In this document: one piece after another, positions 1 to 55,862 of the stretch
How positions within the stretch are numbered: position 1 is the stretch's first letter
Layout of the letters: every line of letters starts with the position of its first letter
Assembly: GCA_018822805.1 (NCBI GenBank)
Contig: JAHJJU010000057.1
Span: forward strand, 1 to 55,862
Length of the DNA stretch: 55,862 bases
Reading direction: 5' to 3'
Source of the DNA: a bacterium
GTDB lineage: Bacteria; Campylobacterota; Campylobacteria; Campylobacterales; Sulfurovaceae
The notes under the pieces: generated by a model
Told to the model about the DNA's origin: nothing
Databases searched by the model: none
The model's input: the letters and a program-made list of their open reading frames with translations, nothing else
Translations under genes and position numbers: made by a program

Positions 1-173
1 ATAAAAATTGATAAATAATAATATAAAAAAGTAAATTAAAAGAATGTTAATAAGTAAAGATTTCTAATGAGTTGTATTTAGATTAAAGTGTTTGGGTAAA
101 GGAGCTTACGTACAAGTAAGTGACTGCACCCATCACTTGAAGATAGATGCAAATCATTAAAAAGATTTGTTTA

Positions 174-1562
174 TTAAGAGAAAAGCTCTCTCATTGAACC
201 TTCAAACCACTCATGAAGTGCTTTTCCGGTACCTTTTGATCTAAACTTACCGTTTCCATCTGCAGGCTTAGGTACATTTCCGGCTCCGTTAAGAACTCCA
301 CTTGGATCAGCTGAAAATTCATGAGTAACCATAATTGCCTCTTCCGGACTACCACCAACCATTGAATAACATACGTTTGCAGCTTTAGCCGGAAGTCCTT
401 CTTTAGGATCATTTGCCTTACCATTGATCTGTGCAACAATTTGATTGGCTGCTCTTTTTGCACCCCAAATTGCTGTTTGACCACTTGGTGGAATTCCATG
501 TGATACAGCATCACCAATAACATAAACATTTTTATCTGAAGCTGAACGGAATGAATATCCATCCATTAACGCATAACCTGCACCATTGGTTTTAATGTCA
601 GCCATTTTTGTAACCGGTGAACATTTATTGTTTGGAATTAAGTTACATACTTGATACTTTTTAACCACTTTTTTCGCTTCATCTTCATCACCCTCTTCAT
701 AGGTTGCTGCATCCGGGAACTCTAAATAGGTAATCTCTTTTTTAGCTGTATCTACGTCAAGAATTTTTGTAAATCCTTTATACTCAATAATGTCACCAAA
801 AAGATCTGCCCAAGATTCTTGGAATGCTGCACCTTTAGCAAATTTACCACCTCGAGTATCAAGCACAATAACTTTTCCTTTAATACCCTCTTGTTTTATA
901 AAGTTCGCTACCATTGCTGTTCTCTCGTATGGTGCCGGTGGACATCTATATTTACCTGCTGCCGGAGGAACAATAATAACATCACCATCGTCCATATTGT
1001 CAATCTGTCTTTTCAATGCAAGGTGTTCACTTCCTGGCATTAACGCTGCCGGACAAGCTTGAGCTACATTTTGAATTTTTGCAGCATCCCACGTTGGGAA
1101 TTGTGTTTCATAATCATACGCAATACCTGGAGAAAGAACTAAAATATCATAAGCAATTACACCGGCTGTTGTGGTTGTAATGTTTTTTGCTTTTCTATCA
1201 ATTGCAGTTACTTCTGATTGAACAAAACTATAGCCATGCTTCACTGCCGGAGCATAGAAGTCATATGTTAATTTATCAAGAGTTACACTCTCAAGACCAC
1301 CAAGATACAAACTAGAAATAGGACAAGACATAAAAATATCTTTTTTCTCAACAACTGTTACTTCAATACTCTTATCTTGCTTCCGTAGTTCTTTAGCCAT
1401 GGTCAGACCACCCCAACCACCACCAACAATTACAACTGATTTACCACTTGCTTTTTTTGCAACTTCTGCTGCTGATGCTGATGTAGTAACTACTGCAGGG
1501 AGTACTGCAGCAGCTGCTGCAACACCTGCCAATTTAAATAAATCTCTTCTTTCCATACTCAT
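174..1562 (-). CDS. Flavocytochrome c-type sulfide dehydrogenase flavoprotein (FccB/SoxF-like), Tat-exported
   Basis: FAD-dependent periplasmic oxidoreductase, expected to oxidise sulfide to sulfur and pass electrons to a cytochrome c. The 462-residue protein starts with a Tat signal (ERRDLFK at 4-10, Ala-rich h-region, ASAAEVA cleavage area near 30). A Rossmann FAD motif VIVGGGWGG follows at 44-52, then a Cys at 80 in SCPISSLYLGG, and a second FAD-contact segment near 350 (VYVIGDA). The last ~75 residues look like the FCSD flavin-binding tail. ATG at 1562 is preceded by AAAGGA; a second in-frame ATG lies two codons on. No cytochrome subunit (FccA) is adjacent; the nearest partner is the Rieske gene upstream on the same strand. 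Substrate is inferred from family; a related pyridine nucleotide-disulfide oxidoreductase role is possible. Confidence 0.85.
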   Translation of the reverse strand: MSMERRDLFKLAGVAAAAAVLPAVVTTSASAAEVAKKASGKSVVIVGGGWGGLTMAKELRKQDKSIEVTVVEKKDIFMSCPISSLYLGGLESVTLDKLTYDFYAPAVKHGYSFVQSEVTAIDRKAKNITTTTAGVIAYDILVLSPGIAYDYETQFPTWDAAKIQNVAQACPAALMPGSEHLALKRQIDNMDDGDVIIVPPAAGKYRCPPAPYERTAMVANFIKQEGIKGKVIVLDTRGGKFAKGAAFQESWADLFGDIIEYKGFTKILDVDTAKKEITYLEFPDAATYEEGDEDEAKKVVKKYQVCNLIPNNKCSPVTKMADIKTNGAGYALMDGYSFRSASDKNVYVIGDAVSHGIPPSGQTAIWGAKRAANQIVAQINGKANDPKEGLPAKAANVCYSMVGGSPEEAIMVTHEFSADPSGVLNGAGNVPKPADGNGKFRSKGTGKALHEWFEGSMRELFS

Positions 1563-1667
1563 AGTAATTCCTTTGATTTTTTTTGATGTTTGATGATAAC
1601 GCAGATAACTTTAAGTTCAGATAAATTTTATTAAATTTTTATCATTTGTATTTACAAAAAGTTACAA

Positions 1668-1703
1668 TAGTAATTACTTATACCTAAAAATAAGTAATTA
1701 CTA
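1668..1703. terminator. Hairpin between Rieske gene and sulfide dehydrogenase gene
   Basis: Perfect 14-bp inverted repeat (TAGTAATTACTTAT at 1668-1681, complement at 1690-1703) with an 8-nt loop, 14 bases past the Rieske stop codon on the minus strand and followed in that direction by a T-rich run. It probably ends or attenuates the Rieske transcript, so the dehydrogenase may have its own promoter in 1563-1660. A smaller perfect palindrome (1710-1726) surrounds the Rieske stop codon. Confidence 0.5.
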
Positions 1704-1716
1704 ACCGTGGCAATAC

Positions 1717-2445
1717 TTAGTATTGCATAATATCCGTAGAGAAATCTGTAAGTGCTACCACTTTGGTCTCTTCTTTAATAAGTTTTTTAGCTTTACGCTT
1801 ATTTCCATAGAACTTTTTAAATTCACTTTTAAATGAATCTAAATAATCATGGAACTTATTTGGTCCTAATGCACCTACTGCCCACATGTTATCGTCAGCA
1901 TCAATTTCTAGAACAATTTGAGTTAAACCCTCAGTTGCCGGTCCTCCAACTCTTTTTCCACCATCTTTTGGTGTAAATGCTGAGAGGTGAGAAGAACAAA
2001 CAAATACACCGGCTTCTTTATATGCCAATGTTTTTCCACCTCTAGGAAGATACTGGAAAAAACTCGCATCTGGTGTCGGATGCGTCAACTGGTGAGGACA
2101 AATTGCCGAAAATGCAACAATTGAACCATTCTTTCCTACACCACCTTTGAAGATGTACTCCGTTCCATCATCAGCCATTAATCGCACATCTTTTTGAGTC
2201 GCTTCACCTAAATCAACAACGATACATGGTGTTGAAATATAAGGAAAATTAAAAACATAGTTTTCCTCTTTTTTCAATGCACTTGCTTTCAGTGGATTAC
2301 CATCAGCATCTTTGAGTTGAATTTTCTCATATGTCTGATACAATTTCCCATCTTCGGCATACAATCTTTCCGTAATTAATGACGGTGCAATCACAACAGC
2401 TGCTGCTGTTGTTCCTGTTAATTTTAAGAATCCTCTTCTTTCCAT
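1717..2445 (-). CDS. Tat-exported Rieske [2Fe-2S] protein
   Basis: Periplasmic or membrane-tethered Rieske iron-sulfur protein of 242 residues. A Tat signal begins at residue 2 (ERRGFLK) with a hydrophobic stretch to about 22. Cluster ligands are visible as C-P-H at 116-118 and C-S-S-H at 150-153, the usual Rieske boxes. The C-terminal ~50 residues are lysine-rich and lie outside the Rieske fold. No cytochrome b gene is beside it, so it is not obviously part of a bc1 complex. Its position directly upstream of the sulfide dehydrogenase flavoprotein on the same strand suggests a linked periplasmic electron-transfer role, which is inference. Start ATG at 2445 is preceded by AAGGATAATT. Confidence 0.85.
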   Translation of the reverse strand: MERRGFLKLTGTTAAAVVIAPSLITERLYAEDGKLYQTYEKIQLKDADGNPLKASALKKEENYVFNFPYISTPCIVVDLGEATQKDVRLMADDGTEYIFKGGVGKNGSIVAFSAICPHQLTHPTPDASFFQYLPRGGKTLAYKEAGVFVCSSHLSAFTPKDGGKRVGGPATEGLTQIVLEIDADDNMWAVGALGPNKFHDYLDSFKSEFKKFYGNKRKAKKLIKEETKVVALTDFSTDIMQY

Positions 2446-2605
2446 AATTATCCTTTATAGTACTTTCTTGTTTTTCATTATATTAGTTTATAATTAAAGT
2501 ACTCTTTCATATATTTACTTTATTAAAGAATCATTCAATTTTGTGTATTATTTTCGCAAACTAATACTCTTTCGATATACTTCTAAAAAATTATTAGGAT
2601 AAAAT

Positions 2606-2887
2606 ATGTCTGATTTACAAAAATTTCGTTTTATTAACAAAATTGAAGGGTACTCTTTCTTAATTTTACTCTTTATTGCCATGCCTCTTAAATATATGGC
2701 CGGCTTTCCTCTTGCCACTAAAATAGTCGGTATGATTCATGGTATCTTATTTATACTTTTTATTTATCAACTTCTTATAGCCTCTTCTGAAATTCCTTTT
2801 TCTAAAAAAGAGACCTTCATCTTCTTTATAGCGTCCATTCTTCCTTTTGGTAGTTTTTATACAGAAAAAGTTTGTAGCAAAAAATAG
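2606..2887 (+). CDS. DUF3817 family small membrane protein
   Basis: 93-residue integral membrane protein with three predicted membrane segments (about 14-30, 38-58 and 66-82). The N-terminal pattern FRFINKIEGYSFLILL followed by MPLKYMAGFP and VGMIHGILF is typical of DUF3817 proteins, whose function is not known. It stands alone, divergent from the Rieske gene. ATG at 2606 has AGGATAAAAT just upstream. Its C-terminus (EKVCSKK) is short and charged, as usual for the family. Confidence 0.75.
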   Translation: MSDLQKFRFINKIEGYSFLILLFIAMPLKYMAGFPLATKIVGMIHGILFILFIYQLLIASSEIPFSKKETFIFFIASILPFGSFYTEKVCSKK

Positions 2888-2996
2888 TATTTACTTACAT
2901 TAAATACTTAACAACAACCAGTACATATTATTTTTTTATGCACATAAATAACACAAATGCTATGTTGTTATGTTAAAATTTCATTTGAAAAATTTT

Positions 2997-3020
2997 AAAC
3001 CTGAGTTCGAACTCAGGTTT
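2997..3020. promoter_or_regulatory. Perfect 24-bp palindrome upstream of malic enzyme
   Basis: A perfect 24-bp palindrome, each half reading AAACCTGAGTTC from its outer end, lies 13 bases before the malic enzyme GTG and just ahead of its AAGGA ribosome-binding site. It could be an operator or a leader hairpin. The half-sequence recurs at 30989-31002 and, with one change, at 38671-38684. Confidence 0.4.
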
Positions 3021-3033
3021 TAAGGAATACAAA

Positions 3034-4314
3034 GTGGATAAATTCAAAACTGAATGTCTTAACTACCATACTAATGGAAAAACTGCTACTGAAATCACCA
3101 AACCTTGTAAAACACAACAAGAGTTATCCATGGCATACACTCCAGGTGTTGCCTACCCTTGTTTGGAAATTGCTCAAGATCCAACTTTAGCTTATAAATA
3201 CACCAATAAAGGTAACAGTGTTGCTGTTATCTCTAATGGTACTGCCGTTTTAGGTTTAGGTGACATTGGTGGATTGGCAGGGAAACCTGTTATGGAAGGT
3301 AAAGCTGTTCTTTTTAAATCTTTTGCCAACGTCGATGCTGTAGATGTTATTTTAAATATTAAAGATATTGATGCCATAGTCGATACCTGTGCTGCTATTT
3401 CAGATACCTATGGTGGGATCAACTTAGAAGACATTAAAGCACCCGAATGTTTTGAAATAGAACGTAAACTTCAAGAGCGTATCAATATTCCTGTTATGCA
3501 CGATGATCAACATGGTACAGCCATCATTACCTCTGCCGGTCTACTAAATGCCTTAGAACTCTCTGATAAAAAGATTGAAGATATTAAAATTGTTATTGTC
3601 GGTGCCGGTGCAGCCGGTATTGCCTCTGCAAAGATGTATAAAAATCTTGGTGCAACAAACATTGTAATGTTGGATTCAAAAGGGGTCATTCATACAGGTC
3701 GAGATGATTTAAATAACTATAAACAAGAATTTGCTACCCAGACAGAAGATAGAACCCTAACCGATGCTCTAAAAAATGCCGATATGTTACTGGGTCTCTC
3801 AAAAGGAAATACCGTTACTCCAGAGATGGTAAAACCCATGGCACATAACGCCATCATCTTTGCCTGTGCCAATCCAACACCGGAGATTACCCCCGATAGA
3901 GTAGAAAAAGTACGACCGGACATCATTGTAGGAACAGGACGAAGTGACTTCCCTAATCAAGTGAACAATGTTCTAGGTTTCCCTTTCATTTTTAGAGGTG
4001 CCTTAGACTCCGGTGCTAAAAAAATTACAGAAAATATGAAAATGGCAGCAGCAAAAGCTTTAGCAGCCTTAGCCAAAGAACCTGTTCCTTACTACGTTAA
4101 AGCAGCCTATAATGACCCTGATTTAACCTATGGAAAAAAACATATTATCCCTACACCTTTCTCTAAAGAGGCACTGGTTTGGGTTGCATCTGCTGTTGCT
4201 GAAGCTGCTTACCATGATGGTGTAACCGATATGAAAGAGTGTAATGTAAAGGACTACAGAGCAAGACTACGTAAAATGATTTATGTAGATAGTCATGAAA
4301 ATGTTCATCTGTAA
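3034..4314 (+). CDS. NAD(P)-dependent malic enzyme (short form)
   Basis: Oxidative decarboxylation of malate to pyruvate and CO2 with NAD(P), in the cytoplasm. The 426-residue protein has the N-terminal malic domain ([15 protein letters not shown] near 32-46, MHDDQHGTA near 154-162) and a Rossmann NAD domain ([16 protein letters not shown] near 187-202). It lacks the C-terminal phosphotransacetylase-like domain of long MaeB proteins, so it is the short bacterial form. The start is GTG at 3034, supported by TAAGGA 9-10 bases upstream. A perfect palindrome lies before the start and a strong hairpin follows the stop. NAD versus NADP preference cannot be read from the sequence by eye. Confidence 0.9.
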
Positions 4315-4322
4315 AAGATAGG

Positions 4323-4348
4323 TAAGGGTGCAATTTATTGCACCCTTA
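4323..4348. terminator. Hairpin after malic enzyme gene (GGTGCAA...TTGCACC family)
   Basis: Perfect 11-bp inverted repeat TAAGGGTGCAA / TTGCACCCTTA with loop TTTA, beginning 8 bases after the malic enzyme stop codon. A T-run does not follow at once, so it may be a 3'-end stabilising hairpin or a repeat element as much as a classical terminator. Confidence 0.5.
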
Positions 4349-4372
4349 TCAAAGAATAAAAAATATTTTTCC

Positions 4373-4392
4373 GGTGCAATAAATTGACACCC
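4373..4392. repeat. Second, imperfect copy of the GGTGCAAT palindrome
   Basis: GGTGCAAT-AA-ATTGACACC repeats the core of the preceding hairpin with one inserted A in the right arm, 25 bases further on and 22 bases before the pgeF start codon. Confidence 0.45.
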
Positions 4393-4414
4393 TACAGCCA
4401 CACAAAGAGATCAA

Positions 4415-5167
4415 ATGAAAAAAACTCATGCCTTCAAAAATCTATCAAATTATAAAAACTGTACCCATCTCATTACAAAAAAAGATTCTACGCAACCGTA
4501 TCACTTCTCTCTAGCCCTCCATACCAATGAAGAGCCAAACAGTATCATTAAAAACCGAAGCACCCTCAAGCAATTTTTTGGGACTATGAAATTCATCACT
4601 GCAAATCAAACCCACAGTGACAACATAAGCGTTATAAACCAAAATCATGAACAAGGTTGGAACAACCTAGAAGATGCCATAGAAAATTGTGATGCCCTCA
4701 TAAGCAATCAAAAAAATATTATGCTCACCATTCTAACTGCTGACTGTGTTCCCATTTTACTTTTTGACCCACAACAACAAGTGATAGCAGCCATTCATGC
4801 AGGATGGAAAGGAACCAAGCTGGCCATTGCTTTTAAAACCGTAAAAAAAATGCAAGCAGCGTTCAATTGTAATCCCAAAGATATTCTGGCAGGAATTGCC
4901 CCTAGCATCGGAAAATGCTGTTATGAAGTTGATTGGAATGTGGCACAACATTTTGAACATATTGAAAATGCTTATGACAACAAAGGTGAAAAACAGATGT
5001 TGGATCTACCTCATATCAATAAAATACAACTCCTCAATGCCGGTTTACCAACGGAAAATATAGAGATGTCCAATATCTGTACAGCGTGTGAAGTAGATGA
5101 TTATTTTTCATATAGAAAAGAGAGTGGATGCAGTGGACGGTTTATGAGTATGATTGGATTGTTGTAG
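4415..5167 (+). CDS. pgeF: Peptidoglycan editing factor PgeF / laccase-domain protein (YfiH family)
   Basis: Cytoplasmic Cu-oxidase_4 (DUF152) family protein, 250 residues. Members have been reported as purine nucleoside phosphorylase/polyphenol oxidase-like enzymes and as peptidoglycan editing factors that remove mis-incorporated amino acids from precursors. The metal-binding triad is visible: His67 in NQTHSDN, Cys111 in TADCVP and His128 in AIHAGWKG. GIAPSIGKCCYEV follows near 165-177. ATG at 4415 has a purine-rich AAAGAGAT upstream. It stands as a single gene between the malic enzyme and a convergent rhodanese-like gene; the stop codon sits inside the 16-bp repeat at 5164-5179. Confidence 0.88.
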   Translation: MKKTHAFKNLSNYKNCTHLITKKDSTQPYHFSLALHTNEEPNSIIKNRSTLKQFFGTMKFITANQTHSDNISVINQNHEQGWNNLEDAIENCDALISNQKNIMLTILTADCVPILLFDPQQQVIAAIHAGWKGTKLAIAFKTVKKMQAAFNCNPKDILAGIAPSIGKCCYEVDWNVAQHFEHIENAYDNKGEKQMLDLPHINKIQLLNAGLPTENIEMSNICTACEVDDYFSYRKESGCSGRFMSMIGLL

Positions 5168-5179
5168 GTTCGATTTTAT
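5164..5179. repeat. 16-bp inverted repeat, left copy
   Basis: GTAGGTTCGATTTTAT, overlapping the pgeF stop codon and the end of the rhodanese-like gene. Its exact reverse complement is at 5874-5889, so the pair encloses the rhodanese-like and parvulin genes. The left copy continues as an imperfect palindrome (GGTTCGAT...ATTGTACC to 5185). Confidence 0.55.
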
Positions 5180-5565
5180 TGTACCTCATGCCCGGCACGA
5201 ATCCAAAAAACAACGCCACCTTTAAGGTGTAAAACTTTAAACCCACGTTTGGATAAAATTCGAGAGGCTTCTACACTTCTCTCTCCTCGTTCTGAATAGA
5301 CCAAGAGTTTTTTATCTTCAAGTTTTTTGCTTACTACCATATCCATAGGAATGTGAATAGCCCCTTTAATATGGTCTTTAGTAAACTCTTTTAATGAGCG
5401 AACATCAATGACACTAATGTTTTTATCATTTTCTAATAATTCATAAGCTTCTTGGGGAGAGAGATTCTCAAAATCACTCAATATCCACCCTTTAAAATAG
5501 GCGAAATACCCAAGTAAACCTGCCATCATCAGCCAGCTGAAAATGTTTAAATGTTTATCGTTCAA
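5176..5565 (-). CDS. Membrane-anchored rhodanese-like domain protein lacking the catalytic Cys
   Basis: 129 residues: an N-terminal membrane segment (about 9-30) followed by a single rhodanese-like domain (NLSPQEAYELLE, ISVIDVRS, HIKGAIHIP). The active-site loop reads LLVYSERGERS, so the position of the persulfide-forming Cys is Ser (codon TCA). The fold is otherwise intact (GGVVFWIRAGHEV at the end). The protein is therefore unlikely to act as a sulfurtransferase and may bind a ligand or partner instead. The start is probably TTG at 5565, three bases after the parvulin stop codon, with no clear ribosome-binding site, which suggests translation coupled to the upstream gene. Internal ATGs inside the membrane segment are alternatives. 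Confidence 0.75.
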   Translation of the reverse strand: MNDKHLNIFSWLMMAGLLGYFAYFKGWILSDFENLSPQEAYELLENDKNISVIDVRSLKEFTKDHIKGAIHIPMDMVVSKKLEDKKLLVYSERGERSVEASRILSKRGFKVLHLKGGVVFWIRAGHEVQ

Positions 5566-5568
5566 GGA

Positions 5569-5847
5569 TTAAGCACGTCCTGTAATTAACAATAAGTGGT
5601 ATCCAAACTGAGTCTGAACCGGGCCATGAACCACACCTACCTCATCGTTAAAAACCACTTTGTCAAACTCCGAAACCATTTGACCTTGACCAAATCTTCC
5701 TAAATCACCACCTTTAACACCTGATGGACACAGAGACATATCTCTTGCAACCTCTTCAAAAGTTGTCTCCTTTGCTTCTATTTTTGCTTTTAACTCTTTA
5801 CAAAGTGCCTCATCGTTTACCAATATGTGTTTTGCTGTTGCTGTCAT
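5569..5847 (-). CDS. Parvulin-type peptidyl-prolyl cis-trans isomerase
   Basis: Single-domain parvulin of 92 residues, without a signal peptide, so probably cytoplasmic like E. coli PpiC. Family motifs are clear: AKHILV at 5-10, FEEVARDMSLCPSG near 30-43, GGDLGRFGQGQMV near 46-58, and FGYHLLLI near the end. It isomerises Xaa-Pro bonds and assists protein folding. ATG at 5847 is preceded by AAAGGAAAAC. It is followed after 3 bases by the rhodanese-like gene, forming a two-gene unit enclosed by a 16-bp inverted repeat. Confidence 0.9.
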   Translation of the reverse strand: MTATAKHILVNDEALCKELKAKIEAKETTFEEVARDMSLCPSGVKGGDLGRFGQGQMVSEFDKVVFNDEVGVVHGPVQTQFGYHLLLITGRA

Positions 5848-5869
5848 TGTTTTCCTTTTGTTAAAAATA

Positions 5870-5889
5870 TTCGATAAAATCGAACCTAC
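5870..5889. repeat. 16-bp inverted repeat, right copy, with local hairpin
   Basis: 5874-5889 is the reverse complement of 5164-5179. TTCGAT-AAA-ATCGAA at 5870-5884 is itself a perfect small hairpin. It lies between the parvulin start and the stop of the PP-loop gene, so it could also end the PP-loop transcript. Confidence 0.5.
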
Positions 5890-6869
5890 GCGTTAAAGAA
5901 ATAGGCTTGTGCTTCTTGTTTTGTAGAGAATGGTGAAACAGATAACGTCTCTTCACCTACCATTACATCATAACGTTCATCGGCTGAACTTTTTGCATAA
6001 GTTATCGCCAATTTAGCTGCCAAAGCTTTGTCTTGGGCTGTTGCTTCTGCATCTATAACAGAATAAGGCCCAGCTACAGGCAGTTTAACTACCACATATT
6101 TGTCACTCTCTACACGTTGTAGACCTTCATTATCCTCTTTATTTCGTCCTACAACCAGTTTTGCACCGTCAGGTAGTCTAAAGTGTCGTCCAAATTTAAG
6201 TAGCTCAATATCAGGGATTTCAAAAGTATCATGTGCAATAAACTCACGAATACGATCAGAGTAATGTGCTTCGGTAAGCAGACATCCACCACCCGGGCTT
6301 TCATACTCTTCCCAACCATATTCATCGACCAGTGCAAGTTGTCTTTCACGGCTTCGACCTGAAATATCAAGCAGTTTTTCTCTGTCAACCCACCCTTCTA
6401 TCTCAGGTGTGGTCGGTTCAAGCAGTTTGGCACAAAGTGGTCGTAAAATCAATTTATCCTCTTTGTCTTCAGCCAAATTACTTACCTGCTTTAAGGCATC
6501 ACTTCGTTGACTCATGGGACGCTGTCCTAAAACTTCACCCGTTACCACAAACGATGCACCAAGCTCTTTCATGACCCCTTTAGCCACACGAAACATGTAC
6601 CCATGACAATCAATACAAGGATTAAAGTTTTTACCATAGCCATACTTCGGATCAAAAAGAATCTTCTGCAAATACTCTTCCCGTACATCTATTACTTTAA
6701 AATCAGCACCGGCTTGTTTGGCACGCTCTTCTAAAATATCACTTACATCTTTGGTTCCACCAAAACCCGTTTTTATGTGCACGGCTGTCACATCAATGCC
6801 TTGGTCTACCATCAGCTTGATAGCAATCATGCTATCAAGCCCTCCACTAAATAGTGATACTGCTTTCAT
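5886..6869 (-). CDS. PP-loop ATPase, tRNA thiolation-like (MnmA/ThiI-related)
   Basis: 327-residue cytoplasmic protein with an N-terminal PP-loop ATP pyrophosphatase motif (SGGLDS at 8-13). A C-x2-C pair follows (NPCIDCHGYMF near 83-93), then TGEVLGQRPMSQR near 110-122 and a conserved GGGCLLT near 194-200. The C-terminal third resembles the DUF814/NFACT-R-like module found fused to such enzymes in Campylobacterota. By family it should adenylate a tRNA uridine for sulfur transfer; the exact modified base is not known to me. ATG at 6869 follows AAAGGAG, 12 bases after the dnaG stop codon, so it probably shares the dnaG transcript. Confidence 0.7.
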   Translation of the reverse strand: MKAVSLFSGGLDSMIAIKLMVDQGIDVTAVHIKTGFGGTKDVSDILEERAKQAGADFKVIDVREEYLQKILFDPKYGYGKNFNPCIDCHGYMFRVAKGVMKELGASFVVTGEVLGQRPMSQRSDALKQVSNLAEDKEDKLILRPLCAKLLEPTTPEIEGWVDREKLLDISGRSRERQLALVDEYGWEEYESPGGGCLLTEAHYSDRIREFIAHDTFEIPDIELLKFGRHFRLPDGAKLVVGRNKEDNEGLQRVESDKYVVVKLPVAGPYSVIDAEATAQDKALAAKLAITYAKSSADERYDVMVGEETLSVSPFSTKQEAQAYFFNA

Positions 6870-6884
6870 TGAATCTATTCTCCT

Positions 6885-8531
6885 TTAAAACTTATACGTT
6901 ACCAACTCACCACGTTTTAATTTCGGCATTATATCTATTTTTATTTTACGAATCAAAAAACTCTTTTTTGTCAAAGAAATAGAGGCATCCACCGTTATAT
7001 TCTTCAACTCTAGCGTATAGTACCGAAATAGAAAAGAGGTCAAAGCTTTAGTTAACTCTTGCTCATCCATTACTTTAATGTTCTCATCCAACATTAGTCC
7101 TGTTAGTTGAGAACTCTCTTCGCCTTTTATCACAGCGTCGAGCAGGGAAGCATAATTCCCAAACATAGATGGCTCTATAACATTTGAAACCTTGTCCACA
7201 AATGCCCTATTTTCTAACAATGTTTTAACAATACTCAATTGCCCCACATCATCCCGTGTCGATGCAAAACGGGCTTTGGTATTTTCTAACTTGGCATTGC
7301 TACCAAACAGAGCAGGCACAACACCTAAAACCGTTGATGCATGGGCTACATACGCTTCTCGGACAATAGGGCTTAGATTATCCAAATACTGTTTTACCGT
7401 TCCAAAAGCTGCTTCTTTATCACGAGGGTTATGTAAATCATAACTCTTGGCCGTCATCTCAATCACAAAAGGAATCAACGCCTGACCGGACCTTAGTAAA
7501 TTTGCAACTTTCTGTACTTGTCCCATCGCAATCATATCGGCCGGGTCATTACCATCAGGAAAAAGCACCACAGAGCCATCAAAACCACCTTTGGTTAACA
7601 TGGTAGCAGCTTTCAAGGCAGCTGCAACCCCTGCTTTATCCCCATCATACGCTAGAACAATATGAGGTTCCCCTTTTCTAAGTATAGGCAGATGCTCTTC
7701 GGTTAATGCCGTCCCCAATGTTGCAACAGCCTCTTTAAATCCAGTCTGATGAAACATAATAACATCCAAATATCCCTCACATACGATGAGTTTTTTATTT
7801 CGATAAATCGACTCTTTTGCTTTGGCATAACCATAAAGAAGTTGAGATTTGTTAAAAAGTTTGGTTTGAGGAGAGTTAATATACTTGGCAGGGTGATTGC
7901 TAATGGTACGTCCACCAAACCCCACAATCGCTCCTGATGCAGAGTAGATAGGAAAAGTAATACGCTCCGTCAACCGTGCATAAAACCCACCACTTTCACG
8001 TTGGTCAATAATTCCGGCTTCTTGTGCTTTGGGCAACGGTAAAAAAGTGGCTTTTAAAAAATTTATCAGTTCATGAGATGCCCCAACATACCCTATACCA
8101 AAAGTCTCTATGGATTGCTGAGTAATTCCCCGATCATGTAAATATTTTTTTGCAACCGTTACTGCATCAAGATTTTTACTGTACCAGTTTTGTACCTGTT
8201 CTAAAACCCTTCGACTTTCGCTGTTGTCATTGGTTCCTTGTGCGTATGCTAAGGAGAAATTCATCATAGAAGCTATTTTTTCTAGTGATTCAGGATAGTT
8301 TATTTTCTCATATTCCATCACAAATTTTATGGCATCGCCACCCACACCACAGCCAAAACAGTGATAAATCTGCTTAGAAGGACTAATCACAAAACTAGGT
8401 GTTTTCTCACCATGAAAAGGGCAATTGGCTTTAAAATTGGCTCCTGCTTTTTTTACCTCTATATAATTGGAGATAATATCCACAATATCCATGTTGTTTT
8501 TTAAGTTTTCTACCGATGTGTTATCTATCAT
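6885..8531 (-). CDS. dnaG: DNA primase DnaG
   Basis: Replicative primase, 548 residues, synthesising RNA primers at the fork with DnaB helicase. The N-terminal CHC2 zinc-binding domain has Cys37, His40, Cys58 and Cys61. The catalytic core follows (FGIGYVGAS, RITFPIYSASGAIVGFGGR) with the TOPRIM domain (LIVCEGYLDVIMFHQ near 248-262, AYDGDKAG near 294-301). The C-terminal helicase-interaction part is present and diverged. The start at ATG 8531 matches the usual length ahead of DIVDII. No ribosome-binding site is seen, and an extended -10 (TGATATAAT) lies only 5 bases upstream, so the message may be leaderless. The PP-loop gene follows closely. Confidence 0.96.
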   Translation of the reverse strand: MIDNTSVENLKNNMDIVDIISNYIEVKKAGANFKANCPFHGEKTPSFVISPSKQIYHCFGCGVGGDAIKFVMEYEKINYPESLEKIASMMNFSLAYAQGTNDNSESRRVLEQVQNWYSKNLDAVTVAKKYLHDRGITQQSIETFGIGYVGASHELINFLKATFLPLPKAQEAGIIDQRESGGFYARLTERITFPIYSASGAIVGFGGRTISNHPAKYINSPQTKLFNKSQLLYGYAKAKESIYRNKKLIVCEGYLDVIMFHQTGFKEAVATLGTALTEEHLPILRKGEPHIVLAYDGDKAGVAAALKAATMLTKGGFDGSVVLFPDGNDPADMIAMGQVQKVANLLRSGQALIPFVIEMTAKSYDLHNPRDKEAAFGTVKQYLDNLSPIVREAYVAHASTVLGVVPALFGSNAKLENTKARFASTRDDVGQLSIVKTLLENRAFVDKVSNVIEPSMFGNYASLLDAVIKGEESSQLTGLMLDENIKVMDEQELTKALTSFLFRYYTLELKNITVDASISLTKKSFLIRKIKIDIMPKLKRGELVTYKF

Positions 8532-8536
8532 GGGGT

Positions 8537-8545
8537 ATTATATCA
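8537..8545 (-). promoter_or_regulatory. Extended -10 promoter immediately upstream of dnaG
   Basis: On the minus strand TGATATAAT is followed by 5 bases and then the dnaG ATG, placing the expected transcription start on or next to the A of the start codon. Confidence 0.5.
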
Positions 8546-8563
8546 AAAATTGTTGCCATCAAT

Positions 8564-8628
8564 AAGCAAACTGCATAACTACTTCATGATAAAATAAAGA
8601 TTACAAACAGCATAAGGAAAAGAGTGAA
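8564..8628 (+). repeat. 65-bp direct repeat, copy 1
   Basis: Identical over 65 bases to 14847-14911, same orientation. It contains an extended -10-like TGATAAAAT, an AAGGAAAAG ribosome-binding-like sequence and a GTG at 8624-8626. From that GTG a short frame (MNANTLQIYG...) runs into the end of the ABC ATPase gene and looks truncated. The repeat pair brackets the efflux/YtfJ/OMPLA cassette. Confidence 0.85.
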
Positions 8629-8652
8629 TGCAAATACACTTCAAATCTATGG

Positions 8653-9348
8653 TTATTTTGAATCTTTAAACACAACCCCCATATTTTCAATCTCCATGAC
8701 CCTATCACAATAAGGTAACATTCTATCATCATGCGTCACCATAATAATAGCCACATTTTGCTCTAAAGCTATCTTTTTAAGCATCTTAAGAACATCCACA
8801 GAACGATGGATATCTAAGGCCGCTGTTGGTTCATCGGCCAATATAATTTGAGGATTATTGGCTAACGCTCTAGCAATGGCTACCCTTTGGTTTTGTCCAC
8901 CTGAAAGTTGTGATGGCATGGCTTTTTCTTTATCAGCGATGTCAAGATATTTTAATAGCTCTCTCGCTTTTGCTTTGGAAACTTTATCATTTGTACCATT
9001 AGATTGGGGTAGAAGTGTTAGATTATCTATAATATTTAAAAAAGGAATGAGATAATGTGCTTGAAAGATAAATCCTATCTTTTCTCGTCTTAGTTTTCGA
9101 GTCTCTTTGGTCAGCCACTTATTATCATAGACCTTTTCATCTCCTATCCACATTTGACCAGAATTTGGGGTATCAACACACCCTATCATCATCAAAAGCG
9201 TAGTTTTTCCTGCACCACTAGGTGCTACAAGGGCGACTAACTCACCTTTGTCTATGGTAAAAGAGGCATCTTTGATAACCTCTACTAAGGTATCTCCTTT
9301 TCCAAAAGATTTATATAAGTTTTCTACTTTTATAGCAATATTACTCAT
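8653..9348 (-). CDS. ABC transporter ATP-binding protein (LolD/MacB type)
   Basis: 231-residue ATPase of the LolD/MacB/DevA class that powers an FtsX-like permease. It has Walker A APSGAGKTT (Ala where Gly is usual at the first position), Q-loop FIFQAHYLIPF, signature LSGGQNQR, Walker B IILADEPTAALD and the H-loop MVTHD. It is the last gene of a minus-strand operon TolC-HlyD-permease-ATPase. Its ATG is one base from the permease stop, indicating coupled translation. The operon predicts a tripartite efflux or secretion pump spanning both membranes. The substrate is not evident; peptides, lipids or macrolide-like compounds are typical of the class. Confidence 0.92.
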   Translation of the reverse strand: MSNIAIKVENLYKSFGKGDTLVEVIKDASFTIDKGELVALVAPSGAGKTTLLMMIGCVDTPNSGQMWIGDEKVYDNKWLTKETRKLRREKIGFIFQAHYLIPFLNIIDNLTLLPQSNGTNDKVSKAKARELLKYLDIADKEKAMPSQLSGGQNQRVAIARALANNPQIILADEPTAALDIHRSVDVLKMLKKIALEQNVAIIMVTHDDRMLPYCDRVMEIENMGVVFKDSK

Positions 9349-9349
9349 C

Positions 9350-10495
9350 TTAACCTCCTATGGCTACAGTGGGGTCAGCATTGATAACTTTTTTAACACC
9401 AATAAAAGATGCAAAGATAGATGCAATAACCACAATACCAAAAAGTAACCACGCATCATTAAGTTCTAATACCACATTTTTGGGAAATTTTCCATAAATC
9501 AGATGGGCAAAAATATTACCAAATATAAATGCCAAAACCCCAAGAAGTAGCGTCTCTTCAACTATCATTTTAATAATCATGCTATTGGGTAACCCTATGA
9601 GTTTCATAATCGAAATCTCTTTCATCTTTTCCAAAGTCATGGTGTAGATAATCAACGCAATAATAATCGTCGCTACAGCAATCAATATAACCGTAAAAAG
9701 TCCAATCTGTTTAGAGGCTTTCTCAACAACATTTCTAGTCAATACAACTTTCTGTTGAACTTTGGTATAGACATTTTTATGGTGCCATTTTTGTATTTCT
9801 TGTGCAACGATATCAACATTGTATCCAGCTTTGAGCGTAGCAATAATGGCATTGACCAAATGGGTATCTTTATTTATGATACCTCTGGCTCTATCGGTCT
9901 GAATTCGTTTATTGGTATAGGTAAATTGAAGTTCTTGGGCATCTTTTAGACTGATATAGACCAAAGGGTCACCACCAGAGGCGACTGTTCCATGCGTAAT
10001 ACCCACTACTTTATAAGAATTTCTTCCTAACTTTATCTTGTCACTTAGTTTATAACCTGTTTTATCACTCACCACTATCTCATAATGGTCATTTTGTAAT
10101 ACCGTTCCCTCTATGAGCCTATTGTAATTAATAGGATTAATCTCACCATAAACATCATAACCAATGGCTAAAACAGCCAGTTTTCTGTTTGCTAATGGAA
10201 GTTGTAAGTTTTGAAAAGTTATCGCCTCACATTTATCAATGGCTTGGATAGATTTAAGTGTGTATTTCAAATCCTCATGAACCCTTGAAGCTTCTGCAAA
10301 AGGTCCTAAAGTATCGTCTTGTACCACCCATAAATCTACATTCAAATCATTCAGAAGTACTTCAGCATCAGAAATCATACCACGATAAACCCCCATCATA
10401 ATGAGTACAATCCCAAGTAACATCCCCACACCCATGGCTGTAACAATGAACTTACCTAACGTGTGCCTGATATCCTCTTTGGCTAATGAAATCAT
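9350..10495 (-). CDS. ABC transporter permease (FtsX/MacB/DevC type)
   Basis: 381-residue inner-membrane permease with four membrane segments in the FtsX-like arrangement: one near 20-40, a large periplasmic MacB-PCD domain (about 40-255), then three C-terminal segments (about 263-290, 310-335, 345-368). FtsX-family features include GKFIVTAMGVGMLLG near the start and MKEISIMKLIGLPNSMI before the last helices. It works with the ATPase downstream (2-base gap) and the HlyD protein upstream, whose stop overlaps its ATG by 4 bases (ATGA). It is DevC-sized and lacks the fused ATPase of MacB. Confidence 0.9.
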   Translation of the reverse strand: MISLAKEDIRHTLGKFIVTAMGVGMLLGIVLIMMGVYRGMISDAEVLLNDLNVDLWVVQDDTLGPFAEASRVHEDLKYTLKSIQAIDKCEAITFQNLQLPLANRKLAVLAIGYDVYGEINPINYNRLIEGTVLQNDHYEIVVSDKTGYKLSDKIKLGRNSYKVVGITHGTVASGGDPLVYISLKDAQELQFTYTNKRIQTDRARGIINKDTHLVNAIIATLKAGYNVDIVAQEIQKWHHKNVYTKVQQKVVLTRNVVEKASKQIGLFTVILIAVATIIIALIIYTMTLEKMKEISIMKLIGLPNSMIIKMIVEETLLLGVLAFIFGNIFAHLIYGKFPKNVVLELNDAWLLFGIVVIASIFASFIGVKKVINADPTVAIGG

Positions 10496-11634
10496 AGGTG
10501 TATTTTCATCCCCTCTTTGAGAAGTTTTTTACTAAGATTCGGGATAATAATTTGAGCTTCTTTCTCTATATTCGTAACAGCCATATCCTTATCATCTTGT
10601 GCTATTTTTTTAATAACTTTAAACGTTGCACGATTTTTATTAACCAACCAAACACCCAATTTTCCATTTTCTTGTACCACTACGTTTAGAGGTATTTTTA
10701 CCACTTGTGTATACTCTTTGACAGCAATTTTAACTTCAGCCTGTTCATTGATATAAAAAGGTTCAGGAAGCGTATCAAATGCTATATTAACCTCTCGTTC
10801 TAACGTCACTGCGTCACTTATCGCATCCATTCGTTTAACAAATCCTGTGTATTTTTTATTGGGTTGTGAACGTAAAAATATGGTTGCTTTTTGATTAAGC
10901 TTAATTTGTTCACTAATGCGTTCATCTATTTTGGTGACAATCCAGAGTGTTTTAGGGTCAACAATTTTTAAAATAGCTTGAGAGGGTAAAATCGTTTGAG
11001 CTACTTCTGCTTCTCGACTAATGACATAGCCATCTACAGGTGCATAAACATTTAATCGTTTCATCTTTTCCAAAAGGGCATCAACACTTTTTTGAGCCAT
11101 CACCATTACCTCTTTTGCAGAAGCTATTTGTGCATGATTGGCTTGAATAGTCGATTCAACACTGCTTAACTCCGACGTAACTTTATCATATTCGGCTTGG
11201 GTCACAAAACCTTGCTTTTTAAGATTTTTATAACGATGATAAGTAGCCAATGCTAGTGATTTTTGAGCATTGAGACCTTTACGTTGTGCTTCTATAGATC
11301 GATGTTCTTCGTTGACTTTACGTAGATTGGTTTGGGCAATTTCTACTTGATTGTGCAAATCTACCCCATCCATGACCAACAATAAGTCACCTTTTTTAAC
11401 CCATGAACCACTATCGGTCAAAAGCTTTAAAATTTTTCCTCCTGTTTGGGCTGTGATGTTGTAAATATGATGTGCATTAATATTTCCAATACCCTGAACT
11501 TTTTCTTCTATTTCACCTAGCGTAGGATGTAGCGTTATATAGGTGGTTTTAGGAATATAGACTTTGCTATAAAACACGAAGCTCAACAGAGCAATCCCTC
11601 CTAAAATTAAAAGATATTTTAGAGCTGTTTTCAT
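10492..11634 (-). CDS. HlyD/MacA-type periplasmic adaptor (membrane fusion protein)
   Basis: 380 residues: an N-terminal membrane anchor (about 7-24), then a barrel-sandwich half (ITAQTGGKILKLLTDSGSWVKKGDLLL), a coiled-coil hairpin of about 90-190, the second lipoyl half (VYAPVDGYVISREAEVAQ) and a C-terminal beta-barrel/membrane-proximal domain. It links the FtsX-like permease in the inner membrane to the TolC-like channel encoded next to it. It overlaps both neighbouring genes by 4 bases, a tight translational unit. The long coiled coil fits adaptors that dock onto TolC-family channels. Substrate unknown. Confidence 0.9.
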   Translation of the reverse strand: MKTALKYLLILGGIALLSFVFYSKVYIPKTTYITLHPTLGEIEEKVQGIGNINAHHIYNITAQTGGKILKLLTDSGSWVKKGDLLLVMDGVDLHNQVEIAQTNLRKVNEEHRSIEAQRKGLNAQKSLALATYHRYKNLKKQGFVTQAEYDKVTSELSSVESTIQANHAQIASAKEVMVMAQKSVDALLEKMKRLNVYAPVDGYVISREAEVAQTILPSQAILKIVDPKTLWIVTKIDERISEQIKLNQKATIFLRSQPNKKYTGFVKRMDAISDAVTLEREVNIAFDTLPEPFYINEQAEVKIAVKEYTQVVKIPLNVVVQENGKLGVWLVNKNRATFKVIKKIAQDDKDMAVTNIEKEAQIIIPNLSKKLLKEGMKIHL

Positions 11635-12878
11635 TTCGTCTCTCCTTTTAGGTATTCCAATCTATGGATAATCGTACTTTTCGCATATTGGGCTTCTAAG
11701 CGTTCTAATTGAGCCATATAAACCCCTGTTGTGGCATCTAAAATTTCAATGTACGTTACCAACCCTTCTTTATAACGTGCTTCCATAATATCTTGAGTCG
11801 ATTTAGCTGTTTCTATTTGAACTGTTTTAGCGTCAAGGGTTTGTCGATAACGTTCCAAATCAATCAAGAGACGTGCATACTCTTCTTTTACGATTAAAGC
11901 CTTACTATCATAAGCAACCTGTGCTTGTTGTTTACTAAGTTGGGCTTGTTGAATTTGACTTTGCGTTTTACCCCCTGTATAGATGGGCAACGTATAGGTG
12001 ACACCAACCAACGTAGAGTTGTACTGATTTAATGTATTTTGATGCGTGTAGGAGACCACCACATCAACCGAACCATAACGTGAAGCTTTAGTGGATTGGT
12101 GAAGCAGTCTATTTTTTTGAATCCCCTCGTATAAGCCTTGAAGTGTAGGCGATTGATGCAACACTTTTTTTCCCTGCTCTCCGTTCCATTGGCTTTTGGA
12201 AATACTATTTTCAAGTTCAACACTATCTTCAATTGGTTCATTAATATAAAGAGAGAGGGTTGTTTTGGCTTTTAGAAAATTCGCTTTAGTCATAGCAAGA
12301 TGCTCTTTGGCAATAGAAATAGCAGATAAAAAGCGTAAGGTATCAGCTTGGGTTTTGAGTCCTTGTTTTTCCAATGCCACAGCTTGTGTATAGAGTGCCT
12401 CTTTGGCTTTGAGTTCTTGCTCTTGTACAGCCATCGCTTCTCGTTGCACTTGCATCAATTCATATTGTGTTTTAACCCTATAAGCTAAAAGAGATTTTAC
12501 CTCTTGTAGGGAAAAATTAGCTATTTTTTCTTGGACTTTTTGAGCATCAATCTTGGCTGTTGTTTGTGAAAAATCCCAAATTTTTTGTTTTAATGTCACC
12601 CCAGTATTCCACCCTGCTCCCTCTTTTGTATTGAAGAGACCATTTACAGGTAAAACATAAGTTTGTGTTGGATTGTATGTCGCATTAAGGGTAATTTGAG
12701 GCATTTGTTCAGCTTTAGCCGATGCTGTTACTTTGTGACTTTGTTCAATTTGCAAAACAAACTGTTCTACATCAGGATGAGCGTTTAATGTTTTATTAAT
12801 GGTCTCTTTAAGCGTTAGTATCTTGGCATCTAAACTCACCGTAAAGAGAAGCAAAAAGAGTACAATGACTTTTGACAT
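11631..12878 (-). CDS. TolC-family outer-membrane efflux channel
   Basis: 415-residue outer-membrane factor with a Sec signal peptide (about 1-18, KVIVLFLLLFTVSLDA). Two repeated OEP halves follow: long amphipathic helices rich in Gln/Ala/Lys with beta strands near 90-110 and 285-310 (VVVSYTHQNTLNQYNSTLVGVTYTLPIYTGG). The pattern AYNxPIYTGGKTQSQIQQA is typical of TolC relatives. First gene of the four-gene efflux operon, divergent from the ytfJ-like gene across 143 bases that must hold both promoters. No lipobox Cys is present, so it is TolC-like and not an OprM-type lipoprotein. Confidence 0.9.
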   Translation of the reverse strand: MSKVIVLFLLLFTVSLDAKILTLKETINKTLNAHPDVEQFVLQIEQSHKVTASAKAEQMPQITLNATYNPTQTYVLPVNGLFNTKEGAGWNTGVTLKQKIWDFSQTTAKIDAQKVQEKIANFSLQEVKSLLAYRVKTQYELMQVQREAMAVQEQELKAKEALYTQAVALEKQGLKTQADTLRFLSAISIAKEHLAMTKANFLKAKTTLSLYINEPIEDSVELENSISKSQWNGEQGKKVLHQSPTLQGLYEGIQKNRLLHQSTKASRYGSVDVVVSYTHQNTLNQYNSTLVGVTYTLPIYTGGKTQSQIQQAQLSKQQAQVAYDSKALIVKEEYARLLIDLERYRQTLDAKTVQIETAKSTQDIMEARYKEGLVTYIEILDATTGVYMAQLERLEAQYAKSTIIHRLEYLKGETK

Positions 12879-13021
12879 AAAGCTTTCCTTTTTTATTTTT
12901 GGCCATTATTACTTTTTATTGTTAACCCTATATGAATTTCTCATTTTATTAAGTACTATAAATTAACATAGCGTTCATACACTCATGGAATAATAGTAAA
13001 AATAAACTTATGGAGAAAAAT

Positions 13022-13537
13022 ATGAAAAATATGGTTTTATTGTTACTCATGTCACTCAATGTATTTGCAGTAAATGTGGGTGAAGTTCCAAAAGAACTTA
13101 CCTTAAGTGGTGAGAATGGTGGACACACACATGATGATTCTGCATGGAATTCAAGTAGTATTAAAAATAAAATTTATGTACTTTTTTATATGGATCCTGA
13201 TAAAAAAGATGTGAACGATAATTTTTTTAAAACATTGGATGCAAAACAGTTTAATAGTACCCTTGTAGGAAGAATTGCCATTGTTAATTTGGCAGCCACT
13301 TGGAAACCAAACTATGTTATAGAGACACTTCTTTCTGCTCGACAAGATCTCTTACCTGATACTATTTTTCTTAAAGATAAAAAAAGTATTTTAGTAAAAG
13401 AATGGGGCTTGGCTGATGACGCATCTGATGTATTAATTTTTTCAAAAAAAGGTGAAGTTCTTTTTTATAAAGCAGGAGAGTTAAGTACTGATGAAATCAA
13501 AGAGGCGATAGAGCTTATTGAAACAAATTTAAAATAA
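13022..13537 (+). CDS. YtfJ-family periplasmic thioredoxin-fold protein
   Basis: Secreted protein of about 171 residues resembling the YtfJ family. A short Sec signal (MKNMVLLLLMSLNVFA) is followed by a thioredoxin-like fold: YVLFYMDPDKKDVND, IAIVNLAATWKPNYVIETLL, TIFLKDKKSILVKEWGL and SDVLIFSKKGEVLF. There is no CxxC pair, so it is not a disulfide oxidoreductase. The start at 13022 is preferred over an ATG four codons earlier because GGAG lies 6 bases before it. It precedes the OMPLA gene by 14 bases, so the two are probably co-transcribed. Function of the family is unknown. Confidence 0.75.
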   Translation: MKNMVLLLLMSLNVFAVNVGEVPKELTLSGENGGHTHDDSAWNSSSIKNKIYVLFYMDPDKKDVNDNFFKTLDAKQFNSTLVGRIAIVNLAATWKPNYVIETLLSARQDLLPDTIFLKDKKSILVKEWGLADDASDVLIFSKKGEVLFYKAGELSTDEIKEAIELIETNLK

Positions 13538-13551
13538 TGTAAGAAATAGAG

Positions 13552-14772
13552 ATGAAAAAAACAGCTTTATTTGTATTGTTTCCTCTTTATCTTATCTCTG
13601 CTGAGATGAATGATTACAATCATGGCTTGAACTATTATCAAAATTATCAATACAAAGAGGCATACCCTATTGTTTTAGAAGAAGCCAAAAAAGGAAACAA
13701 AGAGGCTCAATATCTTTTGGGTAATATGTATCAGTATGGCTATGGTGTCAAAAAAGATAGTGATGAAGCAACTCTATGGTATAAAAAATCCTCTTCCACC
13801 TATGCATATATTGTAAATAGAAATACCAATGAGAGCAACTCTAGTTACAGTTCAAATAAAATTGAAAAGCAAATGAGTGGAAGTATACAACAAGGATTAC
13901 AACTTATTTTTAGTAAGCTAGATACACGTCTACCTGAGGTAAAAAAAGAGATACAGAAATTGGTTGATAAAGATTTTGGTCTTTTGCCTTATGATATTAA
14001 TTATTTAAATCCTATTTCATATTCTACGAGTAAATACAACAAACACTATTCTCAATACGTACATGATAATTTACCTTCTACTTATGAAAAAAATATGGAA
14101 GTTGAGTTTCAATTGAGTTTGCAAAAGCCTTTGAGTTATAACCTATTGGGTCTTAATGAATATATCTCTGTAGCCTATACTCAACAGGTATGGTGGCAAA
14201 TGTATAGTGATTCAGCACCCTTTCGTGAAACAAATTACAGTCCTGAAATCTTTATGAGCATCCCTTCACTCTATGAAGTAGATCAGTTGAATAATCTAAA
14301 AAGGATTCAGTTTGGCTACAGACATCAGTCAAATGGTCAAGATGGCTATCGTTCACGCTCATGGAACAGACTTTTTCTCTCCTCTTTTTGGCAGTTTGAG
14401 AATTTTTTTCTAAAAGCACAAGGGTGGTATAGAATTCCTGAAACTAAAAAACCTGAAGAGTTTTATACAGGTGTAAATCCTGATGTTACAGGAGATGACA
14501 ATCCAAACATAGAAGAGTATTTAGGTTATGGAGATATTCACCTTAAGTATCTTTATGGTAAAAACCAGTTTGGATTCATGTTGCGAAACAATCTAAAGTT
14601 AGATGGGAATAGAGGAGCTATACAGATTGATTGGTCTGCACCTCTACCTCACTCTGAAAATAGTTATTGGTATACGAAAGTTTTTAATGGTTATGGAGAA
14701 AGTTTGATAGACTATGATAAGAGTATTACCAAAATAAGTGTTGGATTTGCTTTTTATCGTAGTATGTTTTAA
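13552..14772 (+). CDS. pldA: Outer-membrane phospholipase A with N-terminal Sel1 repeat
   Basis: 406-residue outer-membrane phospholipase A1/A2 that hydrolyses acyl chains of phospholipids. A signal peptide (about 1-17) is followed by a TPR-like Sel1 region (about 22-80; EAQYLLGNMYQYGYGVKKDSDEA is diagnostic), an Asn/Ser-rich linker, then a 12-strand OMPLA barrel. The catalytic residues His258, Ser260 and Asn272 have the same spacing as His142/Ser144/Asn156 of E. coli OMPLA, within GYRHQSNG and SRSWNR. The Sel1 extension is unusual for OMPLA. It is downstream of a YtfJ-like gene, inside the region bracketed by the 65-bp direct repeat. ATG at 13552 is preceded by a weak AGAAATAGAG. Confidence 0.88.
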   Translation: MKKTALFVLFPLYLISAEMNDYNHGLNYYQNYQYKEAYPIVLEEAKKGNKEAQYLLGNMYQYGYGVKKDSDEATLWYKKSSSTYAYIVNRNTNESNSSYSSNKIEKQMSGSIQQGLQLIFSKLDTRLPEVKKEIQKLVDKDFGLLPYDINYLNPISYSTSKYNKHYSQYVHDNLPSTYEKNMEVEFQLSLQKPLSYNLLGLNEYISVAYTQQVWWQMYSDSAPFRETNYSPEIFMSIPSLYEVDQLNNLKRIQFGYRHQSNGQDGYRSRSWNRLFLSSFWQFENFFLKAQGWYRIPETKKPEEFYTGVNPDVTGDDNPNIEEYLGYGDIHLKYLYGKNQFGFMLRNNLKLDGNRGAIQIDWSAPLPHSENSYWYTKVFNGYGESLIDYDKSITKISVGFAFYRSMF

Positions 14773-14806
14773 GTAATTTTGAAAAAACCCTCGTATATGT
14801 TTAAAG

Positions 14807-14812
14807 TATAAT
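14807..14812 (+). promoter_or_regulatory. Orphan -10 element upstream of repeat copy 2
   Basis: TATAAT in an AT-rich stretch 35 bases before the second 65-bp repeat, with no intact gene downstream. It may be a leftover promoter of a lost gene. Confidence 0.25.
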
Positions 14813-14846
14813 TCTGGAGTCAATTCAGAGTTTGTATAGCAACTCA

Positions 14847-14911
14847 AAGCAAACTGCATAACTACTTCATGATAAAATAAAGATTACAAACAGCATAAGG
14901 AAAAGAGTGAA
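14847..14911 (+). repeat. 65-bp direct repeat, copy 2
   Basis: Perfect copy of 8564-8628. After the shared GTGAA the sequence diverges at once and its reading frame stops after five codons. What follows to 15021 is noncoding and includes a C-rich stretch (14972-14999) similar to 23899-23929. Confidence 0.85.
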
Positions 14912-14971
14912 CATTTACCCATAGGGCATAAACTATTGCTATTAAATTCATATTTTAACTCTCCGTCGTCG

Positions 14972-14999
14972 CAAAAACCAACCCAACCCAAAAACCCAC
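14972..14999. repeat. C-rich degenerate repeat, copy 1
   Basis: CAAAAACCAACCCAACCC and following bases resemble CAAAAACCACCCGACCC at 23899. Both are plus strand and lie a short way upstream of island genes. Confidence 0.3.
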
Positions 15000-15024
15000 T
15001 GCCATTTAAGTTAAGCCCCATTAG

Positions 15025-15059
15025 AGTATAATCAAACAGATAAAGTAGAAGGTAAAACG
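15025..15059 (+). promoter_or_regulatory. Duplicated promoter and leader of AAA-ATPase copy A
   Basis: TATAAT at 15027-15032 and AGAAGG before the ATG. The block AGTATAATCAAACAGATAAA is shared exactly with the leader of copy B (from 25192), so the duplicated unit begins about here. Confidence 0.5.
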
Positions 15060-16727
15060 ATGCAAAAAATACCCATAGGAATGAGTGATTTTAAAGAGCT
15101 GATTGAAACCGATAGATACTATGTGGATAAAACAGATTTTATTGCTGAAATCATTGATAGCAGTGCAAAGGTGCTTCTCCTTCCACGCCCAAGACGATTT
15201 GGAAAAACGCTTAATCTTAGTATGTTGAACTATTTTTTTGATAAAAGCGAAAACAATAAAGAGCTATTTAAAAGGTTAAACATTGCTCAAAATACAAAGG
15301 CAATGGAGCATTGTAATGCTTATCCTATTATTTACATTACTTTTAAAGATGTAAAAGAAGAGAGTTTTGAAAAGAGTCTTACTAAAATAGGAATGCTTAT
15401 TGAAAAAGAGTTTGCACGGCATAAAAAAGCTATTTTCAGCATAGAATTAGAAGAAAAAGAGAAACAATTAATAGAGAGATTATTAATCACTTCGGCGAAT
15501 CAAGTTGATTTTGAAGTAGCTTTAAAATTACTCTCCAAATTACTCACTCTTGCCCACAACCAAAAATGTATTATCCTTATAGATGAATACGATACCCCCA
15601 TTCAAACAGCGTTTTTAAAAGGGTATTATGAAGAGATGGTGGGGTTTTTCAAAACCTTTATGGGAGCCGTTTTAAAAGACAATGATGTCCATGTTTATAA
15701 AGCCGTGCTTACAGGGATTTTACGCATCTCTAAGGAGTCTATTTTTAGTGATTTAAACAACATAGAGGTCTATACCCTACTTGATAATGAGTTTGGAGAC
15801 AAATTTGGATTTAATACAAATGAAGTCAAAAATATGTTAAAAACCTATCAATTAGAGAACAGCATTGACGAGGTTAATGAGTGGTACAATGGGTATAAAA
15901 TAGGAGACTTCACCATCTATAACCCTTGGTCACTGCTCAATTATGTCAATCGCCGTCGTTTTGATGTCTACTGGGCAAACACCTCTTCGAATGATATTAT
16001 ACGTATTTTGGTAGAAAACTCCGATGGCTTTAGAGACGATTTAAAATACCTGCTCAAAGGTGAGATGGTAGAAAAAGTGATTAATCCCAACATTACGTTT
16101 AAAGACAGAGATTTTAATTTTAATGAAGAGATGTTGTACTCTTTTCTCTTTTTTTCAGGTTATCTAAAATATACCTCAAAAGAGTGGAGACAAGGGGAGC
16201 ATATTTGTACGTTAGGGATTGTCAATGTAGAGTGTCAATACATCTTTAGAAAAATCATTGCCAACTGGGTTAGTGAAAAGTTTTCTAATCCAAGACTTAG
16301 AATCTTGCTCAAATCCTTAACCGATGGCGATTTAAAATTGTTTGAAAAAATATTTAGTGAATTTGTACGAGACACGCTTTCATTTTATGATACAGGTAAA
16401 AATGTAGAGAGTGTTTATCATGCTTTTTTATTGGGACTGTTGGTCAACTTAAGTGATTATGAGGTTATCTCCAACAAAGAAGCAGGTTACGGACGGGTGG
16501 ATATTATGGTTTTACACAAAGAAGACAAAGAGAAATTAGCCTTGGTCATAGAGCTTAAAACCATTGATGAGTTTGAAGAAGAGACCAAAGAGAAAGCCTT
16601 AATAAGTGCCGTAAAACAGATAGAAGAAAAAGCCTATGCTTCAGAGGTTCAGAAAAAAGGCTATACAAATATTTTAGCCTTTGGTGTGGTGTTTGATGGT
16701 AAGAGGGTTTGGGTGAAGGAGGGGTGA
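15060..16727 (+). CDS. AAA-ATPase-like/PD-(D/E)XK nuclease family protein, copy A
   Basis: 555-residue protein of the AAA-ATPase_like plus DUF1703 architecture common in Bacteroidota and Campylobacterota and without a proven function. The N-terminal ATPase part has a P-loop-like PRPRRFGKTLNLSML near 42-56 and Walker B IILIDEYDTP near 171-180. The C-terminal nuclease-like domain has GYGRVDIMVL and LVIELKT (about 475-500), the D...ExK pattern of PD-(D/E)XK enzymes. About nine residues in ten match copy B at 25227. The differences cluster in the first ~100 residues and in about 235-300, while long blocks are identical. Its stop codon abuts a truncated DUF1016 gene. A defence, mobile-element or DNA-repair role is possible but unproven. 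Confidence 0.85.
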   Translation: MQKIPIGMSDFKELIETDRYYVDKTDFIAEIIDSSAKVLLLPRPRRFGKTLNLSMLNYFFDKSENNKELFKRLNIAQNTKAMEHCNAYPIIYITFKDVKEESFEKSLTKIGMLIEKEFARHKKAIFSIELEEKEKQLIERLLITSANQVDFEVALKLLSKLLTLAHNQKCIILIDEYDTPIQTAFLKGYYEEMVGFFKTFMGAVLKDNDVHVYKAVLTGILRISKESIFSDLNNIEVYTLLDNEFGDKFGFNTNEVKNMLKTYQLENSIDEVNEWYNGYKIGDFTIYNPWSLLNYVNRRRFDVYWANTSSNDIIRILVENSDGFRDDLKYLLKGEMVEKVINPNITFKDRDFNFNEEMLYSFLFFSGYLKYTSKEWRQGEHICTLGIVNVECQYIFRKIIANWVSEKFSNPRLRILLKSLTDGDLKLFEKIFSEFVRDTLSFYDTGKNVESVYHAFLLGLLVNLSDYEVISNKEAGYGRVDIMVLHKEDKEKLALVIELKTIDEFEEETKEKALISAVKQIEEKAYASEVQKKGYTNILAFGVVFDGKRVWVKEG

Positions 16728-16907
16728 GGGTTTAACCACTCCTTTACCCCAATTCTCTTTGGTAGTTTTGTCTGATATATACTTACCCAAATCCCAATAG
16801 TGTTCCATTACAGTGGTATTAGCTTGTTGATAAGCTTTTCGTTTTGCTTTATGAATAAGGGTTAATACTTCATTAAAACTGGTTTGATTATTTTTTATAT
16901 TTGGCAT
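16674..16907 (-). pseudogene. Truncated DUF1016 (YhcG-type) nuclease N-terminus
   Basis: From ATG 16907 (with an AGAGAAG ribosome-binding site) the first ~58 residues match the DUF1016 N-terminal domain: FNEVLTLIHKAKRKAYQQAN, then EHYWDLGKYIS and ENWGKGVV. Homology stops at the Val-Val next to base 16734. The remaining frame is only the antisense of the ATPase copy A 3' end. The rest of the domain and the C-terminal PD-(D/E)XK part are missing, so the gene was cut where the ATPase copy joins. Confidence 0.75.
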
Positions 16908-16981
16908 CGTTTTCTTCTCTTTTTACAAGTTTAACATTTATTATTTAATTTTGTTGGAAATGTGGTATATTGTCATATTGT

Positions 16982-17581
16982 TTACTTTTCATACACTAAA
17001 AATGTACCATTAAAATCAAAACAACTACTCTTTACTATTGAACTATTTCTATCACAATAGGTCTCTAAAACCTGATCTTTTAAAGACAATAATAAGTATA
17101 CAAAAAGTACTATTAATCCAAATAGAATAATAAGTTTGGTAATCGGTATTCTTGAATAATATTTTGTTAATAACTTTTTAATTTCATTTGCATATTTAAA
17201 GTTTTTATCAGCTATATAACCATCATCTATTACCTTACTTGGAGAGGAATGTAATGAATTTGACAATCCAATTAATCTTTCAGAAACTATTTTAATATCA
17301 TTTTCATTCGGAATAATTCGTAAATAATACCACACATTATAAAACGGGATAATTGAAACTTTAGTTATCAAGTTACTACTATGTTTTCGTAAAATAGATG
17401 ATACATTCTCTATAGTTTCTTTATTATCTATCCCTGGATTTGAATATATATTTGCATAATAAACCATATCTCCCAAAATAGAAGCTATCTCTTTTTTCAA
17501 CTCTTGTATGGGTTCAATAATTGATTTTAATATAAACTGTCCAACTACAAAAATACTTACTGCTGATACAATATCTAACAT
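16982..17581 (-). CDS. Two-TM membrane protein of the helicase/GHKL operon
   Basis: 199-residue protein of unrecognised function. Membrane segments at about 4-26 and 146-168 flank a ~120-residue soluble region containing EPIQELKKEIASILGDMVYYANIYSNPG and the pattern RLIGLSNSLH. A short C-terminal tail has two Cys residues. Similar small membrane proteins with the ANIYSNPG / LIGLSNS signatures occur as hypothetical proteins in other bacteria (recalled, not searched). ATG at 17581 has AAGGAG overlapping the stop codon of the GHKL gene, so it is the last gene of the SNF2-GHKL operon. A membrane effector role is an attractive guess only. Confidence 0.7.
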   Translation of the reverse strand: MLDIVSAVSIFVVGQFILKSIIEPIQELKKEIASILGDMVYYANIYSNPGIDNKETIENVSSILRKHSSNLITKVSIIPFYNVWYYLRIIPNENDIKIVSERLIGLSNSLHSSPSKVIDDGYIADKNFKYANEIKKLLTKYYSRIPITKLIILFGLIVLFVYLLLSLKDQVLETYCDRNSSIVKSSCFDFNGTFLVYEK

Positions 17582-17593
17582 AAAAGTTCTCCT

Positions 17594-20500
17594 TTAATTT
17601 TCATTCCAAGCTTCAATAAATGCCACCATATGAGCTTTTGTAAATTTAATAAACTGTTCTTTTTTAAATATTTCTATATCTAAAAAAAAGACTTCATCTC
17701 GTGTAAAATTATCATTTTCATCTAACATATAAAAAGCATCATTTTTTACATCAATATCATCTTTCCCAACCCAATCATATAATTCAAAAATTTTATCTGC
17801 ATTTTCAATTTCTAATTTAGTACTTTTCTCATGTTCTTTAATTTTATCAACAAATAAGTTTTTTTGTAAATTTCTCTTAAAGATTTCATAATGCTTAAAG
17901 CATAAACAAAGAGTATTTCCTTTCCTGTTCACATCTCTAGACTTTCCAATATTTAATGACTTCATTGTATATGTATTTTGCCCCTTATCAGCAAAGGTAT
18001 CTCCACAAATTTGACAATGCCCCTCATATTCTTTATATAAAAAGTCTTGAACTTTTTCTACTTCTTTTAGGTCTTGGGTTCTATAGTTTGTCTGAGAAGT
18101 CGTAAATTTATTTTGATTATTTTTATTTTCTTCATGTTCATCTTTTTTATATCGTTCATCATCTAAAATTTGTGTTTCATTATTTCTAGCTTGTATAAAT
18201 TCTTCTGATTCACCATCTCCTTGGTTTAATACTAAAGATTCTTTAAGTTTTTGAGCATTTAGAAGTTTCAGTACCCCCTCTTCTCCTATATCTTTGAGTT
18301 CCTCTATTAAGTTCAATGGTAAACCAGTTAAATCTTCTACAATTTGTTTTTTCTTTTTATACTCCTCTTCATTCTCTTTAATATTTTTACCTAATTCAAT
18401 AGCTTGAAGCCAAATATTATCTTGTTCACATTTAAATTCGTTATGTAACATATCCCTAGATATATCTTGTGGTTTATAAAATTTACCATTTTTATCAGGA
18501 ACCCATACTTTACTTTGTAGTTGATGTAATATTGTTGAGTGATCTCTTAAATCATCTTCAGCTTTATTTGTTTTGAATTGATAATAAGCATTCTGCTTTT
18601 CTTTATTTAATTTTTTTATTGTATTCCAAATTAGTAATGAAATATTTAGATTATTAATTTCAAATAATCTATCATACTTAAATTTATAATTAGTAAATTT
18701 ACTATTTTTATTTTTATTCTTTTTTTTTATTTTAGTTATCCAAATATCATATTTATGAAAAAATGGTGTTAATTTATTTTCCTCTTTAATTGATAATTGA
18801 GTAATTACACCTAATTTCTTTAAAAACTCTATAAAAATCTTTTTCTTCTCTTTTTCTAAACTATGATAAATTTCATTTAATGAAAATAACGACTTATCAT
18901 CTTTTCCTATAGCATTCATACCTGTTTTTTCAAATGGACTGTCAATATATATTTCTTCAGGTTTTTTATATCCATCAAATTCACTCACTCTAATAAATTT
19001 ATATTCTCGAAAAAAATCAATATCAGTTTTATGTCTTTCGTAAAACCTAATAAATTTTTGAATATGCTCTAAATGTCTATCTGTTTCAACAAAGTTATTT
19101 TGATAGTTCTCTTTTAAAATAATTTCAATTTTTTCTTTCTCTCCTATCTCTTTAACACCTAGTTTTTCTAAAAAACTTTTAGCCTCTGGATTACGAAAAT
19201 ATACAGAATCTTTGACAATAAGTAGCTCTTTAATATCACTTCGTTGGGAAAAATAGCAATCTTCTTTACTAGTATTTAATGTCTCATTAGACAATAAAAT
19301 AAACTTCTTAAATTGAGGTTTGTCCTCAAAATAAGTAGATTTCTCTTGATTTAAAAATACATATAAAGCTTTAAACCACTTATCTGATTCTCCTTGAATC
19401 ATATTAACAATAGATTCATCCTTCTGATTAGCTAACTTTTCTAAAATATTAAATAGTTTTGTATCATCAAACTTCTCTATCTCAAGCATCTCTATAAAAC
19501 TCTTTTGTCTAGTTTTATATTTCAACTTTTCACTATCAAGATAATATATTTTCTCAAAGTGACGATTATAAAAATGGAACATAAAATCTTTTAATATATT
19601 TTTTGACAATACACTTCTTGCCTCTTTTGTATTTATAAGAAAACACTCTGAGGCAGACCTATGTATTCCTCTATCAGTCATTAAAAACTTCTCTTTATTA
19701 AAATATTCCACTATACTTTTTTGAATAGGCAAATAAAATTCACTTAAGTTGTCTCCATCATGAGGCATAGAAGCTAAAAATCTATAATCTAATAGTTGAT
19801 TACGTTTGAGATATTTTAAGACATCTAATAATAACTTAGAAATTAGATTTCGAAGCTCATTATTCTCTTCTAAGTCTTTGATACTATCTCGTGCAACAGT
19901 CGAAGAAAAAGGTGCATGAATATGAAACTTTAAATTACTTTTTTCTTTTTCAGCAGGAAAAAAGATAGAAACCTGACCATCATCTATAGACTTTACATAC
20001 TCCTCTTTAGTACTCTTATCAATAACAATCTCAAAGGCTACAGAAACATATAATTTCTCTTTCTTAGGTAAGGGTTTTTTAAACCTTAGCCATTTCCTAT
20101 CAGTACGATTCTTTGAATTAGTAATATTTACAATAATATCACCTGTTTCTTTTCTCTCAATATGATGAATTTTATCACCAAAGGAATATGAAATTTTCTT
20201 AATATTCGTTAAAAATAATAATGTATTATCTTTTATGTCATTAAGACCTTTATAAATTTCCCTATATGCTTCTTCTTTTGACTTGTTTGGATTATTAAAA
20301 GGAAAAACCATTAGAGTTTCTGAACTATCAGGAATAATAGATTCAATAACTGTTGGTACGACTAAATCAGATATTTCAAAACAGTATTCACCTGAATAAA
20401 TTTGAGGTGTTGAGGTATAAGCAAAAACTGCTTTAAAGCCAACTCCAAACTTTCCTATTTTATTAATGTCATTTACACTAGTACCATTTGCAATACTAGT

Positions 20501-20755
20501 AATACCATCAATATGTTCCTTATTAAACTTCTCTCCATTATGTGTAAATCTTAATTCATCTTCAACTAGTTTAAATTTAACTTCTGTGCCTTCCTTGTCT
20601 TCGGCATTTTGTAAAAGTTCATAAATAAAATGTGCATTATCAGGATATAAATCTGTTAAAAGTTTTTTAATACCTTCATCAAAAGAATTTTCTTTACTTA
20701 CTCTTACCCAATCTTCTCGCTTTTTAGTTAACTTACTAAAATCAACCTTATTCAT
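17594..20755 (-). CDS. Sacsin-like GHKL ATPase with C-terminal HNH-like zinc module
   Basis: Large cytoplasmic protein of about 1053 residues. The N-terminus is a GHKL (Hsp90/MutL/sacsin-type) ATPase: N-box ELLQNAEDKEG near 46-56, a degenerate D-x-G box (THNGEKF near 71-77) and IGKFGVGFKAVF near 100-111. The middle ~700 residues are Lys/Glu-rich and unrecognised. Near 914-954 CQIC and LCLCFKH form a C-x2-C ... C-x-C-x2-H zinc knuckle like those at the ends of bacterial sacsin-like/HNH proteins. The start is placed at 20755 (or 20758) because GGAGGGG lies just upstream and the ATG overlaps the SNF2 stop. The longer frame to 20800 lies inside the helicase. Base composition is markedly AT-rich, suggesting transfer. 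Confidence 0.8.
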   Translation of the reverse strand: MNKVDFSKLTKKREDWVRVSKENSFDEGIKKLLTDLYPDNAHFIYELLQNAEDKEGTEVKFKLVEDELRFTHNGEKFNKEHIDGITSIANGTSVNDINKIGKFGVGFKAVFAYTSTPQIYSGEYCFEISDLVVPTVIESIIPDSSETLMVFPFNNPNKSKEEAYREIYKGLNDIKDNTLLFLTNIKKISYSFGDKIHHIERKETGDIIVNITNSKNRTDRKWLRFKKPLPKKEKLYVSVAFEIVIDKSTKEEYVKSIDDGQVSIFFPAEKEKSNLKFHIHAPFSSTVARDSIKDLEENNELRNLISKLLLDVLKYLKRNQLLDYRFLASMPHDGDNLSEFYLPIQKSIVEYFNKEKFLMTDRGIHRSASECFLINTKEARSVLSKNILKDFMFHFYNRHFEKIYYLDSEKLKYKTRQKSFIEMLEIEKFDDTKLFNILEKLANQKDESIVNMIQGESDKWFKALYVFLNQEKSTYFEDKPQFKKFILLSNETLNTSKEDCYFSQRSDIKELLIVKDSVYFRNPEAKSFLEKLGVKEIGEKEKIEIILKENYQNNFVETDRHLEHIQKFIRFYERHKTDIDFFREYKFIRVSEFDGYKKPEEIYIDSPFEKTGMNAIGKDDKSLFSLNEIYHSLEKEKKKIFIEFLKKLGVITQLSIKEENKLTPFFHKYDIWITKIKKKNKNKNSKFTNYKFKYDRLFEINNLNISLLIWNTIKKLNKEKQNAYYQFKTNKAEDDLRDHSTILHQLQSKVWVPDKNGKFYKPQDISRDMLHNEFKCEQDNIWLQAIELGKNIKENEEEYKKKKQIVEDLTGLPLNLIEELKDIGEEGVLKLLNAQKLKESLVLNQGDGESEEFIQARNNETQILDDERYKKDEHEENKNNQNKFTTSQTNYRTQDLKEVEKVQDFLYKEYEGHCQICGDTFADKGQNTYTMKSLNIGKSRDVNRKGNTLCLCFKHYEIFKRNLQKNLFVDKIKEHEKSTKLEIENADKIFELYDWVGKDDIDVKNDAFYMLDENDNFTRDEVFFLDIEIFKKEQFIKFTKAHMVAFIEAWNEN

Positions 20756-23654
20756 CATCCCCTCCAATATAAACCAGTCCCAAAACCTCAAACCCCTCAA
20801 AAACCTCTTTCATACCCATCAACTCAGCCATCTTCTCATCTCTCTTCATTTCCAAGTTACTAACCTCCCCCACTCGCATACGCAAAATATCCTCTTGCTG
20901 TACCTTATTTTGTAATCGCTTGGTTTTAGCAATCTGTTTTTCAAAATAGCTACTTATAGAATCTATTTTTATATCTATCAGCCTATTTTGTGTTTGTATC
21001 TCTTTTTCTTTATGCTTCTGAACCGATTGAATTATTTGAGCATTGGCTTTTTGTTTAATGCTCTCTAAATTCATTTTAGGTTGCATCGTTGTACTACTAC
21101 ATACCGATATAAACTCAAAATAATCCAACTCATCTACTTTTGAAAGTAGCTCATCTAAAACCAAAACGCGTATCATGGACTTTGTTTTTAAACCCTTGAA
21201 ATCTACTCGGTAAATAATGGCATAAGCATTTTTATAAGTAGCATGAGCCAATGTGCCATAAAGTGTTTTATGTTTTTTATCTTTGGTTATTATAGAAATA
21301 ATCGGATGATTTAAATACAAGTAGAGCGTTTCTAATTTATCATTATTGTTAGTGATAAAACTTACTTTTAATTCGTTTTGTCTCTGCAATTTTTGTAAAA
21401 CAGTTCGTTCTTTTTTATAGTTTAAAGCATCTTTGCGTTTATCACTCACACTAGTTTTTAAATGATTAAAAAGCTGTTTTAAATGTTCACTAGAAAGCTT
21501 AACCGACCCATCTTTCAACCCCAAAAACTTAATGCCTTGCTCATTCAAAAAGTCAATAAACACCTTTTTACTCTGCTCTTGAAGAAGGGTTACTTTCTTG
21601 CTATTTAAAAAGCTCTCTTCTTTGGCTTTATGGTTTAGGTCATTGTTAATTAGTTGTTCTATATGGCTATTTTGCTCTTTTATCTCAGATTTTTGACGTT
21701 GAAGTGCCAACTCTTCTAGGTCTACTTTTTTGGCTATTTCTTCATCTGAAAGGGTCAAAAGTTCTGATATATTTAACTGCTTATCAAAATCTCCTAAAAT
21801 CGGCTCTAATTCACCTATAGAGTTTTCAAAAATACCAAGTTTAGTATAGAGTCGGTTATAGATTCTGTCTTCTATAGAACCTGTAATACAAAGGTTAAAA
21901 ATATGCAACTTATCAAACCTCTGTCCGATACGGTCTATTCTACCTATCCGTTGCTCTACACGCATAGGATTCCATGGGAGGTCGTAGTTGATGACCACAT
22001 TACAAAACTGCATATCCAATCCCTCACTACCTACCTCTGAAGAGAGCAAAATATCAAACTCTCCTCTTTTAAACGCTTTGATTTTGGCAAATCGTTCTTC
22101 TATGCTAAAATCTCCGTGAATCTTACCCACACTATAACCCAAACTTTGTAATTTTGTCTCTAAATAATTCAATGTTTTTTTGAAAAAAGAGAAGACAATC
22201 ATCTGTTGTATCTTTTGAGCATGTAACTCTTTAATCACCTTTTCAAACGCTAAAAACTTAGAATCCTCTTTACCTATCTTTATACCTTTACTTATAATGT
22301 CATCCAAAAATCGCATTGCCTCTTTTTCAATGGCTAAATCTTGATGATACTCCTCTAAGTCATCTAGGTCTTTAATAAAAAGTTTACCACTCTTTTTAAT
22401 TCCTTTAAAACTCTCTAACGAAGCCATCATCGACGAACTTGCCATGCGTTCAGGCATAATGGTTATAAAACCTTGTGGAGTAGTTGGATTTAAAAACTTA
22501 ACAAACTCTATAACAGCATCATAATAAGCTTGTTCTGTTTGAGTTAGTGCAATACTCATAGAAATGGCATTTCTAGGAAGTGAACGCCCTACATCTTTTT
22601 TCTTGGTACGGTTAATTATAAAACTTAGATGGTCGGCTAAAGTCAACCTATCTATCAGTTCAACTCTTTGACTACTTAGGAGAGTTTGCAGAGTTGCTAT
22701 GTCATTAAAAATCTCTTGAAGCTCTATTGGAAATTCCTCATTTATATTCTCTTGTGCAAAGGCTTGTATCTCTTCTATTGGGTAACTATTTCGTATCAGA
22801 GCAATAAGTTTATGTATGGTCGCATTTGGGCGTATCATCTTTTGAAAATAGTCAAAATCTTTAAAGTAGTCATTATCTAAAAGAGAAAGAATATTAAAAA
22901 GGTCTTCCAAAGAGTTCTGTACAGGTGTAGCTGTCAAAAATAAAATATGTTCAGAACGAGAAGTAATCATCTGCCCACTTTTAAAAGTAGAGGTCTCATA
23001 ATTACGCATGGTATGAGCCTCATCCATAATCAAAAAGTCCACTTCAAAAAAGCTATTTTCCATTTTTTTCATCACGCGTTCATCTCTTAGCGTATGATAA
23101 GAGATAATAACTTTTTCATTGAAAAGTCGTGAACTACTGTGTGTATCAAACTCATCTATCAAGTTCATAAATTGACTGCTTTTATAGATTTCAAAATGTT
23201 CATCAAAGCGTATGGCTAACTCTTCTTTCCACTTAAAGGTTAACGATGAAGGAACAACAATAAGTGAAATCTTTAACTCTTCTCTTTTATCTATCTCTTT
23301 AAATATCATCCCAGCTTCAATGGTCTTACCCAAGCCCACTTCATCAGCTATCAACACACGAGAATTCTCAGAATTTAAAAACTTAATAAGTGGTTTATAC
23401 TGGTGAGGTTCAGGAGTGAGCCGATTGGTATTATAAGAGTAAAGAATATCACTCAAAGGATTTTTCATGCAGTTTATAAAAACATTCTCTTTTAGCTCAT
23501 CAAGTGAAGAGAGCTTTAGCCCTTCCCCTTCAAAAGCTAGGTCATCTATCGAGACGGTTTTATAATCGTTGTCTAAGAGTATTTCACAATAGCCGTCAGT
23601 TTGACTTATGATAATGGTGTTTTGATTGGTTGGTTTGTAAATGGCTTTTTTCAA
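20748..23654 (-). CDS. SNF2/RapA-like helicase
   Basis: 968-residue superfamily 2 DNA translocase of the SNF2/RapA group. Motif I GLGKT at 107-111, motif II DEAH at 211-214, motif III TATP at 241-244, and helicase C-terminal motifs SSEVGSEGLDMQF with QRIGRIDRIGQ at 568-578. Long coiled C-terminal region of about 620-940. Such enzymes move along dsDNA and remodel bound protein; standalone forms are found in several phage-defence systems. Start is TTG at 23654 (KKAIYKPTNQ), with GGGA seven bases upstream. It leads a three-gene operon with the GHKL ATPase (overlapping stop/start) and the two-TM protein. Promoter with an inverted repeat sits immediately upstream. Confidence 0.9.
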   Translation of the reverse strand: MKKAIYKPTNQNTIIISQTDGYCEILLDNDYKTVSIDDLAFEGEGLKLSSLDELKENVFINCMKNPLSDILYSYNTNRLTPEPHQYKPLIKFLNSENSRVLIADEVGLGKTIEAGMIFKEIDKREELKISLIVVPSSLTFKWKEELAIRFDEHFEIYKSSQFMNLIDEFDTHSSSRLFNEKVIISYHTLRDERVMKKMENSFFEVDFLIMDEAHTMRNYETSTFKSGQMITSRSEHILFLTATPVQNSLEDLFNILSLLDNDYFKDFDYFQKMIRPNATIHKLIALIRNSYPIEEIQAFAQENINEEFPIELQEIFNDIATLQTLLSSQRVELIDRLTLADHLSFIINRTKKKDVGRSLPRNAISMSIALTQTEQAYYDAVIEFVKFLNPTTPQGFITIMPERMASSSMMASLESFKGIKKSGKLFIKDLDDLEEYHQDLAIEKEAMRFLDDIISKGIKIGKEDSKFLAFEKVIKELHAQKIQQMIVFSFFKKTLNYLETKLQSLGYSVGKIHGDFSIEERFAKIKAFKRGEFDILLSSEVGSEGLDMQFCNVVINYDLPWNPMRVEQRIGRIDRIGQRFDKLHIFNLCITGSIEDRIYNRLYTKLGIFENSIGELEPILGDFDKQLNISELLTLSDEEIAKKVDLEELALQRQKSEIKEQNSHIEQLINNDLNHKAKEESFLNSKKVTLLQEQSKKVFIDFLNEQGIKFLGLKDGSVKLSSEHLKQLFNHLKTSVSDKRKDALNYKKERTVLQKLQRQNELKVSFITNNNDKLETLYLYLNHPIISIITKDKKHKTLYGTLAHATYKNAYAIIYRVDFKGLKTKSMIRVLVLDELLSKVDELDYFEFISVCSSTTMQPKMNLESIKQKANAQIIQSVQKHKEKEIQTQNRLIDIKIDSISSYFEKQIAKTKRLQNKVQQEDILRMRVGEVSNLEMKRDEKMAELMGMKEVFEGFEVLGLVYIGGDDE

Positions 23655-23666
23655 GTGAGTTCCCTA

Positions 23667-23697
23667 TTTTCAGTTGATAGACTATTATAACTGAAAA
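23667..23697 (-). promoter_or_regulatory. Promoter and candidate operator of the SNF2 operon
   Basis: On the minus strand a TATAAT (23689-23684) lies between the arms of a 9-bp inverted repeat, TTTTCAGTT at 23667-23675 and AACTGAAAA at 23689-23697. A repressor bound to the repeat would cover the -10. The small HTH protein encoded at 24018 is a possible binder. Confidence 0.45.
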
Positions 23698-23860
23698 CAA
23701 AAAAATATATTATTATTTAAGTATCATATACCTCACTTCACGTATATCAAGCTATAATTTGCCATTTCAAATTTTAACACAAAATAATAATATATCAAAT
23801 TGTCATATTTCCGTAGTTAATTCAATTCAAAATCATGTTATTTTCTTTATGCCGATATTT

Positions 23861-23880
23861 GGTGCGTTGGGAAACGCACC
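23861..23880. repeat. GGTGCGTT hairpin element
   Basis: Perfect 8-bp stem GGTGCGTT / AACGCACC with loop GGGA, followed by CTAC. It has the same outline (GGTGC ... GCACCCTAC) as the palindromes after the malic enzyme gene. Confidence 0.5.
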
Positions 23881-23898
23881 CTACTTCTATGTAAACCC

Positions 23899-23929
23899 CA
23901 AAAACCACCCGACCCAAAAAACACCCCAC
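23899..23929. repeat. C-rich degenerate repeat, copy 2
   Basis: CAAAAACCACCCGACCC and following bases, similar to 14972-14999; followed by TACTTAAAATGTT, as copy 1 is followed by a TTTAAGTT stretch. Confidence 0.3.
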
Positions 23930-23966
23930 ATACTTAAAATGTTACTTTGTAAAAAGAGGATACTTA

Positions 23967-24003
23967 AAAACTCTCTTAAGAAAAGGGGAGTTTTTGCTAT
24001 AAT
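23967..24003 (+). promoter_or_regulatory. Promoter of the small HTH gene with inverted repeat
   Basis: Extended -10 TGCTATAAT (TATAAT at 23998-24003) directly after a 7-bp inverted repeat, AAAACTC at 23967-23973 and GAGTTTT at 23988-23994. It could be an autoregulatory site for the HTH protein. Confidence 0.45.
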
Positions 24004-24017
24004 CTTTTCAAAAAGGA

Positions 24018-24272
24018 GTGGTGATTTTGGAAGAAAAAGAGATGCATTTGGTTAAAAAAGTTTCTAAAGAGTTGGGGTTGACTTATAAAGAATTGGGAGA
24101 AGCCATTGGATATAGTGAAGGTAATTTAAGACGTTCTGTATCAAAAAATCAACTTAGTGGACAACTAAAAAAAGCTATAGAACTTTATTTAGAAATTGTT
24201 AAACTAAGAGAAAAAGAAGAAAGAATAAAAAAATCAAAAGAATTAATAGTAACTTTATTAGAAGATATTTAA
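24018..24272 (+). CDS. Small helix-turn-helix protein
   Basis: Up to 84 residues; an XRE/phage repressor-like HTH is suggested by KELGLTYKELGEAIGYSEGNLRRSVSKNQLS, where LTYKELGEAIGYSEGNLRR has the helix-turn-helix spacing. It is followed by an amphipathic helical tail rich in Lys and Glu. The start is uncertain: GTG at 24018 or 24021 or TTG at 24027; AGGAG at 24013-24017 best suits the TTG. It sits between the SNF2 operon (divergent) and the winged-helix gene, where a regulator of either would be expected. No exact family assigned. Confidence 0.6.
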   Translation: MVILEEKEMHLVKKVSKELGLTYKELGEAIGYSEGNLRRSVSKNQLSGQLKKAIELYLEIVKLREKEERIKKSKELIVTLLEDI

Positions 24273-24302
24273 TATAAAAAAGAATTTATAACTACTTTTT
24301 TC

Positions 24303-24331
24303 TTGACAAAAATAAAATAATATCCTACAAT
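24303..24331 (+). promoter_or_regulatory. Consensus-like promoter of the winged-helix gene
   Basis: TTGACA at 24303-24308, a 17-base spacer, and TACAAT at 24326-24331, one of the best sigma-70-type promoters in the window. It sits 30 bases before the ATG at 24362. Confidence 0.65.
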
Positions 24332-24361
24332 GCCAAATATCAAAAAAATATAAGGCAAAAA

Positions 24362-25180
24362 ATGGAACTCGAACCCATAGAAAATCCCATTGTTATTCAT
24401 CCGCATTTGTTGCAACGGTTTTTAAAGCATGGCAAAGATTATGCAAACCTTTTAGCCTTGTATAGCTTTTATCTGTATCATGCACAACTCCAAAAAACAA
24501 ACCAACCTTTAGCCACCGATGAGTTTACAAGAAAAGGGATGAATTGGGCAATGGATAGGGTTAAAAAAACCAAAAAACTTTTAAAAGAGATGAATTTAAT
24601 AGAGGTCGTACAAAAAGAAAAATACTATTATGTGCATCTTTTTTTTATCTACACCAAGAAGAAGATTGGCGAGATTCTTGGGAACGCTACAACTAGCCAT
24701 AAAAAGAATGCAACCCCTAAAAAAGAGACCAAAGAAGCAACAACCGAGCCAAAAAATGAGCCAACTTTATTGAACAGTTGGCTTCTTTATTGTGATAAAA
24801 ACGCCATAAAATATAGTAAAAACAATCTAAAATATTGGAACAAAAAGCTTGAAAATAGAGTCACCATCGACCAACAAGAAGCCATTTATAACGCCATAAA
24901 AAAAGGGTGGAAAGATTTTTATTTGGTTGCTATTAAAGATTCAAAATACCATAAATTTTTAGGAAAAAGTCTGATGATGGAGAAAGATTGCGATACATTA
25001 ATAGATATTGCGTTTAAAGAAAACAGGTTTATCTATCGGTTCAAAAACATCAAAATCACCACCACCGAGCCACCATCAAAGCTTTTTGAACGGTACGGTT
25101 ATGAGAAAAATGAGGTAAAAACCGCCCCCATGGTCTCACGCGTTCAACGTAGGATTTTGGGATTGATTCAGAGGTTTTGA
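24362..25180 (+). CDS. Winged-helix, replication-like protein of a mobile element
   Basis: 272-residue basic protein I cannot assign to a named family. Residues ~10-85 look like a winged-helix DNA-binding domain (LLALYSFYLYHAQ ... FTRKGMNWAMDRVKKTKKLL ... MNLIEVVQKEKYYYVHL). A Lys/Thr-rich linker (110-130) follows. The C-terminal part (LLNSWLLYC ... YWNKKLENR ... IYNAIKKGWKDFYLV) recalls the C-terminal modules of phage replication proteins. That reading is tentative. It has a strong promoter and AAGG before the ATG and ends 46 bases before ATPase copy B. A decayed copy of its last ~110 bases lies at 27571-27680, showing that this gene has been duplicated locally. Confidence 0.55.
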   Translation: MELEPIENPIVIHPHLLQRFLKHGKDYANLLALYSFYLYHAQLQKTNQPLATDEFTRKGMNWAMDRVKKTKKLLKEMNLIEVVQKEKYYYVHLFFIYTKKKIGEILGNATTSHKKNATPKKETKEATTEPKNEPTLLNSWLLYCDKNAIKYSKNNLKYWNKKLENRVTIDQQEAIYNAIKKGWKDFYLVAIKDSKYHKFLGKSLMMEKDCDTLIDIAFKENRFIYRFKNIKITTTEPPSKLFERYGYEKNEVKTAPMVSRVQRRILGLIQRF

Positions 25181-25191
25181 GGTCGATTATA

Positions 25192-25226
25192 AGTATAATC
25201 AAACAGATAAAAGAGAAGGTAAAAAA
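25192..25226 (+). promoter_or_regulatory. Duplicated promoter and leader of AAA-ATPase copy B
   Basis: TATAAT at 25194-25199 and AGAAGG before the ATG; the block from 25192 matches the leader of copy A at 15025. Confidence 0.5.
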
Positions 25227-26894
25227 ATGCAAAAACTACCCATAGGAAAAAGTGATTTTAAATCTATTATAGAAGATGGTTTTTATTATGTTGATAAAAC
25301 AAATTTTATTACTGAAATCATTGATGCCAGTGCTGATGTGATTCTGCTTCCACGCCCCAGACGCTTTGGAAAAACGCTTAATCTTGGTATGTTAAAGTAT
25401 TTTTTTGATAGCGAAGAGGATAACAAAGTATTATTTCAAGGCTTAAATATCGCTCAAAACAGTGAAGCGATGCAACACTGTAATAAATATCCTATTATCT
25501 ATATTACTTTTAAAGATGTGAAAGAAGAGAGTTTTGAAAAGAGTCTGATTAAAATAGGAATGCTGATTGAAAAAGAGTTTGCTCGACATAAAAAAGCTAT
25601 TTATAGCGTTGAGTTAGAAGAAAAAGAGAGACAATTAATTGAAAGATTATTAATCACTTCGGCGAATCAAGTTGATTTTGAAGTGGCTTTAAAATTACTA
25701 TCCAAACTACTCACACTTGCCCATAACCAAAAATGCATCATCCTCATAGACGAATACGATACCCCGATTCAAACAGCATTTTTAAAAGGCTATTACGAAG
25801 AGATGGTGGGGTTTTTTAAAACCTTTATGGGAGCTGTTTTAAAAGACAACGATGTCCATGTTTATAAAGCAGTTTTAACAGGTATTTTACGCATTTCAAA
25901 AGAGTCTATTTTTAGTGATTTGAACAATATAAAAGTTTATACCTTACTAGATAACCCTTTTTCTGACAAGTTTGGATTTACCAGTAATGAAGTCAAGGCG
26001 ATGTTAAAAAATTACAATTTAAGTGATAATTTTGAAGAGGTTAATCAGTGGTACAATGGGTATAAAATTGGTGAAACGACTATTTTTAATCCGTGGTCAT
26101 TGTTAAATTATAGTGATAGTGGTGCATTTGACATCTATTGGGCAAACACCTCTTCTAACGATATTATACGTATCTTGGTAGAAAACTCCGATGGTTTTAG
26201 AGACGATTTAAAATACCTGCTCAAAGGGGAAACGGTGCAAAAAGTTATTAACCCCAATATTACCTTTAAAGATAAAGATTTTAATTTTAATGAAGAGATG
26301 CTTTACTCATTTCTCTTTTTTTCAGGATATCTCAAATACACTTCTAAAACATGGAAACAAGGGGAGCATATTTGTACCTTAGCCATTGTCAATGTGGAGT
26401 GTCAATATATCTTTAGAAAAATCATTGCCAATTGGGTTAGCGAAAAGTTTTCAAATCCAAGACTCAGAATTCTACTCAAATCATTAACCGATGGCGATTT
26501 AAAACTGTTTGAAAAAATATTTAGTGAGTTTGTACGCGACACGCTTTCATTTTACGATACAGGTAAAAATGTAGAAAGTGTGTATCATGCTTTTTTATTG
26601 GGATTATTGGTCAATTTGAGCGATTATGAAATAATATCGAACAAAGAAGCAGGTTACGGACGGGTCGATATTATCGTATTGCACAAAGAAGACAAAGAAA
26701 AATTAGCCCTCGTCATAGAGCTTAAAACCATAGACGAGTTTGAAGAAGAGACCAAAGAAAAAGCCCTAATCAGTGCTGTAAAACAGATAGAAGAGAAAGC
26801 TTATGTTTCAGAGGTTCAGAAAAAAGGCTATAAAAATATCTTAGCCTTTGGTGTGGTCTTTGATGGTAAGAGGGTTTGGGTGATGGAGGGATGA
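25227..26894 (+). CDS. AAA-ATPase-like/PD-(D/E)XK nuclease family protein, copy B
   Basis: Paralogue of the protein at 15060: same length (555), same P-loop-like PRPRRFGKT, Walker B IILIDEYDTP and C-terminal GYGRVDI / LVIELKT nuclease-like motif. Residues ~104-230 and ~385-555 are almost unchanged between the copies. Residues 1-100 and 235-300 carry most substitutions (for example LENSIDEVNEWY against LSDNFEEVNQWY). That mosaic suggests gene conversion between the copies, or diversifying pressure on two blocks. It follows the winged-helix gene by 46 bases and is followed by the BrnA/BrnT pair on the other strand. The function is as uncertain as for copy A. Confidence 0.85.
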   Translation: MQKLPIGKSDFKSIIEDGFYYVDKTNFITEIIDASADVILLPRPRRFGKTLNLGMLKYFFDSEEDNKVLFQGLNIAQNSEAMQHCNKYPIIYITFKDVKEESFEKSLIKIGMLIEKEFARHKKAIYSVELEEKERQLIERLLITSANQVDFEVALKLLSKLLTLAHNQKCIILIDEYDTPIQTAFLKGYYEEMVGFFKTFMGAVLKDNDVHVYKAVLTGILRISKESIFSDLNNIKVYTLLDNPFSDKFGFTSNEVKAMLKNYNLSDNFEEVNQWYNGYKIGETTIFNPWSLLNYSDSGAFDIYWANTSSNDIIRILVENSDGFRDDLKYLLKGETVQKVINPNITFKDKDFNFNEEMLYSFLFFSGYLKYTSKTWKQGEHICTLAIVNVECQYIFRKIIANWVSEKFSNPRLRILLKSLTDGDLKLFEKIFSEFVRDTLSFYDTGKNVESVYHAFLLGLLVNLSDYEIISNKEAGYGRVDIIVLHKEDKEKLALVIELKTIDEFEEETKEKALISAVKQIEEKAYVSEVQKKGYKNILAFGVVFDGKRVWVMEG

Positions 26895-26958
26895 GTTCCT
26901 GAAGATTATGTATGTTTTCTTCTGCATTTTCAAGTTCCAATTTGGAAATGAAAGTAAA

Positions 26959-27228
26959 TCAATCCTTACTAACAACTCCCAACCGTTCAGCTAAAATCAT
27001 TTTAATAAATGCCTCTCGATTAATACCAATCTCCTGAACCTTACGATCAAGGAGCTGGATAAAGTCTTTTGGAAAAGAGAGTGATATCTCTTCTTGAGCT
27101 TTTTGATTGTTTTCCAAAAACTTTTTTTGAAACTCTTGAAATTTCATTATTTTTGGATTTTCCATCAAATCAAAAATATCTTCACCCTCATCAAATCGTC
27201 TGTCAAACTCTTCAGCTGTCATTTTCAT
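26959..27228 (-). CDS. brnA: BrnA-like antitoxin
   Basis: 89-residue antitoxin partner of the BrnT-like toxin encoded just upstream. Residues MKMTAEEFDRRFDEGEDI open the protein, as in BrnA-type antitoxins, and the C-terminal part (SFPKDFIQLLDRKVQEIGINREAFIKMILAERL) is a ribbon-helix-helix DNA-binding motif. The start at 27228 is preferred over an ATG seven codons earlier because AAAAGGAG lies 8 bases before it. It overlaps the end of the toxin gene, the usual coupled arrangement. BrnA normally neutralises the RNase and represses its own operon. Confidence 0.75.
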   Translation of the reverse strand: MKMTAEEFDRRFDEGEDIFDLMENPKIMKFQEFQKKFLENNQKAQEEISLSFPKDFIQLLDRKVQEIGINREAFIKMILAERLGVVSKD

Positions 27229-27487
27229 CTTGGAATCTCCTTTTTTCATTGGTTCTACATCTTCTTACACTTATAACTCTAATATGCATATCTCTCAGTG
27301 TAAATATGGCTATAAAACACTTTTCATCAATATAGCCAACAATGGAAAATCTATCTTCACCGTCGACACTTCGTTCATAAGCGATTTGTGCTTGTAGGTT
27401 TTCCCATAATTTTTGAGCTTCTTCGAAATCAATACCATGTTTTGCTTTATTGCTTATACTTTTATTTTCGTCATACTCAAAAATCAA
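27212..27487 (-). CDS. brnT: BrnT-like ribonuclease toxin
   Basis: 91-residue BrnT-family toxin, a RelE-fold RNase. Family features are visible: FEYDENKSISNKAKHGIDFEEA at the N-terminus, RFSIVGYIDEKCFIAIFTLRD in the middle and RVISVRRCRTNEKRRFQ at the end. The His of KHG and the C-terminal arginines are the expected functional residues. Start is TTG at 27487 with AAAGGAT upstream, and TATAAT on the minus strand at 27511-27506 provides the promoter. Toxin precedes antitoxin, as is normal for brnTA. It is in the accessory island and may stabilise it. Confidence 0.82.
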   Translation of the reverse strand: MIFEYDENKSISNKAKHGIDFEEAQKLWENLQAQIAYERSVDGEDRFSIVGYIDEKCFIAIFTLRDMHIRVISVRRCRTNEKRRFQDENDS

Positions 27488-27505
27488 CGCTTATCCTTTG
27501 ATTTT

Positions 27506-27511
27506 ATTATA
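27506..27511 (-). promoter_or_regulatory. -10 element of the brnTA operon
   Basis: TATAAT on the minus strand, 19 bases ahead of the toxin TTG start. No distinct operator repeat is seen beside it. Confidence 0.4.
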
Positions 27512-27570
27512 GCCAAAAAGCATAAAATGTTCAGCCTCATCAATATATCCTCGCTTTTCCTCGTCCCAAA

Positions 27571-27680
27571 GCTCCATCAAGCCTTTTTAAAAAGTACGGT
27601 TATGAAAAAAAAAGATTAAAACAGCCCCTATGGTCTCAGCCATTCAAAATAAAATTTTGGGATTGATTCAGAGGTTTTGA
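27571..27680 (+). pseudogene. 3' remnant of a second winged-helix gene copy
   Basis: This stretch aligns with the last ~110 bases of the gene at 24362-25180. Shared stretches include AAGTACGGTTATGA-like sequence, CATGGTCTCA-like sequence and the near-identical end TTTTGGGATTGATTCAGAGG through the TGA. Small insertions and deletions have broken the frame. Nothing of the 5' part is seen. It shows that a second copy of the unit once stood here. Confidence 0.7.
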
Positions 27681-27711
27681 GGTGGATTACCTCCTCATCA
27701 TGACCATATTT

Positions 27712-28812
27712 TCACATCGCATCAGCAAGTAATTTTTTAGACTGTATGGCTATCTCCAACTCTTCATTGGTAGGAACAACCAAAATTTTATAAGAAGCTT
27801 TCTCATTTTGAATCTCGGCTAACCCCTCTACTCTGTTATTTTTCTCTTGGTCTATCATAGCTAAAGTATTCTCTCGTATACGTGCCGAGTGTTCACCAAT
27901 GCCTCCTGTAAAGACAAGGGCATCGACTGAGCCTAAAATCTCTTTATACGCACCAATATATTTTTTAATTCTCAAACAGAACATCTCAATGGCTAATTGT
28001 GCCTGAGTATCTCCATGATTGGCACGCTCAATAATAACCCGTAAATCACTCTCATTACAGACACCTTTAAAGCCTGATGCTCTGTTGAGCATCTCGTTGA
28101 TGTCTGAGCCACACATACCTATTTGATCTTCCAAATAAAAAATAATTTCAGGGTCAATGTCCCCACTTCGTGTTCCCATCATCAGCCCTTCTAAAGGCGT
28201 AAATCCCATAGAGGTATCCATACTTTTTCCGTTTTTAATCGCTGTTATACTTGCACCATTGCCTAAATGAAGCGTAATAAGGTTGAGTTCCTCTAAAGGT
28301 TTACCCAAATAATTGGCTGTCTCTTTTGCCACATAAAAATGTGAAATCCCATGAAATCCATAACGTCTAACGCCATAGTTTTCATACCACTCATAAGGGA
28401 GAGGATAAAGATAAAACGATTTGGGCATGGTTTGGTGAAACGCCGTATCAAAAACAGCGATTTGCAAGGCATGGGGCAATTTTGCTTGAACCGTTTTAAT
28501 CCCATCAAGATTAGAAGGATTATGCAGTGGTGCAAGGGGGATTAACGACTCTATGGTTTCGATTACCGAGTCATCGACAACCACAGCTTCATGAAACTGC
28601 TCTCCTCCATGTACCACCCTGTGTCCAAAAACTTTTATCTCTTTTATTGATTTAATAAACGCTTTATTGAGTAAGTGTTTAAAAATTTCATCAAAAGCGT
28701 GATGAAAATTTTTCACCTCTTCAATCATCCCTCCCTCTATTAAACGAAGGGTCTCAAAACAAAAAAGTTTGTATTTTATGGATGAACTTCCGGAGTTTAA
28801 AATCAAGATCAT
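27712..28812 (-). CDS. ackA: Acetate kinase
   Basis: Interconverts acetyl phosphate + ADP and acetate + ATP. 366 residues, slightly short for the family (about 390-400) but apparently complete. Motifs: ILNSGSSSIKYK at the N-terminus, GHRVVHGGE, the Asp of FDTAFHQTMP, RYGFHGISH, LHLGNGASI and TGGIGEHS near 300. The start is ATG at 28812 (MILILNSG), one base after the pta stop; a longer frame runs back into pta and is rejected. With pta it forms the overflow or substrate-level phosphorylation operon. Confidence 0.95.
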   Translation of the reverse strand: MILILNSGSSSIKYKLFCFETLRLIEGGMIEEVKNFHHAFDEIFKHLLNKAFIKSIKEIKVFGHRVVHGGEQFHEAVVVDDSVIETIESLIPLAPLHNPSNLDGIKTVQAKLPHALQIAVFDTAFHQTMPKSFYLYPLPYEWYENYGVRRYGFHGISHFYVAKETANYLGKPLEELNLITLHLGNGASITAIKNGKSMDTSMGFTPLEGLMMGTRSGDIDPEIIFYLEDQIGMCGSDINEMLNRASGFKGVCNESDLRVIIERANHGDTQAQLAIEMFCLRIKKYIGAYKEILGSVDALVFTGGIGEHSARIRENTLAMIDQEKNNRVEGLAEIQNEKASYKILVVPTNEELEIAIQSKKLLADAM

Positions 28813-28813
28813 C

Positions 28814-30904
28814 TTAGTTCCCACTCGCTTGAATCGACGTAATGGCAATGGTATTGACAATGTCTTCTACAATACAGCCTCGACTCAAATCATTGATGGG
28901 TTTGTTAAGACCTTGAAGAATTGGTCCAATGGCAATCGCTCCACTAGAATCGCGTACAGCTTTATAGGTATTGTTTCCTGTATTTAAATCAGGAAAAATA
29001 AAGACTGTCGCTTCTCCTGCTACTTTTGAATCGGGCAGTTTCTGCTTGGCAATGTTTTTGTCAATCGCTGCATCATATTGAATCGGACCTTCTATTTGTA
29101 ATTCGGGACGTTTTTCTCTCACCAATTGGGTGGCTATTTTAATTTTTTCAACATCTTCTCCACTTCCGGAGGTGCCTGTTGAATAAGAAAGCATGGCGAT
29201 TTTAGGTTCGATTCCAAAGTTTTTGGCTGTATCGGCTGAATCAATCGCAATGGTTGCCAACGCTTCTGCTGAAGGGTCTTGATTAATCGCACAATCAGCA
29301 TAAACCAAAACTTTGGTATCAAAACACATAAAAAAGAGACTCGATACCACACTACTACTTGCCTTGGTCTTAATGATTTGTAAGGCAGGTCTTACCGTAT
29401 TGGCTGTGGTATGGACTGCTCCACTAACCATTCCATCAACATAACCCAAATAGACCATCATCGTTGCAAAATAGGTCTCATTATGCATCATCATCTCTTT
29501 TGCTTCTTCCATTTGCATTCCTTTATGCTTTCGTAGCTCATAAAACTTCGTTGCAAAGGTCTCTGTCAACTCACTTGTAAGAGGATTAATAATGGTAGCA
29601 TTAGAGATATCAATGCCCAGTAAGGAACTTCTATTTTTTAACTCAAGTTCATCACCCAACAGTGTTATGTTAACAATATTTCCTTGCATAACAATTTCTG
29701 CTGCTTTCAATACCCTTTCATCAGAGCTCTCAGGTAAGACAATCATACTTTTATCTTCTCTGGCACGTTTAAAGATATTAAACTCAAACATCAGTGGAGT
29801 AACAATGTCATCATTTTTTTCCAACAATTTTGCTTCTATTTTTTTACTGTCTACATAGGTGGTAAACATACCCAATATTATGGCAAGTTTGTTTTGACTC
29901 TTTGCCGTTATTTTTGCTTTAATGGCTTCAATTTTAATACTGGTGGTATAGGTATCCTCTTTGGTACTCAATATGGGAAGTGCCAAATTTTCAAAACTGT
30001 TTAATAGTTTTTCAATATTCTTATCCATCTTAGAGCCACCTGTTAAAACAATACCTGCCACATTCGGATAAAGTTTTGAGTGATAAAGAGTCAAAAGTGC
30101 CATAATAATATCACTTCTATCATAAGGAGTAATAATTAAATCTTTCTCTTCAATAAAATCGATAAAGTGTTCAACCCTCATAGCAATAATTTTATTACGT
30201 TTGATTGTTTTTTCTAAATATTTTTGATCTCCAAAAACATGTTTACAATTTAAAGCATTTTTTACCTCTTTAACGGTTGGAGCCCCCAACTCCTTTTTTT
30301 CAGGTAGAAAATACAATTCATAATGAAGTTGAGTATCAGAAAAATAGTTTTTACAGGCCTCCATGCTCTTACTACTGAGACGATTGACAAATGTTGCAAA
30401 GTGAAAACACCCTTCTGTTTGAATACTTTTCGACTCTATGGCTATGGACTCCACAATCTGCTTTAAATTTTTTTCATTACCATTCAAAACAGAGATAAAC
30501 GGAGCCGAAAGATTTTTAGCTATGGCTAAATTAATATCAAAATCAATGCTTGAACTGAGTAGATTTTTTCCTATTCCCTCTATTAAAATAAAATCATACT
30601 CCTCTTCTAATTGTCTCACTTGTATTAAAATTTGCTCATAAAGTTCATGAGTTTTATTCATTGATATTCTATTATCTACCTCAGAAAGTGTAAATGCATA
30701 CGTATCAGCATAGGGAATATTTAATGAAAAATAATTTTTAATGGTCATAATTTTATGATCTTTTTTTGCACTCTCTTCTATAATCGGTCTAAAGAATGCC
30801 ACTTTTCTATATTTTGTTTTTAAAAGTTGCATTATGCCTATAGCTACAACCAAAGAACCATTACAACGCTCTAACGATGAGACATATAACGATTTTATCT
30901 GCAT
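28814..30904 (-). CDS. pta: Phosphate acetyltransferase, long form
   Basis: Converts acetyl-CoA and phosphate to acetyl phosphate. 696 residues with the E. coli-type layout: an N-terminal P-loop NTPase-like domain (about 1-210), a DRTGG-like domain (about 215-335) and the catalytic PTA_PTB domain (about 375-695; SMIVLPESSDERVLKAA, DGMVSGAVHTTANTVRPALQ, SYSTGTSGSGEDVEKI). The N-terminal P-loop is degenerate (SSLERCNGSLVVA). ATG at 30904 is preceded by AGAAGGA. Directly upstream of ackA. The promoter must lie within or beside the short repeat element at 30918-31002. Confidence 0.95.
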   Translation of the reverse strand: MQIKSLYVSSLERCNGSLVVAIGIMQLLKTKYRKVAFFRPIIEESAKKDHKIMTIKNYFSLNIPYADTYAFTLSEVDNRISMNKTHELYEQILIQVRQLEEEYDFILIEGIGKNLLSSSIDFDINLAIAKNLSAPFISVLNGNEKNLKQIVESIAIESKSIQTEGCFHFATFVNRLSSKSMEACKNYFSDTQLHYELYFLPEKKELGAPTVKEVKNALNCKHVFGDQKYLEKTIKRNKIIAMRVEHFIDFIEEKDLIITPYDRSDIIMALLTLYHSKLYPNVAGIVLTGGSKMDKNIEKLLNSFENLALPILSTKEDTYTTSIKIEAIKAKITAKSQNKLAIILGMFTTYVDSKKIEAKLLEKNDDIVTPLMFEFNIFKRAREDKSMIVLPESSDERVLKAAEIVMQGNIVNITLLGDELELKNRSSLLGIDISNATIINPLTSELTETFATKFYELRKHKGMQMEEAKEMMMHNETYFATMMVYLGYVDGMVSGAVHTTANTVRPALQIIKTKASSSVVSSLFFMCFDTKVLVYADCAINQDPSAEALATIAIDSADTAKNFGIEPKIAMLSYSTGTSGSGEDVEKIKIATQLVREKRPELQIEGPIQYDAAIDKNIAKQKLPDSKVAGEATVFIFPDLNTGNNTYKAVRDSSGAIAIGPILQGLNKPINDLSRGCIVEDIVNTIAITSIQASGN

Positions 30905-30917
30905 AAAAAATCCTTCT

Positions 30918-31002
30918 AACCTGTTAGTCCTACAAAAATGTGCCGTTGCCTATGAAAAACCTCGTAAAATTGTGGCTATGGTATTCCGTCGAACTCAGGT
31001 TT
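30918..31002. repeat. Short element with AACCTG termini upstream of pta
   Basis: About 85 bases bounded by AACCTG (30918) and CAGGTTT (31002), i.e. inverted ends. The right end TCGAACTCAGGTTT equals one half of the palindrome upstream of the malic enzyme gene. It has the look of a miniature inverted-repeat element, or it carries a shared regulatory half-site. Confidence 0.4.
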
Positions 31003-31087
31003 CTATTTAATCTAAGTACACATTATACCAAGCTAAAGGAGTTAAACACTAATATGCTAAAATAAAACAAAATGAAAAAGGTAACGT

Positions 31088-32137
31088 TTGGACAATATTC
31101 TTCCTGCTTATGATGACCCACTTTTTAGTATCTTGATTATTGTGGTACTTATTTTAATTGTTGCTATAAGTTCTTATGTTATGGGCAATTTTAAAGAGGA
31201 GAGAAAACGTAAAAGTTTAGAACAATTCCTACACCGTTTTAACACAAAAGAGTGTTCTCTTGAAATCGAAGAAATGCCGTTTCAATCTACTTTGATTAAA
31301 CCTCTTAGCCTTTTAGCCTATGCTTTTAAAAATCAAGGTGAATACCAAAAAGCCATTAATCTAAACCTCTATCTTATAGAAAATATACCTAAGTTTCTCG
31401 ATAAAGAACATATTTTAGAAGAGTTGGGACAAACCTACTTAAAAGCCGGTTTTTTAAAACGTTCAGAAGCTATTTTTTTAGAAATCTTGCATAAACATGC
31501 CCGAAATAAAAAAGCACTTTATCATTTAGGTATCGTTTATGAACTACTACATGAATACGACAAAGCCTTAGAGACCATTCCACCACTAAAGATCTTAGGA
31601 GAAAAAACCGAAACCTTAGAAGCACATTTACAATTAAATCGGCTCTTAGAAAATAAACAGCTCTCTAATCCTGAAAAAGTAGAGGCTTTACGTACCTTAT
31701 TACAAAATAAAAATTATGCTTATCGACGTATAATGAAAGCACTTTTTTCCTTAGATCTAACCGTAGCTTGGCAAAGTGTAGAGAGAGATAAAATTGAATC
31801 CATACTTGATATTCTATGGTTCTTACCCTCTTCAAACCTCAACTTCGATATAATTTCGACCGATGAAACATTGAGTGCACTCTACCTTGCTAAGGGGGTT
31901 CTTGAGAGCAAAGATGTGACACCGACAAGTAATATTTTTGCGATAGACACCATTATCTCTGCACAAAAAGGTGGTGACCGTGAAGTGGATTTAAACTTCT
32001 CTTACGGCTGTGGAAAATGTAAACAACATTTTCCTATAGGCTTTATACGTTGCCCAAAATGTTACGCCATAGATGCCATACAGATTAAGGAAACACTTGC
32101 AAAAAAACAGTCGCAAACAGGTTACTCTTTACTCTGA
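31088..32137 (+). CDS. LapB-like TPR protein with C-terminal metal-binding knuckle
   Basis: 349 residues: an N-terminal membrane anchor (about 11-33), tetratricopeptide-like repeats from about 70 to 165 (SLLAYAFKNQGEYQKAINLNLYLI, ELGQTYLKAGFLKRSEAIFLEIL, HLGIVYELLHEYDKALETI) and a rubredoxin-like C-terminal knuckle (YGCGKCKQHFPIGFIRCPKCYAID) near 305-328. This is the architecture of LapB/YciM, which in E. coli steers LpxC degradation by FtsH and so controls LPS synthesis. Orthology is inferred from layout only. Start is TTG at 31088 with AAAAGG upstream. Its last ~40 bases overlap the rnhA remnant. Confidence 0.75.
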   Translation: MDNILPAYDDPLFSILIIVVLILIVAISSYVMGNFKEERKRKSLEQFLHRFNTKECSLEIEEMPFQSTLIKPLSLLAYAFKNQGEYQKAINLNLYLIENIPKFLDKEHILEELGQTYLKAGFLKRSEAIFLEILHKHARNKKALYHLGIVYELLHEYDKALETIPPLKILGEKTETLEAHLQLNRLLENKQLSNPEKVEALRTLLQNKNYAYRRIMKALFSLDLTVAWQSVERDKIESILDILWFLPSSNLNFDIISTDETLSALYLAKGVLESKDVTPTSNIFAIDTIISAQKGGDREVDLNFSYGCGKCKQHFPIGFIRCPKCYAIDAIQIKETLAKKQSQTGYSLL

Positions 32138-32213
32138 TGGTTCCGGCTTAGGAAATCCCGAACTCGGGGTAGCATGGTCACACCTACACCATACAAAAAA
32201 GGAATACAATTAA
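32097..32213 (+). pseudogene. rnhA: Gutted rnhA (ribonuclease HI) remnant
   Basis: A 38-codon frame starts at TTG 32097, 5 bases after AAGGA, and overlaps the end of the TPR gene in another frame. It encodes [15 protein letters not shown], the RNase HI N-terminus with its first catalytic Asp. After that come only about 17 unrelated-looking codons and a TAA that overlaps the rnc ATG by one base (TAATG). A normal RNase HI needs ~145 residues including Glu48, Asp70 and Asp134 equivalents, all missing. The order rnhA-rnc-aroC is known from Campylobacter jejuni, which supports the identification. The intact ends suggest an internal deletion; an assembly deletion is also possible. Confidence 0.75.
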
Positions 32214-32893
32214 TGAAACACTATAAAGCACTCGAAGAGGCTTTAAACTACAAATTTAAACGAGATGACCTCATCACCGAAGCACTTACGCATAAAAGTT
32301 ATAAAAAACCTTATAACAACGAGCGATTAGAGTTCTTAGGTGATGCTGTACTCGACTTAATTGTAGGTGAATACCTTTTTCAAAAATTTCCAAAAGAAGC
32401 CGAAGGGGTACTTTCGAAAATTAGAGCCTCTTTGGTCAATGAAAAAGGGTTTACCAAACTCGCTTTAGCCATTAATTTAGGAGATTCCATTCTCATCTCT
32501 TCAGCAGAAGAGAACAACAGTGGACGAACCAAACCTTCACTGCTCTCAAATGCTTTTGAAGCGATTATTGGAGCCATCTATTTAGAATCAGGCTTGGAAG
32601 TTGCCTCTAAAATTGTTATAAAACTTATAGAGTCAGCCCATGAGACCATTGACCTCAACTCACTCTCAAAAGATTTTAAAACCACACTTCAAGAGCTTAC
32701 GCAAGCTGACTTCGGCGAAACACCAACTTACAAAATGGTACGTGCCTTTGGTCCTGACCATAAAAAAGAGTTTGAAATCTCAATAGAGCTACAAAACAAA
32801 ACCATTGCCTCAGCAATAGGTCGAAGTAAAAAAGAAGCTCAACAAAAAGCAGCCGAAATCGCACTGAAAACATTAAAAGGAGAAGTTGAATGA
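32213..32893 (+). CDS. rnc: Ribonuclease III
   Basis: Double-strand-specific RNase for rRNA and mRNA processing, 226 residues. The RNase III signature [14 protein letters not shown] is near 36-49, the second catalytic segment [15 protein letters not shown] near 114-128, and a C-terminal dsRNA-binding domain covers about 155-224 ([37 protein letters not shown]-like end). ATG at 32213 follows AAGGAATACAATTA; an upstream in-frame GTG/ATG region is the rnhA remnant and not part of the protein. It overlaps aroC by 4 bases (ATGA). Confidence 0.95.
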
Positions 32894-33966
32894 ATACCTT
32901 TGGAAAAAAATTCACCATTACCACCTTTGGAGAATCACACGGTAAAGCTATAGGGTGTATTGTTGACGGAGTACCGGCAGGTCTTGAAATAGATGAAGCC
33001 TTTATTCAGTCCGAACTCGACCGACGAAAACCAGGTAAAAGCAAACTTGAAACAGCCCGAAAAGAAGACGATAAAGTCGAGATTTTATCGGGTACCTTTG
33101 AAGGGCTAAGTACCGGTACACCCATTATGATGGTCATCTATAATAGCAATCAAAAAAGCCGTGACTATGATAATGTTAAAGATCTTTTTCGCCCGGGACA
33201 TGCTGACTTTGCTTATTTTCACAAATATGGCATACGTGACTACCGTGGTGGTGGACGAAGTTCTGCACGTGAAACAGCAGCACGTGTTGCTGCCGGTGCC
33301 ATTGCAAAACTGATGCTTAAAACCATAGGAATAACCATAGAGTCAGGTCTTTGTGAAGTAGATGGTATTCAAGCACACGCTCATGATTTTACCCATGCCA
33401 AAAGCAGTCTACTTTATGCCCTCGATCCGGAAGTAGAAGCCCTACAAGAAGCAGCAATTATGGCAGCAAAAAACAAACATGACTCTGTAGGTGGTGTGGT
33501 ACTTACTGTTGCCAAAGGAACACCGATAGGATTGGGTGAACCTCTCTATTATAAACTTGATGCCATCTTAGCCGAAGCGATGATGGGCATTAACGCAGCT
33601 AAAGCTGTTGAGATTGGTGATGGTGTTGCAAGTACCCACTTGAAAGGTAGTGAAAATAATGATGCCATTACCCCAAGTGGTTTCAAAACCAATCACTCAG
33701 GTGGTATGCTCGGTGGAATCTCTAATGGAGATGAAATTGTGGTTAAAACCCATTTTAAACCAACCCCATCCATTTTTCAAGAGCAAGATACCGTCAACAC
33801 CCACAACGAAGCAATGAAATTTGAACTTAAAGGTCGTCATGACCCTTGTGTTGCTATTCGTGGTTCTATCGTCTGTGAAGCCATGATGGCACTTGTTCTA
33901 GCCGACATGACCCTACTCAACATGGGTAAAAAAATGGAACATCTTCAAGCAATCTACCAAAAATAG
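32890..33966 (+). CDS. aroC: Chorismate synthase
   Basis: Final shikimate-pathway enzyme: converts 5-enolpyruvylshikimate-3-phosphate to chorismate, needing reduced FMN. 358 residues, normal length. Signatures: [20 protein letters not shown] at about 11-30, [20 protein letters not shown] near 117-136 and GVRGxH-like [10 protein letters not shown] near 314-323. Start ATG 32890 overlaps the rnc stop. A strong terminator follows the stop codon, so it ends the TPR-(rnhA)-rnc-aroC operon. Confidence 0.97.
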
Positions 33967-33979
33967 ACTTATTCACAGG

Positions 33980-34009
33980 GGGGGAGGTATCTCTCCCCCT
34001 TTCTATTTT
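33980..34009 (+). terminator. Rho-independent terminator after aroC
   Basis: GGGGGAG / CTCCCCC stem (33980-33986 and 33993-33999), 6-nt loop, then TTTCTATTTT. Confidence 0.85.
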
Positions 34010-34078
34010 AATCTAACTTTCAACTAAAATACTAATCTAAATTTATCATACAATATAAAACAGAATTAATGTATTATT

Positions 34079-34115
34079 ATGTAATAATATTAAAATTAAC
34101 GTTTTAATATTATGA
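34079..34115. repeat. AT-rich palindrome before the lipoprotein gene
   Basis: TAATATTAAAA and TTTTAATATTA flank a 6-base centre within a nearly pure AT stretch, about 105 bases upstream of the lipoprotein start. It could be a protein-binding or bent-DNA site. Confidence 0.35.
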
Positions 34116-34172
34116 CTTATTATAATAAAATTTTAAAATTAATTCTTAGTTTTTTAGTTTAATTAAATTTTA

Positions 34173-34178
34173 AGTATA
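34173..34178 (+). promoter_or_regulatory. -10 element of the lipoprotein gene
   Basis: TATAAT in AAGTATAATAGATG, about 40 bases before the ATG; the -35 is less clear. Followed by an unusually strong ribosome-binding site AAGGAGG 7 bases from the ATG. Confidence 0.45.
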
Positions 34179-34217
34179 ATAGATGCATTATATTAATTGG
34201 TCAAGGAGGTTCTAATA

Positions 34218-34841
34218 ATGCATAACATTAAATTCGTATTCATCGCACTAACATTATTTACCATTATCTTTCAAGGTTGTGGAAATGATACAAGCAGTAC
34301 AAAAACCTATCCGACAGCCATTGCTGAAAGTGCTTCCATTGTCAGTACTGACCCCAATGCCACCATGGCACCAAGTGAGCAAGCTTTAAAAGTTGTGGCT
34401 AATGAAATTGGAAATATTTTAAAAACACACATTGTAGAACTGAATGAAAAAGAAGCCACCACCTTTACAAAAGAGACCAACTACTGTGATGTCTCGGGAG
34501 AAAAAAATTTAGAGAACAGTGGAAATATAGAAAAAATAGTAAGCACTACCAACTATAAACTTTGCCGAAATGAAAAAAGCATTCAAGATGGTAATATTGA
34601 AATCAGCTATGCCTTAAATAACAGTGACGGAAAATTCCCTAAAATATTAGAACTTCGTGTTCAAAAGAATTATACCTTTAATAAAATGGTTCTTAAAAAA
34701 GATGTTTTTATAAAAAGCAATGATATCACTTATAATGAAGATGGATCCGTAAAAAGTATGAATCTAGATATTGGTGGAGATGTTGAATATAATTATCAAA
34801 CCTTAACACTTAAAAATTTAGAACAGACCATTAATTTTTAA
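34218..34841 (+). CDS. Putative lipoprotein, unknown function
   Basis: 207 residues with a signal peptide and lipobox-like end (ALTLFTIIFQGC, Cys near 21), so probably a lipoprotein exported by Sec and lipidated. The mature part begins with a Ser/Thr-rich stretch. It contains two further Cys (NYCDVSG, YKLCRNEKS) that could form a disulfide, and ends in beta-rich segments (EISYALNNSDGKFPKILELRVQ, GGDVEYNYQTLTLKN). No family recognised. ATG 34218 is chosen over an upstream in-frame start because AAGGAGG is perfectly spaced. It is a single gene between the aroC terminator and the convergent MATE gene. Confidence 0.75.
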   Translation: MHNIKFVFIALTLFTIIFQGCGNDTSSTKTYPTAIAESASIVSTDPNATMAPSEQALKVVANEIGNILKTHIVELNEKEATTFTKETNYCDVSGEKNLENSGNIEKIVSTTNYKLCRNEKSIQDGNIEISYALNNSDGKFPKILELRVQKNYTFNKMVLKKDVFIKSNDITYNEDGSVKSMNLDIGGDVEYNYQTLTLKNLEQTINF

Positions 34842-34852
34842 TTGGATACTTT

Positions 34853-36184
34853 TTAAACTTTTATCTTCTTCCACTCACCTTTGTCAAAAGCTCTCCATAA
34901 AAGAAAAGCTTTGACAAAGGTATCGGAAATCATCGCGATGTAAACCCAAATAATATCTTTGAAATACCACGACAAAACAAATGCAGGAATAATCCGAACC
35001 AACCACAACGAGATGAGATTAATACGCAACGTTCGCTGACTGTCACCTGCCCCACGTAATGCCCCTGAGAGTACAAAGTTAAAGGCCAAAGGTATCTGTG
35101 AAAGTCCTACTATTTTCAGATATAAACTCGCTTCTTCTATGGTTTGAATATCATTGGTAAAAAACTGCACCATGTATTCAGGCGTAAATATCATAAAAAA
35201 GGAAAGAAAAAACATCAGTGCCGTAGCATATTTTAAAACCAACATCACATCTTCTCGTGACTGTTCAGGATTTTTAGCTCCCAAACCCTGTCCCATGAGT
35301 GCCATGGCTGCAATAGTAAAACCAATCCCCGGCATAAACGCAAGACCTTCTATACGTAATCCTATTTGATACCCGGCCATTACTTCCGTTCCATAATCAG
35401 CAATAATTGCCGTAAACAGCATAAATGACCCCATGGTAAGCGAACGTTCATAAGAGGCTGGAAGCCCTACTTTTAGAGCTCTTTTTAATAAATTTTTCGA
35501 ATACCTCATTATCGGCGTAAAAGGTGTTTTTCTTTTTATATAAAAAAATATATAGACCATAAACTCCAACATATTCACTATTACTGTGGCAATAGCAGCA
35601 CCCTGTACACCCAAACTAGGAAAACCAAAATGTCCAAAAATCAGCACATAATTCAACCCAACATTTAAAACAATAGAGACCAATTTAATATACATCGGTG
35701 TTTTGGTATCTCCTGTTGCACCAAGGGCTGTTATAAAAACCAATTTCACAAAAATAAAAGGCATCATCAAGGTTAAAATCTGAACATACCCCTGTCCTAA
35801 CGCTGTCACCTCTTTTGCCATGCCAAATAGATTATAAATTTCAGACGAACCAAAATACCACAACGGCACAACAAACAAAGAAAGCCCAAAGGCAAAAAGA
35901 TAAAGCGTAGACAAAGCCAATGAAGCCTGTTTCATTTTTTTCGCTCCATAAAAACGAGAAATCAACGCATTGGTTCCTACATGAAACAGTGTTAATATGG
36001 CAAAGACAAACATCAATGATTGTAAGCCCAAACCAACGGCAGCCACTGCAAAAGCTGAAAGGGTTCCGACCATGATTAAGTCGGTAATCACCTGTAACAT
36101 ATCAAGCAGAGAGTTAAACGCTGCAGGTAAAGAAATGGAGAGGATTTTTTTATGTTTTTGTTTATCTAGTATTCTAAGGTTCAA
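34853..36184 (-). CDS. MATE family efflux transporter
   Basis: 443-residue inner-membrane antiporter with about 12 membrane segments in two MatE halves. Typical features: SLPAAFNSLLDMLQVITDLIMVG at the start, GATGDTKTPMY near 157-167, GLPASYERSL near 243-252, and SGALRGAGDSQRTL near 372-385. Family members export cationic drugs and metabolites using Na+ or H+; the substrate here is unknown. The start is probably TTG at 36184 with no strong ribosome-binding site. Single gene, convergent with the lipoprotein gene. Confidence 0.92.
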   Translation of the reverse strand: MNLRILDKQKHKKILSISLPAAFNSLLDMLQVITDLIMVGTLSAFAVAAVGLGLQSLMFVFAILTLFHVGTNALISRFYGAKKMKQASLALSTLYLFAFGLSLFVVPLWYFGSSEIYNLFGMAKEVTALGQGYVQILTLMMPFIFVKLVFITALGATGDTKTPMYIKLVSIVLNVGLNYVLIFGHFGFPSLGVQGAAIATVIVNMLEFMVYIFFYIKRKTPFTPIMRYSKNLLKRALKVGLPASYERSLTMGSFMLFTAIIADYGTEVMAGYQIGLRIEGLAFMPGIGFTIAAMALMGQGLGAKNPEQSREDVMLVLKYATALMFFLSFFMIFTPEYMVQFFTNDIQTIEEASLYLKIVGLSQIPLAFNFVLSGALRGAGDSQRTLRINLISLWLVRIIPAFVLSWYFKDIIWVYIAMISDTFVKAFLLWRAFDKGEWKKIKV

Positions 36185-36277
36185 GAGAGGCTCAATTTGG
36201 TTAAGATTTTTGGGATTATAACCAAAATTTATTGTGATATCTTTTGTAGGAGAGATTTTAACCTATGCGACCTGTAG

Positions 36278-36299
36278 GGGTCAAGCCGTGTCTTGACCC
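36278..36299. terminator. Hairpin after trxB
   Basis: GGGTCAAG / CTTGACCC perfect 8-bp stem with a 6-base loop, 25 bases past the trxB stop on the minus strand. No T-run follows, so it may be a repeat-type palindrome as much as a terminator. Confidence 0.4.
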
Positions 36300-36323
36300 G
36301 ATGCCGGAGTTTAGGGAGCCGGT

Positions 36324-37265
36324 TTAAGCCAATTCATGAATATACGAAAGAACTTGCAACGCAGCAACAGCACCGTCACCGGCAGCTGAAACTACCTGCT
36401 TAGGGGCTTCTATTCTCATATCACCTGCAGCAAAAAGACCTTTAACCGATGTTTTCATGCTTAGGTCTACGATTACTTGTCCCCAGTCGTTTACGTCACA
36501 GATGAACTCGCCATTTTCGTCTTTGAGTACACCATTGTTGACGTTATGCCCTACAAATACAAAAAGACCTGAGTTTTCCATTTGCGTAATCTCATCGGTT
36601 TTAATGTTCTTGATTTTTACACCATCAAGCCCCATCATTCCACCATAGGCTTCTTCGATGACTGAGTCCGTTATTAAATGAATATTCTCTTTTCTTTTTA
36701 CACGGTCTAGTGTTGGAGGAGCTGCTCTAAACTCATCTCTTCTATGAACCACATAAACGTCTGAACAGATGTTTGAAAGGTAGTATGCCTCTTCTAGTGC
36801 AGTGTCACCACCACCTAAAACGGTTACGGGTTTGTTTTTATAAAAAAATCCATCACAAGTAGCACAAGTAGAGACACCTTTTCCAAAGAACGCATCTTCA
36901 CCGGTAAAGCCTGCTCTTTTGGGTGTAGAACCTGTACAAGTAATCACCGTTAATGCTTCAGCTGTCTCACCACCCTCAAGGGTAATGGTAAAGTGGTCAC
37001 CTGTTTTCACCACACGTTCTACTTTTTTCATTTCATGTTTAAGACCAAAGTGAAAACACTGCTCCTGCCATGTGTTCATAAAATCCATACCTGTTTTGTC
37101 GTGCTCAAAAAAACCAGGATAGTTTTCAATCTCTGAACTCTGGGTAATCTGTCCACCAGGCATACCCATTTCAAATAACGTTACATTTTTAAGACCACCA
37201 CGGGTCGCATAAAGTCCGGCTGTAAGACCGGCCGGTCCTCCACCAATAATTGCACAATCTAACAT
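36324..37265 (-). CDS. trxB: Thioredoxin reductase
   Basis: NADPH-dependent flavoenzyme that reduces thioredoxin. 313 residues, normal length. FAD motif [15 protein letters not shown] at 6-20, redox-active CATC at 134-137, NADPH motif [16 protein letters not shown] near 149-164, and a C-terminal FAD segment GLFAAGDMR near 276-284. ATG at 37265 has AAGGAATATAACC upstream. It is 126 bases downstream of trxA on the same strand, so the redox pair is kept together. Confidence 0.95.
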
Positions 37266-37391
37266 GGTTATATTCCTTGGATTAAATTTTTATGAAAACA
37301 ATATCTGATTTGAATAGTATTTTTATAAAGATTTTATGAAGATAAGAAGCGTTCCATAGAGTGGAAAATATCCACCCTAAAAAGGATGAAA

Positions 37392-37712
37392 TTATGCTAG
37401 CTGAGCATTAATTTTTTCAGCAAATGCATCTTTAGAAGCTGCACCTACCATTTGGTCAACAAGCTCACCATCTTTAAAGAAAAGAATGGCAGGAATTGAT
37501 CTAATACCGTATTTAACAGCAATATCTTGTTGCTCATCTGTGTTTACTTTACAAATTGTAGCTTTTCCATCAAAATCTTCTGCAAGCTCTTCTACTACCG
37601 GAGCAATCATTCTACAAGGTCCACACCATGGAGCCCAGAAGTCTACCATTGTTACACCTTCAGCGATTGTTGCATCGAAATTTTCGTTTGTTAAATCAAT
37701 ATATTTTGCCAT
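37392..37712 (-). CDS. trxA: Thioredoxin
   Basis: 106-residue cytoplasmic thioredoxin with the canonical active site WCGPC (Cys30, Cys33) in VDFWAPWCGPCRM and the cis-Pro loop RSIPAI. No signal peptide. It reduces protein disulfides and is recycled by TrxB encoded next to it. ATG at 37712 follows AAAGGATAAACAAT. A -10 on the minus strand at 37758-37753 probably starts the transcript. Confidence 0.96.
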   Translation of the reverse strand: MAKYIDLTNENFDATIAEGVTMVDFWAPWCGPCRMIAPVVEELAEDFDGKATICKVNTDEQQDIAVKYGIRSIPAILFFKDGELVDQMVGAASKDAFAEKINAQLA

Positions 37713-37752
37713 ATTGTTTATCCTTTAATTAATTTAATTGGTTAATGCTGTA

Positions 37753-37758
37753 ATTATA
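37753..37758 (-). promoter_or_regulatory. -10 element of trxA
   Basis: TATAAT on the minus strand in TGTATAATTACAG, about 41 bases ahead of the trxA ATG; TG immediately before the hexamer gives a partial extended -10. Confidence 0.4.
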
Positions 37759-37837
37759 CATCAAATTTTTTAAACCTATATTATCGAACCCCATTAGATT
37801 CGAAGTAATTGTTTTATAACCTAACTTTAACCATTTG

Positions 37838-38626
37838 TCAAGACCAATCTAAAAAAATTTCAGGATACTCGGCTGACCTGCTCCCTTTTATCACTTTTGT
37901 CTGTTTCCCTTTGACCGTGTAAACAAAAGATATTTTAGGCTTATCGGTTCTATTTTCATTCGCACGGTGCAAAAGCTTACAATGAAAAATAACCACATCA
38001 CCACGATGTAAAACCGTACTTTGTTTTGTTTTTATAAGTAACTTATTCTTTGGATGTTCGGTATCAAAATACTCTTTTTCTCCAAATTGATCTTCGGAAA
38101 ACTGCATTTTATGACTACCGGGAATAAATTCTAAAACACCGTTTTCACTGTTTTCTTCATCCAATGCCAACCATACACTTACCAAATTGTCACCTTCATA
38201 TGCCCAATAACGTCTGTCTCTATGCCATGATGTCTCTGTACTACTAAATGGCATTTTGGTCATAATTGAATTATGATGTGCCGTAGTAATCACCACATCA
38301 TCATGTAAAACTTGTTTTAGAATGGGGCGTATTTTTTCATTCTCCATCCAGTTTTTAAATAAAATATCTCTATGGTACACCTGTCTTAAGCGTCTAATAG
38401 TTATACCATTATCTTTTTGAATACTGTTATAATCAGTTACTGTAGTGCGATATTCTTGTGATTTCCCTCCATAATCAATCTCTGTCTCAATAGGTTCAAT
38501 CTGATACTTCAAATGAACTTTTGCAACATCTAAAATGGCTTCACACGCTCTTTTATCAGCAAAATTACGTAAGATTAAAAATCCATTCACATTAAACTCA
38601 TTTAACTGAATCGGAGTTAATTCCAT
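37838..38626 (-). CDS. Phytanoyl-CoA dioxygenase (PhyH) family protein
   Basis: 262-residue Fe(II)/2-oxoglutarate-dependent oxygenase. Iron ligands are visible as His135 and Asp137 in SWHRDRRYW and His220 in FHCKLLHRANEN, with a nearby Arg for 2-oxoglutarate (ENRTDKPKIS). A GVLEFIPGSHK segment near 163-173 is typical of the family. Substrate unknown; bacterial members hydroxylate compatible solutes, lipids or small molecules. The start is ATG 38626 with AAAGGGG 5 bases before it; an in-frame GTG two codons upstream is less likely. Single gene with TATAAT at 38662-38657 on the minus strand. Confidence 0.82.
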   Translation of the reverse strand: MELTPIQLNEFNVNGFLILRNFADKRACEAILDVAKVHLKYQIEPIETEIDYGGKSQEYRTTVTDYNSIQKDNGITIRRLRQVYHRDILFKNWMENEKIRPILKQVLHDDVVITTAHHNSIMTKMPFSSTETSWHRDRRYWAYEGDNLVSVWLALDEENSENGVLEFIPGSHKMQFSEDQFGEKEYFDTEHPKNKLLIKTKQSTVLHRGDVVIFHCKLLHRANENRTDKPKISFVYTVKGKQTKVIKGSRSAEYPEIFLDWS

Positions 38627-38656
38627 AAGCACCCCTTTATTTTTTAATAGGTTTAT

Positions 38657-38662
38657 ATTATA
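38657..38662 (-). promoter_or_regulatory. -10 element of the PhyH-family gene
   Basis: TATAAT on the minus strand, about 30 bases before the ATG. The AACCTAAGTTCGAC half-site begins 9 bases farther upstream at 38671. Confidence 0.4.
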
Positions 38663-38670
38663 GCTTTAAT

Positions 38671-38684
38671 AACCTAAGTTCGAC
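38671..38684 (+). repeat. AACCTAAGTTCGAC half-site
   Basis: Differs by one base from the AACCTGAGTTCGAC half-site at the pta element. It is followed by degenerate inverted segments around CTTAGCTAAG (38720s) with no gene to 38806. Confidence 0.3.
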
Positions 38685-38806
38685 AGGTGCTTAAAAAACA
38701 TCATTCCTAGTACCTTGACTTAGCTAAGGCTAGGACTTCAAAAATCTGCCTTGTACCTGTACCTTTTTCTTATCGTTAAATTTGGGTGTACTTAGTTTGA
38801 GTGGTA

Positions 38807-39799
38807 CTAATTTTTTAAGCATTCAACAGCCACTTTTTTATTGGCTTGAATTGAATGATAAGTTGCTACAGTGATAAATATTATACCTACAGTTCCTACT
38901 AAAACTTCATTGATATGAAAAAATATTTTTAAGAGCATAATTAGTGCCAAAGCAAATATGGCATAGTGTGCCCCATGTTCTAAGTATCGATACTCCGTTA
39001 AGGTCTTCTTCTCTAACATATAGAGCGTTAAGCTTCGCACAAACATTGCTCCGATACCTAAACCAATCATGATAATAAAGATATTGCTACTTAAAGCAAA
39101 TGCCCCGATTACCCCATCGAAACTAAAAGATGCATCTAAGACTTCTAAGTATAAAAAGCCTAATATACCACTACGAACGCCATTAGTACTAAACACCTCA
39201 TCAAGTGAAGCAATCAATGCATGAAGCAATATTCCCATAAAATAGGCCAAGGCAATTTCATACTGTTGTGTGGTCATAATCAAAATAAGTCCAATAGCAA
39301 TTGCTATCATCATTTGAATACTTGATATTTTAGCCATTTTTTGAACCGTTTTACTCCCCTCAATTCTTTCTATCCATTGCTCTTCTCGACTCGTATCAAA
39401 AAGAAAGTCTAAAAAAACCATCAGTAGAAACGAACCTCCAAAAGCAAAAATAATTTTTTCGACAGAGACCAGTGTTGTTTGATACCTCAGAGGGTCATCG
39501 AACGCTAAATTAAATGTCTCAAGTATTCCCAAGCCACTAGCAACCGATACAATAACAATGGGGAAAAGAAATCTCATTCCAAATACAGCTATGGGAATAC
39601 CGAATGTAATAAAACGTTGTTGCCATTTAGGCTCCATGGTTTCTAAAACCTTAGCATTAACAACGGCGTTGTCAAAAGAGAGTGAAATCTCTAATATCGC
39701 CAATAGTGCTACTATGTACAGGGCATAAAACCCACCTATATACAGAGCCAATGTTAGACCGATAGCCGTAACGGCTATGGAACTTTTAAAATGTCTCAT
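38807..39799 (-). CDS. DUF475/TerC-like integral membrane protein
   Basis: 330-residue inner-membrane protein with about nine membrane segments. The two acidic motifs that mark the TerC/DUF475 superfamily are present: EISLSFDNAVVNA near 37-49 and EVLDASFSFDGVIGAFALS near 219-237. Related TerC-type proteins have been linked to metal ion (manganese) efflux and tellurite resistance; the ion here is not known. ATG at 39799 has GAGGAG upstream. It stands alone, divergent from the 490-residue orphan gene. I see no obvious metal-sensing riboswitch in the 228-base upstream region. Confidence 0.85.
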   Translation of the reverse strand: MRHFKSSIAVTAIGLTLALYIGGFYALYIVALLAILEISLSFDNAVVNAKVLETMEPKWQQRFITFGIPIAVFGMRFLFPIVIVSVASGLGILETFNLAFDDPLRYQTTLVSVEKIIFAFGGSFLLMVFLDFLFDTSREEQWIERIEGSKTVQKMAKISSIQMMIAIAIGLILIMTTQQYEIALAYFMGILLHALIASLDEVFSTNGVRSGILGFLYLEVLDASFSFDGVIGAFALSSNIFIIMIGLGIGAMFVRSLTLYMLEKKTLTEYRYLEHGAHYAIFALALIMLLKIFFHINEVLVGTVGIIFITVATYHSIQANKKVAVECLKN

Positions 39800-39982
39800 T
39801 GTTGTTCTCCTCGTTTATTTAAATTAACGGTTGAAAGTTTATATGAGTAAAAAAAGTTTCTCAATAGGATTTTTAAAAACTTTTTAAAACTTTTTGGGCT
39901 AAAGTAAAAAAGAGCGATATTACGGGGATTAGGGAATCCTCTCCTTTTATTAAAAAAGTGGTTATCATTAGTTTTTATTCTG

Positions 39983-39988
39983 TATAAT
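39983..39988 (+). promoter_or_regulatory. -10 element of the 490-residue orphan gene
   Basis: TATAAT in the extended form CTGTATAAT, 39 bases before the ATG at 40028; AAGGGAAAAA precedes the start codon. Confidence 0.45.
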
Positions 39989-40027
39989 TTCTCAACAAAC
40001 TGTTACAACTTTTGTTTAAGGGAAAAA

Positions 40028-41500
40028 ATGGAAAATTTCACTCAAAAATTGATATTAATTTATACAAAAATGTTTCGTGAAGATATTGATAAATTTACCG
40101 AAGCATTTATAGATTATAATAAGTTTGATCGTAATAAATTTAATTTTGAGAGTGAAGAGGAAAGTCACAAACAGTTTTTCTCAAACCGTAAAACAGTCCT
40201 TCGTCGTTGGTTGCTCAATGGGAACAAATGTACACCTGACTTTCAAAAAAGTTTTTATAACTATAAAATCTCAACGTATCGATTTCAAGGTGAAACTCTT
40301 TTTACCTTAGATGATTTTAGAGAAGAGCATAATTTAACGGATTTTGAAAAAAAGATTGATGCCTATCTTCTCTATCAACAAAGAGCCTATATAAATACCG
40401 ACTACAGATACATCTATGCTTTTGATGAGGAGCAAGAAGCTCTTCAAAGCTACACCATAACCAAATGGATAAAAGGCGATAGAGACAGAGTGACTATCCA
40501 TCTTGAGTATGAGGGGAAAACCTACTCGGGAACCTTTAGCCTACAAGAGGATAGCAATATCTTTATGACCATAAAAATAGAACAAATCACACTCTATCTG
40601 CTTTTTCATGATACCAATGACAGCAGTTGTAACTATATTGTCGGTACAAGTATGGGCTATTTAACCAAAGACAATATCGTACCTAGAGCCACTAAGGTAA
40701 TTTTAGCCAAGCAGAAACTTAATAGCAGTGATATTGATTTACAGTTTATTCTTAATGAAACAGAGGTTATTTCAGCAATTGAAAATCGACTGAATCTCAA
40801 TAACCATGATTTAAAAGTTAATCCCTTGGTACGTTACAGTAGAACTTTTAAAAAGTATCACACTCTTTTTTCACGTTTTGTAGAGCATAAGTTTCAACAA
40901 AACTTCTACTATCGTTTGGCTTTTCGAGAGTTTTATGCCATCTATAAACTTTTTGAACGTGTCTCTAAAAAAGAGAGCTACTTTATTTTTAATCAACAAC
41001 GTGCCTTTTTTGAACTCATTAAAACACTTGAAGCAATAAAAGATATACCCTTTTATATGGTTATGGAATTTACCTCGAAAAATATTTTTTTACAATCGAC
41101 CCAAAAAGATATTGAGATTAAAAAGAGATTTTTAAATCTTCAGAACTATGGTATTGAGAGTCATCTTATTTTTATTGTAGAGAATACAAAAACGATTTCT
41201 CATGAACTGGAGATGCTTTTAAAAGAGATGCATGAACACCAAATTACCGTAAGGGTTGTCTGTAAAGAGAAGATTATTCATGAGATTAACAGTATCGATT
41301 TCTTCTTTATTCACCTAAAGGACTCCCGTGATTTTGTACTAGCAGACCCTCTACGTGATAATAAAGATGTTTATAAACTCTTTACCAATCGGCTAACCAT
41401 GGAAGAGTATCGAATTGATTATCAGACAATTTTAAATAAAAGTATAGATTATTTAAACATCTCCTCAACCGTAGCTACCACATTCCAACCCAAATCATAA
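40028..41500 (+). CDS. Uncharacterised 490-residue protein
   Basis: I do not recognise a family. The protein is soluble, without a signal peptide or membrane segments, and rich in Phe, Tyr, Lys and Asn. Residues 1-75 are helical and contain KQFFSNRKTVLRRWLLNGN, which could be a DNA- or protein-binding helix. Residues ~150-235 look beta-rich (DRVTIHLEYEGKTYSGTFSL ... YIVGTSMGYL). The C-terminal third alternates helices with FFELIKTLEAIKDIPFYMVMEF and SHLIFIVENTKTIS, suggesting an alpha/beta domain. Own extended -10 promoter. Its last 52 bases overlap the 3' end of the convergent deacetylase gene. It may be a lineage-specific regulator, which is a guess. Confidence 0.7.
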   Translation: MENFTQKLILIYTKMFREDIDKFTEAFIDYNKFDRNKFNFESEEESHKQFFSNRKTVLRRWLLNGNKCTPDFQKSFYNYKISTYRFQGETLFTLDDFREEHNLTDFEKKIDAYLLYQQRAYINTDYRYIYAFDEEQEALQSYTITKWIKGDRDRVTIHLEYEGKTYSGTFSLQEDSNIFMTIKIEQITLYLLFHDTNDSSCNYIVGTSMGYLTKDNIVPRATKVILAKQKLNSSDIDLQFILNETEVISAIENRLNLNNHDLKVNPLVRYSRTFKKYHTLFSRFVEHKFQQNFYYRLAFREFYAIYKLFERVSKKESYFIFNQQRAFFELIKTLEAIKDIPFYMVMEFTSKNIFLQSTQKDIEIKKRFLNLQNYGIESHLIFIVENTKTISHELEMLLKEMHEHQITVRVVCKEKIIHEINSIDFFFIHLKDSRDFVLADPLRDNKDVYKLFTNRLTMEEYRIDYQTILNKSIDYLNISSTVATTFQPKS

Positions 41501-42363
41501 AGACTGTAGCCCCCTTCAAGCATAAAAACCACAGGCGTATCGCCCAAGTCTAAAATGGTGCGTACAACTTCTCGAATACCATCAGTCGTCACATTCAGTT
41601 GAGCTAAAGGGTCACTCTCGTGTAGATCATATCCTGCAGAGACCAATAGAATATCCGGTTTAAAAAACTCATAGTGTTTGGGTAAATCTTCTTTGTATAT
41701 CTCTAATATCTCAGCATCATTACTTTCCGGCATCATAAGATAATTAGCCGTGTATCCTTCACCCTTTCCTAATCCACGATGATGCTCAGCCCCTGTTCCG
41801 GGATAAGCAAAAGCTTGATGAGTGCTAAAATAAAAAACGGTATCATCTTCATAAAAAGCATCCTGTGTTCCATTACCGTGATGTACATCAAAGTCAATTA
41901 TCATCACTTTTTTATAGCCACGTTGCTGTGCATATTTAGCCGTAATAGCAATATTGTTAAAGAGACAAAAGCCCATCGACTGCGTAGGAGTAGCATGATG
42001 TCCCGGGGGACGAACGGCACAGAAAGCCCGTTCAAACTCTCCTGCTCTAATTCCGTCAATCGCTACCAACCCTGCTCCGACTGCCTTAAGAGCTGCATCA
42101 TAGGAATCGTACGAACAGATGGTATCACCGTCAATTGAGCTCTCATCAATACTCTTTTGTCGTACATTACTTATCAATTCATGGGTATGTACCATCTCCA
42201 CTTCACTGATCGTGGCAGAACGTGGCTTTACCCCAATAAGATGCTCTTTTATCTGCTCCATTTTCAGGTTAATACTTCGTAGTCGCTCAGCTGATTCAGG
42301 ATGCCCTGCCCCTGTATCGTGTTTTAAGTATATATCATCCGTTATCCATGCTATTTTTTTCAT
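41449..42363 (-). CDS. Histone deacetylase/acetoin utilisation (AcuC-like) family protein
   Basis: 304-residue Zn-dependent deacetylase of the arginase/HDAC fold. Active-site segments: VRPPGHHATPTQSMGFCLFNNIA near 117-139, the zinc ligands in DFDVHHGNGTQDAFY near 161-176 (Asp and His), and SAGYDLHESDPLAQL with a further Asp near 246-260; GGYSLYDLG closes the pocket. Bacterial members deacetylate acetyl-lysine or acetylpolyamines; the substrate here is unknown. ATG 42363 has AAAGGGAAAAAG upstream. The gene is convergent with and overlaps the orphan gene by 52 bases. Confidence 0.88.
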   Translation of the reverse strand: MKKIAWITDDIYLKHDTGAGHPESAERLRSINLKMEQIKEHLIGVKPRSATISEVEMVHTHELISNVRQKSIDESSIDGDTICSYDSYDAALKAVGAGLVAIDGIRAGEFERAFCAVRPPGHHATPTQSMGFCLFNNIAITAKYAQQRGYKKVMIIDFDVHHGNGTQDAFYEDDTVFYFSTHQAFAYPGTGAEHHRGLGKGEGYTANYLMMPESNDAEILEIYKEDLPKHYEFFKPDILLVSAGYDLHESDPLAQLNVTTDGIREVVRTILDLGDTPVVFMLEGGYSLYDLGWNVVATVEEMFK

Positions 42364-42465
42364 CTTTTTCCCTTTAAATCAATTCCATAAAAATTTAGAA
42401 GTAACGTATAGTATATCAAGATTGACCATTGAACTCAAAATTCAATCAACGATGAATCCAAACCA

Positions 42466-44730
42466 TCAATCCTTATCTGCCATACTCAACAATGCAGGAA
42501 GTAACAACAAATCAACCACCAACGCGACAACCAATGCAAATGCTGTCACAATACCAAAGTTTTGGTTCGGTGTAAACGTTGAAAATGCAAACAATGAAAA
42601 TGCCATACTTAAAATAATGGTGGTAAAGAGTATGGCTTTACCTGCGTAACGTAAGACCTCATCAAAAGTCTCTTCCATGTTTAAACCTCGTTTGCGTGCA
42701 TCAAAATACTTTACCAAAAAGTGAATGGTATCATCAACAGCCACACCAATGATGATGGCTCCTGCAATTGCCACACCGATGTCAATATTCATGCCTATCC
42801 AACCCATGAGTCCTACCACTAAAATAACGGGTAGAATATTCGGTAAAATGAAAACCCATAAGATTTTTATCCTTCTAAAAATAAGGAACATCACCAAAGT
42901 CACAAAAAGAATCGCCAAGGTTAAGGAGTAAATCAAAGTGTCCGTAACATCTTTTTGCATGTGTGCAAACATCGACGTTTGACCTTGAACCGATGCTGTG
43001 TACTCTGTTTTTGACCACCACTTTTCTATATATGCCATCATCTCTAAATCTTTGGAGGTATCTACAATATTTAGTTGCCCTGTGATTCGCAACTTCTGCT
43101 CATCTATGTCCATTTTATCGTTAATTTCCATCCCTTGAGGAAGTGAAAGAGAATACAAAAGCAAATACTGTGCAATTAAGTTTTGGGTATCGGGCACCTC
43201 ATCTTTGCCATCAACTATTTTATTAAACCGTTTCACCGTATCGAGCAGTGATGCCAAATGCCGTACATCTGAAAAGTTTGCTTGAAAATCACTATAAAAC
43301 TCTTCTACTGTTTTCATAAACTTAGGGTCTTTTATACCATCTTTTCGACCTGAATCTACCACAATCTCATACGCCATTGGACCTGTTAGGTTCTCCATCA
43401 TAAACTCGGTTGATTTACGAATTTCAACGCTTTTGTCAAAATATCGAATGGTATTGCTGTCTACTTTTACATTAAACAGTCCTATGGCTAAAATAGCAAA
43501 AACTACGGTGGTAATTAACACAATTTTTTTATTATGGTTAACAATAAAAGCTCCATACCCTAATGTTTTATGGCTCTTTGTTGTTTCAACAGCTTGAACT
43601 TTCATCGGTTTTTTTAACAGTAGCAAGACAGCCGGCATCCACACCACAGAGATGATAAATGCCAACACAGCTCCCGATGCCGTAGCAATACCTAGTGTAA
43701 GTACAGGAATCACCTCGGAAATCGTTAATGTTGCAAACCCTATGGCTGTGGTAACTGATGTTAGAAAAATCGGTAAAAAATTCTTCTCCATACTTTGAAG
43801 AACTGCTTGACTGTTCTCATCGCCTTCTCGCTTGTGTAACAACCAAACACTGTAAACATGTACGGCATCAGCAATCCCTATGGCGATAATAAAGACAGGT
43901 AAATTAATGGTAAAATTGTTAAGCTTGTAGCCTAAAAGCACCTGAATTGCCAAAACCGTTAAAAAGGTAAAGGTCACCACTCCAATAGGTACCAAAGCAC
44001 CACTCACACGACGGAATAAAAGTAAAAGAAGTATCATAGAAGCCACCAAGACAATAGGAATAAAAATACCATCATCCATGGCAACGCTAACAAAAGCTTT
44101 GTTGAGTGCTGGGCCTCCGTTAATCCAATACTTATACCCTGTTCGCTCTATTTCAGGAGCTAAAATGGCATCGACAAAATCCATAATCTCCATGCTTTTG
44201 TCGCTCTCATCGTTGACCTTTGGCGTTAGACGTGCTGAAATCATGGTGGTGGTTCCATCTTTTGAAATAAAAGAGTTCACCACCAAAGGATCCATTGTAG
44301 CAATGGCTTTTCTATCGGCTAAATATTCTGCTGTAGCTGTGTCAATATTTTGAATAAAATCCTCAACCACAATGTCATCAGGTTCTTCAGGATTGGTATG
44401 GACATACTGATAGTTCGTCAAAGAATCCACTCGAGCAATATATTTGGTTTTCCATAATGCTTGAGTAATGTTATCGATACTCTCTAAAGCTTTTTTATTA
44501 AAAATTCCCTTTTCATCTTTAAAGACAATTACCACCCCATCATCGTTCCCAAAGGTACGTCGAAAATCATCATAATCGGTTAAAATTTTAGATTTTTCCC
44601 CAAACCAAATACGGTAACTTCCATCCATCTCCATGTGCTTAAGATTATATGCCAGTGCTAGAACAATCAGGGGTATACCGATAACGATGAACCATTTAAA
44701 CTTTTGCAAGAATGTTATGTAGTTTTTCAT
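42466..44730 (-). CDS. RND superfamily exporter (MMPL/HAE3-like)
   Basis: 754-residue inner-membrane transporter with 12 membrane segments in two halves (1+5 and 1+5) and two periplasmic loops. Transport-domain signatures include IIAIGIADAVHVYSVW near 280-295 and AIIIGVAVDDTIHFLVKYFD near 655-675, the Asp-containing helices of proton-driven RND proteins. Its size and pairing fit the HAE3 subgroup that moves hydrophobic molecules. The start is ATG 44730 (MKNYITFLQKF) with AAAAGGAG 5 bases before; a longer frame to 44751 is less likely. Last gene of an operon with the LolA-like and beta-barrel genes. Confidence 0.9.
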   Translation of the reverse strand: MKNYITFLQKFKWFIVIGIPLIVLALAYNLKHMEMDGSYRIWFGEKSKILTDYDDFRRTFGNDDGVVIVFKDEKGIFNKKALESIDNITQALWKTKYIARVDSLTNYQYVHTNPEEPDDIVVEDFIQNIDTATAEYLADRKAIATMDPLVVNSFISKDGTTTMISARLTPKVNDESDKSMEIMDFVDAILAPEIERTGYKYWINGGPALNKAFVSVAMDDGIFIPIVLVASMILLLLLFRRVSGALVPIGVVTFTFLTVLAIQVLLGYKLNNFTINLPVFIIAIGIADAVHVYSVWLLHKREGDENSQAVLQSMEKNFLPIFLTSVTTAIGFATLTISEVIPVLTLGIATASGAVLAFIISVVWMPAVLLLLKKPMKVQAVETTKSHKTLGYGAFIVNHNKKIVLITTVVFAILAIGLFNVKVDSNTIRYFDKSVEIRKSTEFMMENLTGPMAYEIVVDSGRKDGIKDPKFMKTVEEFYSDFQANFSDVRHLASLLDTVKRFNKIVDGKDEVPDTQNLIAQYLLLYSLSLPQGMEINDKMDIDEQKLRITGQLNIVDTSKDLEMMAYIEKWWSKTEYTASVQGQTSMFAHMQKDVTDTLIYSLTLAILFVTLVMFLIFRRIKILWVFILPNILPVILVVGLMGWIGMNIDIGVAIAGAIIIGVAVDDTIHFLVKYFDARKRGLNMEETFDEVLRYAGKAILFTTIILSMAFSLFAFSTFTPNQNFGIVTAFALVVALVVDLLLLPALLSMADKD

Positions 44731-44757
44731 ATTTTCTCCTTTTACCGTCAATATTGT

Positions 44758-45933
44758 CTAAAAATAATACCCAAACTCAATCATACCTCTATCCAGTTTT
44801 TGGAACCTAGAATCCTCTTGGGGACTTAGGTGTTGATAAGACAAACCCAATTTATAGGTGTCATACAAACGGGTGTCATACTCCACAAAAAGAATCTTCT
44901 CTTTGTTCTTTCGGTCAATGGCTAAGCCACCTAATACTTCCGAATCTGCACCATCGTTTAACGAGAGTCTAAAACCCAAAGTCACATCATCAGCAAACAA
45001 ATTTCCAAAATCTTTCGCTCCGAACTTACTATCGTCACGTGCTTCATAACGATAATATTCAGCCAAAAGTCCTAAATCTTTTTTATCCCATAAACCATAC
45101 AAGGTATGCTCTACACCCAAACTTATTTGAGCATAATCTGAGACCTTTTCTTCATCACTTTTGGTATACGCCAATTCAGTTTTGTAGATGGTATCATCAG
45201 TCACTAAGGTTGCGTACCCCATAAGCTTATTGACCACATAAGCATATTGATGAAGTTCAGTACCCACTGGTGCCAAATAGCGTTGCTCATCGTAACCGTT
45301 TTGATAAATAAAGGAATAATCTATTTGAGTCGCTTCTCCTGAGCCTGAATATTTTAGATAGAGTGTTGGACGATTTTTTCCTTTTTGCGTTTCTAACTTT
45401 TCATTATAGATTGGAGGAAAAAAATTGTTCACCGATTCAAGATCTTGAACCTTTTGCTCCTCTTCATGCACTTTAGCAATTAGAGAAATCTCAGAATTAT
45501 CAAAGTACTGGGTATAAGCTACATTCCATGCCCCCAATTTTGAGTCGTAATCAAAAGGATTGTCCAGTAAATCTTTCGTGTTAAAAGCGTCGGTATGGTT
45601 ATAAAACTCCATCGCACCCCAAAATCGTGTGTTGCGTCCTATGAGTAGATCTGAATTATCAAAGTTATGTTTATAATACAAATCGTTCACATCGACATAG
45701 CGACGATCTTTGTCATCTTTATCGTAAAGGGCTTTTCCATTAAAGACCAACTGTCCATTTGCTGTTGTTTGTTTTAACTCCAACTCCAAACGAGCAGCAT
45801 TTTGTGTGTCTCTTTTCCCTACAATATCATGTTCTAACAGAGAGCTTTCAAAACCTATGTTTCCTTTGTATTCTAGGCTTTGGGCTAAAAGAATACCGGA
45901 GAGTACAAAGGATAAAATTATTATTTTTTTCAT
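44758..45933 (-). CDS. Outer-membrane beta-barrel protein of the RND operon
   Basis: 391 residues: Sec signal (about 1-18, IIILSFVLSGILLAQS) and then alternating beta-strand pattern to a C-terminal aromatic residue (MIEFGYYF), as expected for a porin-like outer-membrane barrel. Segments such as ARLELELKQ, FWGAMEFYNHTDAFNTKDLLD and GLLAEYYRYEARDDS resemble DUF1302-type/porin-like proteins that accompany RND exporters. The ATG at 45933 overlaps the LolA-like gene's stop by one base, and the RND gene follows after 27 bases, so the three act together. Exact family and cargo are not known to me. Confidence 0.75.
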   Translation of the reverse strand: MKKIIILSFVLSGILLAQSLEYKGNIGFESSLLEHDIVGKRDTQNAARLELELKQTTANGQLVFNGKALYDKDDKDRRYVDVNDLYYKHNFDNSDLLIGRNTRFWGAMEFYNHTDAFNTKDLLDNPFDYDSKLGAWNVAYTQYFDNSEISLIAKVHEEEQKVQDLESVNNFFPPIYNEKLETQKGKNRPTLYLKYSGSGEATQIDYSFIYQNGYDEQRYLAPVGTELHQYAYVVNKLMGYATLVTDDTIYKTELAYTKSDEEKVSDYAQISLGVEHTLYGLWDKKDLGLLAEYYRYEARDDSKFGAKDFGNLFADDVTLGFRLSLNDGADSEVLGGLAIDRKNKEKILFVEYDTRLYDTYKLGLSYQHLSPQEDSRFQKLDRGMIEFGYYF

Positions 45934-46685
45934 TACTGTTTCAACACCCGTTTATTAAACTCTTTCTCTGTCAACCCGGCTTTAATCTTATCTTCTTTCC
46001 AAATTAGAATCGTACGCTTATCATTTTGATGGTTTTTCATCTCTATTTTTCCCACTCTCCAAATACCGTCTAGCTGTTTATAGTCTGAAAATGTTGCTGT
46101 TTTAAGCAGCTCTTTTTTACGATCATAATACTCCACTTGTTGAAGCAATAAGGTATCTATTGCAATCCACGAGACCTGTTTGGTATAACCAGAGTTTTTA
46201 TCATTAGGAACTCGAGCTCCTTTATAACACTTTACTCCATTTAACTCAACCTCTTGGGCTTCACCTTTATAGCTGAACTTTTGATAATTTTGATTTCCTA
46301 TATCTTCATAAGAGAACTCTGAGCCCATAAAGGAACCCGATTTGTTTCGAGATGCAATTCTTTTGACTCTTTTTAATGCAGGCAGATAGAGCCATTGATC
46401 ATCATTGCTTGCTGTATGTTCATACGTTAATGTTTTCGTTCCTTTAACATCAGCAGGCGTTAAAAAAGTAGAGATACTCTTGTCACCATGCTCACCCTCT
46501 AACGTTTTCATCTCAAGTTGACGAACGCTCTTTTGCCCCGAAGCATTGACTAAAATCATCTCTGTTTTAGCAATAGAACTTTCAAAACCATCCGTTACTT
46601 TATCTGATTTTTGGGCAATTTCTAAATTTGACACAGCCATTAATGTTGTCGCCATTAATAAGGTGGTAAATACTATTTTTCTCAT
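45933..46685 (-). CDS. Outer-membrane lipoprotein-sorting (LolA-like) protein
   Basis: 250-residue periplasmic protein with a signal peptide (about 1-17) and the LolA_like fold found beside RND transporters. Diagnostic segments: TFLTPADVKGTKTLTYEH near 73-90, DDQWLYLPALKRVKRIASRNKSGSFMGSEFSYEDI near 95-130, and WIAIDTLLLQQVEYYDRKKELLKT near 170-195. Proteins of this group are thought to carry hydrophobic molecules across the periplasm; that is family inference. ATG 46685 has AAAGGAATAAAAA upstream. First gene of the LolA-like/barrel/RND operon. Confidence 0.82.
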   Translation of the reverse strand: MRKIVFTTLLMATTLMAVSNLEIAQKSDKVTDGFESSIAKTEMILVNASGQKSVRQLEMKTLEGEHGDKSISTFLTPADVKGTKTLTYEHTASNDDQWLYLPALKRVKRIASRNKSGSFMGSEFSYEDIGNQNYQKFSYKGEAQEVELNGVKCYKGARVPNDKNSGYTKQVSWIAIDTLLLQQVEYYDRKKELLKTATFSDYKQLDGIWRVGKIEMKNHQNDKRTILIWKEDKIKAGLTEKEFNKRVLKQ

Positions 46686-46722
46686 TTTTTATTCCTTTAA
46701 TAAAAATTTTTAATACTTCAAT

Positions 46723-46732
46723 GTTGTACAAC
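46723..46732. promoter_or_regulatory. Palindrome at the start of the LolA-like/RND operon
   Basis: GTTGTACAAC, a perfect 10-bp palindrome about 40 bases before the first ATG and next to a TATATA -10 candidate on the minus strand, a suitable operator position. Confidence 0.3.
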
Positions 46733-46817
46733 TATATAAAATATTAAATTATTTTTTGGTAAAAGCATAGATAAAAGAAGAAAAAAATTAAAAAGATATA
46801 GAAGAAAAAATTATAAT

Positions 46818-46843
46818 AAAAGTAGACAAGAAAGTCTACTTTT
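46818..46843 (-). terminator. Terminator after nadD-rsfS
   Basis: AAAAGTAGAC / GTCTACTTTT perfect 10-bp stem with a 6-base loop, 12 bases past the rsfS stop on the minus strand and followed there by TATTATAATTTTTT. It can work for both strands. Confidence 0.75.
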
Positions 46844-46854
46844 AAAAAAGCTAT

Positions 46855-47733
46855 TTATATAGGAAAATTAACTGCTTGAGAAGCAGTATATTTACCGGCA
46901 GACAATTCACTTAAAAACTCTTCAAGTGAATAAAGTTGTCGTGCATCTGAAGTCATAATATGAATCAAAATATCGCCTAAATCAATAACAACCCAATCTT
47001 CGCTCTCATCGACATGAAGGAACTCCTCACCCAAGGGTTTAAGCTCCTCTTTTAACTGTACTGCCAAAGATGTTGAGTGTTTTCCACCCAATGAGTTTGC
47101 AATGACAACCCTTTTTGCCAAGTAATCAATATCTTCTAAATTAAATACTTCAATCTCTTCTGCTTTTTTACTGTCTAAAAAAGTAACAATTCTTTCTATT
47201 CTTTCATCCATGTTCATATGGTTCTTATCCTTCGTAATGTTATTCCGTATCTCTGTTGAGCTTATATCTACATCTGTCTCGATAATTTTAAATGCTCTTA
47301 ATTGTGAGGTATCTACGGTGTATCCTCTTCTTGTCGCAATTACCCATGTAATGTGACTGTTTAACCATGCGAAATTATACCATTTATTAATACTTTTTAA
47401 ATTATCAGCACCAATTATCACATAATCGACATGAAACTTTTTTTGAAAATGGGTAACTGTTTTAAACGTTGGGGTTGCTTCCCCCTGATCAATCTCAAAA
47501 CTTTCTACGCTTACCTTATTGAAACTTTTAAACATCTCTTTGGTAAGTCTTAAGCGTTCTTCTGCTGTGAAATGAGAATCTATTTTAAAAGGATTTAAAA
47601 ATGTTGGAACGACAAGAATCATGTTAATATCTAATACTTTTAATGCCTCTTCAACTATCAATTTATGACCAATGTGTGGAGGGTCGAAACTACCACCGAA
47701 AAGTGCGATGCTCTCTTGCCTATGTTTAACCAA
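46855..47733 (-). CDS. nadD: Fused nicotinate-nucleotide adenylyltransferase and ribosomal silencing factor (NadD-RsfS)
   Basis: One frame carries NadD (NaMN + ATP to NaAD, for NAD synthesis) and RsfS, which binds ribosomal protein L14 and keeps subunits apart. The NadD part has FGGSFDPPHIGH and ISSTEIR. The RsfS part starts at MNMDERIERIVTFLDSKKAE and has WVVIDLGDILIHIM and a final YSLEEFL. NadD and RsfS are normally separate, for example adjacent in C. jejuni. NadD's last helix is absent or replaced by the first helix of RsfS. An internal ATG at 47217 has AAGGAT 10 bases before it, so free RsfS could also be made. I place the start at TTG 47733 (GAGG 7 bases upstream); the frame is open to ATG 47775. 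Divergent from gapA. Confidence 0.85.
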   Translation of the reverse strand: MVKHRQESIALFGGSFDPPHIGHKLIVEEALKVLDINMILVVPTFLNPFKIDSHFTAEERLRLTKEMFKSFNKVSVESFEIDQGEATPTFKTVTHFQKKFHVDYVIIGADNLKSINKWYNFAWLNSHITWVIATRRGYTVDTSQLRAFKIIETDVDISSTEIRNNITKDKNHMNMDERIERIVTFLDSKKAEEIEVFNLEDIDYLAKRVVIANSLGGKHSTSLAVQLKEELKPLGEEFLHVDESEDWVVIDLGDILIHIMTSDARQLYSLEEFLSELSAGKYTASQAVNFPI

Positions 47734-47796
47734 ATAATAACCTCGACTAATGTAGAATATATTGAATTTTATCATATTAAACTAAGGGGTATATAA

Positions 47797-48795
47797 ATGG
47801 CTGTAAAAGTTGCAATAAATGGATTAGGAAGAATAGGTAGATGTGTCGCACGAATCATTGCAGATAGAGATGATGTTGAGCTTGTGGCCATCAATGCTAC
47901 GGGAGAAGAGAGCATGATAGAATACGGTTTAAAATACGACTCCGTGCATGGTAAAAGAGTAGATGTATCAGTTAAAGATGGTTTTGTAACTATCGGAAAT
48001 GAAAAAGCAAAACTCTTTGCAGAACGTGATCCGGCAAAAATTGGTTTTGCTGAATGTGGAGCCCAAATTGTTCTTGAGTGTACCGGTGCATTTTTAACAG
48101 CTGAGTCGGTTCAAGCCTATCTTGATAACGGTGTTCCAAAAGTTCTCTTCTCTGCTCCGGCAAAAGATGATACAGCTACCTTTGTAATTGGTGCGAATGA
48201 AAATGATTATGCCGGACAATCTGTTGTCTCAAATGCTTCATGTACCACCAATGGTTTGGCTCCTGTAGCCAAAGTGCTTGATGATGCCTTTGGAATTAAA
48301 TCCGGATTAATGACCACCATTCACAGCTATACAGCTTCTCAACCAATCTTAGATGGTAAACATAAAAAAGACCCAAGAAAAGGTCGTTCAGGTGCTGTTA
48401 ACTTGGTTCCAAGTACCACAGGAGCAGCAAAAGCCATTGCTAAAGTTTTACCAAACTTAGCAGGAAAACTTAACGGTCAAGCAATTCGTGTTCCAACACC
48501 TGATGTTTCTATGGTAGATTTAACAGTTACCCTTGAAAGAGAAGCAACGCTTGAAGAGATAAAAGCTGCCTTTAAAACAGCCAGTGAAACAACGCATAAA
48601 GGTATTTTAGGGATTGATGAAGAGTATTGTGTTTCCCAAGACTTTGTGGGTGAAGAACGAAGTACTGTTGTAGCGATGGATACTATCCAAGTTATTGATG
48701 GCAATATGGTAAAAGTTCTCTCTTGGTATGATAATGAGTGGGGATACTCATGTCGATTGGTAGATATGGCCGTTCACATTAGTAAAGGAGCATAA
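47797..48795 (+). CDS. gapA: Glyceraldehyde-3-phosphate dehydrogenase
   Basis: Converts glyceraldehyde-3-phosphate, NAD(P)+ and phosphate to 1,3-bisphosphoglycerate. 332 residues, normal length. N-terminal Rossmann motif [10 protein letters not shown] at 7-16, active-site [13 protein letters not shown] with catalytic Cys near 150, HSYTASQ near 177, and [15 protein letters not shown] near 310-324. ATG 47797 is preceded by AAGGGGTATATAA. First gene of gapA-pgk-tpiA, the same order as in C. jejuni, pgk following after one base. In an autotroph it would serve gluconeogenesis as well as glycolysis. Confidence 0.97.
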
Positions 48796-48796
48796 T

Positions 48797-49990
48797 TTGA
48801 GAACAATTAAAGATTTAGATATCACTGGAAAAACTGTATTTATTCGTTGTGACTTTAACGTTCCAAAAGATGAAAATGGAAACATAGCCGATGATAGAAG
48901 AATTCGTGGAGCGTTACCCACCATTCGTTACTGTCTTGAACGAAACTGTAAAATTATTTTAGCATCACACTACGAAAGACCAAAACCAGGTGTTTATGAA
49001 GAAAAATACTCTTTGGCTACCGTTGTTACTCGATTAAAAGCATTATTGAAAATGGCTTCAAATGTTACGTTAGCCAACAATGTTATTGGTGAAGACACGA
49101 AAGCCAAAGTGGCTGCTATGGAACCTAGCGAAGTTATCGTTCTTGAGAATCTTCGATATGAAGCCGGTGAAACACAGAATGATGAAAACTTTGCTAAAGA
49201 GTTGGCTTCTATGGCTGATGTTTATATCAACGATGCTTTTGGTGCATGTCACAGAGCCCATGCATCCATAGATGCAATGGCAAAACTTTTTGATGCCAAT
49301 CATAGAGCAGCAGGTTTCCTACTTTCTAAAGAAGTAAACTTCTTTAAAAAGACACTAGAAAATCCAATGCGTCCATTTGTAGCTGTTGTAGGGGGATCTA
49401 AAGTTTCAGGTAAACTTGAAGCTTTAAGACAACTGCTTGATAAAGTTGACAAAGTCATTATTGGTGGAGGAATGGCATTTACCTTTCTTAAAGCCCAAGG
49501 ATATGAAATTGGTAACTCACTGGTTGAAAATGATTTACTTGATGAAGCTCGAACCGTTATGATTAAAGCTCGAAAACAAGGGGTTAAATTTTATCTTCCT
49601 GTTGACTTTGTTATTGCTCCTGAATTTTCAGAACAGTGTGTGGCAAAATATGTTCCATCACAAGAGATTCCAAAAGGATGGATGGGCTTAGATATTGGAC
49701 CGGCAAGTTCAAGACTGTTCCGTGAAGTTATTAACGATGCACAAACCATTATTTGGAATGGACCGATGGGTGTTTACGAGATGGATAAATACGCCAAAGG
49801 AAGTATTAAAATGTCACACAACATTGCTGATACCCATGCAACCACCATCGTGGGTGGTGGTGACACGGCTGATGTGGCTCAAAAAGCCGGAGATGTAGAT
49901 GAGATGACCTTTGTTAGTACAGGTGGAGGCGCAAGTCTTGAGCTTATCGAAGGTAAAGCTCTTCCTGGAATTGAGGCTCTTAAAGCTTAA
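48797..49990 (+). CDS. pgk: Phosphoglycerate kinase
   Basis: Transfers phosphate between 1,3-bisphosphoglycerate and ADP. 397 residues, normal length. Motifs: [16 protein letters not shown] near 15-30, [10 protein letters not shown] near 35-44, [19 protein letters not shown], the nucleotide-binding [15 protein letters not shown] near 200-214, [10 protein letters not shown] near 318-327 and a C-terminal GGGDTADVA. Start is TTG at 48797, with AAAGGAG ending 6 bases before it and overlapping the end of gapA. tpiA follows after 134 bases that carry two palindromes. Confidence 0.97.
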
Positions 49991-49995
49991 ATTCG

Positions 49996-50017
49996 TTCCC
50001 AAGCTCCAGCTTGGGAA
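49996..50017. repeat. TTCCCAAGCT palindrome after pgk
   Basis: Perfect 10-bp arms TTCCCAAGCT / AGCTTGGGAA with CC between, starting 5 bases after the pgk stop. It shares the core AGCTCCAGCT with the element at 50077-50102. Confidence 0.55.
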
Positions 50018-50076
50018 TGCCTATAAGAGTTAGAATAACAAAAATAACTCTTCATACCAAATAGATACCAAATATA

Positions 50077-50102
50077 CGTACCACAGCTGGAGCTGAGGTA
50101 CG
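50077..50102. repeat. CGTACC...AGCTGGAGCT palindrome before tpiA
   Basis: CGTACCaCAGCT pairs with AGCTGaGGTACG around GG with one mismatch. Its core is the complement of the core of the preceding palindrome, so the two belong to one family. It ends 22 bases before the tpiA ATG. Confidence 0.5.
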
Positions 50103-50124
50103 AGGTAAAAAACAAAAGGTAAAC

Positions 50125-50814
50125 ATGATATACGCAGCAAATTTTAAAACAAATCATACACGGAAATCTACAGAGAATTATATAGAAGACCTCCAAAGAC
50201 ACTTACTTAATAAAAATTCGGAAGACAGAGTACTTATTTTTCCACCACTCACAGCACTTGACAACTATGAAGGAGACTTTACAGTAGGGGTACAAAATGC
50301 TTACCCTGTAAACAACGGTGCGTTTACAGGAGAAGTCGGTTTAGAACAATTAGCAGAATTCAATATTAACACCATTCTCATAGGTCACAGTGAACGAAGA
50401 GATATTTTAAATGAATCGCAAGAAGATGTAGCAAAAAAGTTTGCATTTTTTAAAGAGCAAGGTTTTGAAATCATCTACTGTATTGGTGAATCACTTGAAG
50501 TAAGAGAGCAAGGGTTAGAGGCTGTTATGGAACATTTGCTCTCTCAATTTGAAGGCATTGATACCACTTATGAGCACTTTATGGTTGCTTATGAGCCTAT
50601 TTGGGCTATTGGTACAGGGCGTACTGCTTCCGTTGAAGAGATAACCTCTACACACGATGCACTTAAAAAAGTTGTCAACAAACCCCTACTCTATGGAGGA
50701 AGTGTCAAAGGAGCCAATATTGCTGAAATTGCTGCTATTGAAAATGTAGATGGTGTTTTGGTTGGTGGGGCTTCACTGAAAACAGAGACTTTTTTAGAAT
50801 TGGTTTTACACTAA
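50125..50814 (+). CDS. tpiA: Triosephosphate isomerase
   Basis: Interconverts dihydroxyacetone phosphate and glyceraldehyde-3-phosphate. 229 residues, shorter than the usual ~250 but with all key residues: Asn-x-Lys in AANFKTNHT, catalytic His in IGHSERR near 88-94, catalytic Glu in VAYEPIWAIGTG near 152-163, loop 6 included, and YGGSVKGANI plus DGVLVGGASL near the end. ATG 50125 has AAAGGTAAAC upstream. It is third in the gapA-pgk-tpiA cluster and is followed by a strong hairpin. Confidence 0.95.
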   Translation: MIYAANFKTNHTRKSTENYIEDLQRHLLNKNSEDRVLIFPPLTALDNYEGDFTVGVQNAYPVNNGAFTGEVGLEQLAEFNINTILIGHSERRDILNESQEDVAKKFAFFKEQGFEIIYCIGESLEVREQGLEAVMEHLLSQFEGIDTTYEHFMVAYEPIWAIGTGRTASVEEITSTHDALKKVVNKPLLYGGSVKGANIAEIAAIENVDGVLVGGASLKTETFLELVLH

Positions 50815-50830
50815 ACTTCCAACCTACAGT

Positions 50831-50890
50831 AAGTACCTGACCATAATAAGTAAGTAGACACAATAGGTTTCATATTATGGTCAGGTACTT
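50831..50890. terminator. Long inverted repeat after tpiA (AAGTACCTGACCATAAT family)
   Basis: AAGTACCTGACCATAAT at 50831-50847 and its exact complement at 50874-50890, 26-base spacer. It sits between the convergent tpiA and the 193-residue outer-membrane gene and can terminate both. The arm resembles that of the hairpin at 53644-53680. Confidence 0.6.
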
Positions 50891-50897
50891 ATGAATT

Positions 50898-51479
50898 TTA
50901 AAATTTAAAATCCACACTGTAGGTCGGATAGGTCGTTCCTCCGGCATTTCTAAAAGCACCCAATGAAAACTTACTCTCTTTAATTATAGAAGGAAGCCAT
51001 GTAAAAGAGAAGGGTACCCTTAAAGCCATGTCATAAGTTACTCCTAAATTCTCTTCATCACTGTGATTATAAACATTTACCACACTTCCTGCTACCTCAT
51101 AAGTAGAAGGTAATTTAAAGGTATAAAGCACTTGTGGAAAATACGAGTGTTTTTCACCTTCACGATGCCGAATACCGTATGCTGTTGATACATCCAACCA
51201 CTCATTTTGAAAAAAAATCCCCATGAATCCCCAATAAATTTGGTTCACATTGCTTTGTGTTTCATGAGAGACATAACCATGAAAATCAATCTTGTCCGTG
51301 ATACCATATCCCCAGACCACATAACTCTGACCTTTATCAAACATCTCCATAGGATTCCATGTTAAATCTAAATCCACATTTCCTTTTCCTGCTGGTGTAC
51401 CGTTATCGTACCCCCCTGAAGCCATAAGTAATGACGTTGATAGTCCAAGGCAACTCAGCAATAATAAACGATTAAACAT
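50898..51479 (-). CDS. Putative small outer-membrane or periplasmic beta-barrel protein
   Basis: 193 residues with a clear signal peptide (about 1-20, LLLLSCLGLSTSLLMASG). The mature part is made of alternating strands rich in Trp, Tyr and Phe (VDLDLTWNPMEMF, SYVVWGYGITDKIDFHGYVSHE, QIYWGFMGIFFQNEWLDVSTAYGIRH) and ends in Phe (YSVDFKF), as outer-membrane barrels do. No family recognised. The predicted start at 51479 follows a run of G (GGGGGGG), a strong Shine-Dalgarno-like sequence. Single gene, in line with but 49 bases downstream of the four-TM gene. Confidence 0.6.
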   Translation of the reverse strand: MFNRLLLLSCLGLSTSLLMASGGYDNGTPAGKGNVDLDLTWNPMEMFDKGQSYVVWGYGITDKIDFHGYVSHETQSNVNQIYWGFMGIFFQNEWLDVSTAYGIRHREGEKHSYFPQVLYTFKLPSTYEVAGSVVNVYNHSDEENLGVTYDMALRVPFSFTWLPSIIKESKFSLGAFRNAGGTTYPTYSVDFKF

Positions 51480-51528
51480 AAATACCCCCCCTAATAATTT
51501 TTATATTTTCTTAAGTCCGTTGTTTCAC

Positions 51529-51858
51529 CTATGAAAACCGGATAATGTGCTCGTTTCCTACCCATGCAAGAAGAACATAAAAAAGTAATGTTAAAGCAGG
51601 TAGTAACCAAAGTATCCACTGCGTTCGAGCTCTCAAAATATAATAGATTAACCCTCCATATGCCAAGATTAAAGCCATGATATGTGCAAGAAAAAGAGGC
51701 ATAATCGAACGCATCACATTTCCAACAACAGCATAAGCGATAATGACACTTAAGAGCGTCAAAGAAAATAACAATTTTTGAATATTCTTTTCTCTTTTAT
51801 AGAATAAAAAAATCAAACCTATGGCTGCAAACAAGGCTAAAACAACAAGAACTTTCAT
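51529..51858 (-). CDS. Small four-TM membrane protein
   Basis: 109 residues almost entirely membrane-embedded: segments at about 2-20, 30-48, 53-75 and 82-103, with basic residues in the first loop (YKREKNIQK), suggesting that loop is cytoplasmic. I recognise no family. ATG 51858 has AGGAG overlapping the argS stop, so it is translated with argS from the same transcript. No clue to function beyond that position. Confidence 0.65.
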   Translation of the reverse strand: MKVLVVLALFAAIGLIFLFYKREKNIQKLLFSLTLLSVIIAYAVVGNVMRSIMPLFLAHIMALILAYGGLIYYILRARTQWILWLLPALTLLFYVLLAWVGNEHIIRFS

Positions 51859-51866
51859 CTGAACTC

Positions 51867-53567
51867 CTAGATTTTATTAACAACCTCAATACCTAAGATA
51901 TCTAAGGCTTTTTTAATCACCTTGGCTGTCAAAGTTGCCAACTGAAGTCGGCTCATTTTTACCTCTTCTTCAATTCCCTCTTTTAAAATAGGGTTTTGCT
52001 CATAGAACTTCATAAACAGAGATACCAAATCATAAAGGTACGAAGTAATGGTGTGAGGTGTCGCTTCTATAGATGCTTTTATTAAGGTATCTTCAAACTT
52101 CAAAAGCATCAGTACCAAACGGTGTTCTATCTCATCCCCTACAACAATAGAACCTGTTATAACACCATCGTGCTTTCTAAAAATAGATTGAATTCTTGCA
52201 TAAGCATACTGCATGTACAATGATGTATTTCCATCAAAGCTCAACATTTTGTCCCAAGAGAAAAGGTAATTGGACTCTCTACTGATACTCAAATCAGCAT
52301 ACTTAACAGCACCGATACCAATCGCTCGTGCGACCTTTTCTAACGCTTCATCACTGTGTGTTTTACGCTCTTTAATGGTCTCTCTAGCACGAACAACAGC
52401 TTCATCAAGTAAATCAATCAGTTTAACAACCCCACCATCTCTGGTTTTAAATGGTTTTCCACTTTTGTCCATCATGGTTCCAAAACCAATATGTTCTAAG
52501 GTTACATTTTCAGCAACCATACCGGCCATTTTTGCAATGGCAAAGACCTGTTTAAAGTGTTGTGCCTGACGTGCATCGACCACGTAACAGATACGGTCTG
52601 CTTTTAACTCTTGAACTCTAAACTCCAATGCTGCTAAATCGGTTGTCGCATAGAGAAATCCACCATCACCTTTTTGGACAATAATAGGCGTCTCATCACC
52701 TTCTAAAAAGACACACTCAGCTCCATCTGAAATGGTTGAAATATTTTTCTCTTTGAGCGTCTTAATGACCGAAGGAAGTTTGGAATTATAAAAACTCTCT
52801 GCACGCACATCATCACGGGTTAAATTGACCCCCAATTTATCATACACCTCTTCACAATGCCCCAATGAAGCATCGATAAAACTTTGCCAAAGTCTTAAAC
52901 AATGTTTATCTCCTTGTTGGATTTTAACCACATAATCTCTGGCTTTATCTGCAAACTCTACACTCTCATCAAATCGAACTTTTGCATCTTTATAGAACTG
53001 TTCTAAATCTTTAAGATTTTGAGTCACTCCATCAGTTCCTTGTTCTTCTAAATAAGCAATTAACATACCAAACTGTGTTCCCCAATCACCTATGTGATTT
53101 TGACGAATCACCTCATCACCTAAGAACTCTAAAAGTGTTGCTAAGGTATCCCCGATAATACTCGAACGTAAATGCCCCACATGCATCTGCTTTGCCATAT
53201 TTGGACCGGAATAATCTACAACAACTTTTTGAGCCTGATCAACATAGCCAACGCCTACACGTTCATCATCTAAAATAGCCGTTGCTTCTGAGCTAAGCCA
53301 TGCATCACCCAACCAAATATTGATAAACCCCGGACCAGCTATTTCTACTTTAGCAATGATTCCTGTTGTATCAATATGTTCAACAACAGTTTGTGCAATT
53401 TGTCTTGGATTTTGTTTTAGCTGTTTAGCAAGTTTCATAACACCATTAAATTGGTAGTCACCAAACTCTGGCTTGGTCGCATCCGATATAACGACATCAT
53501 CGGCTTCTATATTGGCATTTTTTAATGCATTCTCAATAATTTTACTAAGTTGTAATTTGATTTTCAT
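51867..53567 (-). CDS. argS: Arginyl-tRNA synthetase
   Basis: Class I aminoacyl-tRNA synthetase charging tRNA-Arg. 566 residues. An N-terminal additional domain (about 1-90) is followed by the HIGH-type motif HVGHLRSSIIGD with preceding PNMAKQM near 118-137. The later catalytic loop is in GFGTMMDKSGKPFKTRDGG (KMSKS region replaced, as is usual in many ArgRS), and a DALR anticodon-binding C-terminal domain follows (SLYMQYAYARIQSIFRK onward). ATG 53567 follows GGAAC. It is followed by the four-TM gene. Confidence 0.96.
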   Translation of the reverse strand: MKIKLQLSKIIENALKNANIEADDVVISDATKPEFGDYQFNGVMKLAKQLKQNPRQIAQTVVEHIDTTGIIAKVEIAGPGFINIWLGDAWLSSEATAILDDERVGVGYVDQAQKVVVDYSGPNMAKQMHVGHLRSSIIGDTLATLLEFLGDEVIRQNHIGDWGTQFGMLIAYLEEQGTDGVTQNLKDLEQFYKDAKVRFDESVEFADKARDYVVKIQQGDKHCLRLWQSFIDASLGHCEEVYDKLGVNLTRDDVRAESFYNSKLPSVIKTLKEKNISTISDGAECVFLEGDETPIIVQKGDGGFLYATTDLAALEFRVQELKADRICYVVDARQAQHFKQVFAIAKMAGMVAENVTLEHIGFGTMMDKSGKPFKTRDGGVVKLIDLLDEAVVRARETIKERKTHSDEALEKVARAIGIGAVKYADLSISRESNYLFSWDKMLSFDGNTSLYMQYAYARIQSIFRKHDGVITGSIVVGDEIEHRLVLMLLKFEDTLIKASIEATPHTITSYLYDLVSLFMKFYEQNPILKEGIEEEVKMSRLQLATLTAKVIKKALDILGIEVVNKI

Positions 53568-53643
53568 AAATGTTCCATCTGTGTAGAGTCTGTTGGGCGA
53601 GTGCCGTAATTGGATAGGTTAATCATACATGCTCCATCTTTTA

Positions 53644-53680
53644 TTAAGTACCAGACCATAATAAATGGTCTGGTACTTAA
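53644..53680. terminator. Perfect hairpin between tatA and argS (AAGTACCAGACCAT family)
   Basis: TTAAGTACCAGACCAT at 53644-53659 and complement at 53665-53680, 5-base loop: a 16-bp perfect stem 24 bases past the tatA stop on the minus strand. It separates the gmk/tatA transcript from argS and resembles the element after tpiA. Confidence 0.65.
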
Positions 53681-53703
53681 GATAGAACACGATATTTTAA
53701 TGA

Positions 53704-53943
53704 TTATGCTTTAGGAGGAGTAGTAGTCTCTTTTACTGCAGCAGCTGCTTCTTTTACTTCGTCTTTAATCTCTTTTACGCTCTCTTTAGTATCAGCGACT
53801 GTCTCATCATCTTTAACAGCACTTTTAAAATCTTTAATTCCTTTACCAATCCCTTTTGCAAGATCTGGTATTTTTTTGGCTCCAAAAAGTAATACTACTA
53901 TCGCTAAGATAATAAGTAACTCCGGCATACTTGGCATTCCCAT
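53704..53943 (-). CDS. tatA: Sec-independent protein translocase subunit TatA
   Basis: 79-residue pore-forming subunit of the Tat system, which exports folded cofactor proteins such as the Rieske and flavoprotein at the left end of this window. A short N-terminal membrane helix (about 6-21, [31 protein letters not shown]) with the FG hinge and conserved amphipathic helix is followed by an acidic/lysine tail. ATG 53943 has AAAGGAACAAT upstream. Between gmk and argS, the same order as in C. jejuni. Confidence 0.95.
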
Positions 53944-54011
53944 ATTGTTCCTTTGAGTGTGTTTCTCTCTAGTTATAGAGTGATTTAATAAAAGATTATA
54001 CTCAATTTAGG

Positions 54012-54620
54012 TTAATTTTTCCAATGAAGTACTATTTTTTCTAATTCTTCCCTATTTTGTTTCAATCTGGCTGCATTTGCTATCGTTGCAAACTGTGCTG
54101 ATGCCACTTCAACACTATCGTTAATGATTACAAAATCAAACTCACCTATGGCATTGATCTCCTCTTTCGCATTTTCAACACGACGTTTGATAATGGAGTC
54201 ATCATCGGTTGAACGGGCATAAAGACGTTTCTCTAATTCTTTAAGTGTGGGAGGGGTAATAAACACAGAGGTAACATAGTCACCCATTTTAGCACGTACC
54301 AAACGGTGTCCTTGAACATCAATATCAAAAATAACCAATTTACCTTCAAAGAGTGCTTGTTTTACCGGTTTTAGAGAAGTTCCGTAATAGTTTCCATGTA
54401 CCGTAGCATACTCTAAAAAATCTCCGGCTTTAATACCTTCTTCAAATGCTTCTCGTGTTACAAAATAATAATCAACACCATCTTTTTCACCTTCTCGAGG
54501 TTCACGTGTGGTGGTTGAAATAGAGAAATAATACTCACCTATTTGAGAACTGGCATGATTTATAATGGTACTTTTTCCAGCCCCACTTGGACCGGAGAGA
54601 ACTAAAATGGCTCCCTGCAT
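54012..54620 (-). CDS. gmk: Guanylate kinase
   Basis: Phosphorylates GMP to GDP with ATP. 202 residues, normal length. P-loop GPSGAGKSTI at about 9-18, GMP-binding STTTREPREGEKDGVDYYFVT near 35-55, and FEEGIKAGDFLEYATVHGNYYGT near 58-80. ATG 54620 lies two bases after the stop of the acidic-protein gene, so the two are translated together. Confidence 0.96.
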   Translation of the reverse strand: MQGAILVLSGPSGAGKSTIINHASSQIGEYYFSISTTTREPREGEKDGVDYYFVTREAFEEGIKAGDFLEYATVHGNYYGTSLKPVKQALFEGKLVIFDIDVQGHRLVRAKMGDYVTSVFITPPTLKELEKRLYARSTDDDSIIKRRVENAKEEINAIGEFDFVIINDSVEVASAQFATIANAARLKQNREELEKIVLHWKN

Positions 54621-54622
54621 TT

Positions 54623-55747
54623 TTAATCTTTTGGAAATTTAATACTGATATTGACTCTTGCTCCTGCAAGAAGCTTTCTAAGACTCTCTACAGGTAGATT
54701 CGCAAGTGTTTCTAAAGAGACATCCGAGTTTAATTTTGAATGCTCTTTAACTTTTTTACTCTTTTTCTTTTTTTCTACTTTCTCTTCTGTTGACTCTAAA
54801 TTGACCATTGTAGGAGTAGCTGTAGACATTAAATCAGACAACTCCATGGTATCGCTTGTATCATCTTCAAGAATATCTTTAATATTTGCAATTTCTGCTG
54901 CATCTAAAATTTTGGTTACTTCTTTATCTGATTTATTATTCATTTGTTCTTTCTGTTCATTTTTAGATTCATTATTAAATAATAAATCATCTGCTAAGAG
55001 ATCCACCTTTTCACTGCTAAAATCAAGTTCATCATTGTTCTCAAAATCAAAATCTAATAATTCATTATCTGATGGAACCTTACTCTTTTTATCATCTTCA
55101 GTAAAGAGGTCTTCATCAAGCGTGAGTTTATCATCATTTAATTCAAGTTCAAATAAATCATCTTTATTTTTTAATGAAAGATCCTCATCCTCAACCTTTG
55201 GCTCATCAAAAAGATCCTCATCAAGTTCAATATCTTTTAATGGGAAAGCTTCTTTAAGTTTTTTATCAAAACTCTCTTCTTCACTTGACAGGTCCTCTTT
55301 TATTTCCTTATTCTCAAACTTAGATAAATCTGTAATGTCCTCATCTAAATCAAATAACGCTTCTCTTTTCGCCTCTTCTTTATTGGCAAACAGATCATAA
55401 TTTTTATCCAATTCCCTTTCATCTGATTCACTCTCTTCAACACTTCTAATTACGGCTGAAACCTCTGAAGGTAGAAAAGGTTTTAATATCGTCATATCAA
55501 ATGATTCATTGTCCTCTTTGTCATCTTGTGCATAAAAGAGTACCTTTTTTTGAACTTTTATATTTTCAGATATAACATCACGTACATCTTTACTCAATGA
55601 ATCTGCATCAACAAAAACAATATCATAATGGTCATTACTTAACTCAGTAACTTCTTGAATTTCATCTATCTCTATCTCTTCTTTTCTAGCACTCAATGCT
55701 GTCAATCTTGACACTACTGGATTATTGTTTATTAATAATATTTTCAT
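54623..55747 (-). CDS. Highly acidic protein with receiver-like N-terminus
   Basis: 374 residues. Residues 1-110 look like a response-regulator receiver fold (MKILLINNNPVVSRLTAL, DIVFVDADSL, KKVLFYAQDD, MTILKPFLPSEVSAVI), with Asp in the phospho-acceptor region and a KP motif. Residues ~115-300 are an extremely Asp/Glu-rich, probably disordered region with repeated EDLF/DDLF/DELL motifs. A Lys block (KVEKKKKSKKVKE) and a conserved-looking C-terminal helix (LANLPVESLRKLLAGARVNISIKF) close the protein. C. jejuni also has a 'highly acidic protein' next to gmk; orthology by position is likely. Function unknown. ATG 55747 has GGAG 5-6 bases upstream. Confidence 0.75.
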   Translation of the reverse strand: MKILLINNNPVVSRLTALSARKEEIEIDEIQEVTELSNDHYDIVFVDADSLSKDVRDVISENIKVQKKVLFYAQDDKEDNESFDMTILKPFLPSEVSAVIRSVEESESDERELDKNYDLFANKEEAKREALFDLDEDITDLSKFENKEIKEDLSSEEESFDKKLKEAFPLKDIELDEDLFDEPKVEDEDLSLKNKDDLFELELNDDKLTLDEDLFTEDDKKSKVPSDNELLDFDFENNDELDFSSEKVDLLADDLLFNNESKNEQKEQMNNKSDKEVTKILDAAEIANIKDILEDDTSDTMELSDLMSTATPTMVNLESTEEKVEKKKKSKKVKEHSKLNSDVSLETLANLPVESLRKLLAGARVNISIKFPKD

Positions 55748-55862
55748 TTTTACTCCAATGTTTATCTTAAATTCTATAGTATTCGATAATTCTAGTATAA
55801 TTCGCGTTTAACTTAGATTAATTAGTATTTAATATTAATACTACATTAAAAATTTATATTAA
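55748..55862 (-). promoter_or_regulatory. Upstream region of the acidic-protein operon
   Basis: AT-rich leader on the minus strand with TATACT (in AATTATACTAG) as a -10 candidate and an AGTATT...AATACT inverted repeat near 55825-55845. No gene is seen to the window end; by synteny with C. jejuni the next gene could be fliR. Confidence 0.3.

What the first reader, a model, noticed from the sequence alone, without database searches (positions are those of the whole stretch)
46855..47733. In-frame NadD-RsfS fusion with a possible internal start
Two universally separate proteins (NAD synthesis, ribosome silencing) are joined with no stop. RsfS begins where the last NadD helix would be. An ATG at 47217 preceded by AAGGAT could also yield free RsfS. 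A fusion could tie ribosome hibernation to NAD supply.
Basis: partly seen in the sequence, partly recalled or inferred. Interest (0 to 1): 0.5.

Follow-up and report, generated by a model that had tools for sequence, protein, structure and literature searches.

The report
NadD-RsfS fused gene, internal start
In this Sulfurovum-like bacterium two housekeeping genes, one for making NAD and one for silencing idle ribosomes, run together as one reading frame; the same joining has come and gone many times in its relatives, and the second protein's own start signal is kept, so it is probably still also made on its own.

Summary
The fusion is real: one minus-strand frame (47733..46855) holds a NadD catalytic domain and a complete RsfS, each the genome's only copy. 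It is neither unique nor new. A NadD-YbeB (RsfS) fusion from Wolinella succinogenes is in print (PMC3223725). I verified the fusion in 81 of 394 Campylobacterota genomes with RsfS; on a gene tree the fused state changes at least 13-24 times. In one sister genome a single base (CCATAG against CCATAT) separates fused from separate. The short NadD tail occurs in unfused sisters too, so it preceded the fusion. The internal start is the best-supported part: 90 of 91 fused genes keep a start-like codon behind a Shine-Dalgarno match of 4 or more bases (windows elsewhere in the same genes: 9.8%), with synonymous codons biased to AGG and GGA there. Best reading: rsfS was translated from a ribosome-binding site inside the nadD tail; when the frames coincide and no stop lies between, a NadD-RsfS long form appears beside free RsfS. 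The stop's presence fits chance in this genus. A link between NAD supply and ribosome silencing is not supported, only not excluded. Nothing here shows proteins.

The parts
46855..47733 (-). nadD-rsfS fused ORF, 292 aa from TTG 47733 (306 aa if the ATG at 47775 is used)
   Evidence: TTG preceded by GAGG
47218..47733 (-). NadD (nicotinate-nucleotide adenylyltransferase) domain with GGSFDPPHIGH and ISSTEIR; last C-terminal helix absent
   Evidence: TIGR00482 matched 1-175 of 194; model's NadD match ends at residue ~171, Z about 20 to solved NadD
46855..47217 (-). RsfS (YbeB/iojap, ribosome silencing factor) domain; also a complete ORF of its own from ATG 47217
   Evidence: PF02410, TIGR00090 over cut-offs; Z 16.9 to ribosome-bound RsfS 9ss4
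47228..47232 (-). AAGGA, internal Shine-Dalgarno of rsfS inside the nadD tail
   Evidence: kept across fused relatives
47215..47217 (-). internal ATG start of rsfS (second in-frame ATG at 47209-47211)

Best explanation
This is a tandem nadD-rsfS pair whose intervening stop is missing, in a lineage where the ribosome-binding site and start codon of rsfS lie inside or against the nadD tail. Ribosomes that start at nadD run on and make a NadD-RsfS long form; other ribosomes bind the internal AAGGA and start at ATG 47217, making free RsfS. No free NadD is expected unless the long form is cut. The two domains work separately, joined by a short loop: NadD adenylates NaMN, RsfS binds uL14 on the large subunit (functions from the families). 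Fusion arises whenever the drifting overlap brings the two frames into register with no stop between; it is tolerated rather than required. Shown here: the fusion, its distribution, repeated change of state, and conservation of the internal initiation signal. Inferred: that both proteins are made, that both domains stay active in the long form, and that fusion is neutral.
For: Both domains over curated cut-offs, single copies. Of 91 fused loci, 90 have a start-like codon with SD match of 4+ nt and 82 of 5+ nt near the RsfS start; 43 dereplicated: 42 and 37; matched windows elsewhere in the same ORFs: 9.8% and 5.0%. With the start chosen without regard to SD, Arg codons in the SD window are AGG in 19 of 23 (dereplicated) against 48 of 439 elsewhere, Gly codons GGA in 12 of 12 against 121 of 463; upstream of 166 other in-frame ATGs AGG is 3 of 23, GGA 1 of 12. 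Fused state changes at least 24 times on the tree, 13 forced by starred branches. L050 ..CCATAGATG (unfused) against L047, L048, L051 ..CCATATATG (fused). Open frames among 16 in-register loci of the genus: 9, chance 6.5 sd 1.9. Two confident domains and a weak linker (pLDDT 91.9, linker block 64, pTM 0.62). The RsfS domain matches mitochondrial homologues whose match begins at chain residues 88 (7po4) and 195 (7aoi), so N-terminal extensions are compatible with large-subunit binding.
Against: No protein or ribosome-profiling data. L147 (G396) has no start-like codon near the RsfS start, so RsfS can exist in fused form only. In eight fused loci the only start with an SD is TTG (L073, L074, L076, L077, L078, L080, L114, L146), which may initiate poorly. 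Some deep clades are almost wholly fused (f20 genus g23: 13 of 15 fetched), which could mean selection for fusion. Shared ancestry inflates the codon statistics; dereplication reduces but does not remove this. With the start nearest the domain chosen blindly, only 38 of 42 dereplicated loci reach SD 4+ and 64 of 90 of all. The AAGGA-ATG spacing in the window is 10 nt, longer than usual.
Confidence: 0.75

Rival explanations
1. The fusion is an adaptive device: NadD senses nucleotide state or sits on the ribosome through RsfS, so NAD synthesis and ribosome silencing are coupled.
For: Fusion recurs in eight family codes of the sample and nearly fills some clades; nadD and rsfS stay adjacent in most loci.
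Against: State flips by single bases between close sisters; both states coexist in one genus (9 of 29 fused); internal start kept; stop presence fits chance. A published test of the Wolinella NadD-YbeB fusion found no pyrophosphatase or NAD cleavage activity, which does not test coupling.
Confidence: 0.1
2. Only the fusion is made; the internal ATG and SD are relics of the separate gene.
For: L147 lacks any internal start, and eight fused loci have only TTG with SD.
Against: SD-specific synonymous codons are kept across deep fused clades; 90 of 91 loci keep a start with SD.
Confidence: 0.1
3. Assembly or sequencing error hides a stop or frameshift in this genome.
For: The genome is a draft of 121 contigs.
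Against: Eight other species of the genus and single-contig genomes of other families are fused too.
Confidence: 0.02

Closest known systems
NadD-YbeB fusion protein of Wolinella succinogenes (PMC3223725, table row seen as a passage)
   Same: Same two domains in the same order, same phylum (phylum from general knowledge)
   Different: The row reports negative enzyme tests only; internal start, repeated gain and loss, and the short NadD tail were not in the passages I saw
NadD-YqeK fusion of mycoplasmas (PMC9426524, passages)
   Same: NadD fused to the product of a gene that is its neighbour elsewhere; nadD, yqeK and rsfS cluster in Firmicutes (PMC7549365, passages)
   Different: YqeK is an HD hydrolase proposed to remove wrong NadD products; the partner here is RsfS and no such metabolic logic is known
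Two-polypeptide phage endolysins from one gene (PMC9430671, abstract)
   Same: Full-length protein plus C-terminal protein from an in-frame internal start sharing one stop
   Different: There the two products can form one enzyme; here the short product is a separate housekeeping protein, and production is not shown
MALSU1 and other mitochondrial RsfS homologues with N-terminal extensions
   Same: RsfS domain towards the C-terminal side of a longer chain, bound to the large subunit
   Different: The extension is not NadD

Membership tests
NadD (TIGR00482) | score over curated cut-off | tested here: met
   135.6 bits, cut-off 112.45
NadD (TIGR00482) | nucleotidyltransferase motifs GGxFDPxHxGH and SSTxIR (motif names recalled) | tested here: met
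   GGSFDPPHIGH and ISSTEIR; invariant columns in 53 fused proteins include G13 G14 F16 D17 P18 H20 H23 and S159
NadD (TIGR00482) | C-terminal part after SSTxIR (profile positions 176-194); usual but not known to me as a catalytic requirement, so not treated as defining | tested here: inconclusive
   match ends at 175 of 194; the final helix is absent here and in unfused sisters
NadD (TIGR00482) | NaMN adenylyltransferase activity | not testable with these tools
RsfS (PF02410, TIGR00090) | score over curated cut-offs | tested here: met
   72.7 bits against 21.6; 84.2 against 56.9
RsfS (PF02410, TIGR00090) | fold of ribosome-bound RsfS | tested here: met
   9ss4_FS Z 16.9, rmsd 1.3, 101 residues aligned, predicted model
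RsfS (PF02410, TIGR00090) | binds uL14 and blocks subunit joining | not testable with these tools
Two-product gene with in-frame internal start | internal start codon with SD conserved beyond chance | tested here: met
Two-product gene with in-frame internal start | both proteins detected | not testable with these tools
   no proteomic data available here

The most novel reading that the evidence does not exclude
The long form is functional: NadD-RsfS puts an NAD-making enzyme on, or holds it off, the large ribosomal subunit, while free RsfS from the internal start acts as the plain silencer, so the ratio of the two products tunes silencing to NAD synthesis, a device that evolved repeatedly in Campylobacterota.
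Probability: 0.1. Interest if true: 0.75.

Novelty: new member of a known kind. Interest (0 to 1): 0.33.

Why it matters
It is a clean natural series of a gene pair moving between separate, fused-with-internal-start and (once) fused without an internal start. It warns annotators that about a fifth of the sampled Campylobacterota genomes carry rsfS inside a 'NadD' ORF, which can look like loss of rsfS. It also gives ready species pairs to test whether a fused RsfS works and whether NadD on the ribosome matters.

Tried and rejected
A chance or single-genome artefact was rejected. A second nadD or rsfS copy that would free the fusion from constraint: none found (two sub-threshold partial NadD matches at C98 and C31 were taken as related nucleotidyltransferases and not followed). 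Fusion causing loss of the last NadD helix: rejected, unfused sisters share it. Open frames of 240 aa or more that were not shown to be fusions: L070 (G061) and L097 (G108) are separate; L140 (G399) is cut by the contig edge. The first synonymous-codon test chose the start by its SD and was circular, so I replaced it with an SD-blind version. The C. jejuni initiation-site paper PMC11955535 was searched for nadD, rsfS, Cj1404, Cj1405 (locus names recalled): no mention in the main text. PMC3400551, PMC7125091, PMC2447192, PMC3814617: passages only, nothing on the fusion. Literature searches; only PMC3223725, found through, names the fusion. I did not find the internal start or the repeated gain and loss in those searches, which cover only open-licence PMC text. 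Domain packing could not be judged (pTM 0.62; no coordinates seen). Fusions outside Campylobacterota were not searched for.

Separate loci are a sample (61), fused loci are nearly all that were found (91); 5 fused-length loci (G185, G189, G201, G229, G345) were not fetched.

Full report
WHAT IS THERE. The ORF lies on the minus strand, 47733..46855 (292 aa from TTG; 306 aa from ATG 47775). It holds NadD and RsfS domains, both over curated cut-offs, and these are the only copies over cut-off in a 99.81% complete genome. The RsfS part begins with ATG 47217, 10 nt behind AAGGA, and has a second ATG two codons on. Named neighbours in the genome collection include Sulfurovum and Sulfurovaceae MAGs, so the host is a Sulfurovum-like member of Campylobacterota (inference from those titles).

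HOW COMMON. In the genus, 29 of 34 held genomes have an RsfS match and 9 of these 29 have it in one frame with NadD. In a sample of 397 Campylobacterota genomes, 394 have RsfS; 89 have an RsfS frame of 240 aa or more, 84 of these were fetched and 81 carry NadD in the same frame. They fall in family codes f1, f6, f8, f9, f10, f13, f16 and f20; G054 (f19), outside that sample, is a further case. On a tree of 149 concatenated NadD plus RsfS domains (90 fused, 59 separate), junction left out, fused against separate needs 24 changes, 13 of them forced by starred branches; random labels need 46.5 (quick search, SH-aLRT support only, long branches present). Gain and loss cannot be told apart by the count.

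HOW IT ARISES. The window's gene groups with L047, L048 and L051 (fused) and L050 (separate) (support 94). L050 reads ..CCA TAG ATG.., L047, L048 and L051 ..CCA TAT ATG..: one base at the stop. L050 sits inside the fused clade, so its stop may even be regained. L013 (..TCA TAA ATG.., separate) and L015 (..TTA TAC ATG.., fused) show the same kind of change among other differences. Among 60 separate same-strand loci (one more, L027, has the genes on opposite strands), the two genes are out of register in 51 (29 and 22 for the two shifts) and in register with a stop between in 9; many overlap by 4 nt or more. Of the genus's 16 in-register loci 9 are open, against 6.5 (sd 1.9) if the tail bases are shuffled; these loci are related, so this is only a rough check. 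The NadD tail is short in fused and unfused members of the genus alike, whereas most other fused families keep the final helix and join RsfS straight after it.

THE INTERNAL START. Of 91 fused loci, 90 have an ATG, GTG or TTG near the RsfS start with an SD match of at least 4 nt, 82 with at least 5; in 43 loci with junctions under 70% alike, 42 and 37. Windows of the same size elsewhere in the same frames reach this in 9.8% and 5.0% (21280 windows). Separate loci: 60 and 59 of 61. Because that test looks for the best SD, I repeated it with the start chosen without regard to SD: the nearest ATG to the domain start gives SD of 4+ in 38 and 5+ in 32 of the 42 dereplicated loci with a start (all 91 loci: 64 and 53 of 90 with a start). 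In the stretch 3-12 nt upstream, Arg is coded AGG in 19 of 23 dereplicated cases (48 of 439 elsewhere, p 6e-14) and Gly GGA in 12 of 12 (121 of 463, p 2e-7); upstream of 166 other in-frame ATGs the same counts are 3 of 23 and 1 of 12. The p-values ignore ancestry. The protein does not need these synonymous codons, the ribosome-binding site does. L147 is the one fused locus without any start-like codon there; in eight others the only start with an SD is TTG.

HOW IT MOST LIKELY WORKS. Termination-reinitiation, which needs a stop next to the start (PMC10666635, abstract), is not possible in the fused state, so free RsfS would have to be started directly at the internal site. I expect two products: NadD-RsfS and free RsfS, and no free NadD. 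AlphaFold2 gives two confident domains with a weak linker (mean pLDDT 91.9, block 161-170 at 64, pTM 0.62). The NadD part matches solved NadD up to residue 171 (Z about 20), the RsfS part matches ribosome-bound RsfS (9ss4, Z 16.9) and mitochondrial homologues that carry N-terminal extensions (7po4 from residue 88, 7aoi from residue 195), so NadD on the N-terminus need not stop ribosome binding. That both domains are active in the long form is inference.

WHAT IS KNOWN. A table row in PMC3223725 (passage) reports no pyrophosphatase or NAD cleavage activity for a 'NadD-YbeB fusion protein from Wolinella succinogenes', so the fusion itself was known by 2011. The mycoplasma NadD-YqeK fusion (PMC9426524, passages) and the nadD-yqeK-rsfS neighbourhood of Firmicutes (PMC7549365, passages) are the nearest parallels. 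In-frame internal starts that give two proteins are known from phage endolysins (PMC9430671, abstract). I found no text on the internal start of this fusion or its repeated gain and loss in the searches listed under Tried and rejected.

VERDICT. Real, widespread, already in print as a fusion; the conserved internal start and the flip-flop history are what this work adds. No support for a regulatory link between NAD and hibernation, which stays possible at low probability.

Noticed in passing
L117:29-1774 (G254): In one fused relative the NadD domain is split by about 250 residues of low-complexity Ser/Ala/Asn/Asp-rich sequence, making a 582-aa frame; Pfam sees only the first part of NadD, and RsfS.
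   Followed up: partly
window 15060-26894: Two very similar 555-aa ORFs (15060-16727 and 25227-26894, plus strand, similarity judged by eye) flank a DrmD-like SNF2 helicase (20748-23654, PADLOC 1e-112) and a TmtA-like ATPase (17594-20800, 1e-59): a possible anti-phage locus. The two 555-aa ORFs match nothing in PADLOC.
   Followed up: partly
L147 (G396): Only fused locus of 91 without a start-like codon near the RsfS start: a natural obligate fusion.
   Followed up: no
G015: A 99% complete genome of the same genus gives no RsfS match; loss or contig break not checked.
   Followed up: no
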